Origin: Mesorhizobium sp. SARCC-RB16n
Lineage (GTDB): Bacteria; Pseudomonadota; Alphaproteobacteria; Rhizobiales; Rhizobiaceae
Length of the DNA stretch: 64,000 nt
Direction of reading: 5' to 3'
Assembly (NCBI RefSeq): GCF_008520305.1
Contig: NZ_ML703290.1
Span: 18,807-82,806, forward strand
Positions within the stretch are counted from its first letter, which is position 1; every line of letters starts with the position of its first letter. Under the pieces are notes generated by a model, which saw only the letters and a list, made by a program, of their open reading frames with translations, was not told the origin of the DNA and did not search any database. The position numbers were made by a program, and so were the translations under genes. Of this stretch, positions 1 to 64,000 are shown one piece after another.

Positions 1-1
1 C

Positions 2-994
2 AAGAACAACGAGGCCTTTCTCGACCGCATCCTCGTGGTCAAGGTGCCGTATTGCCTGCGGATCACCGAAGAGCGGCAGATCTATGAAAAGCTGCTGCGC
101 GAGAGCGACCTGGCTGCCAGCCCCTGTGCGCCTGAAGTGATGGACATTCTCAGCCGATTCACGGTCTCGACCCGCCTTGCCGAGCACGACAATTCGCCGC
201 TCTACACCAAGATGCGCGCCTATGATGGCGAGAACCTCAAGGAGGTCGATCCCAAGGCGAAGTCGGTTCAGGAATATCGCGATGCCGCCGGCGTCGACGA
301 AGGCATGACCGGCGTAAGCACACGCTTCGCCTTCAAGATCTTGTCCCAGACATTCAACTACGACACCAAGGAGGTGGCTGCCGATCCCGTGCACCTGATG
401 TACATCCTGGAAGAGGCGATCAAGCGCGAGCAGTTTCCGAAGGAGACGGAAGCCGCCTATCTCGACTTCATCAAGTCGGAATTGGCAACGCGCTATGCCG
501 AGTTCATCGGCCACGAGATTCAGAAGGCCTATCTGGAATCATACAGCGAATATGGCCAGAACCTCTTCGACCGCTACATCGCCTATGCCGATGCCTGGAT
601 TGAGGACCAGGACTACAAGGATCCAGACACCGGCCAGATCCTCAACCGCGAGGTATTGGACAAGGAATTGTCGCAGGTCGAGAAACCGGCCGGCATCGCC
701 AATCCCAAGGACTTCCGCAATGAAGTGGTCAAATTCACGCTGCGTGCCCGGGCGCGAAACCACGGCCGCAACCCGTCCTGGACAGGTTATGAGAAACTTC
801 GCGAGGTGATCGAGAAGCGGATGTTCGGCCAAGTCGAAGACCTCTTGCCGGTGATCAGTTTCGGCTCCAAGCAGGACAACGTCACGGAAAAGCGGCACAA
901 TGAATTCGTGCAGCGAATGGTGGAACGCGGCTACACCGAGCGGCAGGTGCGCCGGCTTGTCGACTGGTACATGCGGGTGAACAAGGCGGGTTAA
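2..994 (+). CDS. prkA: PrkA-family serine protein kinase, C-terminal part (5' end outside window)
   Basis: Reading frame 2 is open from the window edge and encodes 330 residues before TAA. Full-length PrkA/YeaG proteins have about 640-650 residues, so roughly the C-terminal half is present. It covers the end of the AAA-like module (VKVPYCLRITEERQIYEKLL) and the PrkA C-terminal kinase domain, including the characteristic NPSWTGYEKLREVIEKRMF stretch. Family knowledge: a cytoplasmic Ser kinase induced by starvation and stress, found with a VWA/DUF444 protein and SpoVR. Both follow here (yeaH after 19 bp, then spoVR), so the three form one operon. Methionine 35 lies inside the domain and is not a start. 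Confidence 0.95.
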   Translation, partial: KNNEAFLDRILVVKVPYCLRITEERQIYEKLLRESDLAASPCAPEVMDILSRFTVSTRLAEHDNSPLYTKMRAYDGENLKEVDPKAKSVQEYRDAAGVDEGMTGVSTRFAFKILSQTFNYDTKEVAADPVHLMYILEEAIKREQFPKETEAAYLDFIKSELATRYAEFIGHEIQKAYLESYSEYGQNLFDRYIAYADAWIEDQDYKDPDTGQILNREVLDKELSQVEKPAGIANPKDFRNEVVKFTLRARARNHGRNPSWTGYEKLREVIEKRMFGQVEDLLPVISFGSKQDNVTEKRHNEFVQRMVERGYTERQVRRLVDWYMRVNKAG

Positions 995-1013
995 GAAAAG
1001 CCCGAATGGTTCC

Positions 1014-2327
1014 ATGCCTATTTTCATCGACCGCCGCCTGAATCCGAAGGACAAGAGCCTGGGCAATCGCCAGCGATTCCTCAGGCGCGCTCGGGAGGAA
1101 CTCAAGCGGAGCATACGCGATCGGATCCGCACCGGCAGGATCGCCGACGTGGATGGCGAGCACGCAGTGCCCATGCCCGACAGAGGCACGGGCGAACCGA
1201 CCTTCAACAACGCCAGGAACAGCGGCAGCCGACAGCACATCCTGCCGGGCAACAGGCATTTCTCCCCTGGAGATCTGATCCCCAAGCCCGGCCAAGGCGG
1301 CGGCGCCGGGGCGTCGTCCCCTGGAAACACCGTGTCTGAAGACGACTTTCGTTTTGTGCTGTCACGCGAAGAGGTGCTCGATCTTTTTTTCGAGGATCTC
1401 GAACTCCCGGATATGGTCAAGCTCAACCTCAAGGAAATCCTTGCCTTCAAGCCGCGCCGGGCTGGCTTCGCCGCTACCGGCTCACCCACCAACATCAACG
1501 TTGGGCGCACGATGCGTAACAGCCACGGTCGCCGCATTGCGCTCAGGCGCCCCAAGCAAGCGGCGGTCGACGCGATCATGCAGGACCTCGCCTCGCTGGA
1601 GACCGCACGGCCCAATGCTCAGACGCGCGAGCGCGTCGCGGCCCTTAAGGAGGAGATCGAGCGGCTGGAGCGCCGGCGCCGGCGGATTGCCTTCGTCGAC
1701 CCGGTCGACATCCGGTTCAACCGCTTCGACCCGTGCCCGGTGCCGAACGCGAAAGCGGTCATGTTCTGCCTGATGGACGTGTCGGGCTCGATGGGCGAGC
1801 GTGAGAAGGACCTGGCCAAGCGCTTCTTCGTGCTGCTGCACCTGTTCCTGAAGCGACGTTATGAGCGCACCGAAATCGTCTTCATCCGCCATACCCACGA
1901 GGCGCAGGAGGTTGACGAGGAGACGTTCTTCAATTGCACGCAAAGCGGCGGTACCGTCGTTTCCACTGCGCTCGAGGAAATGCATCGCATCATCAGGCAG
2001 CGATATCCGGCCAGCGAATGGAACATCTATGCCGCCCAGGCCTCGGACGGAGACAATTCCCTCTCCGATTCCGAGCGCTGCATCGCCCTGCTGAACGGCA
2101 AGCTCATGCGCTTGTGCCAGTATTTCGCCTATGTCGAGATCATCGACGAACGCGAGAGCCACATCTTCGGAGCGACCGAAAACGGGACGTCGCTCTGGCG
2201 AGCCTACAGCGCCATTGAGTCAAACTGGCCGAACTTCCAGATGAGCCGCATAGCCACGGCCGCCGATATCTATCCTGTCTTTCGTCGGCTCTTCGCCAAA
2301 CAGCCCGCGCTCCGCAAGAACGCCTGA
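1014..2327 (+). CDS. yeaH: YeaH/YhbH family protein (DUF444, VWA-like)
   Basis: A 437-residue protein of normal length for DUF444. It begins with the family signature MPIFIDRRLNPKDKSLGNRQ. The N-terminal third is basic and includes a Gly-rich linker (residues about 88-104). The C-terminal half is a von Willebrand A-like fold with the MIDAS motif DVSGSMG (near residue 253) and a second metal-site loop, SGGTVVS. Family knowledge: the partner of the PrkA kinase in a stress-induced operon; its biochemical role is unknown. It sits 19 bp after prkA and 8 bp before spoVR, consistent with cotranscription. The ATG at 1014 has only a weak purine-rich leader, so translation may be coupled to prkA. Confidence 0.95.
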   Translation: MPIFIDRRLNPKDKSLGNRQRFLRRAREELKRSIRDRIRTGRIADVDGEHAVPMPDRGTGEPTFNNARNSGSRQHILPGNRHFSPGDLIPKPGQGGGAGASSPGNTVSEDDFRFVLSREEVLDLFFEDLELPDMVKLNLKEILAFKPRRAGFAATGSPTNINVGRTMRNSHGRRIALRRPKQAAVDAIMQDLASLETARPNAQTRERVAALKEEIERLERRRRRIAFVDPVDIRFNRFDPCPVPNAKAVMFCLMDVSGSMGEREKDLAKRFFVLLHLFLKRRYERTEIVFIRHTHEAQEVDEETFFNCTQSGGTVVSTALEEMHRIIRQRYPASEWNIYAAQASDGDNSLSDSERCIALLNGKLMRLCQYFAYVEIIDERESHIFGATENGTSLWRAYSAIESNWPNFQMSRIATAADIYPVFRRLFAKQPALRKNA

Positions 2328-2335
2328 GGGGAACC

Positions 2336-3880
2336 ATGGCCAGGACAGCCAGCAAACCGGGTTTGCTCTTTTCCGGATCCGACTGGGATTTCCAGAAATT
2401 GTCGCAGGCCTACGAGGCGATCGCGGCACTCGGCATCGAGGAGCTTAAGCTGGACACCTATCCGGTGCAGATGGAAATCATTTCCTCGCAGCAGATGCTC
2501 GACGCCTATTCATCGGTCGGCATGCCGCTGATGTACCGTCATTGGTCGTTCGGCAAGCATTTCCTGTACCAGGACTTTCTCTACCGCAAGGGCGGACGGG
2601 GGCTGGCTTATGAACTCGTCATCAATTCCAATCCCTGCATCGTCTACCTGATGGAGGAAAACACCATGGCCCTGCAGGCCCTGGTGACGGCGCATGCGGC
2701 GCTCGGACACAATCATTTCTTCAAGAACAATCATCTTTTCCGGCAATGGACCGATGCCGGAGGGATCCTGAGCTACATGGAGTTCGCCAAGAGCTATATC
2801 GCCCGGTGCGAGGAGCGGCACGGACTGTCAGCCGTGGAAGGCATTCTCGACTGCGCTCACGCGCTGATGGAGCAAGGCGTATTCAGATACCACAGGCCGC
2901 CAAAGCTGTCGTCGGAGCGGCAGCGTGAAGGGCTGCGCGAACGCCTAGAATACGAAGAACGCTCCTACAACGACTTGTGGCGCACGCTGCCTCCTTCACA
3001 GGACACCAGCAAGACCGAGAACAAGGATGAGGGCTTGGCGGAGCGGAAGAAATCGCTCAACCTGCCCGAGGAGAATCTGCTCTATTTTCTTGAGAAGAAC
3101 AGCCTTGTCCTGGAGCCCTGGCAGCGCGAGATCATCCGCATCGTGCGTGTCGTTGCGCAGTATTTCTATCCGCAGCGGCAAACGCAGGTGATGAATGAAG
3201 GCTGCGCCACCTTCGTGCACTACACCCTCATGAACGCGTTGTTCGACCGCGGCCAGATCAGCGAGGGCGCCATGCTCGAGGTCCTGCGCAACCACTCCAA
3301 TGTGATCTTCCAGCCGGCCTTCGACGACCCCCGGTTCTCCGGTATCAATCCATACGCGCTCGGTCTCGACATGATGCAGGACATACAGCGCATTTCGACC
3401 GAGCCGACGGCGGAGGACCGCGACTGGTTTCCCGACATTGCGGGCCGCGGTGACTGGCGCGATGTGCTCCTGGACGCATGGGCCAATCACCGCGACGAAT
3501 CCTTCGTCCGCCAGCACCTCAGCCCAGCCCTGATACGGAAGTGGCGGATGTTTGTCCTGGCCGATCAGGCCGAAGACGCGCATTACGAGGTTGCCTCGAT
3601 CCATAATGAGCGCGGCTACCAAAAGATACGTGCCGCGCTGGCCCACAGCTACGATGTGGGGGCGAGCCTGCCGGATATCCAGGTGGTGGATGTCGACCTG
3701 CTCGGTAACCGGCATTTGCGGCTACAGCACAAGGTGAAGGAGGGCGTACTGCTCGACAGTGGCAGCCGCGACGCGACCCTGCGCCATATCCGAAGCCTCT
3801 GGGGTTATGAGGTCAGCCTGGCCGCGGTCGACGCCGAAACCGGTACGACGCTCAACGAGCGCTCGAGCAATGACTGTTGA
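2336..3880 (+). CDS. spoVR: SpoVR family protein (YcgB-like)
   Basis: A 514-residue soluble protein with the full length of the YcgB/SpoVR family. Visible family features are the N-terminal PVQMEIISSQQMLDAYSSVG region, YRHWSFGKHF, the repeated ELVINSNPCIVYLMEENTM segment, and the central EGCATFVHYTLMNALFDRG. The name comes from Bacillus, where the protein affects spore cortex formation. In proteobacteria it accompanies PrkA and YeaH and its function is unsettled. The start ATG at 2336 has a strong Shine-Dalgarno (GAGGGGAACC) 8 bp after the yeaH stop. It closes the three-gene operon; the next gene is convergent. Confidence 0.95.
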   Translation: MARTASKPGLLFSGSDWDFQKLSQAYEAIAALGIEELKLDTYPVQMEIISSQQMLDAYSSVGMPLMYRHWSFGKHFLYQDFLYRKGGRGLAYELVINSNPCIVYLMEENTMALQALVTAHAALGHNHFFKNNHLFRQWTDAGGILSYMEFAKSYIARCEERHGLSAVEGILDCAHALMEQGVFRYHRPPKLSSERQREGLRERLEYEERSYNDLWRTLPPSQDTSKTENKDEGLAERKKSLNLPEENLLYFLEKNSLVLEPWQREIIRIVRVVAQYFYPQRQTQVMNEGCATFVHYTLMNALFDRGQISEGAMLEVLRNHSNVIFQPAFDDPRFSGINPYALGLDMMQDIQRISTEPTAEDRDWFPDIAGRGDWRDVLLDAWANHRDESFVRQHLSPALIRKWRMFVLADQAEDAHYEVASIHNERGYQKIRAALAHSYDVGASLPDIQVVDVDLLGNRHLRLQHKVKEGVLLDSGSRDATLRHIRSLWGYEVSLAAVDAETGTTLNERSSNDC

Positions 3881-3954
3881 GTTTCGGCCTTGGGCCGCAC
3901 CGGAGGCGATCGCGCGGAACGAGTGGAACACGCTCCGCGGACATGCTGGTGCGC

Positions 3955-4758
3955 TCAGCCGACCGTCGATCTCAGGAACGCCAGCGCCGCGATGGTCAGC
4001 GCGTCGCCCTCCTCGCCGAAATCGCGGTTGATCGACAGGTGCGTATAGGCGCTGCCGTCGAACAGCGTCACATCAGTGCCGCTGGCGCGCAGGCGCTCGG
4101 CAAAGGCCGTGGACTGCTCGCCGCGACCCTCGGCGCGCGAATAGGCGATGAAGGTCGGCGGATGCTTGCGGCCGTCCACATAGCTCGCCGGCGAAAGTGC
4201 CGCCCATTGCGAAGGATCGGAAAACACGCGCGCATAAGCCCGCACCATGCCGCCATTTTTGGCGAGCGCGGCGAGATCATAGGCTCGGGTATCGTCGAGA
4301 AGCAGCCCGGCGACGCCGGGTAATCCGCCGCGCATGCCCGTCAACGCAATCAGATGGCAGCCGGCCGAATGGCCCATGCCGACGATACGGTTGGGGTCGC
4401 CACCATGTCGGGCGATGTTGGCCCTGATATAGGCATAGGCCTTTTCGACGTCGCCCGCCTGTGTGGCGACATCAGCCTGCGGCAGCATGCGGTAATCGAT
4501 GGAAACGAAGCAGAAGCCGTTGGCCAGCAGGAAGGCCGGCTTGGCGTTGACCTGGCTGCGTTTGCCGAACCGCCAGGCGCCGCCATGGACGAAGAACCCG
4601 ACCGGGAGGTTTCTCGCGCCATCGGGCGCGTAGATGTCGAGCTTGGCCGGCCCATAGTCGAAGGTTTCGGGCGACGGCTTGTCTCGCGCCGCCAGCGTGC
4701 CGGCAGGCAACAAGGCAGCCATCGAGGCCAGGAGCAAGGTTCGCCGATCGATCGTCAT
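3955..4758 (-). CDS. exported alpha/beta hydrolase (esterase-like)
   Basis: A 267-residue alpha/beta hydrolase of the HSL/BD-FAE or kynurenine-formamidase-like type. It has an oxyanion-hole motif HGGAW, the nucleophile elbow GHSAGCH, and a late His in YTHLSINRDFG. The N-terminus MTIDRRTLLLASMAALLPAG looks like a Tat signal peptide (twin Arg followed by a hydrophobic stretch and an Ala-rich cleavage region), so the enzyme is probably periplasmic. I chose the ATG at 4758 because it places the twin Arg correctly; an in-frame ATG at 4773 adds five residues. The substrate cannot be read from the sequence. It is convergent with spoVR and separate from the downstream corC-aroB-aroK group. Confidence 0.85.
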   Translation of the reverse strand: MTIDRRTLLLASMAALLPAGTLAARDKPSPETFDYGPAKLDIYAPDGARNLPVGFFVHGGAWRFGKRSQVNAKPAFLLANGFCFVSIDYRMLPQADVATQAGDVEKAYAYIRANIARHGGDPNRIVGMGHSAGCHLIALTGMRGGLPGVAGLLLDDTRAYDLAALAKNGGMVRAYARVFSDPSQWAALSPASYVDGRKHPPTFIAYSRAEGRGEQSTAFAERLRASGTDVTLFDGSAYTHLSINRDFGEEGDALTIAALAFLRSTVG

Positions 4759-4818
4759 CGGCGGAGAATGCATCCCGGCGGACGAGAGTTCCAGTGAAGG
4801 ATTGGTAAGGCGACGACT

Positions 4819-5709
4819 TTAGCTGCCACCGGCCGGCCGGATCCTGACCCTGGCAATCCGGTTCTTGTCGCGTTTCATGACGACGAAGCGCTTGCCATGG
4901 AACGTAAAAGCCTGCTTCTCCTCGGGGATCGATTGCGCCTCGTGGATGACGAGGCCGGCGATGGTGGTCGCCTCTTCGTCCGGCAGGTTCCAGTCGAGTG
5001 CCCGGTTGAGGTCGCGGATCGGCACCGTGCCTTCGACCACGACGGAACCATCCGCCTCCTGCTTGACACCCTGGATGTCGACATCGTGCTCGTCGGCGAT
5101 CTCGCCGACGATCTCCTCGATGATGTCCTCCAGCGTCACCAGCCCCTCGACCTCGCCATATTCGTCGACGACGACGGCGAAATGCGCCTTGCGGCGCAGG
5201 AAGGCATTGAGCTGTTCCTGCAAGGTCGTGGTGTCGGGCACGAACCAGGGTTTCGACGCGATCTTCATCACGTCGATTTGCGAAAAATCGTTGCCGACTT
5301 CGTTCAGCGCGCGCAGCAGATCCTTGGCGTGCAGCACGCCGACGATATTGTCGAGCGAGCCTTTCCAGAGCGGCATGCGGGTGTGCGGGCTCTGCAGGAT
5401 TTCGCGCACCACCGCTTCCGGCGCATTGTCGGCGTTGACCGAGCGCATGTTGGTGCGGTGGACCATGACGTCGGAGACTTCGAGTTCTTCGAGGTCGAAC
5501 AGGCCGCCGATGCGGTCGCGGTCTTCGCGCACCACCTGGCCATCGCGGCGGAAATCGTCGACCGCGCCGCGCAATTCGTCCTGGCTCGATCGCTGCGGTT
5601 CGATGCGCGACAGTTCATAGCCGAACATGGCAAGCAGGCGTGTCCGCACGGCAACGACCAGCACGACGATGATGGCAAGGACGGAGACGACGATCCAGCC
5701 GGTGTCCAT
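4819..5709 (-). CDS. CorC/HlyC-type CBS-pair protein lacking most of the DUF21 membrane domain
   Basis: A 296-residue protein with two CBS domains (ELEVSDVMVHRTNMRSVNAD onward and the segment ending VVVDEYGEVEGLVTLEDI), followed by a CorC_HlyC C-terminal domain. Related rhizobial proteins have, as I recall them, about 430 residues, with a DUF21 membrane domain of three or four helices in front. Here a single N-terminal helix (MDTGWIVVSVLAIIVVLV) joins directly to the linker before the CBS pair (RLLAMFGYELSR), so about 130 residues seem to be missing in frame. Family role: Mg2+/Co2+ handling at the inner membrane. ATG 5709 lies 1 bp after the aroB stop, indicating coupling. Transport ability is doubtful if the truncation is real. 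Confidence 0.85.
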   Translation of the reverse strand: MDTGWIVVSVLAIIVVLVVAVRTRLLAMFGYELSRIEPQRSSQDELRGAVDDFRRDGQVVREDRDRIGGLFDLEELEVSDVMVHRTNMRSVNADNAPEAVVREILQSPHTRMPLWKGSLDNIVGVLHAKDLLRALNEVGNDFSQIDVMKIASKPWFVPDTTTLQEQLNAFLRRKAHFAVVVDEYGEVEGLVTLEDIIEEIVGEIADEHDVDIQGVKQEADGSVVVEGTVPIRDLNRALDWNLPDEEATTIAGLVIHEAQSIPEEKQAFTFHGKRFVVMKRDKNRIARVRIRPAGGS

Positions 5710-5710
5710 C

Positions 5711-6847
5711 TCAGCCGGCTTTCCGGCTGGCTGGATGGTTTTCCCTGAGGAACGACAGCACTTCCGAGGCCGGTACATCCTTGGCGATGAAGGCCTGGCC
5801 GATGCCGCGCGTCAGGATGAAGGTCAGCGCGCCGCGCGAGACCTTCTTGTCTTGCGTGATGAATGAAAGCAGGGCTTCGGCATCCGGCAGTTCGCCCGGA
5901 ATATCGGCCATCCGCCACGGCAGGCCGACGGCACGCAGATGCGCCTCGACGCGGGCTGCGTCGTCTGGGCTGGCGAGATTGAGCCGCGACGAGAACCGGT
6001 GCGCCAGCGCCATGCCGATGGCGACCCCTTCGCCATGGACGAGGCGAGCGCCGTCATACTGCGTAGCGGCTTCCAGTGCATGGCCGAATGTGTGCCCGAG
6101 ATTGAGCAAGGCGCGGTCACCGGTCTCGAACTCGTCGCGGGCAACCACATCGGCCTTGGCGCGGCAGGCCTCGGCAATGGCCTCGACCCGCTCCGGCCCG
6201 CCGGCGAACACCTTCTCCCAGTTCGCTTCCAGCCAGGCGAAGAATTCCGGCCGGTCGATCAGCCCGTATTTGGCAAGTTCGGCATAGCCGGCGCGGAATT
6301 CGCGGATCGGCAGCGTGTCGAGCACTTCGGCATCGGCCAGCACCAGCTTGGGCTGGAGGAAGACACCGACAAGGTTCTTGCCGCGCGGACTGTTGATGCC
6401 GGTCTTGCCGCCGACCGAGGAATCGACCTGTGCCAGCAGCGAGGTCGGAACCTGCACGAAATTCATGCCACGCCGCACGATACCGGCGGCAAAGCCGGTG
6501 AGATCGCCGATGACGCCGCCGCCAAGCGCGATGACGACGTCGCCCCGCTCCAGCCTGGCTGCCAGAACCCCATCGACCACCGCTTCGAGATGGGCAAAGT
6601 TCTTGGTCTTCTCGCCGGGCGGCATTGTGATCACGGTGTGCTGGATGCCACCCTTCTCGAGCCCGGCCTTCAGCGTATCGAGATGCGCGGCGGCGACATT
6701 TTCGTCGGTCACGACAGCGGCGCGCGTGCCGGGCAGCCGGCGCGAAATTTCCGTGCCGGCGCGCGACAAAAGGCCGGAACCGATCAATATGTCATAGGCC
6801 CGGTCGCCCAAACCGACTTCGACGGTGACAGGTTGATCCGTGCTCAT
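5711..6847 (-). CDS. aroB: 3-dehydroquinate synthase
   Basis: A 378-residue enzyme of the second shikimate step (DAHP to 3-dehydroquinate, NAD- and metal-dependent, cytoplasmic). Diagnostic segments are the NAD-binding [19 protein letters not shown], the substrate loop [20 protein letters not shown], and the metal-binding HTFGHALE. The open frame extends 84 codons further upstream, but that stretch overlaps aroK and is not AroB-like. The ATG at 6847 begins [20 protein letters not shown] and overlaps the aroK stop as ATGA. The order aroK-aroB-corC is typical of rhizobia and points to one operon. Confidence 0.97.
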
Positions 6848-7455
6848 GATTCGACCCCGCCCGTCGCGGCTATCGCATCGATGCCGAAATGCCGGCACAG
6901 CGCCTCGAGCACCTCGGCGGCAATGACTTCCTTGCGATCGTCGCGGGTCGGCACGGTGATATCTGATGTGGCATAGACCGGATAGCGCTCCCCCATCAGC
7001 CGCTCCAGCACGGCGCGCGGGTCGGCGCTTTTCAAAAGCGGCCGGTTCTGCTTCTTGGAAACGCGGTCCATCAGAAGGTCGAGCTCGGCCTTCAGCCACA
7101 CCGAGACGCCGTGCGCGGCGATGGCCTCGCGCGTCTGCGCGTTCATGAAGGCACCGCCGCCGGTCGACAGAACCTGCGGGCCGTTTTCAAGCACGCGCAG
7201 GATGACACGCTGCTCCAGGGCCCGGAACTCGGTCTCGCCATAGCGCTCGAACAGCTCTGGAACGGTCATCCGCGACACGCTCTCGATCTCCTGGTCGCTG
7301 TCGATGAAGGGCAGCGAAAGCATCGTCGCCACCTTGCGACCGATCGCGGTCTTGCCGGCACCCATCAGCCCGACGAAGACAATGGACCGGCCGCCCAGCG
7401 CGCCAAGCAGCGCGGCATGGGTCTCGCCTGGAGGATTTGCCTGTAGCGCGTTCAT
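6844..7455 (-). CDS. aroK: shikimate kinase
   Basis: A 203-residue shikimate kinase (shikimate plus ATP to shikimate-3-phosphate). It has the Walker A loop [11 protein letters not shown], the shikimate-binding DSDQEIE, Arg in FRALE, the GGG motif STGGGAFM, and the lid region with Arg in KKQNRPLL. The stop overlaps the aroB ATG by four bases. The start is uncertain: ATG 7455 ([11 protein letters not shown]) gives the usual rhizobial N-terminus, while an in-frame ATG at 7494 adds 13 basic residues. A TTGACG hexamer on the minus strand at about 7510 could belong to a promoter, but no convincing -10 box is visible. Confidence 0.95.
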
Positions 7456-7667
7456 CAGCTGTTTCTTGGGCCCTCTTTGCCGGCGTATCGACATGAAAAG
7501 CCGGTTTGCGTCAAGCGTGCCGAGTGCCTTGGGCTCGATATGGACTGAGGGAGGCTTGCATCGGAAGTTGCTAACAGCCCCCCGCTTCTTCCTTGAATTG
7601 GCCGGATTGGCGTCCCATAAGGGCACAGGGTTTGGAAACGCAGAACAAGAAGACGGGCGAGAACTGA

Positions 7668-7820
7668 ATGCCGACACTGTTTCGCTTTGTCGTGACCCTC
7701 GCGATTCTGGCCGGCATTGCCTATGGTACGATGTTCGCGCTGGTGATGTTCGTCGAGCCGAAGAAAGCGGAAATGAGCGTTCGTATTCCGCCGGAAAAGC
7801 TCAATCCCAAGAAAAACTGA
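7668..7820 (+). CDS. small conserved membrane protein upstream of xerD
   Basis: A 50-residue [23 protein letters not shown] and so on, ending in a Lys-rich tail ([10 protein letters not shown]). One hydrophobic helix (residues about 6-29) is followed by a charged C-terminus, so a single-pass inner-membrane protein is likely. The leader contains GGGCGAGAACTGA about 5-10 bp before the ATG. It lies between the divergent aroK and xerD, with 37 bp to the xerD start. From memory, a similar small ORF precedes xerD in other Rhizobiales; I could not check this. The function is unknown. Confidence 0.75.
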
Positions 7821-7857
7821 ACCACAACAAAACCTGACTCGCAACCGCCTCAAGGAA

Positions 7858-8775
7858 ATGAACAGCGCCGCCCGCATCGAGGCCTTCCTGGAAATGATGA
7901 GCGCCGAGCGGGGAGCGGCCGAGAACACGCTTTCCTCCTATCGCCGTGATCTGGAGGATGCTTCCGACGGGATCGATGGCGGACTTGCCCGCGCCGGCGC
8001 AGCCGACATCAGGGCTTATCTCGACGACATCGCCGCGCGCGGCTTCGCGCCGACCTCGCAAGCGCGCAAACTGTCGGCGATCCGCCAGTTCTTCAAGTTC
8101 CTCTATGCCGAGGGCCTGCGCGGCGACGACCCGACCGGCACGCTTGACAGCCCAAAAAAAGGCCGGCCGCTGCCCAAGACGATGAGCGAGGCCGAAACCG
8201 GCCGGCTGATCGACCGCGCCGCGCACGAAGCCGGCGATGCCGGGCTCGGCCACGCCGACAGGCTGGCGGCGCTGCGCCTGCATGCGCTGGTCGAAGTGCT
8301 CTACGCCACGGGTCTGCGCGTTTCCGAGCTGGTCGGCCTGCCGGTAACGGTGGCGCAGCGCGACGACCGTTTCTTCATGGTGCGCGGCAAGGGCGACAAG
8401 GAACGTATGGTGCCGCTATCGGCCAAGGCGCGCACGGCGATGCGCAGCTGGCTTGACGCCCGAGCCAAGGTGCCTGCCTTCGCCGACAGCCCGTTCCTGT
8501 TTCCGGCGGCATCCGACAGCGGCTATCTCTCGCGCCAGGTCTTTGCGCGTGACCTGAAAGGCTTGGCGGCGCGCGCCGGCATTGCCTCGACGAAAATATC
8601 GCCGCACGTGCTGCGTCATGCTTTCGCCAGCCACCTCCTGCAGAACGGCGCCGATCTCAGGGCCGTGCAGCAACTGCTCGGTCATGCCGACATATCGACG
8701 ACGCAGATTTACACCCACGTGCTGGAGGAGCGGCTGGTGCGGCTGGTCAACGATCATCATCCGCTTGCCGACTAG
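7858..8775 (+). CDS. xerD: site-specific tyrosine recombinase XerD
   Basis: A 305-residue tyrosine recombinase of normal XerD length. The N-terminal SAM-like DNA-binding domain (residues 5-90) is followed by the catalytic domain. The catalytic set is visible: Arg154 (TGLRVSEL), Lys178 (GKGDKER), His250 and Arg253 ([12 protein letters not shown]), His276 (LLGHADIS) and nucleophile Tyr285 (TQIYTHV). Its role is resolution of chromosome dimers at dif together with XerC and FtsK. The context (next to aroK and accA, no attachment-site repeats) supports the housekeeping XerD rather than an island integrase. Confidence 0.95.
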
Positions 8776-8776
8776 G

Positions 8777-8796
8777 CCTCATATCGCTATGTGAGG
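8777..8796 (+). terminator. possible hairpin after xerD
   Basis: Two bases after the xerD stop a short inverted repeat (CCTCATA with TATGTGAGG, one G:U and a 6-nt loop) can fold. There is no T-run, so a terminator role is only possible. It might instead lie in the accA leader. Confidence 0.3.
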
Positions 8797-8873
8797 ACGA
8801 CATTTCACCGCCCGGAGCCTTGGTTTCAACGGTTCCGCAGTCATTGCCTTCCGACGCATCGGTCCGCCCAAGC

Positions 8874-9824
8874 ATGTACAATTACCTCGATTTCGAAAAG
8901 CCGGTGCAGGATCTTGAGCTCAAGATCCTCGAGCTCAAGAAGCTTGCAGAGAACGGCGAGGCGGTCGATGTCGCCGATGAGATCACCAGGCTGGAGAAGC
9001 GCTCGCGCGATGCGCTGCGCGAACTCTACAAGGCACTGACGCCGTGGCAGAAGGTGCAGGTGGCGCGCCATTCCGACCGGCCGCACTGCGTCGACTACAT
9101 CAAGAGCCTTTTCAGCGACTTCACGCCGCTCGCCGGCGACCGCAATTTCGGCGAGGACCAGGCGATCGTCGGCGGTTTTGCACGTTTCCGCGGCGAACCT
9201 GTCGCGATCCTCGGCCAGGAAAAGGGCTCGGACACGGCGAGCCGCCTGAAGCACAATTTCGGCTCGGTGCGCCCCGAAGGCTATCGCAAGGCGGTGCGGC
9301 TGATGGAGCTTGCCGATCGCTTCAAGATCCCGCTGCTGACGCTGGTCGACACGGCCGGCGCCTATCCCGGCGTCGGCGCCGAGGAGCGCGGCCAGGCCGA
9401 AGCCATTGCCCGCTCGACCTCGGCCTGCCTTGGCCTGAAAGTGCCGTCAATCTCGGTGGTCATCGGCGAAGGCGGTTCGGGCGGCGCCATCGCGATCGCC
9501 ACCGCCAACCGCGTCTACATGCTCGAACACGCCATCTATTCGGTGATTTCGCCCGAAGGTGCCGCCTCCATCCTGTGGCGCGACACGACCCGCTCCAAGG
9601 ACGCGGCGACCAACATGAAGATCACCGCCCAGGATCTGCTGGAACTGAAGATCATCGATGCCATCATCCCCGAGCCGATGGGCGGCGCCCAGCGCGCGCC
9701 CGAAACGGTGATTGCCGCGACCGGCGACCTCATCGCCAAGACGATGAAGGAGTTCGCCGGCGCCAACACCGATTTCCGCGAACAACGCCGCGAGAAATAC
9801 CTGGCGATGGGCCGCAGCCTCTGA
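8874..9824 (+). CDS. accA: acetyl-CoA carboxylase carboxyltransferase subunit alpha
   Basis: A 316-residue AccA subunit, which with AccD transfers carboxyl from carboxybiotin to acetyl-CoA in fatty acid synthesis. The start MYNYLDFEKPVQDLELKI is the standard rhizobial N-terminus. The core shows QEKGSDTASRLKHNFG, TLVDTAGAYPGVGAEERGQA and VIGEGGSGGAIAIA, which forms the oxyanion/CoA site. An upstream in-frame GTG or ATG would add 18 unrelated residues and was not used. There is a 98-bp gap from xerD, and it may have its own promoter. Confidence 0.97.
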   Translation: MYNYLDFEKPVQDLELKILELKKLAENGEAVDVADEITRLEKRSRDALRELYKALTPWQKVQVARHSDRPHCVDYIKSLFSDFTPLAGDRNFGEDQAIVGGFARFRGEPVAILGQEKGSDTASRLKHNFGSVRPEGYRKAVRLMELADRFKIPLLTLVDTAGAYPGVGAEERGQAEAIARSTSACLGLKVPSISVVIGEGGSGGAIAIATANRVYMLEHAIYSVISPEGAASILWRDTTRSKDAATNMKITAQDLLELKIIDAIIPEPMGGAQRAPETVIAATGDLIAKTMKEFAGANTDFREQRREKYLAMGRSL

Positions 9825-9840
9825 CGCCCCCTTTTGGGCG
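9825..9840 (+). terminator. short GC hairpin directly after accA
   Basis: CGCCC-CCTTTT-GGGCG starts at the base after the accA stop codon. The 5-bp GC arms have no downstream T-run, so it is at best a weak terminator. Confidence 0.3.
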
Positions 9841-10068
9841 GCGGAACAAGGCTGTCGGAAGCGCTCTGCCCGCAGCAATGTGGCGGCGATGAGCAATTTC
9901 GCCACAAAAATGCCGCCCCATTCGGTTCAATGAAATCACCGTGAGGGATTGGCCGAGCCTTGCGGTAAGGAATTTTCAAGGTTAACGGGCTTACGGTCAT
10001 CGGTGTTCAGCATGCGGGTCTGGCCGTTTCGAAGCCATTGGCCCGAAAGAAAAGACATAGCCTTATCC

Positions 10069-11385
10069 ATGTTTGCCAAGCTTGCCCGTACTGGAGTCCT
10101 TGCCGCCTCGATAGCCGTCGCGGGCTGCAATGATTCGTCGATGAAGGACTTTGCCCCGGAAGCCAACAAGCCGCTGCCCGACAAGATCCTTGCCGACATG
10201 AGAGCCAAGGGTATGGTCCGCACCTCCTCGGTGATGGCGCGCATCTTCAAGGAAGAAGGCAAGCTCGAGATCTGGAAGGCCAAGACCAACGGCCGCTATG
10301 ACATGGTGGCGAGCTACGACATCTGCAAATGGTCGGGCAAGCTCGGCCCGAAATACACCGAAGGCGACCGCCAGGCGCCGGAAGGTTTCTACACCGTGCG
10401 CCCGGCGCAGATGAATCCGCGCTCGAACTACCATCTGTCCTTCAACATCGGCTTTCCCAACGCCTATGACCGTGCCAATGGCCGCACCGGCCAGAATCTG
10501 ATGGTCCATGGTGCCTGCTCGTCATCGGGCTGCTATTCGATGACCGACGCACAGATCGAGCAGATCTACGCCTTCGGCCGTGACGCTTTCCAGGGCGGCC
10601 AGACCGAGTTCCAGGTCGAGGCCTTTCCGTTCCGAATGACCGCCGCCAACATGGCGCGCTACCGCAACGACCCGAATTACGAATTCTGGAAGATGCTCAA
10701 GGTCGGCTACGATAATTTCGAGGTCACCAAGGTGCCGCCGAAGGTCGACGTCTGCGAGAAGCGCTACGTCTTCAACCAGGTCGCGGCCGACGGCCAGGCG
10801 TTCGATCCGACCGGCCCCTGCCCGGCGACGACGCAGCCGGATTCGCTGAAGAGCGCCTACAACGCCTATCAAGGCACGTATGATGCGGCCTTCAACAGCG
10901 CGCTCAAGGCCAGTGTGCCGCCACCCAAGCCGACGATTGCCGGCATCAAGGAAGCCAGCATCGTCTCCGACTGGTCCAAGCGCCGGGCCCGTGGCGAGCG
11001 CGTGCCGATCGATCCGCCGTCGCTCAACACCGACGGTTCGGTGACCGAGACGGCGCGCATGGGCCGCATCGATTCGCCCGCCGGCCGCAAGATGGCCGCG
11101 CTCGACGCCGAAAAGGCCGCCAAGAAGAAGGCCGAGGAGCAGAGGCTGGCTGCCATCGAAGCCGCCAAACAGGCCAAGGAAGCCGCCAAGGCGCAGGCTC
11201 TTGCTGAAAAGGAAGCGGCCAAGCAAGCCAAGATTGCGGCCAAGGCCGCCAAGGAAGCTCCCGTCGCCACCGCGACCATCGCTGCTCCGACGGAAGCGCA
11301 GCCGGCCGAAACGCAGGCCGCCAGCGCGGACGAAAGCCGGGTGACGAAGCTGAAGAACAAGTTGCTCGGCATGTTCGGCGGCTGA
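10069..11385 (+). CDS. L,D-transpeptidase family lipoprotein (YafK/ErfK type)
   Basis: A 438-residue envelope protein. The N-terminus MFAKLARTGVLAASIAVAGC carries a lipobox (VAGC), so it is probably lipid-anchored at the outer or inner membrane. An L,D-transpeptidase catalytic domain follows (residues about 50-210) with the active-site region MVHGACSSSGCYSMTDAQIE, where the second Cys is the expected nucleophile. The last 100 residues are an Ala/Lys/Glu-rich coiled region (repeated KAAKKKAEEQ-like units) that may span the periplasm. Family role: peptidoglycan crosslinking or protein attachment. I used ATG 10069 because it gives the signal peptide; the frame is open 120 bp further upstream without coding character. 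Confidence 0.9.
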   Translation: MFAKLARTGVLAASIAVAGCNDSSMKDFAPEANKPLPDKILADMRAKGMVRTSSVMARIFKEEGKLEIWKAKTNGRYDMVASYDICKWSGKLGPKYTEGDRQAPEGFYTVRPAQMNPRSNYHLSFNIGFPNAYDRANGRTGQNLMVHGACSSSGCYSMTDAQIEQIYAFGRDAFQGGQTEFQVEAFPFRMTAANMARYRNDPNYEFWKMLKVGYDNFEVTKVPPKVDVCEKRYVFNQVAADGQAFDPTGPCPATTQPDSLKSAYNAYQGTYDAAFNSALKASVPPPKPTIAGIKEASIVSDWSKRRARGERVPIDPPSLNTDGSVTETARMGRIDSPAGRKMAALDAEKAAKKKAEEQRLAAIEAAKQAKEAAKAQALAEKEAAKQAKIAAKAAKEAPVATATIAAPTEAQPAETQAASADESRVTKLKNKLLGMFGG

Positions 11386-11390
11386 TCGCC

Positions 11391-11624
11391 GTGGCCAGCG
11401 ACACCGTCTATGATCTGAAGGGGCTGAACTGCCCTTTGCCCGTGCTGAAGGCGAAGAAGCGGCTGGCAGGCATGCAGCCAGGCAGCCGCCTCTGGCTGGA
11501 AACCACCGACCCGCTGGCCGTCATCGACATCCCCGCCTTCTGCTCGGATGCCGGCCACCAGCTGATTGAAACAGCGTCGGTTTCAGGCGGCCATCGCTTT
11601 CTGGTCGAGCGCGGCGAGCAATAA
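11391..11624 (+). CDS. TusA-like sulfurtransferase
   Basis: A 77-residue SirA/TusA-fold protein with the signature Cys in LNCPLPVLKAKKRL near the N-terminus. Members relay persulfide sulfur for tRNA thiolation, molybdopterin or sulfur oxidation; which pathway applies here cannot be told. The start is GTG at 11391, only 5 bp after the L,D-transpeptidase stop, so the two are probably cotranscribed. It is convergent with the CobW-like gene 9 bp downstream. Confidence 0.9.
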   Translation: MASDTVYDLKGLNCPLPVLKAKKRLAGMQPGSRLWLETTDPLAVIDIPAFCSDAGHQLIETASVSGGHRFLVERGEQ

Positions 11625-11633
11625 TCGAAAAAT

Positions 11634-12755
11634 TTACAGCCCTGCGATCGCCAACGGATTGTTTTCCAGAGCCGCGCGGTCGGGCATGTCGACCGACGGC
11701 CGGTTGGTGAAGGCGGCGAAAAGCCGGCGCACATAGTCTTCCGGCATGTCGAGCGTGATCAGCACCAGCCGCGTGCCGCGCTGGCCGTCCGGCCAGGACG
11801 GCAACCGCACCGGCGGATGCAGGATTTTCTGCACGCCATGCACGACCAGCGGCCGCGACGGATCCTCCTGCAGTTCGATGACCCCCTTCATCCGCAGCAG
11901 GCGCTCGCCATGTGTGGAACGCAGGAGATCGAGGAACATCTCGATGGCTGAAAACGGGACCGGCCCGTCATGCACCAGCGAATGGGTTTTAACGCGCTGA
12001 TCGTGGCGATGGGCATGGCCATGCTCGTGCCCCCCGTGGTCATGCCCGTGCCCCTCATGGTCATGATGGTCGTGGTCATGCGCAGCCTCCTCGCCGAGCC
12101 AGCGCTGCACGTCGGCGGACTTGGTCGCCGGATTGTAGAGGCCGCAGTCGAACAGTGCCGCCACCCCGGTTTTCGTCTCCCCGACATCGAGCAACTGAGC
12201 TCCGGGATTGATCTGCCGCAAGCGCGCCCGCAGCGTTTCGAGGTCGTCGCGATCGGTGACCAGGTCGGCCTTGGAGAGCACGATGCGGTCGGCGACCGCG
12301 ACCTGCTTGACCGCCTCGACATGGGCATCGAGTGTGGCATCGCCGTTGACGGCATCGACCAGGGTGATGACGCCGTCGAGCCGAAAAGCCTGGACCAGCG
12401 CCGGATGGGCCATGATCGACTGCAGCACAGGCGCCGGGTCGGCCAGTCCCGTGGTCTCGAGGATGACGCGGGCAAGCCGCGCGATACGGCCGGTCTGCAG
12501 TCGGTCGACCAGGTCCGCCAGCGTGTCGACAAGTTCGCCGCGCACCGTGCAGCACAGGCAACCGTCGGAAAGCTGGATGATGCCGTCGGAGGCCTGTTCG
12601 ACCAGCAGATGATCGATCGCCACCTCGCCAAACTCGTTGATGATGACCGCCGTGTCGGCCAGCGCCGGATCCTTCAGGAGTCGGTTGAGCAATGTCGTCT
12701 TGCCGGCCCCGAGGAAGCCGGTCAGCACCGAGACAGGAATCGGGAAACCATTCAT
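11634..12755 (-). CDS. CobW/YjiA-type GTPase, putative metallochaperone with His-rich loop
   Basis: A 373-residue G3E GTPase. Motifs are Walker A GFLGAGKTTLLN, switch region VIINEFGE, the metal-binding CLCC motif (GCLCCTVRGE), and the base-recognition loop SKADLV. A loop of about 27 residues that are mostly His, Asp, Glu and Gly (nucleotides about 12003-12083) precedes the CobW C-terminal domain. Such loops bind Zn, Ni or Co. Family role: GTP-driven metal insertion or metal allocation. ATG 12755 lies 4 bp after the stop of the D,D-carboxypeptidase gene, so the two are cotranscribed. The longer frame upstream is a shadow of that gene. Confidence 0.92.
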   Translation of the reverse strand: MNGFPIPVSVLTGFLGAGKTTLLNRLLKDPALADTAVIINEFGEVAIDHLLVEQASDGIIQLSDGCLCCTVRGELVDTLADLVDRLQTGRIARLARVILETTGLADPAPVLQSIMAHPALVQAFRLDGVITLVDAVNGDATLDAHVEAVKQVAVADRIVLSKADLVTDRDDLETLRARLRQINPGAQLLDVGETKTGVAALFDCGLYNPATKSADVQRWLGEEAAHDHDHHDHEGHGHDHGGHEHGHAHRHDQRVKTHSLVHDGPVPFSAIEMFLDLLRSTHGERLLRMKGVIELQEDPSRPLVVHGVQKILHPPVRLPSWPDGQRGTRLVLITLDMPEDYVRRLFAAFTNRPSVDMPDRAALENNPLAIAGL

Positions 12756-12759
12756 TGGA

Positions 12760-13926
12760 TTAGTTCGCGACCTTGGCCGGCTGGTCGCCTTGTGCGGCCG
12801 CACCCGCGACTTTCGGGCCTGTGCCGGCGGGTACGGGCTTGTCGGGCCGCCAGGTCGGGATCGGCACGTCGGCATATTCCTGCGCGCCCTCCTCGAGGAT
12901 CGCTTTCGGCGCCGGACCAGTGGCCCCGCCGAGGCCGACGGCAACCAGCGTCGGCACATGGTCGAGCTTCTCCCGATAAGGGGATTTCGGCGCGTCCTTG
13001 GCGGCGGCGGCCGGCGGCGCCTCGGACTGCTCCGCCTTCGTCTTCTTCTTGCAGACCTCGTCATGCATGTCGTTGGGCGAGACCAGATCGCCGTAGGGAG
13101 CGAGCGTGGTGACGGTGGTCGACCCGGCGGCGGGCGCGTCAAAGCCCTCATCGAGCAGTTTAGCCGTGGCTTCGGCACGGCTGACCGCCGACTTCTCGCC
13201 GAGCACGACCGCCACCAGCGTGCGCCCATTGCGTGTCGCCGAACCGATCATGTTGAAGCCGGACGGGCAGACAAAGCCGGTCTTCATGCCGTCGGCGCCG
13301 GGATAGCGGCCGATCAACAGATTGTAGTTCGGAATGGCCTTCTTGCCGACCGCAAGCCCCTCGATCGAGAACCACGGCGCATATTGCGGGAACTCGCGGC
13401 GGATCGCCATCACCAGGATCGAAAGGTCGCGCGCCGTCGTGTACTGGTCGGGCGAGTAAAGGCCGTTCGGGTTGACGAAATGGGTGCCGTTCATGCCGAG
13501 TCGGGCCGCCTCGGCATTCATCCTTTCGGCGAAGGCTGCCTGCGATCCGCCGACATTCTCGCCGACCGCCATGGCGATGTCGTTGGCCGATTTGACCAGC
13601 ATCATCTTCAGCGCATTGTCGAGCCGCATCACCGAGCCCGGCTTGAAGCCCATCTTGCTCGGCGGTTCGCCGGCGGAGTGTTTTGTCACCTTGATCGGCG
13701 AATCGAGCTGGACTTCTCCGGCCGCGATCGCCCGGAAGGTCACATAGGCGGTCATCAGCTTGCTGAGCGAGGCCGGGTACCAGCGCTTGAACGCATCCTG
13801 ATGCTGCAGGATCTGGCCGCTCTTGAGGTCGAAGACCACCACCGGATTGGCCAGCGCCGGCCCAGCCAGGGCCGACAGCATGATTGCGCCAGCCGGGAAT
13901 AGTTTGAGGAAATGCCTATGCCGCAT
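12760..13926 (-). CDS. D-alanyl-D-alanine carboxypeptidase (penicillin-binding protein, S11)
   Basis: A 388-residue S11 family protein. A signal peptide (MRHRHFLKLFPAGAIMLSAL, cleaved near ALA-NP) is followed by the three catalytic motifs: SLSK (Ser53), SAN (KSANDIAMA) and KTG (DGMKTGF). A Pro/Ala-rich C-terminal extension of about 100 residues contains an Arg/Lys-rich stretch. It trims the terminal D-Ala of peptidoglycan stem peptides in the periplasm. I used ATG 13926 because it begins the signal peptide; the frame is open for 30 more codons. Confidence 0.93.
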   Translation of the reverse strand: MRHRHFLKLFPAGAIMLSALAGPALANPVVVFDLKSGQILQHQDAFKRWYPASLSKLMTAYVTFRAIAAGEVQLDSPIKVTKHSAGEPPSKMGFKPGSVMRLDNALKMMLVKSANDIAMAVGENVGGSQAAFAERMNAEAARLGMNGTHFVNPNGLYSPDQYTTARDLSILVMAIRREFPQYAPWFSIEGLAVGKKAIPNYNLLIGRYPGADGMKTGFVCPSGFNMIGSATRNGRTLVAVVLGEKSAVSRAEATAKLLDEGFDAPAAGSTTVTTLAPYGDLVSPNDMHDEVCKKKTKAEQSEAPPAAAAKDAPKSPYREKLDHVPTLVAVGLGGATGPAPKAILEEGAQEYADVPIPTWRPDKPVPAGTGPKVAGAAAQGDQPAKVAN

Positions 13927-14083
13927 GATCGAATCCGAAATCGCCTCTTGCCCTGATTGCCCCTGGCTCCGTAAGATTTCGTTACGTGACCGCCAAAATA
14001 AGGATCCGACCCTCAAAACCGGACCGCATTATTGCGGTGCTATTTACCCTATGTGACGCCAACATGGCAAAGCGCCTGACAAT

Positions 14084-14143
14084 CACAATTGCGAAGCACC
14101 GGGCACAATTGCAAAGCACCGGGCATAATTGCAAAATACCAGG
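14084..14143 (+). repeat. three tandem copies of a 20-bp repeat
   Basis: Units at 14084-14103, 14104-14123 and 14124-14143 share the pattern CACAATTGCAAAGCACCGGG. Unit 1 differs from unit 2 by one base and unit 3 by four. They lie between the divergent D,D-carboxypeptidase gene and the M20 hydrolase, 37 bp before the latter's start. They could be regulator binding sites or a slippage-prone leader. There are no spacers, so this is not a CRISPR array. Confidence 0.85.
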
Positions 14144-14179
14144 CTGAAGCCGGCTGCACCAACAACGAATGGAACCATC

Positions 14180-15343
14180 ATGCCAATCCTGAACCGCGCC
14201 GCCGAAATGCAGGACGAAGTCGCCGGCTGGCGTCAGCATCTGCACCAGACGCCAGAACTGAACTTCGATGTCTTCAAGACGGCGGCCTTCGTCACCGAAA
14301 AGCTGGAAGAGTTTGGCTGCGACGATGTGGTGACCGGCCTCGGCAAGACAGGCGTCGTCGGCATCATCCGAGGCCGTCAGGGGGAAGGCCCCACAATCGG
14401 GTTGCGCGCCGACATGGATGCACTGCCGCTCAAGGAGATCACCGGCAAGCCCTACGCGTCGACCGTTCCGGGTAAGATGCATGCCTGCGGCCATGACGGC
14501 CACACCGCGATGCTGCTCGGCGCGGCGAAATATCTCGCCGAAACGCGCAATTTCGCGGGCTCCGTTGCGGTGATCTTCCAACCGGCGGAAGAAGGCGGCG
14601 GCGGCGGCAACGAGATGGTCAAGGACGGCATGATGGACCGCTTCGATATCGCGAAAGTGTTCGGCATGCACAACATGCCGGGCCTGCCGGTCGGCCAGTT
14701 CGCGATCCGTTCGGGTCCGATCATGGCGGCGACGGCCGAATTCACCATCACCGTGAGAGGCAAAGGCGGCCATGCGGCGATGCCGCACGGCACGATCGAC
14801 CCGATCGTCATCGCCAGCCAGTTGGTCGGCGCCCTGCAGACGATCGCCTCGCGCAGCACCGATCCGGTCGAGGCCGTGGTGGTGTCGGTCACCAAGTTCC
14901 ACGCGGGCGACGCTTACAACATCATCCCGGAATCGGCCGAGATCGCCGGCACCGTGCGCACGCTGAAGAAGGAAGTGGCCAAGAAATCGGAAGAGCGGAT
15001 CCGCGCGATCTGCGCGGGGCTGGGCACCGCCTATGGCGCGACGATCGAGGTCGACTACGACGCGAACTACCCGGTGACGTTCAACCATGCGGATGAGACG
15101 GTGTTCGCCAGCGATGTGGCCGCCGACGTGGCGGGCGATGCCCAGGTGCACCGCGCGATCCAGCCGGTGATGGGCGGCGAGGATTTCTCCTATATGCTGG
15201 AAGCCCGCCCCGGCGCCTTCATCTTCATCGGCAATGGCGAGACCGCCGGTCTTCACAACCCGGCCTACGACTTCAACGACGAAGCCATCCCGCACGGCAT
15301 GAGCTATTGGGTGAAGCTGGCGGAGACGGCGCTAGCCGCGTGA
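14180..15343 (+). CDS. M20 family amidohydrolase (hippurate hydrolase-like)
   Basis: A 387-residue zinc aminoacylase/amidohydrolase. Metal and catalytic motifs are GLRADMDALP, HACGHDGHTAMLLG, and the general-base pair in FQPAEEGGGGG. A dimerization domain (about residues 185-300) and a late metal-binding His (GLHNPAYDFND) complete the fold. Members hydrolyse N-acyl amino acids such as hippurate, or auxin conjugates; the substrate is not determined. ATG 14180 has GGAA upstream. The earlier ATG at 14129 lies inside the tandem repeats and was rejected. Confidence 0.92.
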   Translation: MPILNRAAEMQDEVAGWRQHLHQTPELNFDVFKTAAFVTEKLEEFGCDDVVTGLGKTGVVGIIRGRQGEGPTIGLRADMDALPLKEITGKPYASTVPGKMHACGHDGHTAMLLGAAKYLAETRNFAGSVAVIFQPAEEGGGGGNEMVKDGMMDRFDIAKVFGMHNMPGLPVGQFAIRSGPIMAATAEFTITVRGKGGHAAMPHGTIDPIVIASQLVGALQTIASRSTDPVEAVVVSVTKFHAGDAYNIIPESAEIAGTVRTLKKEVAKKSEERIRAICAGLGTAYGATIEVDYDANYPVTFNHADETVFASDVAADVAGDAQVHRAIQPVMGGEDFSYMLEARPGAFIFIGNGETAGLHNPAYDFNDEAIPHGMSYWVKLAETALAA

Positions 15344-15352
15344 CATTCCCAA

Positions 15353-15391
15353 CCAAGAGGCCGGCCCAATTGCGTTCGGCCGGCCTCTTGG
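15353..15391 (+). terminator. strong hairpin terminator after the M20 hydrolase gene
   Basis: A perfect 14-bp inverted repeat (CCAAGAGGCCGGCC at 15353-15366 with its complement at 15378-15391) around an 11-nt loop, 10 bp after the stop codon. No T-run follows. It isolates the hydrolase from the tRNA gene. Confidence 0.6.
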
Positions 15392-15427
15392 CGAAACGAT
15401 CGGAAGCGGCTATGTGTCGGGCCGCGT

Positions 15428-15504
15428 GGTCCCGTAGCTCAGTAGGATAGAGCGGCAGATTCCTAATCTGTAGGTCACAGGTTCGATTCCTGTCGGGATC
15501 ACCA
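15428..15504 (+). tRNA. tRNA-Arg (anticodon CCT)
   Basis: A 77-nt cloverleaf can be drawn by hand. Acceptor GGTCCCG pairs with CGGGATC (one G:U). The D stem is GCTC/GAGC, the anticodon stem GCAGA/TCTGT with loop TTCCTAA (anticodon CCT, reading AGG), and the T arm ACAGG-TTCGATT-CCTGT. The 3' CCA is encoded. It sits directly before an accessory block, as tRNA genes often do, but no duplicated tRNA 3' end was found within the window. Confidence 0.95.
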
Positions 15505-15538
15505 CGTTTTTCAAACAGCGGCGCAACCATGATCCGTC

Positions 15539-16027
15539 TCACACAGGCCTGTGCTGTCGCACGACCTTCCATTCGTGCCAGATCAGCACCATGACGACCG
15601 CGTCGAAGACGGTCAGCACGAGCAGCCCGGCCGAATGGGTGTAGGAGTAGCGGTAGACTTGATAGATCATGAATGCGCCCAGCGCCATGAGAGACGCTGG
15701 ATACGACCATAGCTTGCCCCTGAGAAGTCCGACAACCAAGAACAGCTTTATCAGGCCGTGGCTGAGCAGGTAAAAGGCATAGAACTCCTTGCTGGCGACC
15801 GAGAAATGGCCTGCCACCTGCGATAGATAACCAGCTATGAAATCGTTGGGGTCTTCGATCAACTCGTCCTGGGTAAAGGCATTGACCCAGGAGGCAATGG
15901 TGGCGGTGGTGACGACGTAGAGCAGTGCCCCGCCAATGCACTCGATCAGGGCATGAGCACCCTTGAGCCAGACACCGACCTCGAAGATTTGATGGATGCG
16001 GTGTTCATCGACGGCTCTCAAAGTCAT
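15539..16027 (-). CDS. DUF2127 membrane protein
   Basis: A 162-residue protein with about four hydrophobic helices (near residues 28-47, 85-104, 110-128 and 133-150) and the DUF2127 features HGLIKLFLVVGLLRGKLWSYP and FDAVVMVLIWHEW. Family function is unknown. It ends 34 bp after the tRNA-Arg and is transcribed toward it. Its ATG is 46 bp past the end of the candidate ORF 16073-16384, so it could be the last gene of the upstream decarboxylase operon or stand alone. Confidence 0.85.
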   Translation of the reverse strand: MTLRAVDEHRIHQIFEVGVWLKGAHALIECIGGALLYVVTTATIASWVNAFTQDELIEDPNDFIAGYLSQVAGHFSVASKEFYAFYLLSHGLIKLFLVVGLLRGKLWSYPASLMALGAFMIYQVYRYSYTHSAGLLVLTVFDAVVMVLIWHEWKVVRQHRPV

Positions 16028-16072
16028 ACCTCGCAGCCGAGTAACGAAACGGACAACAAATGGATGCAGCTC

Positions 16073-16384
16073 TCACCCATTGGAGGCTGCTCTCAGACCT
16101 GTCCTTGATAGCGGAATGATCAGCGCCTCACAATTTCGCCCGCTGGGGTGCTGGCCGTTGTCCTGCAATGGGGGCCAAGACCGACCGCTCCCATCTTCGT
16201 CACCGGGCCCTTTCGGCCGGTCTGGAGTTTCTCCTGTCGAGCCGCCGACTTCGAAGAAAATTCTGCTGACGGCAGCTGCTTTGGTGTCCCCGAGCCAGGG
16301 GTTGTTACCCGGGTGAATGAAAATCCCATACGTGCCATGCATGACGGCCAGCGCGATGAGTGTTATAAGCGATCGCGATGGCAC
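16073..16384 (-). CDS. candidate small secreted or membrane protein downstream of the decarboxylase
   Basis: An open frame of 103 codons starting with GTG two bases after the decarboxylase stop (TGA-TT-GTG). Residues 3-22 are hydrophobic (SLITLIALAVMHGTYGIFIH), like a signal anchor, followed by a Pro/Gly-rich soluble tail with one Cys. Position and orientation fit a fourth gene of the ATP-grasp/PLP operon, and this stretch would otherwise be about 360 bp of non-coding DNA. There is no clear ribosome binding site and no family was recognised. It may be spurious. If real, a short exported product or a substrate peptide is conceivable. Confidence 0.3.
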   Translation of the reverse strand: MPSRSLITLIALAVMHGTYGIFIHPGNNPWLGDTKAAAVSRIFFEVGGSTGETPDRPKGPGDEDGSGRSWPPLQDNGQHPSGRNCEALIIPLSRTGLRAASNG

Positions 16385-16386
16385 AA

Positions 16387-17850
16387 TCAGGCACAGTATT
16401 TGGCGAGAAATCCCACGAAATCGTCGATGTCGGCTATAGTCGTTCGATGATTGACAATAGCACAACGCACCACGAGCTCGCCGTTTATGGATGTCCATGA
16501 GGGCGAAGCCAATCCGGATTCTTGCAGGTTCATGACCAAACTCCGGACAAACTCGGCGTTGCCCCCGCGAATGCCGAAGCAGACGATGTTGAGGGTCACT
16601 GGCGCCTTCAGCTCGAAAGCAGGGCAACTCGTCAGGCGCTCCGCGAGGTAATGTGCGAGCACGCAGGTGTGCGCTATCGACGCTCCTATGCGAACCGTTC
16701 CAAGCGCCTCGATTGTCATCCATGTTTTCAATGCGCGGAACCCGCGCGACAAGTCCGGACCTAGATCGCAAGGCCAGGTTTCGCCAGCGGCAAGCCCGCG
16801 TTCGCCCCGCTGTAGATAGGCGGTAGGCTGCACGAACGTACGCTTCTGGGCGTCGCCATCCCGCACCAGCAGGAATCCGGCATCGTAAGGAACCTGGCCC
16901 CATTTGTGAAAGTCGAGGGCCACCGATGCCGACTTTTCGATGCCCTTGAACAATCCGCGCAGGGAATCTGACAACACGGCGAGTGCGCCAATAGCTCCAT
17001 CGACATGAAACCAGAGCTTTTCCGCGGACGCGATATCGGCGATTTCCGCGAGTGGGTCGATAGCCCCGGTGTTTACAGTACCCGCGGTCCCTACGACCAA
17101 AAATGGCAAAAGTCCCTTCGCCCGGTCTTCCCTGATGCCTGCGTACAGTGCGTCAGGCAGCATCCTTCCGGCATCGTCAACCGCGACGTTCCTCAGATTT
17201 GCCGATCCGATACCGGACAGCTGCATTGCCTGCGCGATGCAGGAATGAGCCTCTCTGGACGCATACGCGACGAGCTGGCGGTCGCAGTTCCCCAGGCCGG
17301 TCTCCCGAACGGACTGACCCAACGCTTCATTCCTGGCGATCGTGACCGCGACGAAGTTTGCCATCGAAGAGCCGGTGAGAAACAATCCGCTCGCGCCGGT
17401 GGGGTAGCCGAGGGCTTCGCTCATCCAGCGCACGATCTGTTGTTCAACCGCCAGGCCAGCATGGTCGCGGCCGCCGCAGTTCATGTTCAGCCCGCCCGCG
17501 ACGATTTCCGCCAACATTCCGATCGGCGTACCAGCACCATGAACCCATCCCATGAACAACGGATGCAGGTTGCCGGTCGCGAATGGCATGATGTGCTTGC
17601 GCACATCGTCCAGGACATCGCCCAATTCGCGAGAACCGTTCGGTAGCGGGCGGGCAAACCTCTCACGCGTTTCATCGGTCGGTCGCTGCCATACCGGCTT
17701 CTGCCTGATCGTTTCGATGTGGGCGATCATGTCGTCCAGCAAGCCGTGCGCTACCTCGCGAAACTGATCCCAGTTCGATGGATCAAGGCTGGTGGAGGTC
17801 TCCGCCACACTTTGTCCTGCTGGGCGTTTCTGCTCGATGGACAGCGACAT
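16387..17850 (-). CDS. PLP-dependent amino-acid decarboxylase (group II, aromatic-L-amino-acid type)
   Basis: A 487-residue fold-type I PLP enzyme of the DOPA/tryptophan/glutamate decarboxylase superfamily. Visible are the PLP-stacking His in REAHSCIAQA (His202), the cofactor Asp in WFHVDGAIGA (Asp284), and the Schiff-base Lys in DFHKWGQVPYDAG (Lys316). The N-terminal three-helix segment with PLPNGSRELGDVL and HPLFMGWVHGAGTP is typical. It should release CO2 from an amino acid to give an amine; the substrate is unknown. Its ATG overlaps the stop of the preceding PLP gene by one base (TGATG), so translation is coupled and the products probably act together. Confidence 0.9.
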   Translation of the reverse strand: MSLSIEQKRPAGQSVAETSTSLDPSNWDQFREVAHGLLDDMIAHIETIRQKPVWQRPTDETRERFARPLPNGSRELGDVLDDVRKHIMPFATGNLHPLFMGWVHGAGTPIGMLAEIVAGGLNMNCGGRDHAGLAVEQQIVRWMSEALGYPTGASGLFLTGSSMANFVAVTIARNEALGQSVRETGLGNCDRQLVAYASREAHSCIAQAMQLSGIGSANLRNVAVDDAGRMLPDALYAGIREDRAKGLLPFLVVGTAGTVNTGAIDPLAEIADIASAEKLWFHVDGAIGALAVLSDSLRGLFKGIEKSASVALDFHKWGQVPYDAGFLLVRDGDAQKRTFVQPTAYLQRGERGLAAGETWPCDLGPDLSRGFRALKTWMTIEALGTVRIGASIAHTCVLAHYLAERLTSCPAFELKAPVTLNIVCFGIRGGNAEFVRSLVMNLQESGLASPSWTSINGELVVRCAIVNHRTTIADIDDFVGFLAKYCA

Positions 17851-19394
17851 CAAGCATCCAGCGGATGTCGGAGGACAGCAGATAGTTTCTCGAAGAATAC
17901 ATCGAGCCTTGATTCGATCGGACCGAACGCCTGATGCAACGACTGGCCCGCCGACATCCTCTTCGAGACGCTGATCACATCGGGGGCGGAGGCCGCAACG
18001 CGCAACACCGTGCGTGGACCGACACGCACGGCTTGCCCGACGTGGCAGATCGGGCCCTCGTTGAGACCGCGCATCAGCACCTGAATGGTTTGGCACTCCT
18101 CGACCGAAGCGAAAGAGCCCGCGCTGTTTGTGACGGTCAGCGGGACCATTGCCCGTGAGCCGAGATGGTCGCCGTCATCATCGTGATGCAGGGAGATGCC
18201 CTTGACTGCGCCAGTTCGTGAGCGAACCAGGCGAACAAACTGTTCCTTGACGAGGTTTTGCCGGAGTTCATCGATCTCGGCATAGGGGTCAAGATGAGCC
18301 AACGCAGCGACCCACCGCAAACCCAGGCCCAGATTCAATTCCGACTTGAACGCGAAGGTCATCCGTTGGCGAAGGGTCGCCGGCCAATCTTGAGCCGCGG
18401 TATATTCCGCCAGGCCTGCCGGAATATCGGAACTTGCCGCAATATCTCCGGCCAATCCCGCCGGGATGAGAAGTGCGCCGGAAAAAGGCGGCCCGGCGAT
18501 GAACTTGGATCCCGTCACAGCCACCACGAAACCGTCTTCCAGATCCTGCCTGAGTTGGGAAATTGAGCCGCGGAACTGGCAGGCATCGACGATAACCCGC
18601 ACCCGACCTGGGGCAAGAGCCGCAGCGTGGCGCGCGGCTTGTCGGGTCACCGCCGGCAAGGCGGTTTTCGATGTGTCGAGCACATGGACGAGGACATCTC
18701 GATCTAGCTTGAGCTCCAGCTCGACGGTGGCGATGATGTCGGCATCGATTTCATGTTGATGTCGAGGCTTGCCTTTCTCGTCGCGGATGGCAATCGTGCG
18801 CACTTCGATGCGGCCTGGCGACAGCCCTTCAAGGGGAGCACCAGCCTCGACCGCGCTACCGAGTGCCGTCAAATCCGAGTAATGCCGCCCTGCCGCCGCC
18901 CGTGGAACCCCATTTCCTGTTTCGTCAGGTGCAACAAGCAAATTGGTCAAGGGGCGCCTGGAGAGGCCTGCAATCGTGCAGAGCGCGAGAAGCTCCGCAT
19001 CCGTCCCGGAAGCGGCGAGAATGACTTGCGCTCCCGTACAGCCAAGATCGGAAACAATTCGCTCTCGAATGTCGCTGAACCATCGATCGGATGCGACAGG
19101 CGAAGGTGACTCGATATCAATGAGGCGTCGCAGCTCGACCCCGGCCGCCATCAACCCCTCCCGAGAGGCGTTGCTGGCCGTTGTCGACGAGAATGAGATC
19201 TCATCGTCCGCCGAAGTCGTGCGTGTTCCATAGCGATTGCGCCGCGTGATTGCATCCAGCCAGATGCGCCTGTCGCCACCTGTCCCGAGCAGGAATGAAA
19301 GGGAGGCCGGCGAATGGAGCTCGCGATCCCACCCACCCATTTCCGAGGTTGGATTCGCCGGCACCTGCGGGATACCAAGCTGAATTGCAGGCAT
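17850..19394 (-). CDS. fold-type I PLP-dependent enzyme of unknown specificity
   Basis: A 514-residue protein with the layout of an aminotransferase/cysteine-desulfurase-like PLP enzyme. A phosphate-binding turn ASGTDAE (residues 128-134), a conserved-looking DETGNGVPRAAAGRHY, the cofactor-contacting Asp in VIVDACQFRGS (Asp270) and a candidate Schiff-base Lys in VTGSKFIAGPPFSGALLIP (Lys297) occur in the expected order. I could not assign a known enzyme. The start ATG 19394 has GGAGAACGTC ahead of it; the longer frame to 19490 overlaps the upstream gene and was not used. It is the middle gene of the ATP-grasp, PLP enzyme, decarboxylase operon. Confidence 0.75.
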   Translation of the reverse strand: MPAIQLGIPQVPANPTSEMGGWDRELHSPASLSFLLGTGGDRRIWLDAITRRNRYGTRTTSADDEISFSSTTASNASREGLMAAGVELRRLIDIESPSPVASDRWFSDIRERIVSDLGCTGAQVILAASGTDAELLALCTIAGLSRRPLTNLLVAPDETGNGVPRAAAGRHYSDLTALGSAVEAGAPLEGLSPGRIEVRTIAIRDEKGKPRHQHEIDADIIATVELELKLDRDVLVHVLDTSKTALPAVTRQAARHAAALAPGRVRVIVDACQFRGSISQLRQDLEDGFVVAVTGSKFIAGPPFSGALLIPAGLAGDIAASSDIPAGLAEYTAAQDWPATLRQRMTFAFKSELNLGLGLRWVAALAHLDPYAEIDELRQNLVKEQFVRLVRSRTGAVKGISLHHDDDGDHLGSRAMVPLTVTNSAGSFASVEECQTIQVLMRGLNEGPICHVGQAVRVGPRTVLRVAASAPDVISVSKRMSAGQSLHQAFGPIESRLDVFFEKLSAVLRHPLDA

Positions 19395-19434
19395 GACGTT
19401 CTCCGTTGTCGGGGCGATAGCGAATTGGTTTCGG

Positions 19435-21252
19435 TTAAAGCGGTTCACTGGCCGCCACGGCACCCGCCAGATAAGAGATCTCGGCGTCATGACTGATCAA
19501 CGGTTCGAGATCGCTCGCCCGCTGAGTGAATTCCAATCCGCATCGGTCGACATAGGATCGATCGACGCGTTCGCAGAAACCCGGGTCGATGATCTTCTCG
19601 CCGTCCCAAAGAACGGCATGACCGGTGTTTGGAACGGTCGGTGAAACCACGCCTATGATCGCGGGTTTGGCCCAGAGCATGTAGATACTGCTCAGAAGAA
19701 CGAAACCGCACTTGTTGGCCACGCCCCGCATGATGGAATGGCTCATCGGTCCGCCGAGCGGGTATGCGGGATCGCAGCTTCGTGCGATTTCCTCGACTTG
19801 TTCGTAGGTTCGGCCCGTGAGCATCGCCAGGACACAGACAAGGCAGTCGTCATCAGTTCTCTGGTAGACTGCAGGTTTTCCGGTATGGGCGCATTCGATC
19901 GCTGGCGTGGACGTCGTCCGCGCCACGCGCCGTGCCAGCGCGCCTTCGAATGCCGCGAAGAGCTTGCGCATGGCGCTTTTCTTGTAGGGGAAGATGCTTT
20001 CCCAATCCATGGAATGAACGATCATCGCGACATCCGCCTCGAACACCAGCAGGCGGCCATCTGCGAGTTCGGCGCAATCGATGGCGAAGTAGTCCAGCCC
20101 GAGACGTCGATGAAGAGCATCGAATGCAGGGGCGTGACGCACCGCGAAGTCGTTTTCGAAGTTTGCCATCCACAACGCTTCCTCGGCGCGCCTGTCTTCG
20201 TGCTGGGTCATGCCGGCGTTGAGGTAGTGAACCATCCAATGCTCGGAGACCGCGAGATGGCTGGCATAGGGCCGCCCGTTGATGAACGCGACGCGCTGCT
20301 TGCGGAATTTGCGATCAGTCCCGCTGTAGTCGATGAACGGCGTGATGTAGAATTCGCTCTCGTCCTGCGAATTCAGATAAGCGGCAAGCTCCGGTCGCGT
20401 GGAGATCTTCTCCATTCCCTTGCCGGCATGGGTGCCGACCGGGCGGACAATCACAGGAAACGCGGCCGCCGCGAGGATTGCGTCGACCTCGATTTCCCCG
20501 GAAGCCAGCCTCTTGATCACCGCTCGATCGGCGCGCGCGGCTGGCGGGGCAAGGATCGAAGGCTCGTCCTTCAACGCCTCCGCGACCCCGTCCCTGGACA
20601 GGGCCATGATGAGACGTGGCGCGTTGTTCATTATGGGGCCGGACCAGCCGCGCAGCAGCCGGTGAAGATTTTCCAGTACTGGAAGATTTACCGCGGACTC
20701 TCCGACGGCCACGAAGGCGACATCGTGCTCGGGAACATCGTTCAGGTCCGCGGTGTCGGCGTCGACGTAATGGAGCAGCAGGTTCGCGTCGGAGCCCTCC
20801 AGCAGAAATTCGATCGGCGTGTTCGCCATGAAGTCGCCGGCAGTCACGAAAACAAGAACGTTCGGTCCTGTGCCTTGTCCGTTGCGTATCCGGTATTTTC
20901 GACTGATCTCGAGCGCGGCCTTCTGGCTGATGGCAGCCTTGTCTTCCTCTCCGATTGCGTGGAGGAGGATCGATACATCCAGGAACGCGGCGGCATCGTC
21001 GAGATCAGCGGAAACGCGCGCGAACAGCTCGTCCCATATTGGGGAAATATCCCTTCCTTCAAAGACGGCGCGGACTATGGGGGCCTTACCCAAGATGAGG
21101 TTCGAATTTTCCGACACGTGTGCCTTGGCTGCCGCGCTTTTCAACGTCTCAAGCCCTTCCGTCACGCGGTGGTGCGGCCGTCCCGGCCTCGACTTCGTTG
21201 CCCAACACGATGGGCGATTGTTGCTCTCAGCGCTTGTGCGAGCCTTGTGCAT
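19435..21252 (-). CDS. ATP-grasp ligase fused to a C39-like cysteine peptidase domain
   Basis: Up to 605 residues. Residues about 85-125 look like a TPR-type helical hairpin and 128-215 like the pre-ATP-grasp domain (NVLVFVTAGDF). Residues 215-440 form an ATP-grasp fold: FPVIVRPVGTHAGKGMEKI supplies the ATP-binding Arg and Lys, and DYFAIDCAELADGRLLVFEA supplies acidic Mg2+ ligands. Residues 455-580 form a papain/C39-like domain with Cys470 (QRTDDDCLVCVLAMLTG), His545 (NTGHAVLWDG) and Asp556 (IIDPG). Such enzymes join a carboxylate to an amine via an acyl phosphate; the fused peptidase suggests peptide processing. The start is uncertain: ATG 21252, or GTG at 21165 or 21117 (the last preceded by AAGG). 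Forty bases separate it from the PLP gene. Confidence 0.85.
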   Translation of the reverse strand: MHKARTSAESNNRPSCWATKSRPGRPHHRVTEGLETLKSAAAKAHVSENSNLILGKAPIVRAVFEGRDISPIWDELFARVSADLDDAAAFLDVSILLHAIGEEDKAAISQKAALEISRKYRIRNGQGTGPNVLVFVTAGDFMANTPIEFLLEGSDANLLLHYVDADTADLNDVPEHDVAFVAVGESAVNLPVLENLHRLLRGWSGPIMNNAPRLIMALSRDGVAEALKDEPSILAPPAARADRAVIKRLASGEIEVDAILAAAAFPVIVRPVGTHAGKGMEKISTRPELAAYLNSQDESEFYITPFIDYSGTDRKFRKQRVAFINGRPYASHLAVSEHWMVHYLNAGMTQHEDRRAEEALWMANFENDFAVRHAPAFDALHRRLGLDYFAIDCAELADGRLLVFEADVAMIVHSMDWESIFPYKKSAMRKLFAAFEGALARRVARTTSTPAIECAHTGKPAVYQRTDDDCLVCVLAMLTGRTYEQVEEIARSCDPAYPLGGPMSHSIMRGVANKCGFVLLSSIYMLWAKPAIIGVVSPTVPNTGHAVLWDGEKIIDPGFCERVDRSYVDRCGLEFTQRASDLEPLISHDAEISYLAGAVAASEPL

Positions 21253-21265
21253 GCAGGCAAACGGG

Positions 21266-21282
21266 CCTTACGGATTTGTAAT
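21266..21282. promoter_or_regulatory. palindromic box 1 (CCTTAC-GGATTT-GTAAT)
   Basis: One of six boxes with the form CCWTAC-N6-GTAAG found between 21 and 39 kb. This copy matches 10 of the 11 half-site positions. It lies in the divergent intergenic region, about 100 bp before the small membrane ORF at 21384 and close upstream of the ATP-grasp gene. The spacer GGATTT resembles boxes 3 and 5. I infer it is bound by the response regulator at 31.5 kb. Confidence 0.5.
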
Positions 21283-21383
21283 ACCCCGGCAACGCTCCCG
21301 TATGCTTGATCGGACATAGTCGCCGACGAACCGCAGCGGCTACCTGTCCATAAGCTGGCGAGTTCGAGGGGTGACTTCCAAAG

Positions 21384-21533
21384 ATGCTGGACCGCGGTTA
21401 CTCCACCCTATCGGGCAAGTGGATCCGGATCGCCACGACCGTGGCGCTTCTCGCCATTGTCTGCCTGCTGATCGTCATGCCCGGCCTTGGGCCGCTCGCG
21501 GACGAACGCTCTTACGTGCTTTGGGTCTGGTAA
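21384..21533 (+). CDS. candidate 49-residue single-span membrane protein
   Basis: ATG 21384 opens a 49-residue frame with a basic start and a clear transmembrane segment (RIATTVALLAIVCLLIVMPG), ending in a Trp-rich tail YVLWVW. AGGGG lies 13 bp before the ATG, which is rather far. It precedes the GT39 gene by about 27 bp in the same orientation. Either it is a true small membrane protein of the cassette or the remnant of a larger gene; no family was recognised. Confidence 0.45.
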   Translation: MLDRGYSTLSGKWIRIATTVALLAIVCLLIVMPGLGPLADERSYVLWVW

Positions 21534-21559
21534 CCCAATGCTGCTGGATCAGTTCAGGG

Positions 21560-23167
21560 ATGATGCCGGTGCTGCCAGGCCGCGCGTTGCAAGCCTGGCC
21601 AAAAGGCACTCCTGCTTCCCCTGTTTTCCAACTGATTGTCGTGGTCGTCGCATTTCTGGTGCTCCGGATTGGACTTGCCTCGGTCATTCCGCTGTCGATC
21701 GACGAGGCTTATGCGGTTGTGGTGTCGCGCAGCCATTCGCTTTCATATTTCGACCACCCGCCACTGGGTTTCGCGCTGGCCCGTCTGATGGCGGATGTTT
21801 TCGGCTGTGAATGCCGGCTTGCCGTCCGGCTGCCTTATGTGGTGCTCGGCTCGCTCTCGACGCTGCTGCTTTTCGAACTGACCCGCCATGCCTACGGCAA
21901 GGTTGCCGCATTCTGGACCGCGGCCTGGTTCACCGTTGCGCCCTTCTTCCTTATTTCGGCAGGGCATTTCGTCGTGCCCGACGGGCCACTCGATTTCTTT
22001 CTTCTGGCCAGCGCCTGTGCCGCCGTGCCCATGGTTCTGGGCGAACGGCCACGCTTCGCTTTGCTCCGCTGGATCATCGTCGGCGTCGCTTTCGGCCTGG
22101 CGCTGATGTCGAAGTACCAGGCCGGGCTGTTTGGCATCTCGGCCCTGCTTGTCTTGGTGTCGACGCAGTCCGGCCGGGCCGAACTGCGAACGCCAGGCCC
22201 CTGGATTGCCGGCGCCATCGCAACGCTTGGCCTGCTGCCCGTCATCATCTGGAATATGGACCATGGCTGGATCTCGTTTGCCTTCCAGACCGGCCGCGGC
22301 CTTGCCGAGGATGGCCATGCCCTCCACCCTGGAAATCTTGCCATCACGTTGCTGGGCCAGGCTGGCTATTTGTGGCCGCCGACCTGGCTTCTGGCCATGG
22401 CGTGCATGTGGGACGCAGCCCGCAGCGATTCGGTGGCCGATCGGTTCTTCGTGACGATCGCGGCGCTGCCGGTGGTGTTCTTCGACTTGGTCGCCCTGTT
22501 CAGCGCCCATTCCCTGCCGCACTGGTCGATGAGCGGCTTCCTGTTCGCCTTTCCGCTTTTCGGTCAATGGTGCAGCCGTCTTGCCGAACGCCGACCTGGA
22601 TTGCTGCGGCTGTCCTTTATCATAGCCGCCATCGTCGTTCCGCTCCTGGCGATGGGGTTTGCGGTGCAGGTCCGGGCCGGCGCCTTCACGCGGGCGTTCT
22701 ATGAACGAGCGCCGAAATTCGACGTCAATTGGCAACTCGTCGATTGGTCTGCGCTGACCAGTGAGCCGCAGGGCAGCGATCTCAGCGGCGCCAACGCCTA
22801 TGTGGTCGCATCGAACTGGATGCAGGCGGCGCGGGCCGCCGACGCTCTTGGACCGGACGTACCGATAGAGGTGCTGCCGGGCGACCCGCGCCATTTCCAG
22901 TTCATGAACGACGGGCGCTTGAAGACGCGAAGCGCTGGCTTCTTCGTCGGCGCCCTGGATTTCGGCAAGGAAGCGGCTCGCGAGAAGGAGTATCGCGACG
23001 GCCTTGACGGACGATACGTCGTCGATGGCCCGCCCCGGCGCCTCATACAGCGCATCGCCGGGTTTCCAGTCTTCGAAATCCTGATCCTGCCGGTCAACCG
23101 CATTGTGGCATCGCAAGCGCTCTTGCCAGGCGACGACCAAGCAAACGATGGCGGGCCGCGTCCTTGA
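21560..23167 (+). CDS. GT39/ArnT-like glycosyltransferase, polytopic
   Basis: A 535-residue membrane protein of the PMT_2/ArnT type. The first periplasmic loop carries the catalytic acidic motif SIDEAYAVVVSRSH and DHPPLG, followed by about ten hydrophobic helices and a periplasmic C-terminal domain. It should use a polyprenyl-phosphate sugar made by the following GT2 enzyme and transfer it to lipid A, a polysaccharide or a protein in the periplasm. The start is uncertain: ATG-ATG at 21560/21563 begins the natural N-terminus, while the in-frame GTG at 21371 would add 63 residues without membrane or domain character. Its stop overlaps the next start. Confidence 0.85.
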   Translation: MMPVLPGRALQAWPKGTPASPVFQLIVVVVAFLVLRIGLASVIPLSIDEAYAVVVSRSHSLSYFDHPPLGFALARLMADVFGCECRLAVRLPYVVLGSLSTLLLFELTRHAYGKVAAFWTAAWFTVAPFFLISAGHFVVPDGPLDFFLLASACAAVPMVLGERPRFALLRWIIVGVAFGLALMSKYQAGLFGISALLVLVSTQSGRAELRTPGPWIAGAIATLGLLPVIIWNMDHGWISFAFQTGRGLAEDGHALHPGNLAITLLGQAGYLWPPTWLLAMACMWDAARSDSVADRFFVTIAALPVVFFDLVALFSAHSLPHWSMSGFLFAFPLFGQWCSRLAERRPGLLRLSFIIAAIVVPLLAMGFAVQVRAGAFTRAFYERAPKFDVNWQLVDWSALTSEPQGSDLSGANAYVVASNWMQAARAADALGPDVPIEVLPGDPRHFQFMNDGRLKTRSAGFFVGALDFGKEAAREKEYRDGLDGRYVVDGPPRRLIQRIAGFPVFEILILPVNRIVASQALLPGDDQANDGGPRP

Positions 23168-24324
23168 ACCAGGTGACATACCCAGTGCCAGACGTCGAAC
23201 TGGCGACGGACACAAGCGGCGGTGCATCGCTGCAACGCCGCGGGGCGGAACTCACGGTCGTCGTCCCAACGCTGAACGAGCGCGCGAACATCGATCTGCT
23301 GGTTGCGCGGCTGCACAAGTCGCTGCTCGGGATCAACTGGGAAGTGGTCTTTGTCGATGACGATTCAAAAGACGGGACGATTGCGGCTGTCCGCGACATT
23401 GCCAGCCATGATTATCAGGTTCGCGGCATAAGGCGCATCGCCCGCCGCGGCCTCGCCGGCGCATGCCTCGAGGGCGTCCTGTCCAGCTCGGCGCCCATCG
23501 TTGCAGTCATGGACGGCGATCTCCAGCACGACGAAACATGTCTTGCCGCGATGTTCGAGACGATGCGAGGCGGCGGCGCCGATCTGGTGGTGGCCAGCCG
23601 TTATGGAGACGATGGCGATGCTAACAGCGGATTGAGCCGGCTGCGTTCGGGTGGCAGCCGGCTGGCGACGCATCTCGCGCGGCTATTGCTGAAGGTTCCG
23701 CTCAGCGATCCAATGAGCGGCTTCTTCATGGTGCGGCGTGACATAGTCGATGCGGTGGCGCCGCGCCTGTCGCGGCAAGGCTTCAAGATCCTGCTGGACA
23801 TTGTCGCATCGTCGCCGACACCACTTCGCATCCGGGAAATCCCCTATGTGTTCGGTCCGCGCCTGCATGGACAAAGCAAGCTCGATTCCCTGATTGTGCT
23901 TGAATATCTGGGATTGCTGGTCGCCAAGGCGTCGGGCGATCTGATCTCGACGCGCTTTCTTGCCTTCGGCCTCGTCGGCTCGGCCGGTGTCGTGGTCCAC
24001 CTCAGCGTCCTGCATGTGCTGCTGCCGCATGGCTTGCCTTTCACGGTGGCTCAGACCGCCGCCATGTTCACGGCCATGGCGTTCAACTATACGCTGAACA
24101 ACACATTCACCTATCGCGACCAGCGCCGGCACGGCTGGCGCTTCGTCACCGGCTTCGCGATGTTCGCGGCGTTGTGCAGTTTTGGTGTCGTGGCGGGCGT
24201 CGGCGTGTCGACGCTTCTTTACACCAGTCCGTCGCGCTGGTGGGCGGCCGGGCTTGCCGCCGCCGCCGTCGGCTCCGCTTGGAACTATATCACCAACTCC
24301 GCCATCACCTGGCGCGTGCGTTGA
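23164..24324 (+). CDS. GT2 dolichol-phosphate-mannose synthase-like enzyme with C-terminal GtrA domain
   Basis: A 386-residue two-domain protein. Residues 30-250 form a family 2 glycosyltransferase with VVVPTLNERANI, the nucleotide-sugar Asp pair in VFVDDDSKDGT, and MDGDLQHDE for the metal. Residues 260-386 form a GtrA domain with four helices (FLAFGLVGSAGVVVHLSVLH; FNYTLNNTFTYRD). It probably loads a sugar on undecaprenyl phosphate and may help flip it, supplying the GT39 transferase. The frame begins at TTG 23164, overlapping the GT39 stop (TTGA), so translation is coupled; a GTG at 23173 is an alternative start. Confidence 0.88.
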   Translation: MNQVTYPVPDVELATDTSGGASLQRRGAELTVVVPTLNERANIDLLVARLHKSLLGINWEVVFVDDDSKDGTIAAVRDIASHDYQVRGIRRIARRGLAGACLEGVLSSSAPIVAVMDGDLQHDETCLAAMFETMRGGGADLVVASRYGDDGDANSGLSRLRSGGSRLATHLARLLLKVPLSDPMSGFFMVRRDIVDAVAPRLSRQGFKILLDIVASSPTPLRIREIPYVFGPRLHGQSKLDSLIVLEYLGLLVAKASGDLISTRFLAFGLVGSAGVVVHLSVLHVLLPHGLPFTVAQTAAMFTAMAFNYTLNNTFTYRDQRRHGWRFVTGFAMFAALCSFGVVAGVGVSTLLYTSPSRWWAAGLAAAAVGSAWNYITNSAITWRVR

Positions 24325-24363
24325 TCGCCCGAAACGAGCCCGAAAACAGACGGAAATCCCCAA

Positions 24364-24915
24364 ATGTACCCAATCGATGCCGCAGTGACCGCCTGGATCA
24401 ACAATTGGGCGGGACACGCTCCCGCAGTCGATTTCATCATGATCTGGATATCGACGCTCGGCGTTCCGCTCATGGTGCTGGCAGTCGCCTTGCAATGGTG
24501 GCTGCCCCAGTCGGACCGGACCACCCGCCATGTGGTGGTGGCAACAGGCCTGTCGTTCTTGCTTGGTCTCGGAATCAACCAGCTGGTGTTGCTGTTCATA
24601 CAGCGGGTGCGTCCCTACGACGCTCATGTCACGCATCTGATTATCGGGCGGACCGTAGATTTCTCATTCCCGTCCGACCATGCCACAGCGAGCTTTGCCA
24701 TCGCGGCGGCGTTTCTGTTGCACGGCTTGCATCGCCGCGGGCTCGCATTTCTGGCGGCCGCATTGCTGGTCATGCTGTCACGCGTTTATTTGGGGACGCA
24801 CTATGTCAGCGACATTCTCGGCGGGGCCGTCACGGCAATCATGGCGGCTATGCTGGTGCGCGCAGCCTACAGGCAGAACACGCGAGCCGATCGTCTGATC
24901 ACCGGGATATTGTAA
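24364..24915 (+). CDS. PAP2-family phosphatase (undecaprenyl-diphosphatase-like)
   Basis: A 183-residue integral membrane PAP2 phosphatase. The three catalytic motifs are present: QRVRPYDAH (a form of KxxxxxxRP), FPSDHATASF (PSGH-type with Asp for Gly), and SRVYLGTHYVSDILGG (SRxxxxxHxxxD). About five helices are predicted. It should recycle undecaprenyl pyrophosphate or dephosphorylate a lipid donor, which fits its place as third gene of the GT39/GT2 cassette, 39 bp after the GT2 stop. Confidence 0.9.
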   Translation: MYPIDAAVTAWINNWAGHAPAVDFIMIWISTLGVPLMVLAVALQWWLPQSDRTTRHVVVATGLSFLLGLGINQLVLLFIQRVRPYDAHVTHLIIGRTVDFSFPSDHATASFAIAAAFLLHGLHRRGLAFLAAALLVMLSRVYLGTHYVSDILGGAVTAIMAAMLVRAAYRQNTRADRLITGIL

Positions 24916-24936
24916 AGAGGCATCAGTCGAATGGCG

Positions 24937-24974
24937 ACCGGCAGGGATCGGATGAACGCCCAGTCCCTGCCGGT
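24937..24974. terminator. bidirectional hairpin between convergent genes
   Basis: A perfect 11-bp inverted repeat (ACCGGCAGGGA at 24937-24947, TCCCTGCCGGT at 24964-24974) with a 16-nt loop. It sits between the ends of the PAP2 gene and the DUF1344 gene and can serve both. Confidence 0.55.
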
Positions 24975-24982
24975 GCGGCCAG

Positions 24983-25240
24983 TTACTTTGCCTGATGGAT
25001 ATCGGAAACTTTCAGCTTGCCCGCTGCTGTCGTGGAATATGTGACCACGACCTTCTCGCCGGCCTTGAGCGTTTCGGCTTCGATCCCTTCAGGCAGCTTA
25101 AATGTCGTTCCGTCCGACAGCGTGATCGAGTCACCCTTCTTGTCGACGCTCTTGATCGTCCCGGTAACAGCCTTGGCAAAGGCACCGCTCGAGGACGCCA
25201 GCGCGATTATCATTGCAGTAGCGACAACTGACTTGTTCAT
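24983..25240 (-). CDS. DUF1344 small periplasmic protein
   Basis: An 85-residue protein with a signal peptide (MNKSVVATAMIIALASSSGA, cleaved near AFA-KAV), then a small beta domain with the DUF1344 pattern GTIKSVDKKGDSITLSDGTT and GEKVVVTYS. The function is unknown; the family is small, exported and common in Rhizobiales. ATG 25240 is preceded by AGAGGAAAA, a good ribosome binding site, which rules out the longer frame to 25297. Palindromic box 2 lies about 150 bp upstream. Confidence 0.88.
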   Translation of the reverse strand: MNKSVVATAMIIALASSSGAFAKAVTGTIKSVDKKGDSITLSDGTTFKLPEGIEAETLKAGEKVVVTYSTTAAGKLKVSDIHQAK

Positions 25241-25390
25241 GTGCGTTTTCCTCTTTGGTTTCATTGTGGTGCCGCAGGGCCGATGGCCGCAGGGCACGGT
25301 GACGAGCCGGAGCGCCTGGCTGCCGGGTCGTGTCTCCGAGAGACAGTGAGGTCGATCCTAGGCGGCCAAGTTTTCAACGAGATGGCCGGC

Positions 25391-25407
25391 ACCATACAAA
25401 TAGGTAA
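25391..25407. promoter_or_regulatory. palindromic box 2 (CCATAC-AAATAG-GTAAG)
   Basis: Second copy of the CCWTAC-N6-GTAAG element. It lies between the end of the FtsX permease gene and the DUF1344 start, so it most likely serves DUF1344. Confidence 0.5.
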
Positions 25408-25421
25408 GCTGAAGCCGGCCG

Positions 25422-28076
25422 TCAGAGATCCCGCAAGTGCTCGCCATCCTTCTCCAACGGTGGCCTTGCGAACAAGACGGCTGCGATGACGGAGGCGGCT
25501 ACGAGGCACAGCACGGTGCCCAGATAGATCCAGGGCACCGAAAGCGTTTCGGGCGGCGGGTCGAACACCCCCGTCAACAGCTTCACCAGCATCCAAGCCG
25601 TGGCAACGCCGGACAGCAAACCGAAGGCGAAACCGCCGACGATGATGACGGCGCCTTCGCCCCACAGGAAGGCCGACAACTGTCGTGGCTTGGCGCCGAT
25701 AGCGCTCAGGATGGCGAAGCTTCTGCGGCGCTCGATGAAACCGAGTGCCAGCATCAGCCCGGCCGCGGCGGCGGCCATGACGACGGAAAACCCAAGCTCG
25801 ATCGCCGTCAGTCCGCCGAGGTCGACCGCCGTCAAGCTCGAGCCGATGAGGTGGGCAGCTTGGCCGATGTCGGTGACCTTCAACGACGGATCGAACGTCA
25901 GCATCGACGACACCTGGCGTGCGAGTGCCGTTGGATCTCCCTTGGCTCGCATCAACACATATTCCGATGCGTCGGAACCCGTCATGCGCGCCACGTAGGC
26001 GGCATTGGCGACAAGGAAGGAATCCTTCGGCGCGGTCGGGAATTCGCGCGCCACCCCGACGAATTTGAAGGCGATGGGATGATACTGATGGTCCTTGGCA
26101 TCGATCAGCCGCAGATTGAGGGTGTCGCCCTGCTGAAGCTGGAAATCCTGCACGGTTTCCTCGGACACAAGCACCCCGTCCGGCGTGGATGCGAGCCGGC
26201 CAAGTGTGTCGGTGGCATTGCCGCCACTGAAATAGGCGTCCGACAGGCTGGTGGCCCGTTCGATGCGCCTGGGGTCGATGCCATAGAGGTCCTGCAGGTC
26301 GGCGCCGACATAGGCGAAGCGATGCTGCATGGGTTCCGCCGCCGCGGCGTTGGCGAGCGAGGCCAGCGCCGTCAGATGCGCTCCAGCCGGCCTGTCCGAT
26401 GTTCCCAGAACGGTGACATCGGAGCCATTCGTCAATTCGGCGTCGATGCGCGCCTGCGCATTATAGGTGGCGTTGAAGATGGCGGTCGAGGTTGCGAACG
26501 AGATCGCCAGCGCGGTCATTGCGATCGCGATGGTCAGACGGCCGGATTGCCGCGACAGCGCGGCCGACACGACCGGCGCGAGACGCCCGCAGACTGGCGC
26601 GATGATCGCCCGAAGCATCGCACCGTTTCGGGAGATGATCTCGCCCGACAGCCGTATCGCCAATAGCGCCATGCCCAGCCAGAACAGCGCGGGCGCGATG
26701 AAGGCCTTGTAGTCCACCGAGGTTGCGGCAACGCCTTCGGGCGCTAGCACGATCTGGTAGCCGGTGCTCGCCGATAGCCAGAAGAAGAGGCCGGCGGCGG
26801 CAAGCAGCAACAGGTCGAGCCACAGCTTCTGCCATAGCGGTGACACGGTCCTGGTGACCGTGCGGCGGGCAAAGTTGACCGTGGTCCAGCGAGCGTCGCG
26901 CCAAGCCGGAAACAGGAAGGCGACGAACCCGACGAGCAAGCCGACGAGTGCAATAAAAAGCAGTGTCGGGACACTGTCTGCCGTTGTTGCGCGCGGGCCT
27001 GTGGCCATGAGACCGGGCAGAAGCGCTCCTGCGAGGCCCAAAGCGGTACCACCGATTGCCGCGATCGCGGCCTCGGTCGCGGACAAGGCAAGCACCGTTC
27101 GCGTCGTCGCGCCGCGAACGCGAAGCAGCGCCTGCTCGACGCGCCGGCGCGCGGCACCCGACAAGGTGACTGCAAAGGTGAGCGCCACGGCGAGCGCAAT
27201 GCCGGGCACCCCCAGGAACAGGAACAGGACCGAGGCGTAGAGAGCGTCTTCGCGGACGGCACCGAGACGGGAGCCGAGATTGTCGGCAACCAGCGCCTGG
27301 CCGGCTACCTTCGCCTCGAGGTTCCGCCTCGCACCGGTGACGAAAGTATAGGCCGAGACCGGATCGCGCGGCAGCGCGGCGTGGACGAGCCGGACGTGCA
27401 GTTGCAGCCGGGTGGTGTCGGGCCGTGCCTTTTCCTGTGAGGAAAACAGTTGCAGCCAGTCTTGCGAAGGCAGGATCAGCACATTGTCGGGCGGCGCCTG
27501 TGGCGCGACCTGAGGCGGCAAGCCGACCGCCTGAAAAAGCGAATCGGCATCGGGAAGATCGATCACGCCAGCCACTTTCACATCCGCCGGCGGCAGACCT
27601 ATCCGTGTGATCGACACCGTGTCGCCCGGGCCGACATGGAGATTGGCCGCCGTCTGCTGGGCAATGAGAACGCCGTCGACCTTGCCGGAAAGCAATCTGG
27701 TCTCCGCCGGAAAATCCTTGGGGTAGCCGTTGTCGAAGGCAACCACCTGCCCCGGTCCGGTTGTCTGTGTCGTGCCGCCGGTCTTGGCCTCCAGGCCGGC
27801 AATGTCGGCATATCGAACCTGATGGGCAACGTCGACCTGCGCGGCATCAGCCAAGGCCTTGCTGATCAGCGCCGGGTCTACCCCAGGGATCACCTGGACC
27901 TGCCAGTCGATCGGAACCGCCGATATGGCGCGGCTGGTCATGGAATTGCCAGCATTGACGAGAAACACGGTCATCGCCGTGAGCAGTGCCACCGTCAATG
28001 CCACGCCCGCGGTGGCGCCGGCGACGCGAGGGAGGCGGTGGGCGAGAACGCCGCGAATCCACAACAGCAGCATCAT
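25422..28076 (-). CDS. ABC exporter permease with two FtsX domains
   Basis: An 884-residue permease of the MacB/LolE type. It starts with a transmembrane helix and a large periplasmic domain (residues about 55-260). A first FtsX block follows (near 270-410: FLFLGVPGIALAVALTFAVT). Then come central helices, a second periplasmic domain (about 560-730) and a C-terminal FtsX block (IELGFSVVMAAAAAGLMLAL and FIERRRSFAILSAIGAKPRQ). Such proteins use mechanotransmission rather than transport through the membrane. ATG 28076 overlaps the upstream ATPase stop (ATGATGA context); ATG 28073 is an alternative. It is the last gene of a four-gene operon. Confidence 0.88.
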   Translation of the reverse strand: MMLLLWIRGVLAHRLPRVAGATAGVALTVALLTAMTVFLVNAGNSMTSRAISAVPIDWQVQVIPGVDPALISKALADAAQVDVAHQVRYADIAGLEAKTGGTTQTTGPGQVVAFDNGYPKDFPAETRLLSGKVDGVLIAQQTAANLHVGPGDTVSITRIGLPPADVKVAGVIDLPDADSLFQAVGLPPQVAPQAPPDNVLILPSQDWLQLFSSQEKARPDTTRLQLHVRLVHAALPRDPVSAYTFVTGARRNLEAKVAGQALVADNLGSRLGAVREDALYASVLFLFLGVPGIALAVALTFAVTLSGAARRRVEQALLRVRGATTRTVLALSATEAAIAAIGGTALGLAGALLPGLMATGPRATTADSVPTLLFIALVGLLVGFVAFLFPAWRDARWTTVNFARRTVTRTVSPLWQKLWLDLLLLAAAGLFFWLSASTGYQIVLAPEGVAATSVDYKAFIAPALFWLGMALLAIRLSGEIISRNGAMLRAIIAPVCGRLAPVVSAALSRQSGRLTIAIAMTALAISFATSTAIFNATYNAQARIDAELTNGSDVTVLGTSDRPAGAHLTALASLANAAAAEPMQHRFAYVGADLQDLYGIDPRRIERATSLSDAYFSGGNATDTLGRLASTPDGVLVSEETVQDFQLQQGDTLNLRLIDAKDHQYHPIAFKFVGVAREFPTAPKDSFLVANAAYVARMTGSDASEYVLMRAKGDPTALARQVSSMLTFDPSLKVTDIGQAAHLIGSSLTAVDLGGLTAIELGFSVVMAAAAAGLMLALGFIERRRSFAILSAIGAKPRQLSAFLWGEGAVIIVGGFAFGLLSGVATAWMLVKLLTGVFDPPPETLSVPWIYLGTVLCLVAASVIAAVLFARPPLEKDGEHLRDL

Positions 28077-28747
28077 GCCACCCGGTTTCTCGGCCAGCCA
28101 GGGATCAGCTGGCCATGGTCCATCGTCCACCGTGTCGCCATCCGCGCGGCCACGGCGTTGTCATGCGTTGCGAGGACCAGCGCAATGTCGGTGCCGTCCA
28201 GGTGATGCAGCACGGCGTCGAAGAACAGTTGCGCGGTTACGCTATCGAGCTGCCCCGTCGGTTCGTCGGCCAGAATCAGCTTCGGCCCGATGACAAGGGC
28301 ACGTGCCATCGCCACCCGCTGTGCCTGTCCGCCGGACAATTCCTCCGGCAGCTTGTCGGCAAGACCGGCAAGACCGAACGATGCCAGAAGCGAAATGCCG
28401 GCGTCCTTGCCGGCGTCCTCGCCTGCCAGGATCATCGGCAGGTCGACATTCTGAGACGCGGTAAGAGCCGGAAAGAGGCTGGGGGACTGGAATACCATTC
28501 CGACCCGGCGCGGCCTGAGGTCGTCGAATGCGCCGAGTCCGGGCCATTCGATATTGCCGCTTGTCGGCCTGTCCAGCCCGCCAAGAATATGCAACAGCGT
28601 CGTCTTGCCGCTACCCGACGGGCCAACCACGGCAATGCGTGCCCCCGACACGATCTCGCAGTTGATATCGCGCAAAACGGTGCTGCGGCCGGCTCCGTCG
28701 TGGAAAGCGCGACCGAGATTTTTCGCCACGACCAGCGTCTCAGTCAC
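28073..28747 (-). CDS. ABC transporter ATP-binding protein (MacB/LolD type), first of two
   Basis: A 224-residue ATPase with Walker [13 protein letters not shown]-loop VFQSPSLFP, signature [15 protein letters not shown], Walker B LILADEPT and the switch ATHD. The start is GTG 28747, overlapping the preceding ATPase stop by 8 bp. It probably forms a heterodimer with the neighbouring ATPase, since only one permease gene with two FtsX domains is present. It powers an envelope export or extraction process of unknown substrate. Confidence 0.92.
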
Positions 28748-29402
28748 TCTCGATCCTCCCGTCCTGCAGCCGTATGATCCGGTCGGCTCGTTGTGCCAGC
28801 GCCGTGCTGTGGGTTGCCAGCAATGTCGCCAGCCCCGCTTCGCGCCTGGTCTCGAAATGCCCGATCAGTCGGGATTCGGTTTCCTGGTCGACCTCGGCGG
28901 TCGGTTCGTCGGCAACGAGAACGGGCGGATTCGCAGCGAGCGCCACAGCGAGGCCGGCGCGCGCGGTCTCGCCACCGGACAGCGTCGACGGGAATGCCGG
29001 TGCACGATGCGAAAGGCCGACATTCTCCAGCAGAAATCCGATTCGCTGTTCGTCCTGCTTTCCGGCCAGACGCATCTGGAAGCGTATGTTCTGCTCAACG
29101 GTCAGATGCGGAAAAAGATTGCCCCACTGAAGCAGGATGCCGAAATTCGCCGCGCGCAGGCGTGCCCGCTCGGCCTCCGATCGCCGGGAGAGCCTGCGGC
29201 CGGTCACATCGACATGGCCGCCGTCCGGCTCGTCCAGGCCGGTCAGACAGGCCAGCAAGGTGGATTTGCCGCTGCCGGACGGTCCGGTGACGGCGACGAT
29301 CTCACCAGGCGACAGATGCAGGCTCACTCCCCGCAGCGCGGCGGTCTCGTCGTCTCCGATATGAAAGAACCGATAGATCTCGTGCGCGCTCAGCGCATAC
29401 AT
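28740..29402 (-). CDS. ABC transporter ATP-binding protein, second of two
   Basis: A 220-residue ATPase with Walker A GPSGSGKSTLL, a somewhat degenerate signature LSGGETARAGLAVAL, Walker B VLVADEPT, and the switch ATHST, in which Ser replaces the Asp after the catalytic His. The weaker signature suggests a specialised or less active half-site compared with its partner. The gene starts 1 bp after the stop of the PsbP-like gene and overlaps the next ATPase. Confidence 0.9.
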   Translation of the reverse strand: MYALSAHEIYRFFHIGDDETAALRGVSLHLSPGEIVAVTGPSGSGKSTLLACLTGLDEPDGGHVDVTGRRLSRRSEAERARLRAANFGILLQWGNLFPHLTVEQNIRFQMRLAGKQDEQRIGFLLENVGLSHRAPAFPSTLSGGETARAGLAVALAANPPVLVADEPTAEVDQETESRLIGHFETRREAGLATLLATHSTALAQRADRIIRLQDGRIESD

Positions 29403-29403
29403 T

Positions 29404-30006
29404 TCATTTCCACCGGAACGAGTTCGACATCAGCTGCCACTGGTCGACATTGTCCGCCCCTTTCGGTGCATAGAGTTCCAGCGTGACGAGCTTGCCATCC
29501 TTGAAGAAGAGATAGCGTTCATTCTCCAGCCGGACCTGCTTGTTGGTGACCGCGTTCGGCTCCGAATTGGAGGTGTAGACGATGCGTATCGCCGGGCCTG
29601 CCGGAAGTGTTACCGGCTTGACCGCGCTCACCTTCACGGCGCGCTCGGTTTTCTCGAGGTCGGGCACATAGTTTGCCTTGGCGCTCTCGGCTGTTGGGGC
29701 GGCGTCGGCTTTCGACACAGAAACAACGACGCCGTCGAGCTTGTCGACGAAACTCGCGCCATCGGCACGATCCGACCGCGCCCAGCCCTCGGGAACCTTC
29801 ATCGCGAACCCCTGCGGCGATGCGTAGTCGATGAAAACCTGGGAGTCTGGAATGTCGCCAGGTGGGTTTTTCTCCGGCTGAACGGCCTTTTCCGCGAACG
29901 CAGGCGTGCTGCCCGCGATCGGGACAAGCGCGCCGGCTGTGCTCAGAGATGCCGTGACAGCGAGGACCGGCAGAATTCGGCAGATTTTCTCAAATATGCT
30001 CTTCAT
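29404..30006 (-). CDS. secreted PsbP/DUF1795-like protein
   Basis: A 200-residue exported protein. The signal peptide (about residues 1-38, ending STPAFA-EKA) is followed by a domain resembling PsbP/DUF1795: YASPQGFAMKVPEGWARSD, then alternating strands, ending WQLMSNSFRWK. It is the first gene of the operon with two ABC ATPases and an FtsX permease, so it may be the periplasmic partner or the substrate of that machine. Box 3 lies 75-91 bp upstream. No enzymatic motif is visible. Confidence 0.75.
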   Translation of the reverse strand: MKSIFEKICRILPVLAVTASLSTAGALVPIAGSTPAFAEKAVQPEKNPPGDIPDSQVFIDYASPQGFAMKVPEGWARSDRADGASFVDKLDGVVVSVSKADAAPTAESAKANYVPDLEKTERAVKVSAVKPVTLPAGPAIRIVYTSNSEPNAVTNKQVRLENERYLFFKDGKLVTLELYAPKGADNVDQWQLMSNSFRWK

Positions 30007-30080
30007 ATCATGCAGCCTTTCGAACGAAATGGCGATTGCGTTCAGTATGCCGCTTCAAACTTACAGACAGGTCGCCTCGT

Positions 30081-30097
30081 CCATACGGATTGGTAAG
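30081..30097. promoter_or_regulatory. palindromic box 3 (CCATAC-GGATTG-GTAAG)
   Basis: Shares 16 of 18 bases with box 5 (34185-34201, plus the following C). It lies in the 121-bp gap between the sensor kinase stop and the PsbP-like gene start, the expected place for the promoter of the PsbP/ABC operon. Confidence 0.6.
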
Positions 30098-30127
30098 CTT
30101 TGATGCTCGCCGTCGCTTCCATACGGC

Positions 30128-31498
30128 CTACGATTTCGCTGCGTGGAAACTTATGCCGACCACCAGTCCAGGATGATTATCCTTAAGGCTGATGGACGCA
30201 CCGTGCAGATCGGCTATGGCCCGCACGAGGCTCAATCCAAGTCCGTTGCCGGGCGTCGAGCGGCTGTGGTCCAGCCTGTAGAGCCGCTGGAAGACTTTCT
30301 CGCGCTCTTGTGCCGGAATTCCAGGGCCATCGTCGCTGACTTCTACCAGGATGCTATCATCCTGCCTGGCCACCGATAATTCGATGCCTGTGCCTCGCGG
30401 AGAGTGCCGCAGGGCATTCTCCACGAGATTGGCGAACATCTGCGTCAGCAGTTCCCAATCCCCGTGGATTGGGCATTGCTGGCCCGTGAAAACCTTTGCC
30501 GACAGTATTTTTCCGTCGTCTTCGGCGACGTCCGCGTAGATTTCAGCGATGGTTTCGACGACGCCATTGATATCCAGATCGATGAATCGCGCCTTGCGCG
30601 CGCCAGCCTCGATCTGGGCGATGCGCAGCAAAGCCTCGAAGGTTTCGTTTATCTGGTGGCCCGCGGCGAGGGCGTCCGCCAGGTCCTCGGCATCACCTTG
30701 CCCGGATACGGCTTTCTCCGATGCAGCCTCGAGGCTGATCTGCAGGCGGTTCAACGGCGTCTTCAGATCATGCGCAATGTTGGTGCTGACCTGCTTCACT
30801 CCTTCGACAAGCGCCGAAAGACGGTCGAGAGCAGCGTTGACCTGCGCTGAAACGCCGTCGATGTCGTCGCCGTTGCCAATCAAGGGGATGCGAGCACCAA
30901 GACGCCCGTGCGACACGTCGACCATCGTGGCAGCGATGCCGTCGAGTCGGCGCTGGACACGCGCGGCCAGCAACGCGCCGCCGGCCACGGCCAGCCCGGT
31001 AATGATCAGCGTAGCCCAGCCGAAACTCATCAGCACGATCGTTTCCAGTTCCTCGGTTTCGGAGAGCGTGAAGGCGACCGCCAGGCTGTTTGCACCAACC
31101 GAACCGGAATAGACCCGGTATGCGGTGTCCGGTGGCACGTCTGGCAGCGCAGCTTCAAATATTGAGAACCCGTCCGGAAGATGTGCCGCGATAAGGGTCC
31201 CTGCCAGACGGTTGCCGTCCGGGCCGGTCAACGAAAAAAGCTGTTCCTTCTTCGGGCTGAGCCTGGAATGGCTGTCGACCGTCGAAATCAGATCCTCCAG
31301 ATCGCTGTCGGTGTAGGTGGCAGCCACGACCGAATAGGTTTCCTTGATGGACTCGTCGAGCCGCTCCGCCAGGTCAGCACTCATCAGCTGGTAGACGATG
31401 GCGCCCGACAGGACGAAGGCCAGCACGAACAGGAATGCGAAGGTCAGCGCCAGCCGGAAAGGTGTGCTGCGCAGCAGGCTAGACCGTATTTCTGTCAT
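30128..31498 (-). CDS. two-component sensor histidine kinase
   Basis: A 456-residue inner-membrane kinase. Helix 1 (about 15-38) and helix 2 (about 154-178) flank a 115-residue periplasmic sensor domain. HAMP (179-230), HisKA with phospho-acceptor His243 (IAHDLKTPLNRL) and HATPase with ENALRHSPRG, DDGPGIP and GNGLGLSL follow. Its architecture is like that of the QseC/CusS/PmrB group. It overlaps the response regulator stop by four bases, so the pair is cotranscribed. The signal cannot be read from the sequence; the neighbourhood (efflux, lipid modification, envelope export) suggests envelope or metal/antimicrobial stress. Confidence 0.93.
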   Translation of the reverse strand: MTEIRSSLLRSTPFRLALTFAFLFVLAFVLSGAIVYQLMSADLAERLDESIKETYSVVAATYTDSDLEDLISTVDSHSRLSPKKEQLFSLTGPDGNRLAGTLIAAHLPDGFSIFEAALPDVPPDTAYRVYSGSVGANSLAVAFTLSETEELETIVLMSFGWATLIITGLAVAGGALLAARVQRRLDGIAATMVDVSHGRLGARIPLIGNGDDIDGVSAQVNAALDRLSALVEGVKQVSTNIAHDLKTPLNRLQISLEAASEKAVSGQGDAEDLADALAAGHQINETFEALLRIAQIEAGARKARFIDLDINGVVETIAEIYADVAEDDGKILSAKVFTGQQCPIHGDWELLTQMFANLVENALRHSPRGTGIELSVARQDDSILVEVSDDGPGIPAQEREKVFQRLYRLDHSRSTPGNGLGLSLVRAIADLHGASISLKDNHPGLVVGISFHAAKS

Positions 31499-32178
31499 GT
31501 TGAAAGCGGCGCATGCAGGCTGTAGCCAGTATTGCGGATCGTGTGGATTAGCTGGATTTCGAACGGCTTGTCGATCTTGGTCCGCAGCCGGCTGATATGG
31601 GTCTCGACCACGCTGGTCCTGGGATCGAAATGAAAATCCCAGACACGCTCGAGCAGCATAGTCCGGGTAATTACCCGCCCTTCGCCGCGCATCAGCACTT
31701 CCAGCAGGCTGAACTCCCGCGGCTGCAGATCGATCGGCTGGCCCCGCCGCGTAACGCGCCGCATGATCAGGTCCATTTCGAGATCGGCGACCCGCAATGT
31801 GGTTTTCTGCTCCTGCGCCGCCGGCCTTCGCCCCAGGGCATTGACCCGGGCCAGCAGCTCGGAAAAAGCGAAGGGCTTGACCAGATAATCGTCGCCACCC
31901 GCCTCGAGCCCTTCGACCCGATCGTCGATGCCGCCGATGGAGGTGAGGAAGATAGCGGGCGTCAGCACGCCGGCAGCGCGAACCGCCTTGATCATCGACA
32001 GGCCGTCGAGGCCCGGGATCATGCGATCCGCCACGATCACGTCATAGCTGCCGCTGGTCGCCGCGAAAAGCGCGTCGTGGCCGTCTCTTATGAGATCGCA
32101 GACGTGGCCGGCCTCGGTCAGCCCTCTGACGATGTAATCGGCCGTCCTTTGGTCATCCTCGACAACGAGAAGTCGCAT
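31495..32178 (-). CDS. OmpR/PhoB-family response regulator
   Basis: A 227-residue regulator. The receiver domain has phospho-acceptor Asp51 (VIVADRMIPGLDG) and the switch Lys in DDYLVKPF. The winged-helix DNA-binding domain includes LQPREFSLLEVLM, ERVWDFHFDP and VETHISRLRTKID. It partners the overlapping histidine kinase. The six CCWTAC-N6-GTAAG boxes lie on both sides of this gene and in front of most surrounding units, so I infer this protein is their ligand. No box was seen in front of its own operon. Confidence 0.93.
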   Translation of the reverse strand: MRLLVVEDDQRTADYIVRGLTEAGHVCDLIRDGHDALFAATSGSYDVIVADRMIPGLDGLSMIKAVRAAGVLTPAIFLTSIGGIDDRVEGLEAGGDDYLVKPFAFSELLARVNALGRRPAAQEQKTTLRVADLEMDLIMRRVTRRGQPIDLQPREFSLLEVLMRGEGRVITRTMLLERVWDFHFDPRTSVVETHISRLRTKIDKPFEIQLIHTIRNTGYSLHAPLST

Positions 32179-32236
32179 GGTTGTCCTGGTCCATTTGCCG
32201 ACAGCGATAGGCTAGCACGAACCCATTCCTGGGATA

Positions 32237-32812
32237 TCACGAGCCCGGGAATCCCAATAACGGTTCCATGGCCTCGAAAGACTGATCCATTTCATAGGTG
32301 CCGAGGATCGGGATCGCGATATGGCCGAAGCGGATCGACAGCTGGGCTTCGGATCGCTCCTCGCCCGCCTTTGCCAGCGCCGCAAGATAAAGAGCGGATG
32401 CCAGGCCGGTCCTGTCGGAGCCGGCCTGGCAATGGATGAGGACGGGTTTGGGGACCCGCCTCATCAAGGCGATCAGCGCCAGAGACTGCCGCGGGAGCAG
32501 TTTCATACGAGCCGACAGGCCGAAGTCGACATGACGGATTCCGAGATCTTTCGCGGTCTTGATTTCCGCATCGTACCAGGCGCGACCGGGGGATTCGCCG
32601 CGTAGATTGATAATCGTAGCGATGTGGTATTCGTCCCGGTAAGCCCTGATCTCGTCCGCCGAAGGCTGTGCGGACCGATAGGCTTCACCCGCGACGATCA
32701 CGTGGAAATTGTTGTTCAGATGGGTCGCCGCCAGCGCGCAGCCGGCAAAGGCGACAACGCCGACCAGCGATGCCGCCCACGCCCTGATCGAAACGCACCG
32801 GAAGCTTCTCAT
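32237..32812 (-). CDS. exported dual-specificity (tyrosine) phosphatase-like protein
   Basis: A 191-residue protein with an N-terminal hydrophobic signal (WAASLVGVVAFAGCALAA) and a cysteine-phosphatase fold. The P-loop HCQAGSDRTG gives nucleophile Cys128 and Arg134, and HVDFGLSAR supplies a candidate general acid. The start of the fold (EAYRSAQPSADEIRAYRDE) is typical of DSP/PTP-like bacterial enzymes. The substrate may be phosphoprotein, phosphoinositide or polyphosphate-like. A Cys in AGCALA resembles a lipobox, so membrane attachment is possible. It lies 58 bp upstream of the two-component pair in the same orientation. Confidence 0.88.
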   Translation of the reverse strand: MRSFRCVSIRAWAASLVGVVAFAGCALAATHLNNNFHVIVAGEAYRSAQPSADEIRAYRDEYHIATIINLRGESPGRAWYDAEIKTAKDLGIRHVDFGLSARMKLLPRQSLALIALMRRVPKPVLIHCQAGSDRTGLASALYLAALAKAGEERSEAQLSIRFGHIAIPILGTYEMDQSFEAMEPLLGFPGS

Positions 32813-32851
32813 CTGCGGTCTCTTCGCCGGGCGGGCAACCCGGCCCTGGCC

Positions 32852-33646
32852 CTAGTCCGAATCAAGCAGCATCTCGTCCAACTCATCGGCGTTCTTTCTA
32901 AGCGTCATGTAGAGGACTAGGGCAACGATGCAGCCGAGGAAGGCGAGGCTGGTGAAGGTGGTGCCGAAGCCCAGGCCGCCATATTCGACCGGCTGCGACA
33001 GCAGGTCGCCGAATGAGGCGCCGAGCGGCCGCGTCAGGATGTAGGCGAGCCAGAAGGCCAGGATGCCGTCAAGATTGATGAGGTAGTAGGCCAGCGCGAT
33101 GAGCCCGATCACACCGCCGAACAGCAGGCCGGTGGTGAGGTAGCCCAGGTCAAAGCGTTCGGCGACCAGATCTCCGGCGGCGGTACCAAGCGAAAAGGTG
33201 AAGAGGATCGCCAGCCAATAGAAGATCTCGCGCCTGGTGGTGAAGATGGTGTGGATCGACAAGGTTCTTTCGCTGGCGTACCAGACCGCGAAGGTCGCAG
33301 CCAGCACGACACTGAAAGCAATCGTCGTCGTCTCGAGACGGACGCCGAAATTGTCGACGAGGTTGTCGGTAACCAGGGTGCCGACAACGCTTATCAGCAC
33401 CACCGCCAGCCAATAGGCCCAGGGCACGTAACGCTTCTGCGCGAACTGTAGGACAAGCGCGACGACCAGGACACCGGTCATGATCAGCGACGTCACCGTC
33501 AGCCCGAGACCGAGGTTGACGGCAAGATAGTCGGCAGCCGTTTCGCCCATCGTCACCGCCATCAGTTTGATCAGCCAGAAATCGAGGGTGACGTCGGGAA
33601 CCCTGTTGAGAGCCGGCTCGATGCGGTTGGTTTTCGGCGCGAGCAT
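32852..33646 (-). CDS. COG4705/DUF347 membrane protein
   Basis: A 264-residue protein with about eight hydrophobic helices and three repeats of the DUF347 motif: MGETAADYLA, LGTAAGDLVA and LGASFGDLLS. The function is unknown. In other bacteria it is often next to two-component systems or metal and acid stress genes; that matches this location but proves nothing. Its stop is 39 bp before the phosphatase start, so it may head the phosphatase operon. Confidence 0.88.
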   Translation of the reverse strand: MLAPKTNRIEPALNRVPDVTLDFWLIKLMAVTMGETAADYLAVNLGLGLTVTSLIMTGVLVVALVLQFAQKRYVPWAYWLAVVLISVVGTLVTDNLVDNFGVRLETTTIAFSVVLAATFAVWYASERTLSIHTIFTTRREIFYWLAILFTFSLGTAAGDLVAERFDLGYLTTGLLFGGVIGLIALAYYLINLDGILAFWLAYILTRPLGASFGDLLSQPVEYGGLGFGTTFTSLAFLGCIVALVLYMTLRKNADELDEMLLDSD

Positions 33647-33690
33647 GATGGCGTCCTGTCGTTGCGGTTAGAGGAATAGTTCTTGTCAAT

Positions 33691-33746
33691 GCATGGCGTC
33701 CAAACCGCTGGGCGCTTTTGGGCGACATGCATCAGGCGACATGCAT
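33691..33746. repeat. palindromic intergenic repeat, copy A, with duplicated arm
   Basis: GCATGGCGTCCAAA at 33691-33704 pairs imperfectly with TTTTGGGCGACATGC at 33716-33730. The sequence GGCGACATGCAT is repeated directly at 33721-33732 and 33735-33746. Copy B (39852-39895) has the same ends, GCATGTCG and CGACATGC. It lies between two genes and touches the stop of the small periplasmic protein gene. From memory, this resembles a palindrome widespread in Mesorhizobium. Confidence 0.6.
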
Positions 33747-34003
33747 TACTTGCCCAGGATCTTCATCCCCTGGGCGAAGAAGTCGTCGGCGCGCTTGTCA
33801 TCGTCGGCATTGCAGCGTTCGACGCCCTTGGCCTCCAACTCCGAGACCTTCGCCTTGTCGGTCGCGCTGGGCTTGGCGGTGGCTTCAGCCGCGCGCAAGG
33901 CCTTCAGTGCGTCCTCGCAGGGCGTGGCAGCAGCGAAAACGGAGGAAACTGGATTGGCGACAGCGAAAAGTCCGACTGCCATGGCGAGCGCAAATTTCTT
34001 CAT
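33746..34003 (-). CDS. small periplasmic protein with paired cysteines
   Basis: An 85-residue protein. Signal peptide MKKFALAMAVGLFAVANPVS, cleaved near VFA-AAT, leaves about 54 residues with two Cys (TPCEDALKALR and VERCNADDDK) that could form a disulfide. Predicted mostly helical. No family was recognised. ATG 34003 has AGGGAAA upstream; the longer frame to 34183 crosses box 4 and was rejected. It is divergent from the RND operon, with boxes 4 and 5 in the shared 320-bp intergenic region. Confidence 0.78.
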   Translation of the reverse strand: MKKFALAMAVGLFAVANPVSSVFAAATPCEDALKALRAAEATAKPSATDKAKVSELEAKGVERCNADDDKRADDFFAQGMKILGK

Positions 34004-34108
34004 GAGATGTTTCCCTGGCTGGAGCCGGTTGGCCTGGCTCAAAAATCCGGCGATATGGCGCCGGCAACCTGACCTTAGGGATGTGACCTCACGCCAGCCT
34101 GTCCTGCG

Positions 34109-34125
34109 GCTTACAATTTCGTAAG
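34109..34125. promoter_or_regulatory. palindromic box 4 (GCTTAC-AATTTC-GTAAG)
   Basis: A perfect inverted repeat, CTTAC-N6-GTAAG, about 106 bp before the small periplasmic protein gene. Together with box 5 it occupies the 34004-34323 intergenic region, in which I see no gene. Confidence 0.55.
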
Positions 34126-34184
34126 AACATTCGAAGGCCAGGAAATTACTCGCCAGACGCTTTTCGTCATCTGGCGATCGCAAA

Positions 34185-34201
34185 CCTTACGGATCGGTAA
34201 G
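34185..34201. promoter_or_regulatory. palindromic box 5 (CCTTAC-GGATCG-GTAAG)
   Basis: A perfect CTTAC-N6-GTAAG palindrome with the GGAT-type spacer shared with boxes 1 and 3. It is 123 bp before the RND membrane fusion protein gene and probably controls the efflux operon. Confidence 0.6.
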
Positions 34202-34323
34202 CCGGCCGCGATGCGCCTGTAAGGTTGGCCACGCATCATACCCGCCACGGACCCGTGGGTCGCCAGGAACTCGCCGCACGTCTATTGTGGACGCAAGAAT
34301 GGGACGGACGAGAGACTGCGTGA

Positions 34324-35442
34324 ATGATCGCCGACCGGTGTGGATCAATGCTAATCCTTCAGGCTCTTGCTCTGGGCGTGCTGAGCCTCACCTCGGCTGG
34401 CGTCGAGGCTTTTGCAGCCGACGCCGCTATTCCGGTGGTTGCGGATGTGGCGCGTCGGTCCGATGTCCCGATTTTTCTCATTGGCCTCGGCTCCGTCGCC
34501 CCGCTCCGCACGGTCAACGTGACCAGCCGGATAGACGGCGAACTGATCAAGCTCGACTTCGCTGACGGACAAGACGTGCATGCCGGCGATCTGCTCGCCG
34601 AAATCGATCCGCAACCCTTGCAGGCGGCGCTGGCACAGGCCGAGGCCACCAAGGCGCGAGACGACGTGTCGTTGGCGAATGCCAGGCTGGACCTCGCCCG
34701 GGCCCAGACCCTAACCACCAAGGGCGTTGGCTCGACCCAGGTGCTGGATACGGCGAAGGCGACCGTGGCGCAGCTAGAGGCGACCGACAAGGTCGACCAG
34801 GCCGCCATCGACATACAGCAGATCCAGCTTCGCTTTACGCAGATACGTTCGCCGCTGGATGGTCGCGTCGGCATCCACACGGTCGATGCCGGTACCATCG
34901 TCCGCGCCAGCGATACGGCTGGCATCGTCAGGATCAACCAGATCCACCCCATCGCCGCCGACTTCTCGCTGCCGTCGGACGATCTCCCCCGCATCCAGCA
35001 GATGATGAAGGCCGGCAACGCGCCTGTTGTTGCGCAGGACGATGGCGGCCAGCAACTGGCCACCGGCCGCCTGAGCGTCGTCGACAACCAGATCAACAAT
35101 GCCACCGCGACAATCAGGATACGCGCCGTCTTCGACAATGCCGACGACCGCCTGTGGCCGGGGCAGTTCGTCAATGTCCGCGTCCAGGTCGAATTGCAGC
35201 GAGGCGTTGTCACCGTCCCGGTGACCGCCATCGTGCGCGGCCCTGACGGAACCTATGCCTTCATCGTCGGCAAGGACCGGCACATCGTCAAACGGCCGGT
35301 GACGGTGGCGTATTCAAATGCCGAACTCGCCGTTGTCGGGACAGGCATCGAGCCCGGCGACACCATCGTCACCGATGGCCAATATCGCATCCAGGAGGGA
35401 GATCTGGTCGATGTCACCGGCCCGGCTCAAGCGGCGAACTAG
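34324..35442 (+). CDS. RND efflux membrane fusion protein (MdtA-like)
   Basis: A 372-residue periplasmic adaptor. The signal peptide (to about residue 31, AFA-ADA) is followed by the first beta-barrel/lipoyl half (SRIDGELIKLDFADGQDVHA), a coiled-coil hairpin (residues about 95-160, rich in Ala/Gln/Lys), the second lipoyl half (IRSPLDGRVGIHTVDAG) and the membrane-proximal domain (RGVVTVPVTAIVRGPDGTYA). It links the inner-membrane pump to an outer-membrane channel; no TolC-type gene is in the window. ATG 34348 (MLILQALALG) is an alternative start. The pump gene begins 3 bp after the stop. Confidence 0.92.
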   Translation: MIADRCGSMLILQALALGVLSLTSAGVEAFAADAAIPVVADVARRSDVPIFLIGLGSVAPLRTVNVTSRIDGELIKLDFADGQDVHAGDLLAEIDPQPLQAALAQAEATKARDDVSLANARLDLARAQTLTTKGVGSTQVLDTAKATVAQLEATDKVDQAAIDIQQIQLRFTQIRSPLDGRVGIHTVDAGTIVRASDTAGIVRINQIHPIAADFSLPSDDLPRIQQMMKAGNAPVVAQDDGGQQLATGRLSVVDNQINNATATIRIRAVFDNADDRLWPGQFVNVRVQVELQRGVVTVPVTAIVRGPDGTYAFIVGKDRHIVKRPVTVAYSNAELAVVGTGIEPGDTIVTDGQYRIQEGDLVDVTGPAQAAN

Positions 35443-35445
35443 CGC

Positions 35446-38400
35446 ATGAACATTTCCGCGCCCTTCATCGTCCGTCCGATCGCCACCACGCTGCTGGCTA
35501 TCGGTGTGACACTGGTGGGTCTTGTCGCTTATTTCCTGTTGCCGATCGCCGGCGTGCCGCAGGTCGAAATCCCGACGCTGCAGATATCGGCCAGTCTGCC
35601 GGGTTCGAACGCCGAGACGATGGCGACGACGGTCGCGGCGCCGCTGGAAAGGCAGCTCGCGCTGATTTCCGGCGTGACATCCATCAGTTCGAGCAGCTCG
35701 CTCGGGCGCACCTCGATCCAGGTCGAATTCGGGCTCGACCGCACTCTCGACGGCGCCGCCCAGGACGTGCAGACCGCGATCAGCGCCGCCAGCGGCGACC
35801 TGCCGAAGGACCTACCCAGCCCGCCGACCTACGAGAAGGCCAACCCGGCCGACGCGCAGCTGATGTCGATCGCCGTCACCTCTACCGATCTGCCGATCGA
35901 CAAGGTCGACGACTATGTCGAGAACTACCTGGCGCTGCAGCTATCACGGGTCACCGGGGTCGGACTGGTCGATTTCCACGGGGAGCAGAAATCGGCGGTC
36001 CGTATTCAGATCAACCCATCGGCGGCCGCCGCGCTCGGCCTCAGCCTCGAAGACATCCGCGCCGCGATATCGAGCGCCAGCGTCAACGCGCCGAAGGGCA
36101 CGCTGAACGGTCCGAAGCAATCGCTGACGCTGGCCGCCACCGACCAGCTGTCCAACGCCGCGGCCTTCAACTCGGTGATCATCGCCTATCGCAATGGCGC
36201 GCCGGTTCGCGTCAGCGACATCGGCACGGCGATAGACGGCGTCGAGGATATCAGGCAGGCGGCGTGGCTCGGCAGTCAGCGCGCCGTCATCATCGACGTC
36301 CACAAGCAGCCGGGCTTCAACATCAACCAGACGGTGCAGCTCATCAAGGACGTGCTGCCGGAGCTTCAGCGCACGCTGCCGCCCTCGGTCAAGATGCAGA
36401 TCCTGGGCGACCGCACCCAGACGATCCGAGCTTCCGTTTCCGAAGTGCAGTTCACCATGGCGATCAGCATCGGCCTGGTCGTTCTGGTCATCTTCCTGTT
36501 CCTGCGCCATGTGCGCGCCACGCTCATTCCAAGCATCACCATCCCGGTGTCGCTACTGTGCACCTGCGCGGCGATGTATCTGCTCGGCTACACGATCGAC
36601 AACGTGTCGTTGATGGCGCTGACGATTGCCGTCGGCTTCATCATCGACGACGCTATCGTCATGGTGGAAAATATCATCCGCCATATCGAGAATGGTGACA
36701 CGCCGCTCGAAGCAGCGCTTACGGGCGCGCGCGAGATCGGCTTCACCATCATCTCGATGACGTTGTCGCTGGTCGCCGTGTTCATCCCGCTGCTCTTGAT
36801 GGGCGGACTGATTGGCCGGCTGTTCCGGGAATTCGCGGTCGCGGTCAGCATCGCCATCATCATGTCCGGGCTGATATCGCTGACGCTGACGCCGATGATG
36901 TGCGGCTGGCTGCTGAAACCGATCAACCGCGATGCGCGCGAGAACATCGCGTCGCGGGCGCTCGAAGCCGTCTTCACCGGCATGCTCCATGTCTACGAGG
37001 TCGGCCTGCGCTGGGTGTTGCAGCACAAGCCGGTGATGCTGCTGTTCATGGCGGCCATGCTTGGCGCTACCGGCTACCTCTACCAGGTCATCCCCAAGGG
37101 ATTTTTCCCGCAGCAGGACAACGGCACCATTTCGGGATCTTCCGAAGCCGCGCAGGATATCTCCTACGACGCCATGGTTCAGCGCCAGCACGAACTGGCC
37201 AAGGTGGTCACCGCCGACCCGGACGTGCAGACGGTCTATTACTGGGTTGGCGCCAATCCGACCGTCAACAGCGGCCGGCTGATGATCGACCTGAAGCCGC
37301 TGAGCGAGCGCCATGCGACGGCGACGCAGGTAATCAATCGCCTGCGCAAGGCGGCGGCGAAAGTCGAGGGCATCGCGCTGTTCGGCCAGGCTCGGCAGGA
37401 CGTGCAGATCGGCGCGCGGGTCAGCAAGACCCAGTACCAGTACACGCTGCAGGACCCTGACGTGAACGAGCTGTTCAAATGGGCGCCAATCATGCTGGCC
37501 AAGCTCCAGACCTTGCCGGAGCTGCAGGACGTGACAGGGGACCTTCAGGCAAGCGCGCCGCGGATGACGCTGAAGATCGACCGCGACCTGATCGGCCAGC
37601 TCGGCATCACGCCGCAAGCCGTCGACGATACGCTGTATGATGCCTTCGGCCAGCGTCAGGTGGCGACGATCTTCACCCAACTCGACCAGCATCATGTGGT
37701 GCTGGAGCTGCAGCCACGCTTCCAAGAGGATGCATCGGCGCTGGCGCGTCTGTTCGTGCGCTCCGGCACCAGCGGGCAGATGGTGCCGCTGTCGGCTCTG
37801 GCGCATTACGAAACTTCGGTGTCGCCGCTGACGATCAACCACCAGGACCAGTTTCCGGCGGTGACGCTGTCGTTCAATCTGGCGGCCGGGCATTCGCTCG
37901 GCGACGCGATCACCGCGATCCAGAAGCTCGAACAATCGATGATCCTGCCGCCGACACTGACGACGCGCTACCAGGGCTCGGCAAAGGTCTTCCAGTCGTC
38001 GCTGGCCAACCAGCCGTACCTGATCCTGGCCGCGATCATCGCCGTCTATATCGTGCTCGGTATCCTTTATGAGAGCTTCGTGCACCCGATCACGATCCTG
38101 TCGACGCTGCCGTCGGCGGGCGTCGGCGCCTTCCTGGCACTGATGGCGCTAGGCTATGATTTTTCGCTCATCGCGCTCATTGGCGTCATCCTGCTCGTCG
38201 GCATCGTCAAGAAGAACGCGATCATGATGATCGACTTCGCGCTCGAAGGAGAGCGACGACGAAACCTGTCCGCGGAAGATGCCATATACCAGGCCTGCAT
38301 GATGCGCTTCCGCCCGATCATGATGACGACGATGGCGGCGCTGCTCGGCGGCCTGCCGCTGGCGCTTGGCAGTGGTGCCGGCTCCGAACTTCGCCGGCCA

Positions 38401-38655
38401 CTCGGCATCGCCATTGTCGGTGGCTTGCTGCTGTCGCAGTTCCTGACGCTCTACACGACGCCCGTGATCTATATCTATCTCAGCCGGTTCAGCCATCTCA
38501 GATGGTTCTGGCGCCGCAAGGCCGATCAGGAAATCGTGGCACCAGTCCAGGCGCCGACGTGGGGTGTTCCGCAACCCGACGGCGGGTTTCCAGTAAGAAG
38601 CCTCCATCCGAAGCAGCGAAGAGGTGAGTCTCTATCGAACGCAAAACCGGGCTGA
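35446..38655 (+). CDS. RND-family efflux permease (MdtB/AcrB-like)
   Basis: A 1069-residue pump of full RND length with 12 helices and two large periplasmic loops. The start ISAPFIVRPIATTLLAIGVT is typical. Helix 4 carries the proton-relay Asp pair (VGFIIDDAIVMVENIIRH), and VIPKGFFPQQDNGTISG and ILLVGIVKKNAIMMIDFA (with the conserved Lys) mark the second half. It exports drugs or other hydrophobic compounds in exchange for protons. Only one permease gene is present, unlike the MdtBC pair. The C-terminal 50 residues are a basic, proline-rich tail. Confidence 0.95.
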   Translation: MNISAPFIVRPIATTLLAIGVTLVGLVAYFLLPIAGVPQVEIPTLQISASLPGSNAETMATTVAAPLERQLALISGVTSISSSSSLGRTSIQVEFGLDRTLDGAAQDVQTAISAASGDLPKDLPSPPTYEKANPADAQLMSIAVTSTDLPIDKVDDYVENYLALQLSRVTGVGLVDFHGEQKSAVRIQINPSAAAALGLSLEDIRAAISSASVNAPKGTLNGPKQSLTLAATDQLSNAAAFNSVIIAYRNGAPVRVSDIGTAIDGVEDIRQAAWLGSQRAVIIDVHKQPGFNINQTVQLIKDVLPELQRTLPPSVKMQILGDRTQTIRASVSEVQFTMAISIGLVVLVIFLFLRHVRATLIPSITIPVSLLCTCAAMYLLGYTIDNVSLMALTIAVGFIIDDAIVMVENIIRHIENGDTPLEAALTGAREIGFTIISMTLSLVAVFIPLLLMGGLIGRLFREFAVAVSIAIIMSGLISLTLTPMMCGWLLKPINRDARENIASRALEAVFTGMLHVYEVGLRWVLQHKPVMLLFMAAMLGATGYLYQVIPKGFFPQQDNGTISGSSEAAQDISYDAMVQRQHELAKVVTADPDVQTVYYWVGANPTVNSGRLMIDLKPLSERHATATQVINRLRKAAAKVEGIALFGQARQDVQIGARVSKTQYQYTLQDPDVNELFKWAPIMLAKLQTLPELQDVTGDLQASAPRMTLKIDRDLIGQLGITPQAVDDTLYDAFGQRQVATIFTQLDQHHVVLELQPRFQEDASALARLFVRSGTSGQMVPLSALAHYETSVSPLTINHQDQFPAVTLSFNLAAGHSLGDAITAIQKLEQSMILPPTLTTRYQGSAKVFQSSLANQPYLILAAIIAVYIVLGILYESFVHPITILSTLPSAGVGAFLALMALGYDFSLIALIGVILLVGIVKKNAIMMIDFALEGERRRNLSAEDAIYQACMMRFRPIMMTTMAALLGGLPLALGSGAGSELRRPLGIAIVGGLLLSQFLTLYTTPVIYIYLSRFSHLRWFWRRKADQEIVAPVQAPTWGVPQPDGGFPVRSLHPKQRRGESLSNAKPG

Positions 38656-38751
38656 GGGGTCGGCCCATCGTGAACCGAGCCGCCAACGACGTTCCCAGGC
38701 CGAGCGCAGGGCGGTGTTGATGCACATGGTCCGCGACGGCGTTGCCCCAAA

Positions 38752-38769
38752 CCTTACGCTTTTGTATGG
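38752..38769. promoter_or_regulatory. palindromic box 6 (CCTTAC-GCTTTT-GTATGG)
   Basis: Its reverse complement is CCATAC-AAAAGC-GTAAGG, which matches the other boxes with identical 6-bp spacing. It lies between the RND pump gene and the methyltransferase gene, 177 bp before the latter. Apart from this box, the 290 bp from 38656 to 38945 hold nothing I recognise. Confidence 0.5.
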
Positions 38770-38945
38770 GGCCAGCAATGTGGCCTTATACGATCCTATG
38801 TATGTTTGTATCGTCGGAGCTGTCGCGAGATGTCCACGCCGGCCTAGACACGGCATCGGATCCAAAGGTGGAGTCCTGCGGCAGCAACTGGAGAATGGGG
38901 TGCGGCATTGTCCGACGGACCGGCGCTCCGGAAAGGTCAAACGCC

Positions 38946-39818
38946 ATGGCACTCAGCCGACGCGAATTGATGTTTTATGGCGCCACAGGGCTGGTCTCCG
39001 CTGTCTTCCCGACCGGCGGCGTCGCCAAGATCCAGCCGGCACTGGACGGCGGCCCTCCGCTGACGAGCAAGGCCGACTACATCCAGTGGATGCAGAAGAA
39101 TCGCGGTGAGGCTGCCAATTTCCTGGGGCAGCGCTGGGACCGTTTCGAACAATTGATTGTCCACAAGGACGTCTGGGACGACCGCAACAAGCGCGCCTAT
39201 CTGCTGACCCCGCGCGAGCGCTTCGTCACCAAGGCGAACATCGCGCGCGCGTATGAATGGCACTATCTCGACATCGGCTATGGTGTGACCATCACCGGAC
39301 CGCACACCGTTGCCCGCATGACCAACTCCATTGATGTGCGCCCAGGTGACAAGGTGCTGGAGATCGGCACCGGCTCCGGATACCAGTCCGCTTGTCTCTC
39401 CTACCTCACCGACAAGGTGTATTCGATCGAGATCATCAAGCCACTGGCCGCTCGCACGCGCGGCATCTATGACGGGCTCATCGCCGACGGCTACGCCGAA
39501 TACCAGCATATCTCAACCCACACCGGTGACGGCTATTACGGTCTTAAGGAAGAGGCGCCGTTCGACAGGATCATTGTCACCTGCGGCATCGACCACATCC
39601 CGCCGCCCTTGCTGCAACAGTTGCGGCCGAACGGCATCATGGTCATCCCTGTCGGGCCGCCTGGCGTCCAGCATGTGCTGAAGGTCACCAAGAAACCAGC
39701 CGCCGATGGCAGCTTTACCGTCGCCCGCTCGGACATCTATCAAGGCGGGACCTTGTCCTTCGTGCCATTCACCAAACTTGGCCAGTCCGGCATCGTCGGG
39801 ACCCACAATGGCGACTGA
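38946..39818 (+). CDS. protein-L-isoaspartate O-methyltransferase family protein with Tat-like signal
   Basis: A 290-residue SAM-dependent methyltransferase of the PCMT family: SAM-binding KVLEIGTGSGYQSACLSYL, the acidic VYSIEIIKPL, and the late FDRIIVTCGIDHIPPPLLQQ. PCMT enzymes repair isoaspartyl residues in damaged proteins in the cytoplasm. Here the N-terminus is MALSRRELMFYGATGLVSAV, which looks like a Tat signal with twin Arg. It adds about 75 residues before the core, so export or membrane attachment is possible, although SAM is cytoplasmic. ATG 38946 has AAAGGTC ahead. Box 6 lies upstream, suggesting coregulation with the efflux pump. Confidence 0.85.
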   Translation: MALSRRELMFYGATGLVSAVFPTGGVAKIQPALDGGPPLTSKADYIQWMQKNRGEAANFLGQRWDRFEQLIVHKDVWDDRNKRAYLLTPRERFVTKANIARAYEWHYLDIGYGVTITGPHTVARMTNSIDVRPGDKVLEIGTGSGYQSACLSYLTDKVYSIEIIKPLAARTRGIYDGLIADGYAEYQHISTHTGDGYYGLKEEAPFDRIIVTCGIDHIPPPLLQQLRPNGIMVIPVGPPGVQHVLKVTKKPAADGSFTVARSDIYQGGTLSFVPFTKLGQSGIVGTHNGD

Positions 39819-39851
39819 TCATGCATGTCTGCTGGCGAAGAGGGCCTAAAA

Positions 39852-39895
39852 GCATGTCGCCCGGAAGTGTCCTCGGTTCCGGGACAACGACATGC
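39852..39895. repeat. palindromic intergenic repeat, copy B
   Basis: Nested inverted repeat: GCATGTCG (39852) with CGACATGC (39888), and inside it CCCGGAA with TTCCGGG. It lies 34 bp after the methyltransferase stop, in a 271-bp stretch without genes, and may act as a terminator. Compare copy A at 33691-33746. Confidence 0.65.
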
Positions 39896-40089
39896 ATAAA
39901 ATCAGAAGCTTACGGCAGGTCGGGCGAATCCTATTCGCCGCGACGTGCTGTAAGGCTCTCCGCGAAGCGGAGACTGGCGCTCTCAGGATTGCCCTGCAAT
40001 TGGCGCGCACCAACTCAATCGCAGCCGGCTTGGCTGGCCTATTGCAGCCGCCCAGTGGCGGCTGCCGACGACAAGAGAAGACCCAGGTT

Positions 40090-41622
40090 TCAGAACGGGG
40101 TGGCGGGCAGCGACTGCGTGCCTTCGATCTTCACAGCCTGGAGCTCGTTCGGATCATAGCCAAGAGCACGCAGGATGGTCGGCGCAACTTGCGATGTCTC
40201 AACCAGCGCCGGGACAGATTTCTGCGCCATAGAAGGGCTGCTGATCACTAGAGCGACGTTGCGATCGTTCACGTTGGCGCCGCCATGCTCGGCGATCTTG
40301 GATCCGGATGTGTAGACGACACCCGGATTGACCGTGGCGATGAAATCGGGCGTACGGCTGTCAGTGGCTGGATCCTGGTAAGCCAGCGCCAGCACGTTCG
40401 GCGGCTGTAACTGTGCGATGCCTTCCGCCTTGCTCGACTTCTCAAGATAGTCCTGCGCAGCGCCGAGGTTCTTGGCCCGATCCTCGGGCTTCAGCCAGAT
40501 CAGCGCGGCATCGTCGGCGATGTGGAAGGCGTAGCCAGGCGTCTTCGTGTACGGATCGTCATCGAGCGCCTGGAAGGTCGCCGGATCGATCGGAGACTGG
40601 CCATGCTTCGAGGCGAGAATGATCAGGGTCGAATCGGCGAGGTGGTTGTCCTTAAGCGCGGTAACCAATTCACCGAGAGCGCCGTCGACATAAGCGAGTT
40701 GTTTGGCGAGGCCGCTGTTGGGCATGCCGCTCGCATCCTTGTAGCCGCCGACAAGGCCGGCCTCGTCGCCAGGACCGGCCTTGGGCAATTTTTGGCCGAC
40801 GCTGACGGCCTGGAAATTCATACCAAAGAGTGCGGGCACGGGCGCCGGCTGCGAACCCGTGCTGTCCAGGCCTTTGATTTCGTTGATCACGGCCTTGAGA
40901 CGGGCTTCGTCGAAGTCGCGCTCCGCCTTGAAACTGCCGGTCGTCTTTACTTTGGTGCCGGGTATCAGGCTGTCCTGCTCGAGAGCATAGAGGTCATCGA
41001 CGCCTTTGCCCGAAGGTCCATTGAGCCATTCATAGGCAGGATGCTTGTCGGACCAGGCGGTGCGGCCACCGTGAGCCTTGACGATCTCGAAGACGTTGTT
41101 CACGCGCACGAAATCGTGCGGGTAGACGACTGAACATTTGCCTCCAATCAGTGTCATCGGCAGTTTGGCCGGATCGATTTGGCTGCGGAAATCGCCCGGC
41201 TTGCCGCCTGCGTCGAGACGCGTGGAATCCACATCGATGTTTTCGGCGAATGCCACCTCGGCGCCCGGCGCTCCCTTGCAGTCCGAACCCGGCGCGAAAT
41301 AAGTGCGGTCGTAGCTGTCGTCGTAGAACACACCGGTCGATTTCGGCGTACCGCCTGTCACTTGCGCCACGAGGCCAGGAAAGGAATCCGACGGAGCGCT
41401 GGTCAGGGCGTTGGGATAGAATATCCCGGAATGGGCAAGCGCTGCGAGCGAGCTGGCCGGATTTGCGGCCATGTAGTTCGCCAGGTCCAAGGCATGAAGC
41501 CCGTCGACGCTCACTAGCAGCACATGCTTGTAAGGCGCTGCGACCGCACTGGACGTAAACAATGCGCCTAACGAGGCCGCGCCAATCGCGCCGGCAGCCA
41601 ATGCAGACCTAAACCTTCTCAT
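40090..41622 (-). CDS. exported alkaline phosphatase/nucleotide pyrophosphatase-like protein
   Basis: A 510-residue secreted enzyme of the alkaline phosphatase superfamily. Signal peptide MRRFRSALAAGAIGAASLGA, cleaved near AVA-APY. Metal and nucleophile motifs are VLLVSVDGLHALDL (first metal Asp), TSAPSDSFPGLVAQVTGGTP (Ser or Thr nucleophile region), and the late AEHGGANVNDRNVALV (metal His). ILASKHGQSPID is another metal-site segment. It probably hydrolyses phosphodiesters or nucleotides in the periplasm. ATG 41622 has GAGGGATATGCG ahead, a good ribosome binding site, so the longer frame to 41649 was not used. It stands alone. Confidence 0.85.
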   Translation of the reverse strand: MRRFRSALAAGAIGAASLGALFTSSAVAAPYKHVLLVSVDGLHALDLANYMAANPASSLAALAHSGIFYPNALTSAPSDSFPGLVAQVTGGTPKSTGVFYDDSYDRTYFAPGSDCKGAPGAEVAFAENIDVDSTRLDAGGKPGDFRSQIDPAKLPMTLIGGKCSVVYPHDFVRVNNVFEIVKAHGGRTAWSDKHPAYEWLNGPSGKGVDDLYALEQDSLIPGTKVKTTGSFKAERDFDEARLKAVINEIKGLDSTGSQPAPVPALFGMNFQAVSVGQKLPKAGPGDEAGLVGGYKDASGMPNSGLAKQLAYVDGALGELVTALKDNHLADSTLIILASKHGQSPIDPATFQALDDDPYTKTPGYAFHIADDAALIWLKPEDRAKNLGAAQDYLEKSSKAEGIAQLQPPNVLALAYQDPATDSRTPDFIATVNPGVVYTSGSKIAEHGGANVNDRNVALVISSPSMAQKSVPALVETSQVAPTILRALGYDPNELQAVKIEGTQSLPATPF

Positions 41623-41869
41623 CGCATATCCCTCATCTCGCAGCCCCACGATCGAAAAGAATAGGCACCGGCACGTGACGTGCTGATGAAGCCGCTGGCG
41701 GAGAGGATAGACTAGGATTGACGGCAGGGAGCGCTGTATCGCTTGCTGGTGATGCGTGCGTGGTTAAGGCCCCTGCTCGATCTATCCATCGGCGCCAGGA
41801 GGGATACGCATGGGGTTTTCGGGACATCCTTCCTGTCGTCCGTCGGTTGGTGCGGCCACTTCCGACACG

Positions 41870-42769
41870 TCATTTGCCGATATAGGCGGCCAATTCGTCA
41901 GGCGTCCCCGTAGGGAATGCCTGCTTGAGATAGTCGAGAAACGCGGACACCCGAGCGCTTAGCAGCCGCCTGGACGGGTAGAGCGTCCATAAGGCAATGT
42001 CGCCTCCCTCGGCATCACCCCAATGTGCCAGCGAGCCGTCGGCTAAATCATGGCTGACGAGCGACACCGGGAGGAGGCCTGCGCCGACGCCCGCCCGCAC
42101 AGCGTCCCGCGCCATGATCAGCGAGGACAGGGCGAGGACCGGCTCGATCGTTATTGTTGCCTGACCGGAGGGCGTCTTCACGGCCCAGGTCAGTCGATCG
42201 CCGGCCGAGCGCACGACCGCGGGAGCGGGGCGGTGTCCGGGCGGCCGGGCAAGGTCAGGGCTTGCCACGACCACCAGCCGATCGCGCAGGAAGACTCGTC
42301 CGACCAGGCTATCATCTGGATCCGGGTTGACCCTGATCACCAGATCAAATCCCTCCTCGATCATGTCGACGGAACGGTCTTCCGTCGAGACCTCGAGCCT
42401 CACTTCCGGATATTTCAGGGCGAACCCGGCGGCGATCTTTCCCATCGCGGTCTGCGAAAAAACCAGCGGTGCACTGATCCGCAACCTGCCTCTCGGCCTT
42501 TCACCTCCCGAAGCGATCGCCGCGGCTGTCTCGTCGAGCTCGGTAAGTAACCGGCCCGCACGCTCGTAGAGTGCGCGCCCTTCCTCAGTCAGCTTGAGCA
42601 TTCGCGCCCCGCGTTCGAACAGGCGCAGGCCGAGGCTGGCCTCAAGCTCCGCGACCCGACGCGACAGCGTCGCCTTCGGGCGCGCAGCAGCGCGTGCGGC
42701 ACGCCCGAAGCCACCGTGGCGCGCCACGACGACGAAATCGGCCAGGGCAAGCAAATCCAAGTGTTCCAC
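41870..42769 (-). CDS. LysR-family transcriptional regulator
   Basis: A 299-residue LysR regulator with an N-terminal winged helix (FVVVARHGGFGRAARAAARP; KATLSRRVAELEASLGLRLF) and a periplasmic-binding-like effector domain (about 90-295). It is divergent from the NmrA-like gene at 42865 and probably regulates it; inverted repeats lie in the 95-bp gap. The effector is unknown. Confidence 0.92.
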   Translation of the reverse strand: MEHLDLLALADFVVVARHGGFGRAARAAARPKATLSRRVAELEASLGLRLFERGARMLKLTEEGRALYERAGRLLTELDETAAAIASGGERPRGRLRISAPLVFSQTAMGKIAAGFALKYPEVRLEVSTEDRSVDMIEEGFDLVIRVNPDPDDSLVGRVFLRDRLVVVASPDLARPPGHRPAPAVVRSAGDRLTWAVKTPSGQATITIEPVLALSSLIMARDAVRAGVGAGLLPVSLVSHDLADGSLAHWGDAEGGDIALWTLYPSRRLLSARVSAFLDYLKQAFPTGTPDELAAYIGK

Positions 42770-42803
42770 CAGCGATACGTTGTGTCCAAATATCGCATCT
42801 ATT

Positions 42804-42846
42804 GGTCCATGTGTGAACCACTCATATTCGGGTTGTCAAGCAACCC
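42804..42846. promoter_or_regulatory. operator candidates between LysR and NmrA-like genes
   Basis: Two inverted repeats: GGTCCA-TGTG-TGAACC (42804-42819, one mismatch) and the perfect GGGTTG-TCAAG-CAACCC (42830-42846), the latter 18 bp before the NmrA-like start. They are reasonable LysR binding sites in a divergent promoter. Confidence 0.45.
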
Positions 42847-42864
42847 AATTCGGAGAAAACGATC

Positions 42865-43746
42865 ATGACTATCCTCGTTACCGGCGCCACTGGCAGGGTC
42901 GGCCGCCAAGTCGTCCAGCAACTCGTCAAGCGCGGCGCCGATGTGCGCGCCCTCGTTCGCGACGCCTCGAAGGCCGACTTTCCGGCCGTCGTAGAGGTCG
43001 TGGAAGGCGAACTGCTCGATATCGACTCCCTGCGCAAAGCGTTTGCCGGCGTCGGCACGCTGTTCCTGCTCAACGCGGTCTCAGGGGACGAATTCACCCA
43101 GGCGCTCATCACCCTGAACATTGCCCGCGAGTCAGGCGTCGAGCGGGTCGTCTATCTGTCGGCGATCCATAGCGACCACTTCGTCAACGTGCCGCATTTC
43201 GCGGTGAAGTCCGGCGCCGAGCGGATGATCGAACAGATGGGGTTCAGCGCCACCATCCTGCGTCCGGCCTACTTCATCGACAATGAACTCATGATCAAGG
43301 ATGTCATCTTCAACTATGGGGTCTATCCGATGCCGATCGGAGCCAAGGGCATCGCCATGGTCGACGCCCGCGACATAGCCGAGGTCGCAGCCGTCGAGCT
43401 GGTCCGTCGTGACCAGGCCCCCGGCAAGCTGCCGATCGAAACCATTAATCTGGTCGGCCCCGATACGCTGACCGGTTCGGATGTAGCCGCGATCTGGTCA
43501 GACGTCCTGGGTCGCCCGGTTGCCTATGGCGGCGATGATCCTGCCGGATTCGAGCAGAATCTGGCCAACATCATGCCCAAGTGGATGGCCTACGAGATGC
43601 GCCTGATGGCCGAGCGCTATGTCACCGACGGCATGCTTCCGGAGGCCGGCGACGTCGAGCGCCTGACAGAGATTCTGGGCCGCCCGCTGCACTCCTATCG
43701 CACCTTCGCGGTTGAGCTTGCCGCATCGCAGCCACCGTACCGGTGA
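42865..43746 (+). CDS. NmrA-like NAD(P)-binding protein
   Basis: A 293-residue atypical short-chain dehydrogenase (NmrA/TMR family). The N-terminus MTILVTGATGRVGRQVVQQL is a Rossmann dinucleotide-binding motif. YLSAIHSDHFVN and the segment ILRPAYFIDNELM match NmrA-type proteins, which often lack the catalytic Tyr-Lys pair and serve as redox sensors or quinone reductases. It has GGAG upstream of the ATG and is controlled, I infer, by the divergent LysR gene. Confidence 0.9.
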   Translation: MTILVTGATGRVGRQVVQQLVKRGADVRALVRDASKADFPAVVEVVEGELLDIDSLRKAFAGVGTLFLLNAVSGDEFTQALITLNIARESGVERVVYLSAIHSDHFVNVPHFAVKSGAERMIEQMGFSATILRPAYFIDNELMIKDVIFNYGVYPMPIGAKGIAMVDARDIAEVAAVELVRRDQAPGKLPIETINLVGPDTLTGSDVAAIWSDVLGRPVAYGGDDPAGFEQNLANIMPKWMAYEMRLMAERYVTDGMLPEAGDVERLTEILGRPLHSYRTFAVELAASQPPYR

Positions 43747-43911
43747 ATCCGGAAGGCGAAAGCAAGCTGACCCATGCGCAAGCCTGGTCCGGCCTGGGAT
43801 TCACGGCCCGCGACATCAGCGAGTTGTTCGCGCAAGGCAGGCTCTGACCACTACCATGAACATCAACCTGGGATTGCCTCTTGGGAGGCGTCCCCTTCCG
43901 AGGTAGCTATC

Positions 43912-44580
43912 ATGCAAAATTCCGAAACCGATAACATCCGAAATGTCCCGCCCAAGATATTGGTCCTTGGAGCGACCGGCGGCACCGGGCGCCTGATCGT
44001 TAGCCAGGCGGTGGAACGAGGGTACGATGTCACCGTGCTCGTGCGCTCTCCCGAAAAGGCGAGCGACCTTAAGGGGGCAAAGCTCGTCGTGGGAGACGCC
44101 CGCGACCAGGAGGTCCTACGGCAAGCGCTCAAAGGCCGGAGCGCCGTCATCAGCGCACTTGGTACTCCCGCTAGCCCAGTCCGCGAGGTGGCCCTTCTCT
44201 CATCCGCAACGCGGACGCTCGTGAATGCAATGAAGGCCGAACAAGTCTCTCGCCTTGTCGCCATCACGGGCCTCGGTGCCGGGGACAGCGCGGGCCATGG
44301 CGGCTTTCTGTTCGACAACGTGGTTTTCCCGCTCCTTTTGCGCAAGGTCTACGCCGACAAGAACCGTCAGGAAGCCATTATCAGGGACAGCGGTCTCGAC
44401 TGGGTTCTCGTCCGCCCCTCCGTGCTCAACGACAAGCCCAGCCGCGAGACGATCCGCGCGCTCACTGATCTCTCGGGCTTCCATGGCGGAACCATATCGC
44501 GCGCAAACGTTGCCAGCTTTGTCTTGGACCAGCTGCGCGACGACACATGGGTGCATCGTTCCCCGTTGATTACCTGGTGA
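43912..44580 (+). CDS. NAD(P)-binding SDR-like protein
   Basis: A 222-residue Rossmann protein (NAD(P)-binding domain 10 type). KILVLGATGGTGRLIVSQAV is the dinucleotide fold, and AVISALGTPASPVRE, LVAITGLGAGDS and WVLVRPSVLNDKP are family landmarks. It is probably an oxidoreductase or flavin-reductase-like enzyme of unknown substrate. ATG 43912 is preceded by GAGGTAGCTATC; the longer frame from 43774 is not supported. It follows the first NmrA-like gene by 165 bp in the same orientation. Confidence 0.87.
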   Translation: MQNSETDNIRNVPPKILVLGATGGTGRLIVSQAVERGYDVTVLVRSPEKASDLKGAKLVVGDARDQEVLRQALKGRSAVISALGTPASPVREVALLSSATRTLVNAMKAEQVSRLVAITGLGAGDSAGHGGFLFDNVVFPLLLRKVYADKNRQEAIIRDSGLDWVLVRPSVLNDKPSRETIRALTDLSGFHGGTISRANVASFVLDQLRDDTWVHRSPLITW

Positions 44581-44595
44581 AAGCCAGCGCGCGAT

Positions 44596-44631
44596 CGGCC
44601 GTGGTCCTTCTGACTGAGATAACCACGGCCG
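44596..44631. terminator. bidirectional hairpin between convergent genes
   Basis: A perfect 10-bp inverted repeat (CGGCCGTGGT, then ACCACGGCCG) with a 16-nt loop between the NAD-binding gene end and the cupin gene end. Confidence 0.55.
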
Positions 44632-44641
44632 TCAGGCCGGC

Positions 44642-44995
44642 TCAGCCGACCCTGACGACAAAATGCTTGGTCACCGGCTCGATGATCTTCCAGGTGCCCT
44701 TGAAATCGGCTTCCACCACGAAGGCGTCGCCGGGGCCAACCTCGACCGGCGTGCCACCGTCGGGCGTGATGATGATGCGGCCGGCGATCATGTGCACGAA
44801 CTCATAGTCGGTGTAGGTGGCATGATAGGTGCCGGGCGACGCCCGCCAGGTTCCCGACATCACCTTGCCGTCTTCCGTCGTGTGCTGGACGGCGGTCTGC
44901 ATGGTCGGATGGCCCTCGACCACGACCCAGCCGGGCAGATCGCCGGCCTCCGCGTGCTCGACTGCGCCGAATTTGAAGATGCACTTGTTCGTCAT
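44642..44995 (-). CDS. cupin domain protein (DUF861/cupin_3)
   Basis: A 117-residue single-domain cupin. The beta-barrel strands include GKVMSGTWRASPGTYHATY, EFVHMIAGRIIITPDGGTPV and GPGDAFVVEADFKGTWKI, the usual (S)-ureidoglycine aminohydrolase-like pattern with Glu and His ligands (YEFVHMIAGR). Proteins of this size often bind a sugar acid or an amino compound; the function is open. ATG 44995 was chosen over 45055 because it starts the domain. It lies downstream of the broken kinase and DeoR genes in the same orientation. Confidence 0.85.
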   Translation of the reverse strand: MTNKCIFKFGAVEHAEAGDLPGWVVVEGHPTMQTAVQHTTEDGKVMSGTWRASPGTYHATYTDYEFVHMIAGRIIITPDGGTPVEVGPGDAFVVEADFKGTWKIIEPVTKHFVVRVG

Positions 44996-45129
44996 GCCGG
45001 GCTCCGTTGCTTGATATGTTCGAGGTCGGATAACCGATGCACATGACGGGAGCAATGCCGTGCAATGCGAAACTGGCGCGGCCGCGCATGAGGGAAGGAC
45101 CCGCCCGCTGCCTGCGCCGACTTGGAGTG

Positions 45130-45986
45130 CTACGGCTTGTGCGGCGCCGAGACGAGTTCAGCCTTGCGGTGCGCCGTCTCCAGCCCGAGGCCGATGAAGG
45201 CGCGTGCATGCTTGGCCAGCGCCATGTATCGGTCCACAGATTGCGCCAGATGGCGGTCTTCTTCGACAGGTTTTCGCCCTTGCCGACGATAGGCATGCAG
45301 CGCCGCATTGGAATCGTGGACGCCGTTGTGGATGGCGATCGGCCGCTCGGCATTGCCGAAGCGCTGCTCGCCGATGATGGCGCCGGCGCGTTCGAAACCC
45401 GGCATCTGGCCGCGCCAGCCTTCGGCGTCGACCAAGGAGGAGAAATCACGTTCGCGCGGCGCCCACAAATGCGAATGGCAACCGAGATAAGAGACCTCCG
45501 AGACTGGCCTGCCGCCAAGGCGTCAGCTCCAGTATTGGGGATAGCCGAGGATCCATTTCGCCGCCGCGAACGCGTCGGGATCGACCTCCTGCAGCCAGAG
45601 CATGTGACGGCCATAATTGAAGCCGAGCGGCAGACGCGGCGAGAAGGTCTCGGCGAAATCCGGGATGCGGCGGTCGATCCGCGCCGCGATTTCGGCCGGC
45701 GGCTCCTGTTCGTAGTCGAGGATCGGATGGGTCAGCGCCTTGTCGTCGACAAGAGCGAAGGTGCAACCATGCCCCGAGATCATCACCCCTTCGACGTCAT
45801 GGTTTTCGACCGCATCGCCAAGGCGCCGACCGCCCAATTGTGGAGCTCGGCCTCGTCAAGCACGCTGAAGCCGTGCTGACCCGTCCATTTCGGCTGCGTG
45901 CGGCGCCCGTCGAGGATGCGTCCGTCCTGGCCGAAGACGAACAGCTTCGAATTGGTCTTGCCGAAGTCGAGCACCGCCATTTTCAC
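45130..45986 (-). pseudogene. broken FGGY-family carbohydrate kinase
   Basis: FGGY kinase fragments lie in succession on the minus strand. Fragment 1 (45986 downward) begins MKMAVLDFGKTNSKLFVFGQ. The frame then shifts near 45818: GCC-TTG-GCGAT reads through if one G is restored, giving ALGDAVENHDVEGVMISGHG. That frame runs to PQYWS, then meets TGA at 45523-45525 where homologues have Trp (TGG), and continues in the same frame as RLGGRPVSEVSYLGCHSHLW and GVHDSNAALHAY. After about 45300 the similarity ends and the usual GTG(T/S)W phosphate motif is absent, so the 3' part also seems lost. Its start overlaps the DeoR stop (ATGA). It probably once phosphorylated a deoxysugar or polyol. Confidence 0.8.
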
Positions 45987-46786
45987 GGGACGGCTCCAAA
46001 GGTTGAAGCGATTCGCACCATCACGCCGGCATCCTCCAGCATGCGCGCATCGGCATCGGAGAGCCCGTCATCGGTCACCAGCGTGCCGATGCGCGACAGC
46101 GGCAGCGCGACATTGCGCGCGTGGATCGACAGTTTGCGGCTGTCGGCCAGCACCACGATCTGATCGGCGCAGAGACTGAGGTCGACAATGGAGCGTACCA
46201 GCAGCGGATGCGATTCCAGCAGCCCTTCCTGATTGAGGCCTTGCGTGCCGAGAAAGAATTTCGAGGCATAGAAGGGCGTTGCCTGAGTCGGTGAATAGAT
46301 GATGCCGGGCTCGCGGTGCAGGTCGCCGCCGGCAACCGTCAGGCTGCAATGGCCATGGTCGCTCAGATAGGCCGCAAGCGGCATCGAATTGGTGTAGAGC
46401 CGAATGTTGCGCTCGGCGAGCTTGACGCCCAGATGGAAGCAGGTCGAGCCGCCATGAACGATGACCGCGTCGCCATCGCGCACCATGGTCGCAGCGATGG
46501 CGGCAATCTGCCGTTTGGCCTCGACGGCAAGATCACGGTTCTCGTCATAGGGCCGGGCATAGGCGACGCCCGCATGCGAAGCGCCGTCGAGTGCCGAGAT
46601 GCCGCCATAGACCTTGCGGGCTTCACCGGCCTCGTCGATGCGGTCGATGTCGCGCCGCACCGTGGCCGCCGACACACCGAGCCGCTCCTGCAGCTCGCGC
46701 ACGGAAGCGAACGGGCGGTCCCGCAGCAGTTCGACGATCTGACGCTGGCGGCCGAGGTCGCTCAACTCTTTCCTTCCTGAGGCCAT
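45983..46786 (-). CDS. DeoR/GlpR-family transcriptional repressor
   Basis: A 267-residue DeoR-type regulator. The N-terminal winged helix is RQRQIVELLRDRPFASVREL with the family signature LGVSAATVRRDIDRIDEAGE. The C-terminal sugar-phosphate domain contains VIVHGGSTCFHLG, YTNSMPLAAYL and ADQIVVLADSRKLS. It usually represses sugar catabolic genes and is released by a phosphorylated sugar. It is divergent from the class II aldolase gene and overlaps the broken kinase. The start is uncertain: ATG 46786 (MASGRKELSDLG) or ATG 46819. Confidence 0.9.
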   Translation of the reverse strand: MASGRKELSDLGRQRQIVELLRDRPFASVRELQERLGVSAATVRRDIDRIDEAGEARKVYGGISALDGASHAGVAYARPYDENRDLAVEAKRQIAAIAATMVRDGDAVIVHGGSTCFHLGVKLAERNIRLYTNSMPLAAYLSDHGHCSLTVAGGDLHREPGIIYSPTQATPFYASKFFLGTQGLNQEGLLESHPLLVRSIVDLSLCADQIVVLADSRKLSIHARNVALPLSRIGTLVTDDGLSDADARMLEDAGVMVRIASTFGAVP

Positions 46787-46946
46787 TTTCCATGGCAATT
46801 GGTGCAACTTACTCAACATTAGTCAGATTGCAAGCTGATTTGACGGTAGTAGATCACTGTTGACGTAGATCGCTCATATCTGCGATATCAACGCCAAACA
46901 CCGGCCCCGGCGACGGGATTTCGTGCAAATGTTGGAGGAGGGCGCC

Positions 46947-47987
46947 GTGGCAACCCAGGCTGATGCACAGGAACTGGCCGCCTTGCGGGCGCTTTCGGCC
47001 AGCATCGGGCTGAACCCGCATATGACGCAGGCGGCGGGCGGCAACACCTCGCTCAAGGCCGGCGATACGCTGTGGATCAAGGCCTCGGGCACTTGGCTGA
47101 AGGATGCGCTCAGCGACGACATCATGGTGCCAGTGGCGATGGCGCCGCTGCTCCAAGCCGTCGACCGGCGCGATCCAGCCGCCGACAAACCACAGGCCTT
47201 CGCCATCGAAGAGCTCAATCCGCGCGGCCTGCGCCCGTCGATCGAGACCACGGTGCATGCCTTGATGCCGCAACGCGTGGTTCTGCATGTCCACTGCGTC
47301 GACACGATTTCGCTTGCCGTGCAAGCCGATGGCGAGGCCGAGGTCGCCGGGCGGCTGGGCGGCATCGAATGGGCCTGGGTGCCCTATTTCCGGCCGGGCC
47401 TGCCACTTGCCCGCGGCATTGCCGAGAAATTGCGGCCTGGGGTCGACGTGCTCATCCTCGGCAATCACGGGCTGGTGGTCGCCGCCGAAACCGTCGCCGA
47501 GGCGGAGGCTTTGCTGCACCGCGTCCGGTCGCTGTTGGCGCGGCCGCCGCGCGCGACCGCCGCACCTGATATCGCCGCCTTGACGGTGCTGGCCGGCGAC
47601 TACCGATTGCCGGCGGATGTCGAAGCGCATGCCGTCGCGCTCGACGCGGAAAGCCTAGATATGGCCGAGGCAGGCAGCCTCTATCCGGACCATGTCATCT
47701 TCCTTGGCCAGGGCTCGATCGTTGCGAGGCCGGGCGAGGACGTGGCCGGCGTCACCGCGCGGCTCGGCGCGGCACCCGTGGCGATCCTGTTTCCCGGCGC
47801 AGGCGTGCTGATGCGCGGCGACGCCAGCGCCGGCTCCGATGCCATGCAGCGCTGCCTCGCCGACGTGACCGCGCGCGTCGATGTTGCGGCACGGCTGAAC
47901 TATCTCACCGCCGCCGAGAATGACGAGCTGGTCAACTGGGACGCCGAGCAGTATCGCCAGAAGCTCAACGCCGCCAGCACGGCCTGA
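46947..47987 (+). CDS. class II aldolase/adducin family protein
   Basis: A 346-residue protein with a class II aldolase fold. Zn-ligand and phosphate motifs are AAGGNTSLKAGDTLWIKASG, the His pair VLHVHCVDTISLAV, and the third His in ILGNHGLVV. The length exceeds that of simple fuculose-phosphate aldolases (about 215); the C-terminal extra domain ends LVNWDAEQYRQKL. It should cleave or epimerise a phosphorylated or free keto-sugar together with the next kinase gene. GTG 46947 has an excellent ribosome binding site (GGAGGAGGGC), so I preferred it to 46923. It is the first gene of an aldolase-kinase-HAD operon. Confidence 0.88.
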   Translation: MATQADAQELAALRALSASIGLNPHMTQAAGGNTSLKAGDTLWIKASGTWLKDALSDDIMVPVAMAPLLQAVDRRDPAADKPQAFAIEELNPRGLRPSIETTVHALMPQRVVLHVHCVDTISLAVQADGEAEVAGRLGGIEWAWVPYFRPGLPLARGIAEKLRPGVDVLILGNHGLVVAAETVAEAEALLHRVRSLLARPPRATAAPDIAALTVLAGDYRLPADVEAHAVALDAESLDMAEAGSLYPDHVIFLGQGSIVARPGEDVAGVTARLGAAPVAILFPGAGVLMRGDASAGSDAMQRCLADVTARVDVAARLNYLTAAENDELVNWDAEQYRQKLNAASTA

Positions 47988-48002
47988 CAGGGGACGGACG
48001 GC

Positions 48003-49277
48003 ATGACGCCACTTGTCGTCGGCATCGACATCGGCACCTCCGGCGCCCGCGCCGTCGCCATGCGTCCGGATTTTTCCATTGCCGGCCAGTCCGCCGTCCG
48101 GCTCGACAAGTTCGGTCAAAACCCTCGCGACCCCTCGGCATGGTGGCAAGCGGTCCAGGCGGCGCTGGCGGAGCTGCTTTCGGGCATCGACCGCGCCGCG
48201 GTCCGCGCCATCGCCGTCGACGGCACGTCGGGCACGCTGCTGCCAGTCGACATCGAGGGGCGGCCTCTGGCCGAACCGCTGATGTACAACGACAAGGTCG
48301 ACGATGGCGACATCCTGGCCATCGTCGCCCGCGAGGCGCCGGAAGCAAGCGCCGCCCACGGGGCGACTTCCGGCCTCGCCAAGGCGCTCCGGTACCAGCA
48401 TCTACCAGGCATAGCAGCCGTGCTGCATCAGGCCGACTGGATCGCCGGCAACCTGTCCGGACGCTTCGACGTCAGCGACGAGAACAATGCGCTCAAGACC
48501 GGCTATGACGTCGAGGCGCGCCGCTGGCCGGACTGGATCGCGGCCACCGGCATGCGCATGGACCTGCTGCCTGATATCGTCGAGCCGGGCGATGTCATCG
48601 GCACACTCACTGCAACCGCTGCGGAACTTTTCGGCCTGCCGCGCGGCGTGGCCGTGGTCGCCGGCACCACGGACGGCTGCGCCTCGTTCCTGGCGACGGG
48701 CGCCACAGCGGCCGGCGACGGTGTCACGGCGCTGGGTTCCTCGCTGACCATCAAGATCCTGTCCGACCGGCCGATCTCGGCGCCGCGCTTCGGCATCTAC
48801 AGCCATCGGCTCGGCGATGTATGGCTGGCGGGCGGCGCATCGAATTCCGGCGGCAAGGTGCTGGCCCAGAATTTTCCGCTGGCGCGGATCATCGAACTCA
48901 GCGCCATGATCGACCCTACGACCGAGACCGGCCTCGACTACTATCCGCTCAGCACCGTCGGCGAGCGGTTTCCCATCGCCGATCCGGCGCTACCGCCGCG
49001 TCTCACCCCGCGGCCTGCCGACGATGCCGATTACCTCAAGGCGATGTTCGAGGGCATGGCGGCGATCGAAGCGCTTGGCTACGGCAGGCTGGCCGAACTC
49101 GGCGCGCCGGCCCTGACCTCCATCCGAAGTGTCGGCGGCGGCGCCGCCAACCCGGCGTGGAGCGCGATCCGGCAGTGCAAACTCGACGTCGCTTTCCTAC
49201 CGGCATTGTCGGACGAGGCCGCTACAGGTACGGCACGGCTGGCGCTGAAGGGCGCAAGCGAGGCAGGGCTTCAATGA
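48003..49277 (+). CDS. FGGY-family carbohydrate kinase
   Basis: A 424-residue sugar kinase. Phosphate-1 loop GIDIGTSGARAVAM, the catalytic region AIAVDGTSGTLLPVD, adenosine motif AGTTDGCASFLATGA and phosphate-2 loop VTALGSSLTIKIL are visible, and SVGGGAANPAWSAIR is the C-terminal signature. The short length (about 425) resembles the D-ribulokinase-like subgroup; the true substrate is unknown. It starts 15 bp after the aldolase stop, and its stop overlaps the HAD start (ATGA). Confidence 0.9.
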   Translation: MTPLVVGIDIGTSGARAVAMRPDFSIAGQSAVRLDKFGQNPRDPSAWWQAVQAALAELLSGIDRAAVRAIAVDGTSGTLLPVDIEGRPLAEPLMYNDKVDDGDILAIVAREAPEASAAHGATSGLAKALRYQHLPGIAAVLHQADWIAGNLSGRFDVSDENNALKTGYDVEARRWPDWIAATGMRMDLLPDIVEPGDVIGTLTATAAELFGLPRGVAVVAGTTDGCASFLATGATAAGDGVTALGSSLTIKILSDRPISAPRFGIYSHRLGDVWLAGGASNSGGKVLAQNFPLARIIELSAMIDPTTETGLDYYPLSTVGERFPIADPALPPRLTPRPADDADYLKAMFEGMAAIEALGYGRLAELGAPALTSIRSVGGGAANPAWSAIRQCKLDVAFLPALSDEAATGTARLALKGASEAGLQ

Positions 49278-50125
49278 ATACGAAAAAGATCGAACGCCTC
49301 GACGGTATCGCACCGCTGGCGGAACGCTACAAAGTCTTCCTGCTCGACCAGTTCGGCGTGCTGCATGACGGCCAAGCCCCGTATCCCGGGGCGGTAGAGG
49401 CTTTGTCCGCACTAAAGCACGTCGGCAAGACGGTGGTGCTGATTTCCAATTCCGGCAAGCGTGCCAGGCCCAACGAAGAACGCCTGCTGAAGCTCGGCTT
49501 TTTAGCCGGTAGCTGGGACCATTTTGTGTCCTCCGGCGAGGTGGCGTGGCGACGTTTCCACGAGATGGCGGCGGCGGGAATGTTGCGGTCCGGCACGAAA
49601 TGCCTGCTGATCAGCCGCGACGGCGATCGCAGCGCAATCGAAGGCCTGCCCTTCGCGCTGACAAAGACCGGCGAAGACGCCGAACTGGTGCTGATCTCGG
49701 CCAGCGAAGGCGACCGCCACGACCTCGATCATTATCGCCGGCTGCTCGCCCCGGCAGCAGCGCGGCAAGTACCGTGCTTTTGCACCAATCCGGACAAGAT
49801 CATGCTGACGGCGGTCGGACCCCGCTTCGGCGCCGGCGAGATCGCCGATCTCTATGAAAGCCTGGGCGGCAACGTCACCCGCATCGGCAAACCCTATCCG
49901 GCGATTTTCGACGCGGCTTTGGCGCTGACCGGCGAACCGGAGCGCGGCAATGTGGTCTGCGTCGGCGACAGTGTCGAACACGATATTGCTGGCGGCAATG
50001 GTGTCGGCATCGCAACGGCACTGGTGCTGGGTGGGATATTGGCCGACACGCCTGACCTTGCCGCTGTTTTCGACGAACACAAGGCCTGGCCGGACTACAC
50101 CATGGGCTCTTTCAGCTTTCGCTGA
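49274..50125 (+). CDS. HAD-superfamily hydrolase, subclass IIA (NagD-like, TIGR01459 type)
   Basis: A 283-residue phosphatase: nucleophile region VFLLDQFGVLHDGQAPYPGA (the first Asp attacks), VLISNSGKR, a cap domain, Lys in RIGKPYPAIFDAAL and the late metal motif CVGDSVEHDIAGGNGVG. It starts at ATG 49274, overlapping the kinase stop by four bases. It probably dephosphorylates a sugar phosphate intermediate, perhaps to relieve metabolite stress. Its last 14 bp overlap the end of the SorC gene on the other strand. Confidence 0.92.
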   Translation: MNTKKIERLDGIAPLAERYKVFLLDQFGVLHDGQAPYPGAVEALSALKHVGKTVVLISNSGKRARPNEERLLKLGFLAGSWDHFVSSGEVAWRRFHEMAAAGMLRSGTKCLLISRDGDRSAIEGLPFALTKTGEDAELVLISASEGDRHDLDHYRRLLAPAAARQVPCFCTNPDKIMLTAVGPRFGAGEIADLYESLGGNVTRIGKPYPAIFDAALALTGEPERGNVVCVGDSVEHDIAGGNGVGIATALVLGGILADTPDLAAVFDEHKAWPDYTMGSFSFR

Positions 50126-51137
50126 CCGCCTCGAGCATGCGCCTGGCGCTTTCCTCGTCGGTGATCAGGATCGTCGGCGCGACGAGCGTCATGGCGCCGA
50201 GCAGCGCTTCCGTCTTCTCTTCGCCGCCGGAGGTCAGAATGCGGATCGGCGCCTTGCGCAGCCGGTCGACGTCCACCGACATCACATGGTTGTTGACGGG
50301 ATGGTCGACCAGATCGCCATTGCGGTCGTAGAAATGGAACAGGAGGTCGCCGACGGCGCCGCGCGCCAGCAGCGCCTCCCGGTCCGCTTCCCTGAGGAAG
50401 CCGCCGCGCGAGAAAGTGGTGGCCGAAGCGATGCCGCCGACGCTCAACAGAACGGCATCGAGCGCGTCGGCCATTTCAAAAACCTCCTGCAGGCCGCAGC
50501 GTTCGATCAGCGCGATCTTGGTCTCGACGCTGTCGACGACGGCCGGCGTCGGCATCAGATAACCATCGCCCTGGAATATCTGGGCAAAGCGCCAGGCGAA
50601 CTCGGCCGGGTTGACCCGGCGCGCGACGCCGACGCCGCCAAGCAGCGAAATCACCTTGAAATCGGTCAGCGATTTGGCGCTGATGAACGGCAAGGTGTGG
50701 AACAGCGTATTGCCCCAGCCGACGCCGACCTGCATGCCGGACTTCATCGCGTCGGACAGGAACATGCCGGTCTTGGCGGCGATCGCCGGGATCGGGTCGG
50801 CATTGGCCGCGGTCAATGGCGCCACCAGCGCCTGCTGCAGGCCGAAGGTCTTTTCGAGCGCGCGTTCCAGCCGCACGATCTCCAAAAGCTCGCTCTCGAT
50901 GGTGATTTTGACCTCGTTGCGCGACCGCGCCTCCGCCAGCATGCGCACGATGGTGACGCGGCCGACACCGAGCACATCGGCGATCTCGTTCTGCGTCATC
51001 TGCTCGACGAAATACATCCAGGCGGCGCGGATCCTGAGGCGGTCTGTCCGGCTCTCGCTGACGACCTGCTCTGTCGCTTCCGCCCCTGTCCTCCTTTCGT
51101 CGGCCCGCCTTTCGTCGGTTTGTCGTCCCCTGGCCAA
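50112..51137 (-). CDS. SorC/DeoR-type sugar-binding transcriptional regulator
   Basis: A 341-residue regulator: helix-turn-helix MTQNEIADVLGVGRVTIVRM, then the SorC sugar-binding domain (GMQVGVGWGNTLFHTL, VISLLGGVGVARRVNPAEFA). It probably binds a phosphorylated sugar and regulates the convergent aldolase-kinase-HAD operon or the divergent hypothetical gene. The start is uncertain. TTG 51137 has GGGAGGGATGAT before it and gives a standard N-terminus; an ATG start further upstream (51362) would run through the divergent gene. Confidence 0.88.
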   Translation of the reverse strand: MARGRQTDERRADERRTGAEATEQVVSESRTDRLRIRAAWMYFVEQMTQNEIADVLGVGRVTIVRMLAEARSRNEVKITIESELLEIVRLERALEKTFGLQQALVAPLTAANADPIPAIAAKTGMFLSDAMKSGMQVGVGWGNTLFHTLPFISAKSLTDFKVISLLGGVGVARRVNPAEFAWRFAQIFQGDGYLMPTPAVVDSVETKIALIERCGLQEVFEMADALDAVLLSVGGIASATTFSRGGFLREADREALLARGAVGDLLFHFYDRNGDLVDHPVNNHVMSVDVDRLRKAPIRILTSGGEEKTEALLGAMTLVAPTILITDEESARRMLEAVSES

Positions 51138-51201
51138 ATCATCCCTCCCCCGCGGCGGCGGACGCGCGCCGTCGCCGATTCTGCATGCTGGTCTAGTATC
51201 G

Positions 51202-51225
51202 CCTATTGATCTACCAATCGATAGG
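51202..51225. promoter_or_regulatory. inverted repeat, probable SorC-family operator
   Basis: CCTATTGAT at 51202-51210 and ATCGATAGG at 51217-51225 form an imperfect palindrome (one mismatch) with a 6-bp centre. It lies 65 bp before the SorC regulator start and 67 bp before the divergent gene at 51292, the usual place for an autoregulatory site. Confidence 0.5.
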
Positions 51226-51291
51226 AACAATGTAGAGTCGGTGGCCGGCCCATGCAGCTGGCCCCGCACGGCACTTTCGAGGCAAACCGCG

Positions 51292-52092
51292 ATGCTGCGA
51301 CAAATATCCGAGGACGTCCGCGTCAACCTCAAGGACCGGCTGCGGGAACTCCGCGACATCATCCGCCAGAGCCGTCATGACGGCGCCAGCGAGGCCAGCC
51401 TGCTGCACGAAGCGACCAGCCATCTGCCGCCGTTTCCGGGCAAAGGCATCGAAGGCCTGCTCAGCCATGCCGCGAGTGCCGTCGACGAAGCGCTATCGAT
51501 CGCCGAATCCTTCGTTCCGCATGAACGCCCGATAAGGGTCGATGGAACGACCGTCAAAGGTCTCGGCACCTATTTTCCGGCCGGAGACGAAGAACGGCAA
51601 TTGAGCGCCGAGCGCCTGTTCCGCCGCGACATGTACTATCTGACCAAGGCGGTGCTTGCCGGGCTGAAGATCGACCATGCCCGCATCCATGAAGCTGGGT
51701 TCGCCGCGGCCCACGCGGCCATGCGCAAGCGCCATGGCGAACTGTTGGCCGCGCTGGCCGCGCCTGGTGCTGGACTGCAGGCGATCGCGGCGACGTGTTC
51801 GGCGTTGCTGGTCGAGTGCCTCGACCAGCGTCCGGTCCGCTTTGGCGAAGCAACGCCGGAAACGACTGCCCCTGGCGGCCGGGTGCTCGACGTAAGCTGC
51901 CTTGCGCCGGTCGTCCTGGCTTGCGGCCTGGCGACAACCGGCCGCGACGGCGCGCCGGAGCCCGACATGCTGGAAATCGCGATCCTGGCCGCCGATATCC
52001 GCCGCGAGCGCATCGTCCAGGCCTGTGCCAAGGCGAACCCGGTCGATGAATTGACACCTGTCTTCGCCACCTTGCTTGCGCATTTGCCTTAA
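51292..52092 (+). CDS. hypothetical protein, 266 residues
   Basis: ATG 51292 follows GAGGCAAACCGCG and opens a soluble 266-residue protein without signal peptide or membrane helix. The N-terminus (MLRQISEDVRVNLKDRLREL) is a basic amphipathic helix. A Phe/Pro-rich segment SHLPPFPGKGIEGLLSH follows, then a helical C-terminal half with paired Cys. I do not recognise a family. It is divergent from the SorC gene and convergent with the PTS operon, so it could belong to either sugar locus. Confidence 0.7.
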   Translation: MLRQISEDVRVNLKDRLRELRDIIRQSRHDGASEASLLHEATSHLPPFPGKGIEGLLSHAASAVDEALSIAESFVPHERPIRVDGTTVKGLGTYFPAGDEERQLSAERLFRRDMYYLTKAVLAGLKIDHARIHEAGFAAAHAAMRKRHGELLAALAAPGAGLQAIAATCSALLVECLDQRPVRFGEATPETTAPGGRVLDVSCLAPVVLACGLATTGRDGAPEPDMLEIAILAADIRRERIVQACAKANPVDELTPVFATLLAHLP

Positions 52093-52133
52093 GGGCTCCA
52101 GCGCGTTCCATAAGACAGTGCGGCTGCGCAGGG

Positions 52134-54113
52134 CTACTTCCCGGCCGCCATCGCCGTGATCGTCTTCTTGGCGCGCTGGATCGAGGCCGGGCTCATCGAC
52201 AGCTCGGTGAGACCCATCTCCAGGAAGGCCGGAATGAGATCCGGCCGGCCCGCCGCCTCGCCGCACATGCCCACCATGATGCCGGCGGCGACGCCGGCCC
52301 TGGCCGTCAGCTCGATCGCCGACATGACGGCCGGATTGGTGACGTCGTTGAGCTTCGCAACGGTCGGGTTGAGCCTGTCGGCGGCCATGATGTACTGGGT
52401 CAGGTCGTTGGTGCCGATCGAGAAGAAGGCCACCTCCTTGGCCAGTGCCGGCGCGATCAGCACGGCGGCCGGGGTCTCGATCATCACGCCGAGATCGAAC
52501 GTCGCGTGCGGCACGCCCTCGGCCTTGAGTTCGGCGGCGCATTCATCGACAAGAACGCGCGTCTGCCGCACCTCGCCAAGATCGGAGACCATCGGCAGCA
52601 TCACCTTGATGTTGCCGTGCACGGCGGCCCGCAGCAGCGCCCTGAGTTGACGCTTGAAGATATCGGGCCGGTCGAGGCACATGCGGATGCCGCGCCAGCC
52701 GAGGAATGGATTTTCCTCGTCGGGAAACTCGATGCCGGCAATCGGCTTGTCGCCGCCGATGTCGAGCGTGCGCACGATGACCGGATAGGGCGCAAACGCC
52801 TTGGCCAGCGCCGCATAGGTTTCGGCCTGCATGTCTTCCGAAGGAAGGTGCATGTGGCGCATGAACAGGAGCTCGGTGCGGAACAGGCCGACACCCATGG
52901 CCCCGGCTTCCTGCGCCGCCTCGATCTCCTCCAGCGACCCGATATTGGCAGCGACCTCGATGACCCTCCCGTCCGCCAGCTTCGGCGTCACTGTCTTGAA
53001 GGCGGTCAGGCCGGCACGCTCCTTCGCCGCCGCTTCGACACGGCCGGCGAAATCGGCGCGCGTCGCTGCATCGGGGTCGATGATCACCTGTCCGCTGTTG
53101 CCGTCGAGCGCCACCTCGTTCGCCGTGCGCAAGGCATCGATCCGGTCGCCAAGGCCCAGCACCGCCGGAATGCCATGCGAGCGGGCGATGATGGCGATGT
53201 GCGAAGTGGCGCCGCCGTGGCCGCACACCACGCCGCCGATGCGTTTCAGGGGCGCACGCGCCAGATCCCAGGCACCGATGTCATCGGCGATCAGGATCGC
53301 ACCCTGCGGGATATTTTCGAGGCTGACGTCGTCTTGGCCCAGCAGCACCAGGCAAATCTGCCGTCCGACCGCGTGGACATCGTCCGCCCGTGCGTTGAGA
53401 TAATGATCGTCGACGGCGCTGAAATCGGCGGCGATGGTGGAAGCGGCGGTGATCGTGGCCGAGACCGCGTCATTGCCGCCCTTGATCGCCTTCTCGGCCT
53501 CGCCGGTCAGGCTGTCGTCGGCTGCGATATCGCGAAGTGCCGCGACGATGCCGCGGTCTCCCGCCGACAGACTATCCTGCGCCAGCGCCCGATCCATGCG
53601 CGCCTGGACAGCGCCGACGGCGGCGCGGAATCTGTCGATCTCGCCGGCGATTTCTTCTGGCTGCAACATGCGGCCCTGTCCGGCGAGGTCAGGCGGGAAA
53701 TGCGCGAAGGCGGGTCCGATGGCGACGCCCTCGCTTGCGGCGACACCACGCAAACCACTGCTTGCGTCGCCTGATGCAGCCGGCGCGGATTGGGGCGCGG
53801 GCGCCGCTTCCTTGCCTGCGTCATTCGCCGGGGCGTGCGCTTCTTCGTCGTCGAGACCCGCCTTGGGGTTCTCGAGATAGCCGATCAGTGCCTCGATCGC
53901 CTCGATGGCATCGGCGCCGTTCGCCCGCACGGTGACTTCCTGGTTTTCCTTGACCGCCAGCAGCATAAGCTTGACGGAGCTCTTGGCGCTGACCGCCTTG
54001 CCGTCCTTGACCAGTTCGACGTCGGATTCGAAACCCTTGGCGAGCTTGACGAAGCGCGTGGCGGGACGGGCGTGCAAACCTTCATGCACTCTGACGATGG
54101 TCGAGCGTTCCAT
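52134..54113 (-). CDS. PTS phosphocarrier HPr fused to enzyme I
   Basis: A 659-residue fusion. Residues 1-85 are HPr with the phospho-His in VHEGLHARPATRFV (His14). An Ala/Pro-rich linker (about 95-118) leads to enzyme I: the phospho-His region GGATSHIAIIARSHGIPAV, the PEP-binding NIGSLEEIEAAQEAGAMGVG and FRTELLFM, the catalytic SIGTNDLTQYIMAADR, and Cys in MVGMCGEAAG. It passes phosphate from PEP to the IIA component encoded upstream. It is the last gene of the glucitol-type PTS operon, 57 bp after srlB. The ordinary rhizobial nitrogen PTS uses separate proteins, so this fusion is dedicated to a sugar. Confidence 0.95.
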   Translation of the reverse strand: MERSTIVRVHEGLHARPATRFVKLAKGFESDVELVKDGKAVSAKSSVKLMLLAVKENQEVTVRANGADAIEAIEALIGYLENPKAGLDDEEAHAPANDAGKEAAPAPQSAPAASGDASSGLRGVAASEGVAIGPAFAHFPPDLAGQGRMLQPEEIAGEIDRFRAAVGAVQARMDRALAQDSLSAGDRGIVAALRDIAADDSLTGEAEKAIKGGNDAVSATITAASTIAADFSAVDDHYLNARADDVHAVGRQICLVLLGQDDVSLENIPQGAILIADDIGAWDLARAPLKRIGGVVCGHGGATSHIAIIARSHGIPAVLGLGDRIDALRTANEVALDGNSGQVIIDPDAATRADFAGRVEAAAKERAGLTAFKTVTPKLADGRVIEVAANIGSLEEIEAAQEAGAMGVGLFRTELLFMRHMHLPSEDMQAETYAALAKAFAPYPVIVRTLDIGGDKPIAGIEFPDEENPFLGWRGIRMCLDRPDIFKRQLRALLRAAVHGNIKVMLPMVSDLGEVRQTRVLVDECAAELKAEGVPHATFDLGVMIETPAAVLIAPALAKEVAFFSIGTNDLTQYIMAADRLNPTVAKLNDVTNPAVMSAIELTARAGVAAGIMVGMCGEAAGRPDLIPAFLEMGLTELSMSPASIQRAKKTITAMAAGK

Positions 54114-54170
54114 GGCAAATACTCTGCTTTTTTGGGCACCAAAGCCAGACTGGCCGGGGCGCGAATGCTT

Positions 54171-54551
54171 TCAGGCGGCGATGGTGATGATCGCGTCTGT
54201 CTTCAGCGCGGCCACGAGGGCTTGCGTATCGACCTGCGATGCGCAGATCTCGCCCGGCCTTTCGGCCTCGATGGCGCCGTTGAACGAGATGACGACGTGG
54301 CCCATCTCGAGGACCTTGCTCCAGGCGCTGGCACCGACGGCGGTTATGGTGGCGATAACCGGACCAAGGGTGATCGACGCGCCCTTTTCAGGCGCGCCGT
54401 CGCTGGGTCCGATCTCCGTCTTGTGGAGCACGGACACCTCGGCAAGCTCCGGCGGCGAGCCATCCGCGAACAGGATGACCACGCCCCCTTCGGCGAGGTC
54501 CGCCACTTCGGGTCCTATTGCCGTGACCCGTGTCTTGAGAAGAACCGACAT
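54171..54551 (-). CDS. srlB: PTS glucitol/sorbitol transporter subunit IIA
   Basis: A 126-residue IIA of the glucitol family. The core HKTEIGPSDGAPEKGASITL gives the candidate phospho-His, and ITAVGASAWSKVLEMGHVVI is a family landmark. It relays phosphate from HPr-EI to the IIB part of SrlE. ATG 54551 begins MSVLLKTRVTAIGPEV; the longer frame overlaps srlE and was rejected. It starts 26 bp after the srlE stop. Confidence 0.92.
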   Translation of the reverse strand: MSVLLKTRVTAIGPEVADLAEGGVVILFADGSPPELAEVSVLHKTEIGPSDGAPEKGASITLGPVIATITAVGASAWSKVLEMGHVVISFNGAIEAERPGEICASQVDTQALVAALKTDAIITIAA

Positions 54552-54577
54552 ATGGCGAACCTCGTTATTTCCGGTGT

Positions 54578-55582
54578 TTAGAACACGATCAGGGAGAAGA
54601 CCCAGGCAATCAGCACCGAGACCGGGCCCATGATCTGGCGGCTGATGAGAACCGCCGGCACGCCGATTTCGATGGTTTTCGGCTTGGCCTCGCCGAGCGC
54701 CAGGCCGACCGGAACGAAGTCGCAGCCGACCTGGGTGTTGTAGGCAAACAGCGCCGGCAGCGCCATTGCCGGCGAGATCGTGCCGTTGGCGATCTGCGGG
54801 CCGATGATGGCAACGCCGATGACCTGCGCGATGACAGCGCCTGGCCCCAGGATCGGCGACAGGAACGGCAGGCCGCAGATCGCCGAGATGACCAGCAGGC
54901 CGACGATGTTGTTGGCCAGCGGACCCATCGGCTGCGCCAGCACGTCGCCGATGCCGGTGTACAGGATGAGGCCGATGAGCATGGTCACGAAGGCCATGAA
55001 CGGCAGCACGTTGCGCACCACCTGGTCGATCGTGCGGCGACCGGCATTGAAGAAGATGCCGACCACACGGCCCATGACGCGGCCGATCGAGCTGATCAGG
55101 CCGATCAGCCCGCCTTCGCTCGGCAGCGGCTTTGGCGCAGCGGCTGGAGTGCTGGTGTTTGAACTCATCGATGCTGCTCCCCCCGCAGTGGTGACCGCTT
55201 CGGATCCGTCCGCCATTGTGACGTTGGCCGGCTTCACGCCCGAAACGTAGATGTCCTCGGTGATGAACTGGGCGAGCGGCCCAGCCTGGCCGACCGGCGT
55301 CAGGTTGACGGTCGGGATACGCTTGCGCGGATAGACGCCGCATCTTGCGGTGCCGCCGCAATCGACGACGACAACCGCCATCTCGCCTTCCACCGGCGGC
55401 GCCTTGAAGCCGTCCACGGCTGTGGCGCCGGTCATGTCGGCGATGAGTTGGGCCACGGGATGGATGCCGCCACCGGTGACGGAGACGACCTTGTCGCGCT
55501 GCGCGGTCGGCTCGATGACGAGCGGGCCGCCCCAGCCGGCGGAGCCCCGGGAGATTTTTACGGCTTTGTATGTCTTGGCCAT
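54578..55582 (-). CDS. srlE: PTS glucitol/sorbitol transporter subunit IIBC (SrlE)
   Basis: A 334-residue protein. The N-terminal IIB domain (residues 1-130) carries the phospho-Cys region VVVDCGGTARCGVYPRKRIP. A Ser/Thr/Ala-rich linker (about 130-155) precedes a membrane domain with five or so helices (FMAFVTMLIGLILYTGIGDV; LLVISAICGLPFLSPILGPG; FAYNTQVGCDFVPVGLALGE). With SrlA it forms the sugar channel. It lies 16 bp after the srlA stop. Confidence 0.93.
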   Translation of the reverse strand: MAKTYKAVKISRGSAGWGGPLVIEPTAQRDKVVSVTGGGIHPVAQLIADMTGATAVDGFKAPPVEGEMAVVVVDCGGTARCGVYPRKRIPTVNLTPVGQAGPLAQFITEDIYVSGVKPANVTMADGSEAVTTAGGAASMSSNTSTPAAAPKPLPSEGGLIGLISSIGRVMGRVVGIFFNAGRRTIDQVVRNVLPFMAFVTMLIGLILYTGIGDVLAQPMGPLANNIVGLLVISAICGLPFLSPILGPGAVIAQVIGVAIIGPQIANGTISPAMALPALFAYNTQVGCDFVPVGLALGEAKPKTIEIGVPAVLISRQIMGPVSVLIAWVFSLIVF

Positions 55583-55598
55583 GATGTCCTCCCCGCCC

Positions 55599-56366
55599 TT
55601 ACAGCTCGACGCCCTGGCGGCGTGCCATGATGGCGGTGATGCGCTCGGTCAGCATGCCCTTGAGCAGGATGACGACGAGACCGACGATCGCGTACCAGAT
55701 CGCCACCTTGACGTGATAGCCAGGGGCGATGACGCCCCGCTTCTCAAGATCGAGCAAGGCCACGAGCATGCCACCCCAGACGAAATATTCGCCAGGGTTG
55801 ATGTGCGGGAAGAGGCCGAGCGGCGGATGCACGTAGGACACGGCCGCGTCGTAGAAGGCGGGTTTGTGCTTTTCTTCCAAAAACGTGCCGAAGGTGTAGG
55901 CCATCGGATTGGTGAGGAAGAACACCGCCAGCACCGGCAGCACCGTATAGCGGGTCAGCGCGATCCGGCCAGCACCACGCGCCAGGCCGTGGACACGCTC
56001 TTCGCCGACCAGTTCGGTGACGGCGTAGAACGCGGTCATCAGCACGACAAGTGTCGGGATGATGCCGGTGACAAAGCCGGCAAAAACCTCGCCACCCTTC
56101 TGGAAGATGCCGATGAAGTACTTGCCGATGGCAGTGAGCCAGCCAAGCTGCTCTTCCTGCTGCACGTTTTTCAGCTGTTCCTTCAGCTGATCGGCGGTGA
56201 CCGGCGCGCTGTCGGTCTGCGCCTGTGCCAGGACCACGAGATGATCGGAAGCATGCTCGACGGCGAGCTTGCCATGCAATGCGGCATCCGAAACCATGGC
56301 ACCCGCGACATGCAAATTGTGCACGGCCATGTCGGCATGCTGCGCCAACAACGAAAATACAGACAT
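55599..56366 (-). CDS. srlA: PTS glucitol/sorbitol transporter subunit IIC (SrlA)
   Basis: A 255-residue IIC2-type subunit. It starts with an unusual 75-residue polar N-terminal stretch rich in His, Gln and Ala, then the membrane domain with YFIGIFQKGGEVFAGFVTGI, NPMAYTFGTFLEEKHKPAFY and LFPHINPGEYFVWGGMLVAL. Known SrlA proteins have about 185 residues, so the extra N-terminal part is a local feature. An alternative start at Val or Met inside the stretch cannot be excluded. It transports a hexitol together with SrlE. Confidence 0.9.
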   Translation of the reverse strand: MSVFSLLAQHADMAVHNLHVAGAMVSDAALHGKLAVEHASDHLVVLAQAQTDSAPVTADQLKEQLKNVQQEEQLGWLTAIGKYFIGIFQKGGEVFAGFVTGIIPTLVVLMTAFYAVTELVGEERVHGLARGAGRIALTRYTVLPVLAVFFLTNPMAYTFGTFLEEKHKPAFYDAAVSYVHPPLGLFPHINPGEYFVWGGMLVALLDLEKRGVIAPGYHVKVAIWYAIVGLVVILLKGMLTERITAIMARRQGVEL

Positions 56367-56419
56367 TTCTCCTCCTTATGCCGGCCCGCCGGTTTATCCC
56401 GGTCGGCGCACGGCCTCCT

Positions 56420-56857
56420 CTATGCCCTTGCTACGTTCAAGCCGGCCAGGCCCGGCTTCTTCCCCGGCTCCGACCGTGCTTTGTCGATCTGTTCGATCGC
56501 CCGCTTCACGGCCTCGGCCACACCGGGTTCCCCCTCCCCCATGATCGCAGGGTTGGACCGGAGTCGATCGAGGGGAACACCCTCGAATTCTTCATGTCGC
56601 TTGAATTTGGTGAACACGGAACGGCCGCTCATCACCATCATGCGGCGCACGATCAGGTCAGGCGTCACCACGACCAGCGCGATGGTTCCCTTGGCAAATC
56701 GGCCGCGAAAATTGCCGGCGCCGACGAAGCCGTCCTTGTACTGATCGGTGACGCCCCGGAAGACATCCGAATAGTGCCGCATCTGCAGCCAGACGCCGAG
56801 CGACTGCAGCGCCCACACAATAACCAGCAGAAGCAGTCCCCACTGCCAAATCGCCAT
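56420..56857 (-). CDS. gutM: GutM family regulator of the glucitol operon
   Basis: A 145-residue protein with an N-terminal membrane helix (WQWGLLLLVIVWALQSLGVW) followed by the GutM domain (NFRGRFAKGTIALVVVTPDL). GutM is an activator of the glucitol operon in enterobacteria. It is the first gene of the PTS operon, 53 bp before srlA. Its Pro/Lys-rich C-terminal tail has no recognised motif. Confidence 0.88.
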   Translation of the reverse strand: MAIWQWGLLLLVIVWALQSLGVWLQMRHYSDVFRGVTDQYKDGFVGAGNFRGRFAKGTIALVVVTPDLIVRRMMVMSGRSVFTKFKRHEEFEGVPLDRLRSNPAIMGEGEPGVAEAVKRAIEQIDKARSEPGKKPGLAGLNVARA

Positions 56858-56924
56858 TCGGTTTCTCCTCCCGAAGCCTCAATTGAAGCGCACCTTGGAC
56901 CGGCGCGCGACAACAGCAAAGTGA

Positions 56925-56947
56925 GAACATTTGTTTCCGCGAATGTC
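56925..56947. promoter_or_regulatory. weak inverted repeat in the gutM leader
   Basis: GAACATTTG and CGAATGTC flank a 6-bp centre about 70 bp before gutM and 104 bp before the divergent hypothetical gene. It could be an operator for the PTS operon. No regulator with a matching site is evident. Confidence 0.3.
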
Positions 56948-57050
56948 AATATGTATGATATTGCCCTCAACCATGGTCATCCACAGGGCCGCCGCGCGAT
57001 TTCGGCGAGGGCACGACTGTGCTAGCCTGTGGGGAAACGGGATACAGGAA

Positions 57051-57692
57051 ATGGAACTGCCCTTCAGGGATGAACTGGCCCTCATGCCCGACCTGCGCCA
57101 CCGGCTGCGGCAGTTGCGCTGGTTCCGCGCCACCTTCCGCGGCAGTGCCAAGGTGGTTTCGGACACATTCGGCGTACGCTTCGAAATCGACGAGGCGAAG
57201 CTGACCCGGGCTTTTCTCGACTGGGTCGAGGTCATGGAAGCGCAGAAGCGCTTTGCCGCGATCGACCGCGCCGACTTCATCGTCTTTGCCGCCGGTCTCG
57301 TGCTGCGCGAACTGATAAAACAGGCACCGGCCAGGGAGATATCCGGCCTTACCCAGCTCATCGAAACGGACCAGAATGCCGGCACGCTGGACATCATCCG
57401 CTTCTGGCCGGAAGGCTTTCTCTACACCAATTACTGCGTCTCGGTGATTTCGGCCATCTACGAGCAGGAGTTCGGCTCGGCGCCCAGTATCGACAAATGC
57501 GCCGACGACCTGCGCACCTGGTGGTCCTATCGCGAGAACGTCACCGAAATGCCGGCCTATGCCGTGGCTTTCCTCGATCGCTTCCTCGGCGCGGAACCGA
57601 ATTGGATCACGCCCGACCGCGCACAGTCGCGGCAGGCCATGCAACGGGCGCTCGGATCCTCCCGCGCCAGCGATGCCTTACGCCAGCTTTGA
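57051..57692 (+). CDS. conserved-looking hypothetical protein, 213 residues
   Basis: ATG 57051 follows AGGAA directly and opens a soluble, mostly helical 213-residue protein: MELPFRDELALMPDLRHRLR at the N-terminus and a Trp/Tyr-rich core (RFWPEGFLYTNYCVSVISAI). There is no signal peptide or known motif. The frame is open to 56931, but that part is in the gutM leader. It is divergent from the PTS operon and 91 bp upstream of the HAD phosphatase gene, possibly cotranscribed with it. I do not recognise the family. Confidence 0.7.
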   Translation: MELPFRDELALMPDLRHRLRQLRWFRATFRGSAKVVSDTFGVRFEIDEAKLTRAFLDWVEVMEAQKRFAAIDRADFIVFAAGLVLRELIKQAPAREISGLTQLIETDQNAGTLDIIRFWPEGFLYTNYCVSVISAIYEQEFGSAPSIDKCADDLRTWWSYRENVTEMPAYAVAFLDRFLGAEPNWITPDRAQSRQAMQRALGSSRASDALRQL

Positions 57693-57783
57693 ATTGGCCA
57701 CTAATGCCGCGTTCCCCGCTATTGAACATTTGACTTTTTATCGATAGCGATGTGCGGATTCTGACAGAGGCCGGGAGAAACGC

Positions 57784-58458
57784 GTGGCGCCGTCAAGACT
57801 GATTATTTTCGATTGCGACGGCGTTCTCGTCGACAGCGAGCCCTTGGCCGCGAAGGCCTATGAGCGTGTCTACGACAAGCATGGCATGCCTGGCGTCCAC
57901 GGCGGCATCATCGCCCAGTGCGTCGGCATGAAACAGGCCGACATCATCGTCAGGATCAAGGAATTGACCGGCCATCAGTTTCCCGCGGCGGCCGACGGCG
58001 ATATCTGGGCGGAAACAAAAGTACTTTTTACCGAAGAGTTGAAGCCAACGCCTGGAATAGGCTCGTTTCTGGAAATGCTTGCAGGCGATCGCTGCGTTGC
58101 CTCGTCATCGTCCGTCGAGCGCATACACCACAGCCTGGCGGTGACCGGGCTGGCGCGGTTCTTCGGCGATGCGATCTACAGCTCCTCGATGGTCAAGAAC
58201 GGCAAGCCTGCGCCCGATATTTTCCTGCTCGCCGCCGCCAGGATGGGCGCCAACCCGGCCAACTGCATCGTCATCGAGGATTCGCCTTTCGGCATCCAGG
58301 GCGCGGTTGCCGCCGGCATGACGGCGATCGGCTATACCGGTGGCGGACATACTTATGCGGAGCATGCCGCACGGTTGACGGCGGCCGGCGCCGATTTCAT
58401 CTGCGCCGACTGGAATGAAGTTAGCCGGCAATTGTCGGGGCTCGGCGTGCCGGCCTAG
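57784..58458 (+). CDS. HAD-superfamily phosphatase (beta-phosphoglucomutase-like subfamily)
   Basis: A 224-residue HAD IA hydrolase with motif 1 FDCDGVLVDSEPLA, motif 2 VASSSSVERI, motif 3 Lys in KNGKPAPDIFLLAAARM and motif 4 IEDSPFGIQGAVAAGM. The cap lies between residues 15 and 80. It may act on a hexitol or sugar phosphate, which would fit the PTS neighbourhood, but its substrate is not determinable. The start is GTG 57784 with GGGAG upstream. Confidence 0.9.
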   Translation: MAPSRLIIFDCDGVLVDSEPLAAKAYERVYDKHGMPGVHGGIIAQCVGMKQADIIVRIKELTGHQFPAAADGDIWAETKVLFTEELKPTPGIGSFLEMLAGDRCVASSSSVERIHHSLAVTGLARFFGDAIYSSSMVKNGKPAPDIFLLAAARMGANPANCIVIEDSPFGIQGAVAAGMTAIGYTGGGHTYAEHAARLTAAGADFICADWNEVSRQLSGLGVPA

Positions 58459-58465
58459 GCTGAGA

Positions 58466-59572
58466 CTAGAGAGGCCGCGGCCATTCGCTGCGTGGGATTT
58501 GAGCTCCGACACGGAAGTTGAACGACAACACCCTCGTCGCGTCGGTATCGACCTCGCACCGGAAACTCAGCCGGTACCATGTGGTCATCGTGCTGAAGGC
58601 GGCCTGCGGAGGGCTAAGAACATTGCCCACCTTCAGCGGAATGGTTGGCAACCATTTGGGAGTATAGTCCGCATTCTGTAATTCCTGGTCCAACACGTTG
58701 GCGCAAAGGTTGGCAACACGCTGATCGCGAGGCACGCCGGTCATGGAGCTTGCGGCCAGCGCATCGCCGGTTGCGCCCTGCGAGTAGAGCTTTCGAACAC
58801 CCGGAAGACCGGAATAGATCGGCGATCCCCCAGCGGCAGTGTTCGCGGGATTTGATGTCTCTCCGCTCCCGCTTCGCGGCTTCAAGGTCTTGGCGGATCT
58901 GAACTTCATCGGCTTTGCGGGTTTGGGCTTTGCCTTTTCGGCCGGGGTCGGTGGCTCGGGTTTACCGCCGGCATCGGCCGCCAACGGCGTTGGCGCCGCG
59001 GCTGCGGGCTTTTCGGCGGTTTGTGCTGCCGCCTCCCGTTCGTCTGCCTGCTGTTTGTCCGTGTCCTGGGTCGCCGGCTTTTCCTCGTTCTGTGCCAGCT
59101 TGGAGTCCGCGGGTGCCGAAGATGGGGTCTCTGCGGGCTTGGGCACGGCGGGAGGCTTCGAAGTGTCATCCTTGGACGGCGACGGCGCATTGTCTTGGGC
59201 ACCGCTTCCATCGAGGGATTTCTTCGGCCCGGTATCCTTGTCGCCATACTGAAAAACGCGCTTCAGAACCGGAGCGTCCAATGGCTTACGCGGCTCCTCC
59301 GGCGGCTTTTCAACCTTGGGTTCTGGGGGCTTTTCGGCTTTGGGTTCCGGCGGCTTTTCGGCTTTGGGTTCCTTTGGTGGCGGCACGGGTTTCGGTTTTG
59401 GCTGCTCGGGCGGCGGCACGAGCGCGACATTGACCGGCTGCTCCTCCTGCGGCTGTTGGGGTGGCGTGGGTATGCCATAGACCAGGAGTGCCACGACAAG
59501 CGCATGCAGGATCAGCGATGCGGGGATACCCCACAGCAAATTCCGACGCCGCTCTCCTGTCTCGTCCTTCAT
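58466..59572 (-). CDS. TonB-like protein with C-terminal DUF930 domain
   Basis: A 368-residue envelope protein. An N-terminal helix (LLWGIPASLILHALVVALLV) is followed by a Pro/Lys/Glu-rich region with tandem KPPEPKAE-type repeats (about residues 50-100), a disordered Ala/Lys/Thr region, and a DUF930 domain at the end (ANLCANVLDQELQNADYTPK; TMTTWYRLSFRCEVDTDATR). This resembles TonB-like energy-transducing layouts, but the C-terminal domain is not a TonB domain. ATG 59572 is the first ATG; an in-frame TTG at 59608 exists. It is convergent with the HAD gene, 7 bp apart. Confidence 0.85.
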   Translation of the reverse strand: MKDETGERRRNLLWGIPASLILHALVVALLVYGIPTPPQQPQEEQPVNVALVPPPEQPKPKPVPPPKEPKAEKPPEPKAEKPPEPKVEKPPEEPRKPLDAPVLKRVFQYGDKDTGPKKSLDGSGAQDNAPSPSKDDTSKPPAVPKPAETPSSAPADSKLAQNEEKPATQDTDKQQADEREAAAQTAEKPAAAAPTPLAADAGGKPEPPTPAEKAKPKPAKPMKFRSAKTLKPRSGSGETSNPANTAAGGSPIYSGLPGVRKLYSQGATGDALAASSMTGVPRDQRVANLCANVLDQELQNADYTPKWLPTIPLKVGNVLSPPQAAFSTMTTWYRLSFRCEVDTDATRVLSFNFRVGAQIPRSEWPRPL

Positions 59573-59771
59573 CCTGACCGATGTGGAATGAAATCGCGGC
59601 GGCTTCAAGCACAGGCGCCGAATTGGGGCTATTTTGCCGCTGACAGCTTGGTGATCTCATTGATTGCGCACGAGGCAGCGCTACTGAGGTGTGTTGGTGC
59701 GACATCGAGCAGGATACGATCATTGCCGCTGCTCACGGCTGGTGCGGCCCTTCTCGCCGAAGCCGCCGAGC

Positions 59772-60863
59772 CTATCCAGCATCATCACGAGCCGTCCCCG
59801 TCGCCGGGATCAGCCAGCCGGATTTTATGCGCAGGCGCGCCTGCGCCCCGCTCTCCAGCACAACTGGATCGGGCTGTTCGAAATGCAAGGTGAGGTCGGG
59901 ACCGGCGGCCGGCACGAATTCGATGCGCGCCGCGCCGCCCTGGTAGACCGCCCGCTTGACGAGACCGTCGAAGCCCGAGGCATCGGCAGAAATCTCGATA
60001 TCGGCGGAGCGGCAGCAGAGTCTGGCGGCGGCGCGCGGCCGCTCGCCAGGCCGGCAACGGACCACCAGCTCCCTCCCGAGAACCCGGACCTTGCAATGGC
60101 CGCCTTCCTCGCCAGTCAGCACGTCCGCCGGAAGCAGGATGCCTTGCGAAATAAAGGAAGCGACCATTTCGTTTGCCGGCTCATGGTAGAGCTCGCGTGG
60201 CGTCGCGAGCTGCGCCAGGCGCCCATGGTCCATCACAGCGATGCGGTCGGCCAGCGCCATCGCCTCGGCCTGATCGTGGGTGATGTAGACGATCGTCGTG
60301 CCCGTGCGCTTGTGGAAGGCGGCGAACTCGTCCTCCATCGAGGCCCTCAGATGGACGTCGAGATTGGCGAGCGGCTCGTCGAACAGCACCAGCGACGGCG
60401 CGGCGACAAGGCAACGCGCCAGGGCCACGCGCTGGCGCTGGCCGCCGGAAAGATTCGCGGGCCGGCGCTCACCCAGGCCCTGCAAATTGACCAGGGCAAG
60501 CGCGTCTTCCACCTTTTGACGCGCAACCGCCTTGTCGAGCCTGGCCACCTTCAGCGAATAGCCGATATTCTCGGCGACGCTCATGTGCGGCCACAGCGCG
60601 TAGTTCTGGAAGACGATGCCGACGCGCCGCTTTTCCGGCGCGACGCTGCCGCCGCTGTTCGAAACGACATCGCCGCCGATGCGGATTTCGCCAGAGGTCA
60701 CTTTCTCGAATCCCGCCACGAGCCGTAGCAACGTCGTCTTGCCGCAGCCGGAAGGCCCGAGCACCGCCAGAAACTCGCCGTCGCCGACATCGATCGAGAC
60801 GTCCTTGACCGCGTCGAAATCGGCGAAGCTCTTGGTCACATGGTCCAAGGTCAGTCGCGCCAT
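59772..60863 (-). CDS. ABC transporter ATP-binding protein (Fe3+/AfuA or PotA type)
   Basis: A 363-residue ATPase: Walker A LGPSGCGKTTLL, Q-loop VFQNYALWPH, signature LSGGQRQRVALARCL, Walker B LVLFDEPLANLD and switch ITHDQAEA. The C-terminal TOBE-like domain (about 240-363) is typical of importer ATPases. It couples ATP hydrolysis to the permease encoded just upstream, with which it overlaps by 13 bp. ATG 60863 starts MARLTLDHVTKSFADFD; the longer frame runs through the permease gene. Confidence 0.92.
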   Translation of the reverse strand: MARLTLDHVTKSFADFDAVKDVSIDVGDGEFLAVLGPSGCGKTTLLRLVAGFEKVTSGEIRIGGDVVSNSGGSVAPEKRRVGIVFQNYALWPHMSVAENIGYSLKVARLDKAVARQKVEDALALVNLQGLGERRPANLSGGQRQRVALARCLVAAPSLVLFDEPLANLDVHLRASMEDEFAAFHKRTGTTIVYITHDQAEAMALADRIAVMDHGRLAQLATPRELYHEPANEMVASFISQGILLPADVLTGEEGGHCKVRVLGRELVVRCRPGERPRAAARLCCRSADIEISADASGFDGLVKRAVYQGGAARIEFVPAAGPDLTLHFEQPDPVVLESGAQARLRIKSGWLIPATGTARDDAG

Positions 60864-62554
60864 GGCAGAACTCCGCTCGGAAGATGAGGGGCAAGCAGGT
60901 TTGTCACCAGCATCAGCATGAAGGTGACCGCGACGGTGATGACGGACATCGCCGCCGCGTAGTTGGAATCGCCGCCCTGCTCGAAGGAGAACATGACAAC
61001 GCCGATGGTCTCCGAGCCCGACGACCACAGCAGCGCCGAGACGGTGAGTTCGCTGAGCGCCGTCATGAAGATCAAGAGGCCGCCTGCAATCGCCGCCGGT
61101 GCGACCAGTGGAAAGACGATGGTGCGCATGCGCGTGAACAGGCCGGCGCCCGCCACCTGTGCGGCCTCTTCCAGCGCCCGGTCGATCTGGTGATAGCCGC
61201 TGATGGTCGGCCGCAGCGCCAGCACAAGGAAGCGGGCGAGATAGGCATAGAGGATGATCCAGACGGTGTTGTAGAGCTGGATGCCGGTCAGCGGGATCGG
61301 CCGCAGGAACAACAGCAGCGAAGCGATCGCCAGCACCACGCCGGGCAAGGCATAGGGCAGTTCGACCGACAAATTGAGCAGCCGCACCCAACGCTGCTTG
61401 CCCCAGGCGATGAGATAGCCAACCGGCACGGCAACGATAACAGCGAAGAAAGCGGCAGCGATCGACAGCCAGAAACTGTTGAAGAAGGCGCGATTGGCGG
61501 CATCATGCTCGAACAGCACGAAACGGTAATTGTCGAGCGTCGCCGTCTTGGCGGTGAGTGCGATGCCGTAGCCCGGCACCAGCGAGGTCAGAACCAGCCC
61601 GAACAGCGGCAGGACCAGCACCAGCATGATGAGCAGCCACATGCCGGCCTGGACGATTTGCCGCCAACGGCCGAGTTCGTAGGGTTCGGCCGGCAGCGAT
61701 GTCGAAGAGATGCGGTAGTCGCGGCGGCGGCTTGTCACCTCCTGGGCGAGGATGCCGGCCATGGCGATGATGCCGATCAGCACGGACAGGAACGCGGTCT
61801 CGCCGAGCACCGCCGGACCGCCGCCGGCCAGCTTCTGATAGATGAGCGTCGGCAGCACCAGGTAGTTGGCGGGAATGCCGAGAAAGGCCGGAATGCCGAA
61901 ATTGCCGACGCAGGAAACGAAGGCAAGTGCGGCCGCCGTCATGATCGAGGGCGTCATCAAGGGCAGCACGATGGTTACCAGTACGGTGAACCAGTTCGCA
62001 CCGCCGGCACGTGCGGCCTCGACCAGTTCGCGCGGCAGCTTGCGCAGGCCCGCACGCACCAGCAGGAAGACCAGCGGGCCGTATTGGACGCCAAGCAGCA
62101 GGATGATGCCCGAGGTCGAATAGAGCGGGTTCTTCGTGCCGAGCGGCGGCGCAGCGCCGAACAGCTTCAGGAACGGACTCGCCGGGCCGAACAATTGCAG
62201 CCAGGCCAGCGCCGTCACCTGCGGCGCGATCATCAGCGGCATGACGTAGCAGAGCACCAGGGCGCTTCGGCCACGCATATCGGTCAGCGAGACGAGCACG
62301 GCCACCAGCGTTCCCGACAGCACCGCCAGTAGAGTGCCGCCAATGCCGACGACCAGCGTGTGCCAGGTAGCGATCCAGGTGGCCGGACTTCTCAGCCCGG
62401 CCTCCACGGCCACGGTCGACAAGACGCCGCCGGGTGCCACGATCTCCTTGATGAGGCACAGCATGGGCAGCAGCGAAAGCAGGACGATGACGACGGCCAC
62501 CACCGCCGTCAGGACCATTTCCTGGCCCCGGCTTTCCCTGATTCGTGCCGACAT
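60851..62554 (-). CDS. ABC importer permease with two fused halves (FbpB-like)
   Basis: A 567-residue permease with about twelve helices. Two EAA coupling loops mark the two halves: ELVEAARAGGANWFTVLV (about residue 190) and RALEEAAQVAGAGLFTRM (about 475). This layout is typical of FbpB/AfuB-type iron(III) permeases and of some phosphonate or sugar importers. The start is ATG 62554 (MSARIRESRGQEMVLTAVVA); the hydrophobic part begins at residue 13. It stands between the binding-protein gene and the ATPase gene. Confidence 0.9.
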   Translation of the reverse strand: MSARIRESRGQEMVLTAVVAVVIVLLSLLPMLCLIKEIVAPGGVLSTVAVEAGLRSPATWIATWHTLVVGIGGTLLAVLSGTLVAVLVSLTDMRGRSALVLCYVMPLMIAPQVTALAWLQLFGPASPFLKLFGAAPPLGTKNPLYSTSGIILLLGVQYGPLVFLLVRAGLRKLPRELVEAARAGGANWFTVLVTIVLPLMTPSIMTAAALAFVSCVGNFGIPAFLGIPANYLVLPTLIYQKLAGGGPAVLGETAFLSVLIGIIAMAGILAQEVTSRRRDYRISSTSLPAEPYELGRWRQIVQAGMWLLIMLVLVLPLFGLVLTSLVPGYGIALTAKTATLDNYRFVLFEHDAANRAFFNSFWLSIAAAFFAVIVAVPVGYLIAWGKQRWVRLLNLSVELPYALPGVVLAIASLLLFLRPIPLTGIQLYNTVWIILYAYLARFLVLALRPTISGYHQIDRALEEAAQVAGAGLFTRMRTIVFPLVAPAAIAGGLLIFMTALSELTVSALLWSSGSETIGVVMFSFEQGGDSNYAAAMSVITVAVTFMLMLVTNLLAPHLPSGVLPWRD

Positions 62555-62647
62555 GATTGATTTCCTGGGATCGGTCGATCGATACGATCACGTTTCGCCG
62601 GAACTGGCGAGATGCCGTCGAGACGGCATCTCGCCCTGACTGTCGGC

Positions 62648-63634
62648 TCAGCCGCCGAACAGTTCCGAGAACTTTGCTTTGTCGGCGTCGGTCTTGGCGA
62701 CGATCGCCTTGGTATCGAACGGCATCACCTTGACCTTCACGCCTTCCGGCAGCCAGTCGGGACGGCCGACCGAGGCGCGTGCCGGCAGGTAGCCCATGGA
62801 CAGCGCCAGCTTCTGGCCTTGATCGGACAGAATGAAATCGACGAACTTCTTGGCGCCATCGACGTTCTTGGCAGTTTTCATGATGGCGACCGGCTCGGTC
62901 ACCGCAGGCACGCCTTCGCTGGGGAACACGAACTCAACCGGCGAGCCCTTCTTCTTGGCGTTCATCGCCATGAAATCGACCAGGATGCCATACGGCTTCT
63001 CGCCCGATGCCACCGACTTCAGCACCGCGCCATTGCCGCGCACGCTGACGGTGTTGTTGGTCTTCAGCTTCTGGAAGAAATCCCAGCCATAGTTGGTATC
63101 GCCGGCGAAGCCCGAAAGCAGGTAGGCGGCGGCACCTGAATAGAGCGGGCTCGGCATGACCACGCCATCGGCATAGGCAGGCTTGGCGAGGTCCGCCCAA
63201 TGCTGCGGCTTTTCGGCGGCGGCGGTGTTGTAGACGATGCCGGTGGTGATCAGCTTGCTGCCGAAATAGGTCTTGCCGGCGTCATAGGCATCCGCGTCAA
63301 TGCCGTCGAGCTTGGCCTCGGGATAGGCCATCAGCCGGTCGTCCTTCTTCAACAATTCCATTGAGACCGCGTCGGCGATCAGCAGTACGTCGGGCTGCGG
63401 GCTGCCTGCGGCGAACTCGGCCGCCATCTTGGTCAGGATGTCGCTGGTTCCGGAGCGATAGATGGTGACGTCGATGCCGGGCTGCGCCTTCTTGAAGGCG
63501 TCCACGGTCTTGGCCGCGTCGGCTTCCGGCTGGGATGTGTAGAGCGTCAGTGTTTCGGCACTTGCCGCGCCGGCAAACAAAGTTGCCGCGAGCGTCAGCT
63601 GGCTGGCCAGCAGCTTGATGAATAGCGTCTTCAT
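62648..63634 (-). CDS. ABC transporter substrate-binding protein (Fe3+/AfuA type)
   Basis: A 328-residue periplasmic binding protein with a signal peptide (to about residue 26, AASA-ETL) and a COG1840-type fold: LTLYTSQPEADAAKTVDAFK, VDFMAMNAKKKGSPVEFVFP and GAKKFVDFILSDQGQKLALS. Iron-binding FbpA proteins have a pair of Tyr ligands near the C-terminus; no such pair is obvious here, so the ligand could instead be a phosphonate or other anion. It is the first gene of the ABC operon, 93 bp before the permease. The 288 bp upstream hold no gene I can recognise. Confidence 0.88.
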   Translation of the reverse strand: MKTLFIKLLASQLTLAATLFAGAASAETLTLYTSQPEADAAKTVDAFKKAQPGIDVTIYRSGTSDILTKMAAEFAAGSPQPDVLLIADAVSMELLKKDDRLMAYPEAKLDGIDADAYDAGKTYFGSKLITTGIVYNTAAAEKPQHWADLAKPAYADGVVMPSPLYSGAAAYLLSGFAGDTNYGWDFFQKLKTNNTVSVRGNGAVLKSVASGEKPYGILVDFMAMNAKKKGSPVEFVFPSEGVPAVTEPVAIMKTAKNVDGAKKFVDFILSDQGQKLALSMGYLPARASVGRPDWLPEGVKVKVMPFDTKAIVAKTDADKAKFSELFGG

Positions 63635-63922
63635 GAGACCTCCTGTCCTGTCTTATTCGACCGGTCCGGCCCTGGCCGGTTCCCCGTCGCCTCCTCCTGC
63701 ACGGCGCATATGACTGGTGGATGACACCGCGCGCCGACGCTTGGATCAAGATCAAATCAGGGCCGCCTTCTCGGACGAGAAGCGCGGCAACGCCAACAGT
63801 CGCGAGCAGGAAACCGTGGAACCACCGTTCCACGATCCTCATTCGCGGTGGCCTTGGGTAAGGCTCAGTCGGGATGAAATGCGGGTGGGCGGGCAGCAGG
63901 TAAAGCGGCGCGGAGATCGAGG

Positions 63923-64000
63923 CTAGACCAGCATGCCCATCGGGTTTTCGATCAGCTTCTTGAAGACGACCAGCAGTTCCGCCCCTAGCGCTCCGTCGAC
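63923..64000 (-). CDS. C-terminal end of an unidentified protein (5' end outside window)
   Basis: On the minus strand the last 78 bases are open in one frame and end in TAG at 63923, with a peptide ending VFKKLIENPMGMLV. The codon choice looks coding. The protein enters from beyond the window and cannot be identified from 25 residues. Confidence 0.55.
   Translation of the reverse strand, partial: VDGALGAELLVVFKKLIENPMGMLV

What the first reader, a model, noticed from the sequence alone, without database searches (positions are those of the whole stretch)
16073..21252. Possible undescribed biosynthetic operon: ATP-grasp/C39 fusion, PLP enzyme and decarboxylase
Three genes on one strand (gap 40 bp, then a one-base TGATG overlap) encode an ATP-grasp ligase fused to a cysteine peptidase-like domain (Cys470, His545, Asp556), an unassigned fold-type I PLP enzyme and an aromatic-type amino-acid decarboxylase. 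The combination of an amide-forming ligase, a peptidase on the same chain and two amino-acid modifying PLP enzymes suggests a pathway that makes and trims an amino-acid-derived amide or peptide. No standard pathway I know has this set. The block lies beside a tRNA gene, as accessory regions often do.
Basis: partly seen in the sequence, partly recalled or inferred. Interest (0 to 1): 0.75.

Follow-up and report, generated by a model that had tools for sequence, protein, structure and literature searches.

The report
Conserved amide-forming enzyme gene trio
Three neighbouring genes for a probable carboxylate-amine ligase, an unassigned vitamin-B6 enzyme and an amino-acid decarboxylase form a conserved cassette that in some other bacteria sits inside the flagellum gene cluster, which suggests an undescribed way of decorating flagella or another cell-surface target.

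Summary
The three genes are real and co-directional (- strand, 21144 to 16387). They travel together: 13 of 15 related loci from named genomes carry all three. The C39-like domain is optional: 3 of those 13 trios lack it. The decarboxylase does not keep the aromatic pocket of DOPA decarboxylase. The wider unit is ATP-grasp ligase plus decarboxylase, usually with gene 2, a fold-type I PLP protein without a Pfam, NCBIfam or PDB-sequence match. Decarboxylase-ligase and gene2-ligase fused frames exist. In one unnamed genus of large genomes, 23 of 27 fetched loci have the cassette in a flagellar locus (FlgK/FlgL-like genes on one side, FlbT/flagellin on the other), with a glycosyltransferase-like gene and once a TPR-glycosyltransferase. 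One genome in each of two other families has it beside flagellin genes. Best reading: the decarboxylase makes an amine, the ligase joins it to a carboxylate, gene 2 tailors a building block; in the flagellar lineages the acceptor is probably flagellin or its glycan. In the window and its rhizobial branch no flagellar neighbour was found, so the target there is open. Substrates and product are untested.

The parts
20623..21144 (-). gene 1, N-terminal part: short TPR-like helical stretch and pre-ATP-grasp region
   Evidence: helices in the predicted model; two relatives of the ligase were shown to have TPR arrays (L077, L081) and one TPR matches (L132); NCBI names a close relative 'tetratricopeptide repeat-containing protein'
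19930..20622 (-). gene 1, ATP-grasp catalytic region
   Evidence: invariant R234, H239, G241, D277, R281, K282, R284, D356, E369, H377, K388 over 16 diverse sequences; Foldseek matches to D-Ala-D-Ala ligase and RimK; no curated Pfam/NCBIfam cut-off reached
19435..19926 (-). gene 1, C-terminal C39/papain-like domain
   Evidence: invariant Gln464, Cys470, Cys473, His545, Asp556 in 10 sequences; no Pfam or NCBIfam match; low-confidence model; optional in relatives
17850..19394 (-). gene 2, fold-type I PLP enzyme of an unassigned family
   Evidence: model pLDDT 78.5; the 50 Foldseek hits listed are PLP fold-type I enzymes; invariant K297 (TGSKF), D270 (VDACQ), SGTD 129-132, R465 in 11 diverse sequences; no Pfam, NCBIfam or PDB-sequence match
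16387..17850 (-). gene 3, group II PLP-dependent decarboxylase
   Evidence: PF00282 2e-56; K316 (DFHKWG) and Y345 invariant; nearest solved relative by sequence is R. gnavus tryptophan decarboxylase 4obu
21371..23167 (+). divergent neighbour, PMT-type glycosyltransferase; shares one block with the trio in the nearest genome
   Evidence: PF13231 8.5e-24; similar gene beside the trio in L015, and a PMT_2/ArnT-type gene near the ligase in L030
23164..24324 (+). neighbour, GT2 glycosyltransferase with GtrA domain
   Evidence: PF00535 and PF04138
24364..24915 (+). neighbour, PAP2 phosphatase
   Evidence: PF01569 3.7e-16
15428..15504 (+). tRNA-Arg (CCT) beside the block

Best explanation
The operon is a rhizobial branch of a broad, undescribed enzyme cassette that builds an amide. 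Gene 3 decarboxylates an amino acid to an amine; the ATP-grasp ligase (gene 1) activates a carboxylate as acyl phosphate and joins it to an amine; gene 2 (PLP) prepares or tailors one building block and can be lost. In some lineages the cassette belongs to a flagellar locus, where the most likely acceptor is flagellin or its glycan, with the TPR-like N-terminus of the ligase as docking element, as in the flagellin glycosyltransferase FlmG. In the window's branch the ligase also carries a C39-like hydrolase domain that may proofread or remove the product, and the acceptor is unknown. Shown: gene structure, conservation, conserved catalytic motifs, co-occurrence, fusions, flagellar position in other lineages. 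Inferred: the reactions, the amide product, the flagellin target, the C39 role.
For: Co-occurrence: 13 of 15 named-genome loci hold all three genes in a row. Of 25 regions fetched around gene-2 hits, 18 hold all three profiles (in L132 the ligase is a TPR relative on the other strand, 2.7 kb away), 2 hold gene 2 with the decarboxylase, 5 hold gene 2 without the other two. In those 2, and in all 3 carriers found in family f37 (2 of the 5 regions, plus L071), an ATP-grasp of another subfamily sits beside the genes. Fused frames: decarboxylase-ligase 884 aa (L067), gene2-ligase 961 aa (L153). Flagellar position: 23 of 27 g291 loci, all 23 with the glycosyltransferase-like gene GTx; G121 with flagellin and FlbT between ligase and gene 2; G512 directly after flagellin, FliD and FliS genes. 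L162 carries a TPR-glycosyltransferase of FlmG-like architecture inside the cassette. On two trees the flagellar label needs at least 2 changes. FlmG precedent: its TPR domain binds flagellin (PMC7591256, abstract and passages).
Against: No flagellar gene was found in the window, nor in 17 loci of this branch and its kin that were checked, with nine flagellar queries and the flanks that were fetched; none in 13 of 16 lineages by my tally, within the stretches fetched. In family f222 only 1 of 3 carriers (G512) is flagellar. Flagellin presence separates carriers of a cassette gene from other genomes only weakly (37 of 41 against 31 of 41, two-sided p 0.14; by genus 21 of 22 against 28 of 38, p 0.04), and the controls were hand-picked. 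In g291, 17 of 59 gene-2 carriers lack DUF1522 flagellin; of the 10 of these fetched, 7 have other flagellins beside the cassette and 3 have only a gene-2 copy. One g291 locus has FlgK-FlgL-FlbT-flagellin without the cassette (L181), so it is not needed for a flagellum. Three of the five gene-2-only regions (L130, L131, L145) showed no ligase by the profile search. No substrate, product or expression data. The ligase model is weak (pLDDT 59).
Confidence: 0.5

Rival explanations
1. Free small-molecule pathway: the trio makes a soluble pseudopeptide or N-acyl amine (dapdiamide- or E-64-like logic), unrelated to flagella; the flagellar position in some lineages is hitch-hiking.
For: The fungal E-64 clusters pair an ATP-grasp enzyme with a PLP decarboxylase used as search beacon (PMC12568646, passages). 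The window branch is plasmid-borne in some Rhizobium, has strong matches in 7 of 37 same-genus genomes and has no flagellar neighbours. A TetR-family regulator lies upstream in L013, with similar ORFs in other Mesorhizobium loci.
Against: No shared exporter was seen by eye beside the trios listed. The flagellar position is kept in 23 of 27 g291 loci and seen in one genome of each of two other families. TPR-like or TPR N-termini point to a protein partner.
Confidence: 0.3
2. The cassette modifies another surface polymer (lipid-linked sugar, capsule or O-antigen), with flagellin only one of several acceptors; in the window the PMT-type glycosyltransferase, GT2/GtrA and PAP2 genes beside it are partners.
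For: The trio and these three genes share one 8.6-kb block with the nearest genome (96%); PMT-type and GT2-GtrA genes also lie beside the trio in L015, and PMT-type, GtrA and GT2 genes beside the ligase alone in a Cupriavidus plasmid.
Against: They were not seen beside the other Mesorhizobium and Rhizobium trios listed; the arrangement differs between the window and L015.
Confidence: 0.15
3. Graspetide-like RiPP system in which the ligase modifies a ribosomal peptide and the C39-like domain cleaves it.
For: C39-like domain on the ligase; graspetide ligases among the structural matches; C39 peptidase-transporters are frequent in graspetide loci (PMC8939145, passages).
Against: No small ORF is conserved across lineages beside 16 trios (one weak cross-lineage hit); the C39-like domain is optional; no 'pyridoxal' or 'decarboxylase' in the main text of the graspetide survey.
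Confidence: 0.05

Closest known systems
FlmG flagellin O-glycosyltransferase system (Caulobacter; PMC7591256, abstract and passages seen)
   Same: modular enzyme with N-terminal TPR part in an alphaproteobacterium; a TPR-glycosyltransferase of this architecture lies inside the cassette in L162
   Different: FlmG is a glycosyltransferase; here the TPR-like part is on an ATP-grasp ligase accompanied by PLP enzymes; pseudaminic acid genes were not looked for
ATP-grasp amide pathways with a PLP decarboxylase (fungal E-64; PMC12568646, passages seen)
   Same: amine from PLP decarboxylation, amide made by an ATP-grasp enzyme
   Different: no epoxysuccinate synthase or amide bond synthetase was seen here; flagellar linkage in some lineages
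Methanofuran pair MfnA (tyrosine decarboxylase) and MfnD (ATP-grasp tyramine-glutamate ligase); MfnD recalled
   Same: decarboxylase plus ATP-grasp, amine plus amino acid to amide
   Different: gene 3 scores far below the MfnA cut-off (66.8 of 299.4 bits); no MfnD-named model was hit
Amidoligase gene neighbourhoods of Iyer et al. 2009 (recalled; only its reference entry was seen; the paper is not held)
   Same: ATP-grasp ligases fused or linked to papain-like peptidases (recalled)
   Different: whether this trio is described there could not be checked

Membership tests
Group II PLP decarboxylases (PF00282) | family profile over cut-off, Schiff-base Lys, catalytic-loop Tyr | tested here: met
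   191.8 bits against cut-off 27; K316 and Y345 invariant in 10 diverse sequences
Aromatic L-amino-acid decarboxylase | aromatic substrate pocket (Ile101, Phe103 of DDC; residue numbers recalled) | tested here: not met
   aligned strip is NxNxGGR(D/N)H in all 10 sequences
ATP-grasp superfamily | profile match over a curated cut-off | tested here: not met
   CPSase_L_D2 12.8 of 19.8 bits; rimK_fam 14.4 of 143.4 bits
ATP-grasp superfamily | fold and ATP/Mg motif residues | tested here: inconclusive
   the 18 Foldseek matches at E<=0.001 are ATP-grasp-fold proteins, but with low TM-scores on a pLDDT 59 model; FE-x-D/N/E motif kept in 15 of 16 sequences, L031 has FEIA
Peptidase C39 / papain-like | Gln-Cys-His-Asp constellation (pattern recalled) | tested here: met
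   Gln464, Cys470, His545, Asp556 invariant in 10 sequences
Peptidase C39 / papain-like | profile or fold match | tested here: inconclusive
   no Pfam or NCBIfam match; the domain is modelled with low confidence
PLP fold-type I | fold, PLP-lysine and Asp in register | tested here: met
   899 PDB matches at E<=0.001, the 50 listed are PLP fold-type I enzymes; D270 and K297 27 residues apart
Known PLP families | sequence match | tested here: not met
   0 Pfam, 0 NCBIfam, 0 PDB sequence matches; a distant relative (L137) hits a cysteine desulfurase model at 0.0013
FlmG-type flagellin modification | location with flagellin genes | tested here: inconclusive
   met in 23 of 27 g291 loci, G121 and G512; not met in the window and its branch
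FlmG-type flagellin modification | binding to and modification of flagellin | not testable with these tools
   needs protein work
Graspetides | precursor peptide gene beside the ligase | tested here: not met
   no conserved small ORF beside 16 trios
Methanofuran MfnA/MfnD | MfnA equivalog score | tested here: not met
   66.8 of 299.4 bits

The most novel reading that the evidence does not exclude
A new chemistry of flagellin modification: a TPR-docked ATP-grasp ligase joins a decarboxylated amino acid (an amine) to carboxylates of flagellin or of its glycan before export, with the gene-2 PLP enzyme supplying an unusual building block. In rhizobia the same machine has moved to another target and gained a C39-like eraser domain on the writer.
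Probability: 0.25. Interest if true: 0.85.

Novelty: new variant of a known kind. Interest (0 to 1): 0.6.

Why it matters
Flagellin is a main antigen and plant-defence elicitor, and its known decorations are mostly sugars (recalled). A cassette with a ligase and amine-making enzymes embedded in the flagellar locus of many members of one genus, and seen beside flagellin in two other families, would be a different way to coat the filament and is easy to test by mass spectrometry. It also gives a first functional lead for a PLP enzyme family without any named relative.

Tried and rejected
Aromatic decarboxylase: rejected on pocket residues. RiPP/graspetide: no conserved small ORF. Methanofuran-like pair: equivalog score far below cut-off. 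C39-like domain as the core: optional. GTx as a general partner: found in 6 of 36 genomes searched, strongly (E below 1e-50) only in the 3 g291 genomes given and in G395; in none of the 7 Mesorhizobium-type genomes given. Flagellin presence as a sharp test: weak. Structure of the ligase: too poor to place a substrate. Second aligner on the gene-2 model: library not available. Looking for the locus in a named Bradyrhizobium through old locus tags led nowhere. Literature for a named function: nothing found in searches (listings; passages of the papers named in this report); subscription papers are not covered.
Full report
1. What is in the window. Homologues begin with ATG where gene 1 has TTG 21144, after GGAAGG. 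The window's assembly is not held; the nearest genome shares 20% of the window's sampled words, and the nearest named relatives of gene 1 are Mesorhizobium.

2. Proteins. Gene 3 is a group II PLP decarboxylase. K316 and Y345 are invariant in 10 diverse sequences, so decarboxylation rather than aldehyde synthesis is expected (role of the loop Tyr recalled). The strip that carries Ile101 and Phe103 in DOPA decarboxylase (numbers recalled) reads NxNxGGR(D/N)H in all 10, so an aromatic substrate is not indicated, although the nearest solved relative by sequence is a tryptophan decarboxylase. Gene 2 has no Pfam, NCBIfam or PDB-sequence match. Its model (pLDDT 78.5) is a PLP fold-type I enzyme with no close relative; the DxxQ motif and the lysine 27 residues later recall class V, with R465 as possible carboxylate anchor (inference). 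Gene 1 misses every curated cut-off but keeps ATP-grasp-like motifs over 16 diverse relatives, and its best structural matches are D-Ala-D-Ala ligases, with RimK and graspetide ligases further down, on a weak model (pLDDT 59). Its C-terminal domain has Gln464, Cys470, His545 and Asp556 invariant in 10 sequences but matches no profile.

3. Do the genes travel together? One genome-contig scan gave 15 relatives. Thirteen hold all three genes in the same order; ten of these have the C39-like domain fused and three (L022, L024, L025) lack it; L026 has decarboxylase, ligase and a C39-like stretch in a separate frame, and no gene 2; L027 has only the C39-like part. Seven plasmid records match. Six were opened: two Rhizobium plasmids hold the trio, and four hold the ligase without genes 2 and 3 nearby, one of them (Paraburkholderia) next to a class V aminotransferase. 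Gene 1 has strong matches in 7 of 37 same-genus genomes, so it is accessory (four more genomes of that search had only weak matches).

4. The wider family. Over 385 genomes of the class, the ligase profile matched 21 and the gene-2 profile 6. An extended gene-2 profile matched 25 of 398 genomes of the phylum and 16 of 347 of the order; nine genomes are in both lists. Of 25 regions fetched, 18 hold all three profiles (in L132 the ligase is a TPR relative on the other strand); 2 hold gene 2 with the decarboxylase; 5 hold gene 2 without the other two profiles, some on short contigs. In those 2, and in all three f37 carriers found (L071, L134, L135), the neighbour is an ATP-grasp of another subfamily. 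In G139 decarboxylase and ligase are one 884-residue frame; in L153 gene 2 and ligase are one 961-residue frame. G417 and G075 have ligase and decarboxylase without gene 2 nearby. Many of the 21 class-level ligase matches are distant relatives with neither partner in the stretch fetched.

5. Flagellar context. In G121 a flagellin and FlbT lie between ligase and gene 2; in G422 the trio lies between FlgK/FlgL-like genes and FlbT/flagellins (FlgL-like is my name, its Pfam match is weak). In G512, a different family, it follows flagellin, FliD and FliS genes; two other carriers of that family (G574, G540) show no flagellar gene in the stretch. In genus g291 (unnamed; size and DUF1522 flagellins recall Bradyrhizobium, not proven) all 7 first-found genomes have FlgK, FlgL-like, GTx (glycosyltransferase-like by its motifs, no Pfam match), gene 2, ligase, decarboxylase and FlbT genes together, and 6 of 7 a flagellin within the stretch, L125 ending before it. 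Gene 2 occurs in 59 of 98 genomes of that genus. Of 20 further loci fetched, 16 have the cassette with GTx in a flagellar locus (L163 ends inside GTx, so its FlgL side is unseen; in L162 extra genes interrupt the cassette) and 4 are gene-2-only copies, two of them on contigs under 5 kb. DUF1522 flagellin occurs in 53 of 98 genomes; with gene 2 in 42, gene 2 alone 17, DUF1522 alone 11, neither 28 (p 3e-5; relatedness not corrected). Ten of the 17 were fetched: 7 have other flagellins beside the cassette, 3 only a gene-2 copy. Five regions came from 4 of the 11 DUF1522-only genomes: L182 has GTx, ligase and decarboxylase without gene 2; L179 has the same with only remnants of both ends of gene 2; L181 has FlgK-FlgL-FlbT-flagellin with no cassette; L180 is another flagellin locus of the same genome without it; L183 ends too early to tell. 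L162 has a TPR-glycosyltransferase inside the cassette, the architecture of FlmG, whose TPR part binds flagellin (PMC7591256, abstract and passages).

6. How strong is that link? By my own after-the-fact tally the trio, or the decarboxylase with the ligase or with gene 2, occurs in 16 lineages and 3 are flagellar. If the chance of lying within a few kb of a flagellin is 0.6% (my assumption), three or more has probability 1e-4; at 2%, 4e-3; and if G121 and g291 share one origin (two events), 4e-3 at 0.6%. The trees need 2 (gene 2) or 3 (decarboxylase) changes of the label, at least 2 on supported branches. Against: the window branch (10 rows, 100/100 support in both trees) has no flagellar neighbour, and the window itself has no match to nine flagellar queries; distant flagellar genes could be missed by these queries. 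G395 has gene 2 about 10 kb from a flagellin, which I did not count. Flagellin is present in 37 of 41 genomes with at least one cassette gene and in 31 of 41 others; the others were hand-picked from the listed no-match genomes, skipping several small ones, and include one with a distant ligase match, so this is no sharp test.

7. The window's own surroundings. Of the window, the 19 kb compared from the nearest genome match only 16385-24942, at 96%. This block holds the trio plus a PMT-type glycosyltransferase, a GT2/GtrA protein and a PAP2 phosphatase. L015 has the first two on the other side of its trio. The last 18 bases of the tRNA are not repeated exactly in the window. No small ORF is conserved across lineages beside 16 trios (one weak hit).

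8. Reading. Shown: a conserved cassette with conserved active-site residues, fusions and a flagellar home in some lineages. Inferred: amine by gene 3, amide by gene 1, tailoring by gene 2, flagellin or its glycan as acceptor in the flagellar lineages, unknown acceptor here. The C39-like domain is a branch-specific addition. I found no paper that describes the cassette (searches; open-licence papers only). PMC6406911 on the two flagellar systems of Bradyrhizobium has no occurrence of 'decarboxylase' or 'glycosyl' in its main text (find). The amidoligase survey of Iyer et al. 2009 is not held, so whether it mentions this family is open.

Noticed in passing
window 21371-24915: PMT-type glycosyltransferase, GT2/GtrA and PAP2 genes divergent from the trio and shared with it as one block in the nearest genome
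   Followed up: partly
window 34184-38535: Matches at 86% the stretch upstream of the trio in L015, which holds two ORFs that look by eye like RND efflux genes; hints at a larger shuffled accessory region
   Followed up: no
L162:4902-6497: TPR-glycosyltransferase of FlmG-like architecture inside the flagellar cassette, with a second ligase copy and an ORF that looks by eye like a transport solute-binding protein nearby
   Followed up: partly
L067:9124-11778 and L153:7612-10497: Single frames that fuse decarboxylase with ligase, and gene 2 with ligase
   Followed up: partly
L138:4439-7273: 944-residue protein with ATP-grasp domains and an acylphosphatase domain beside gene 2 and the decarboxylase
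   Followed up: no
L071, L134, L135: Gene 2 divergent from a D-Ala-D-Ala-ligase-like ATP-grasp in three genera of family f37
   Followed up: partly
L031:11941-14306: Plasmid-borne relative of the ligase next to a class V aminotransferase, near recombinases
   Followed up: no
L007/L012 (G037) and L030:11899-13160: The ligase is split over two reading frames in one same-genus genome and in a Cupriavidus plasmid
   Followed up: no
L077, L078, L079, L081, L082: Longer relatives of the ligase (600-767 aa); TPR arrays were shown for L077 and L081, the others were not scanned; function unknown
   Followed up: no
L179:12282-13540: Gene 2 reduced to remnants of both ends while ligase, decarboxylase and GTx remain
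   Followed up: partly
L070 (G395): Gene 2 about 10 kb from a flagellin gene on the same contig; not counted as flagellar
   Followed up: no
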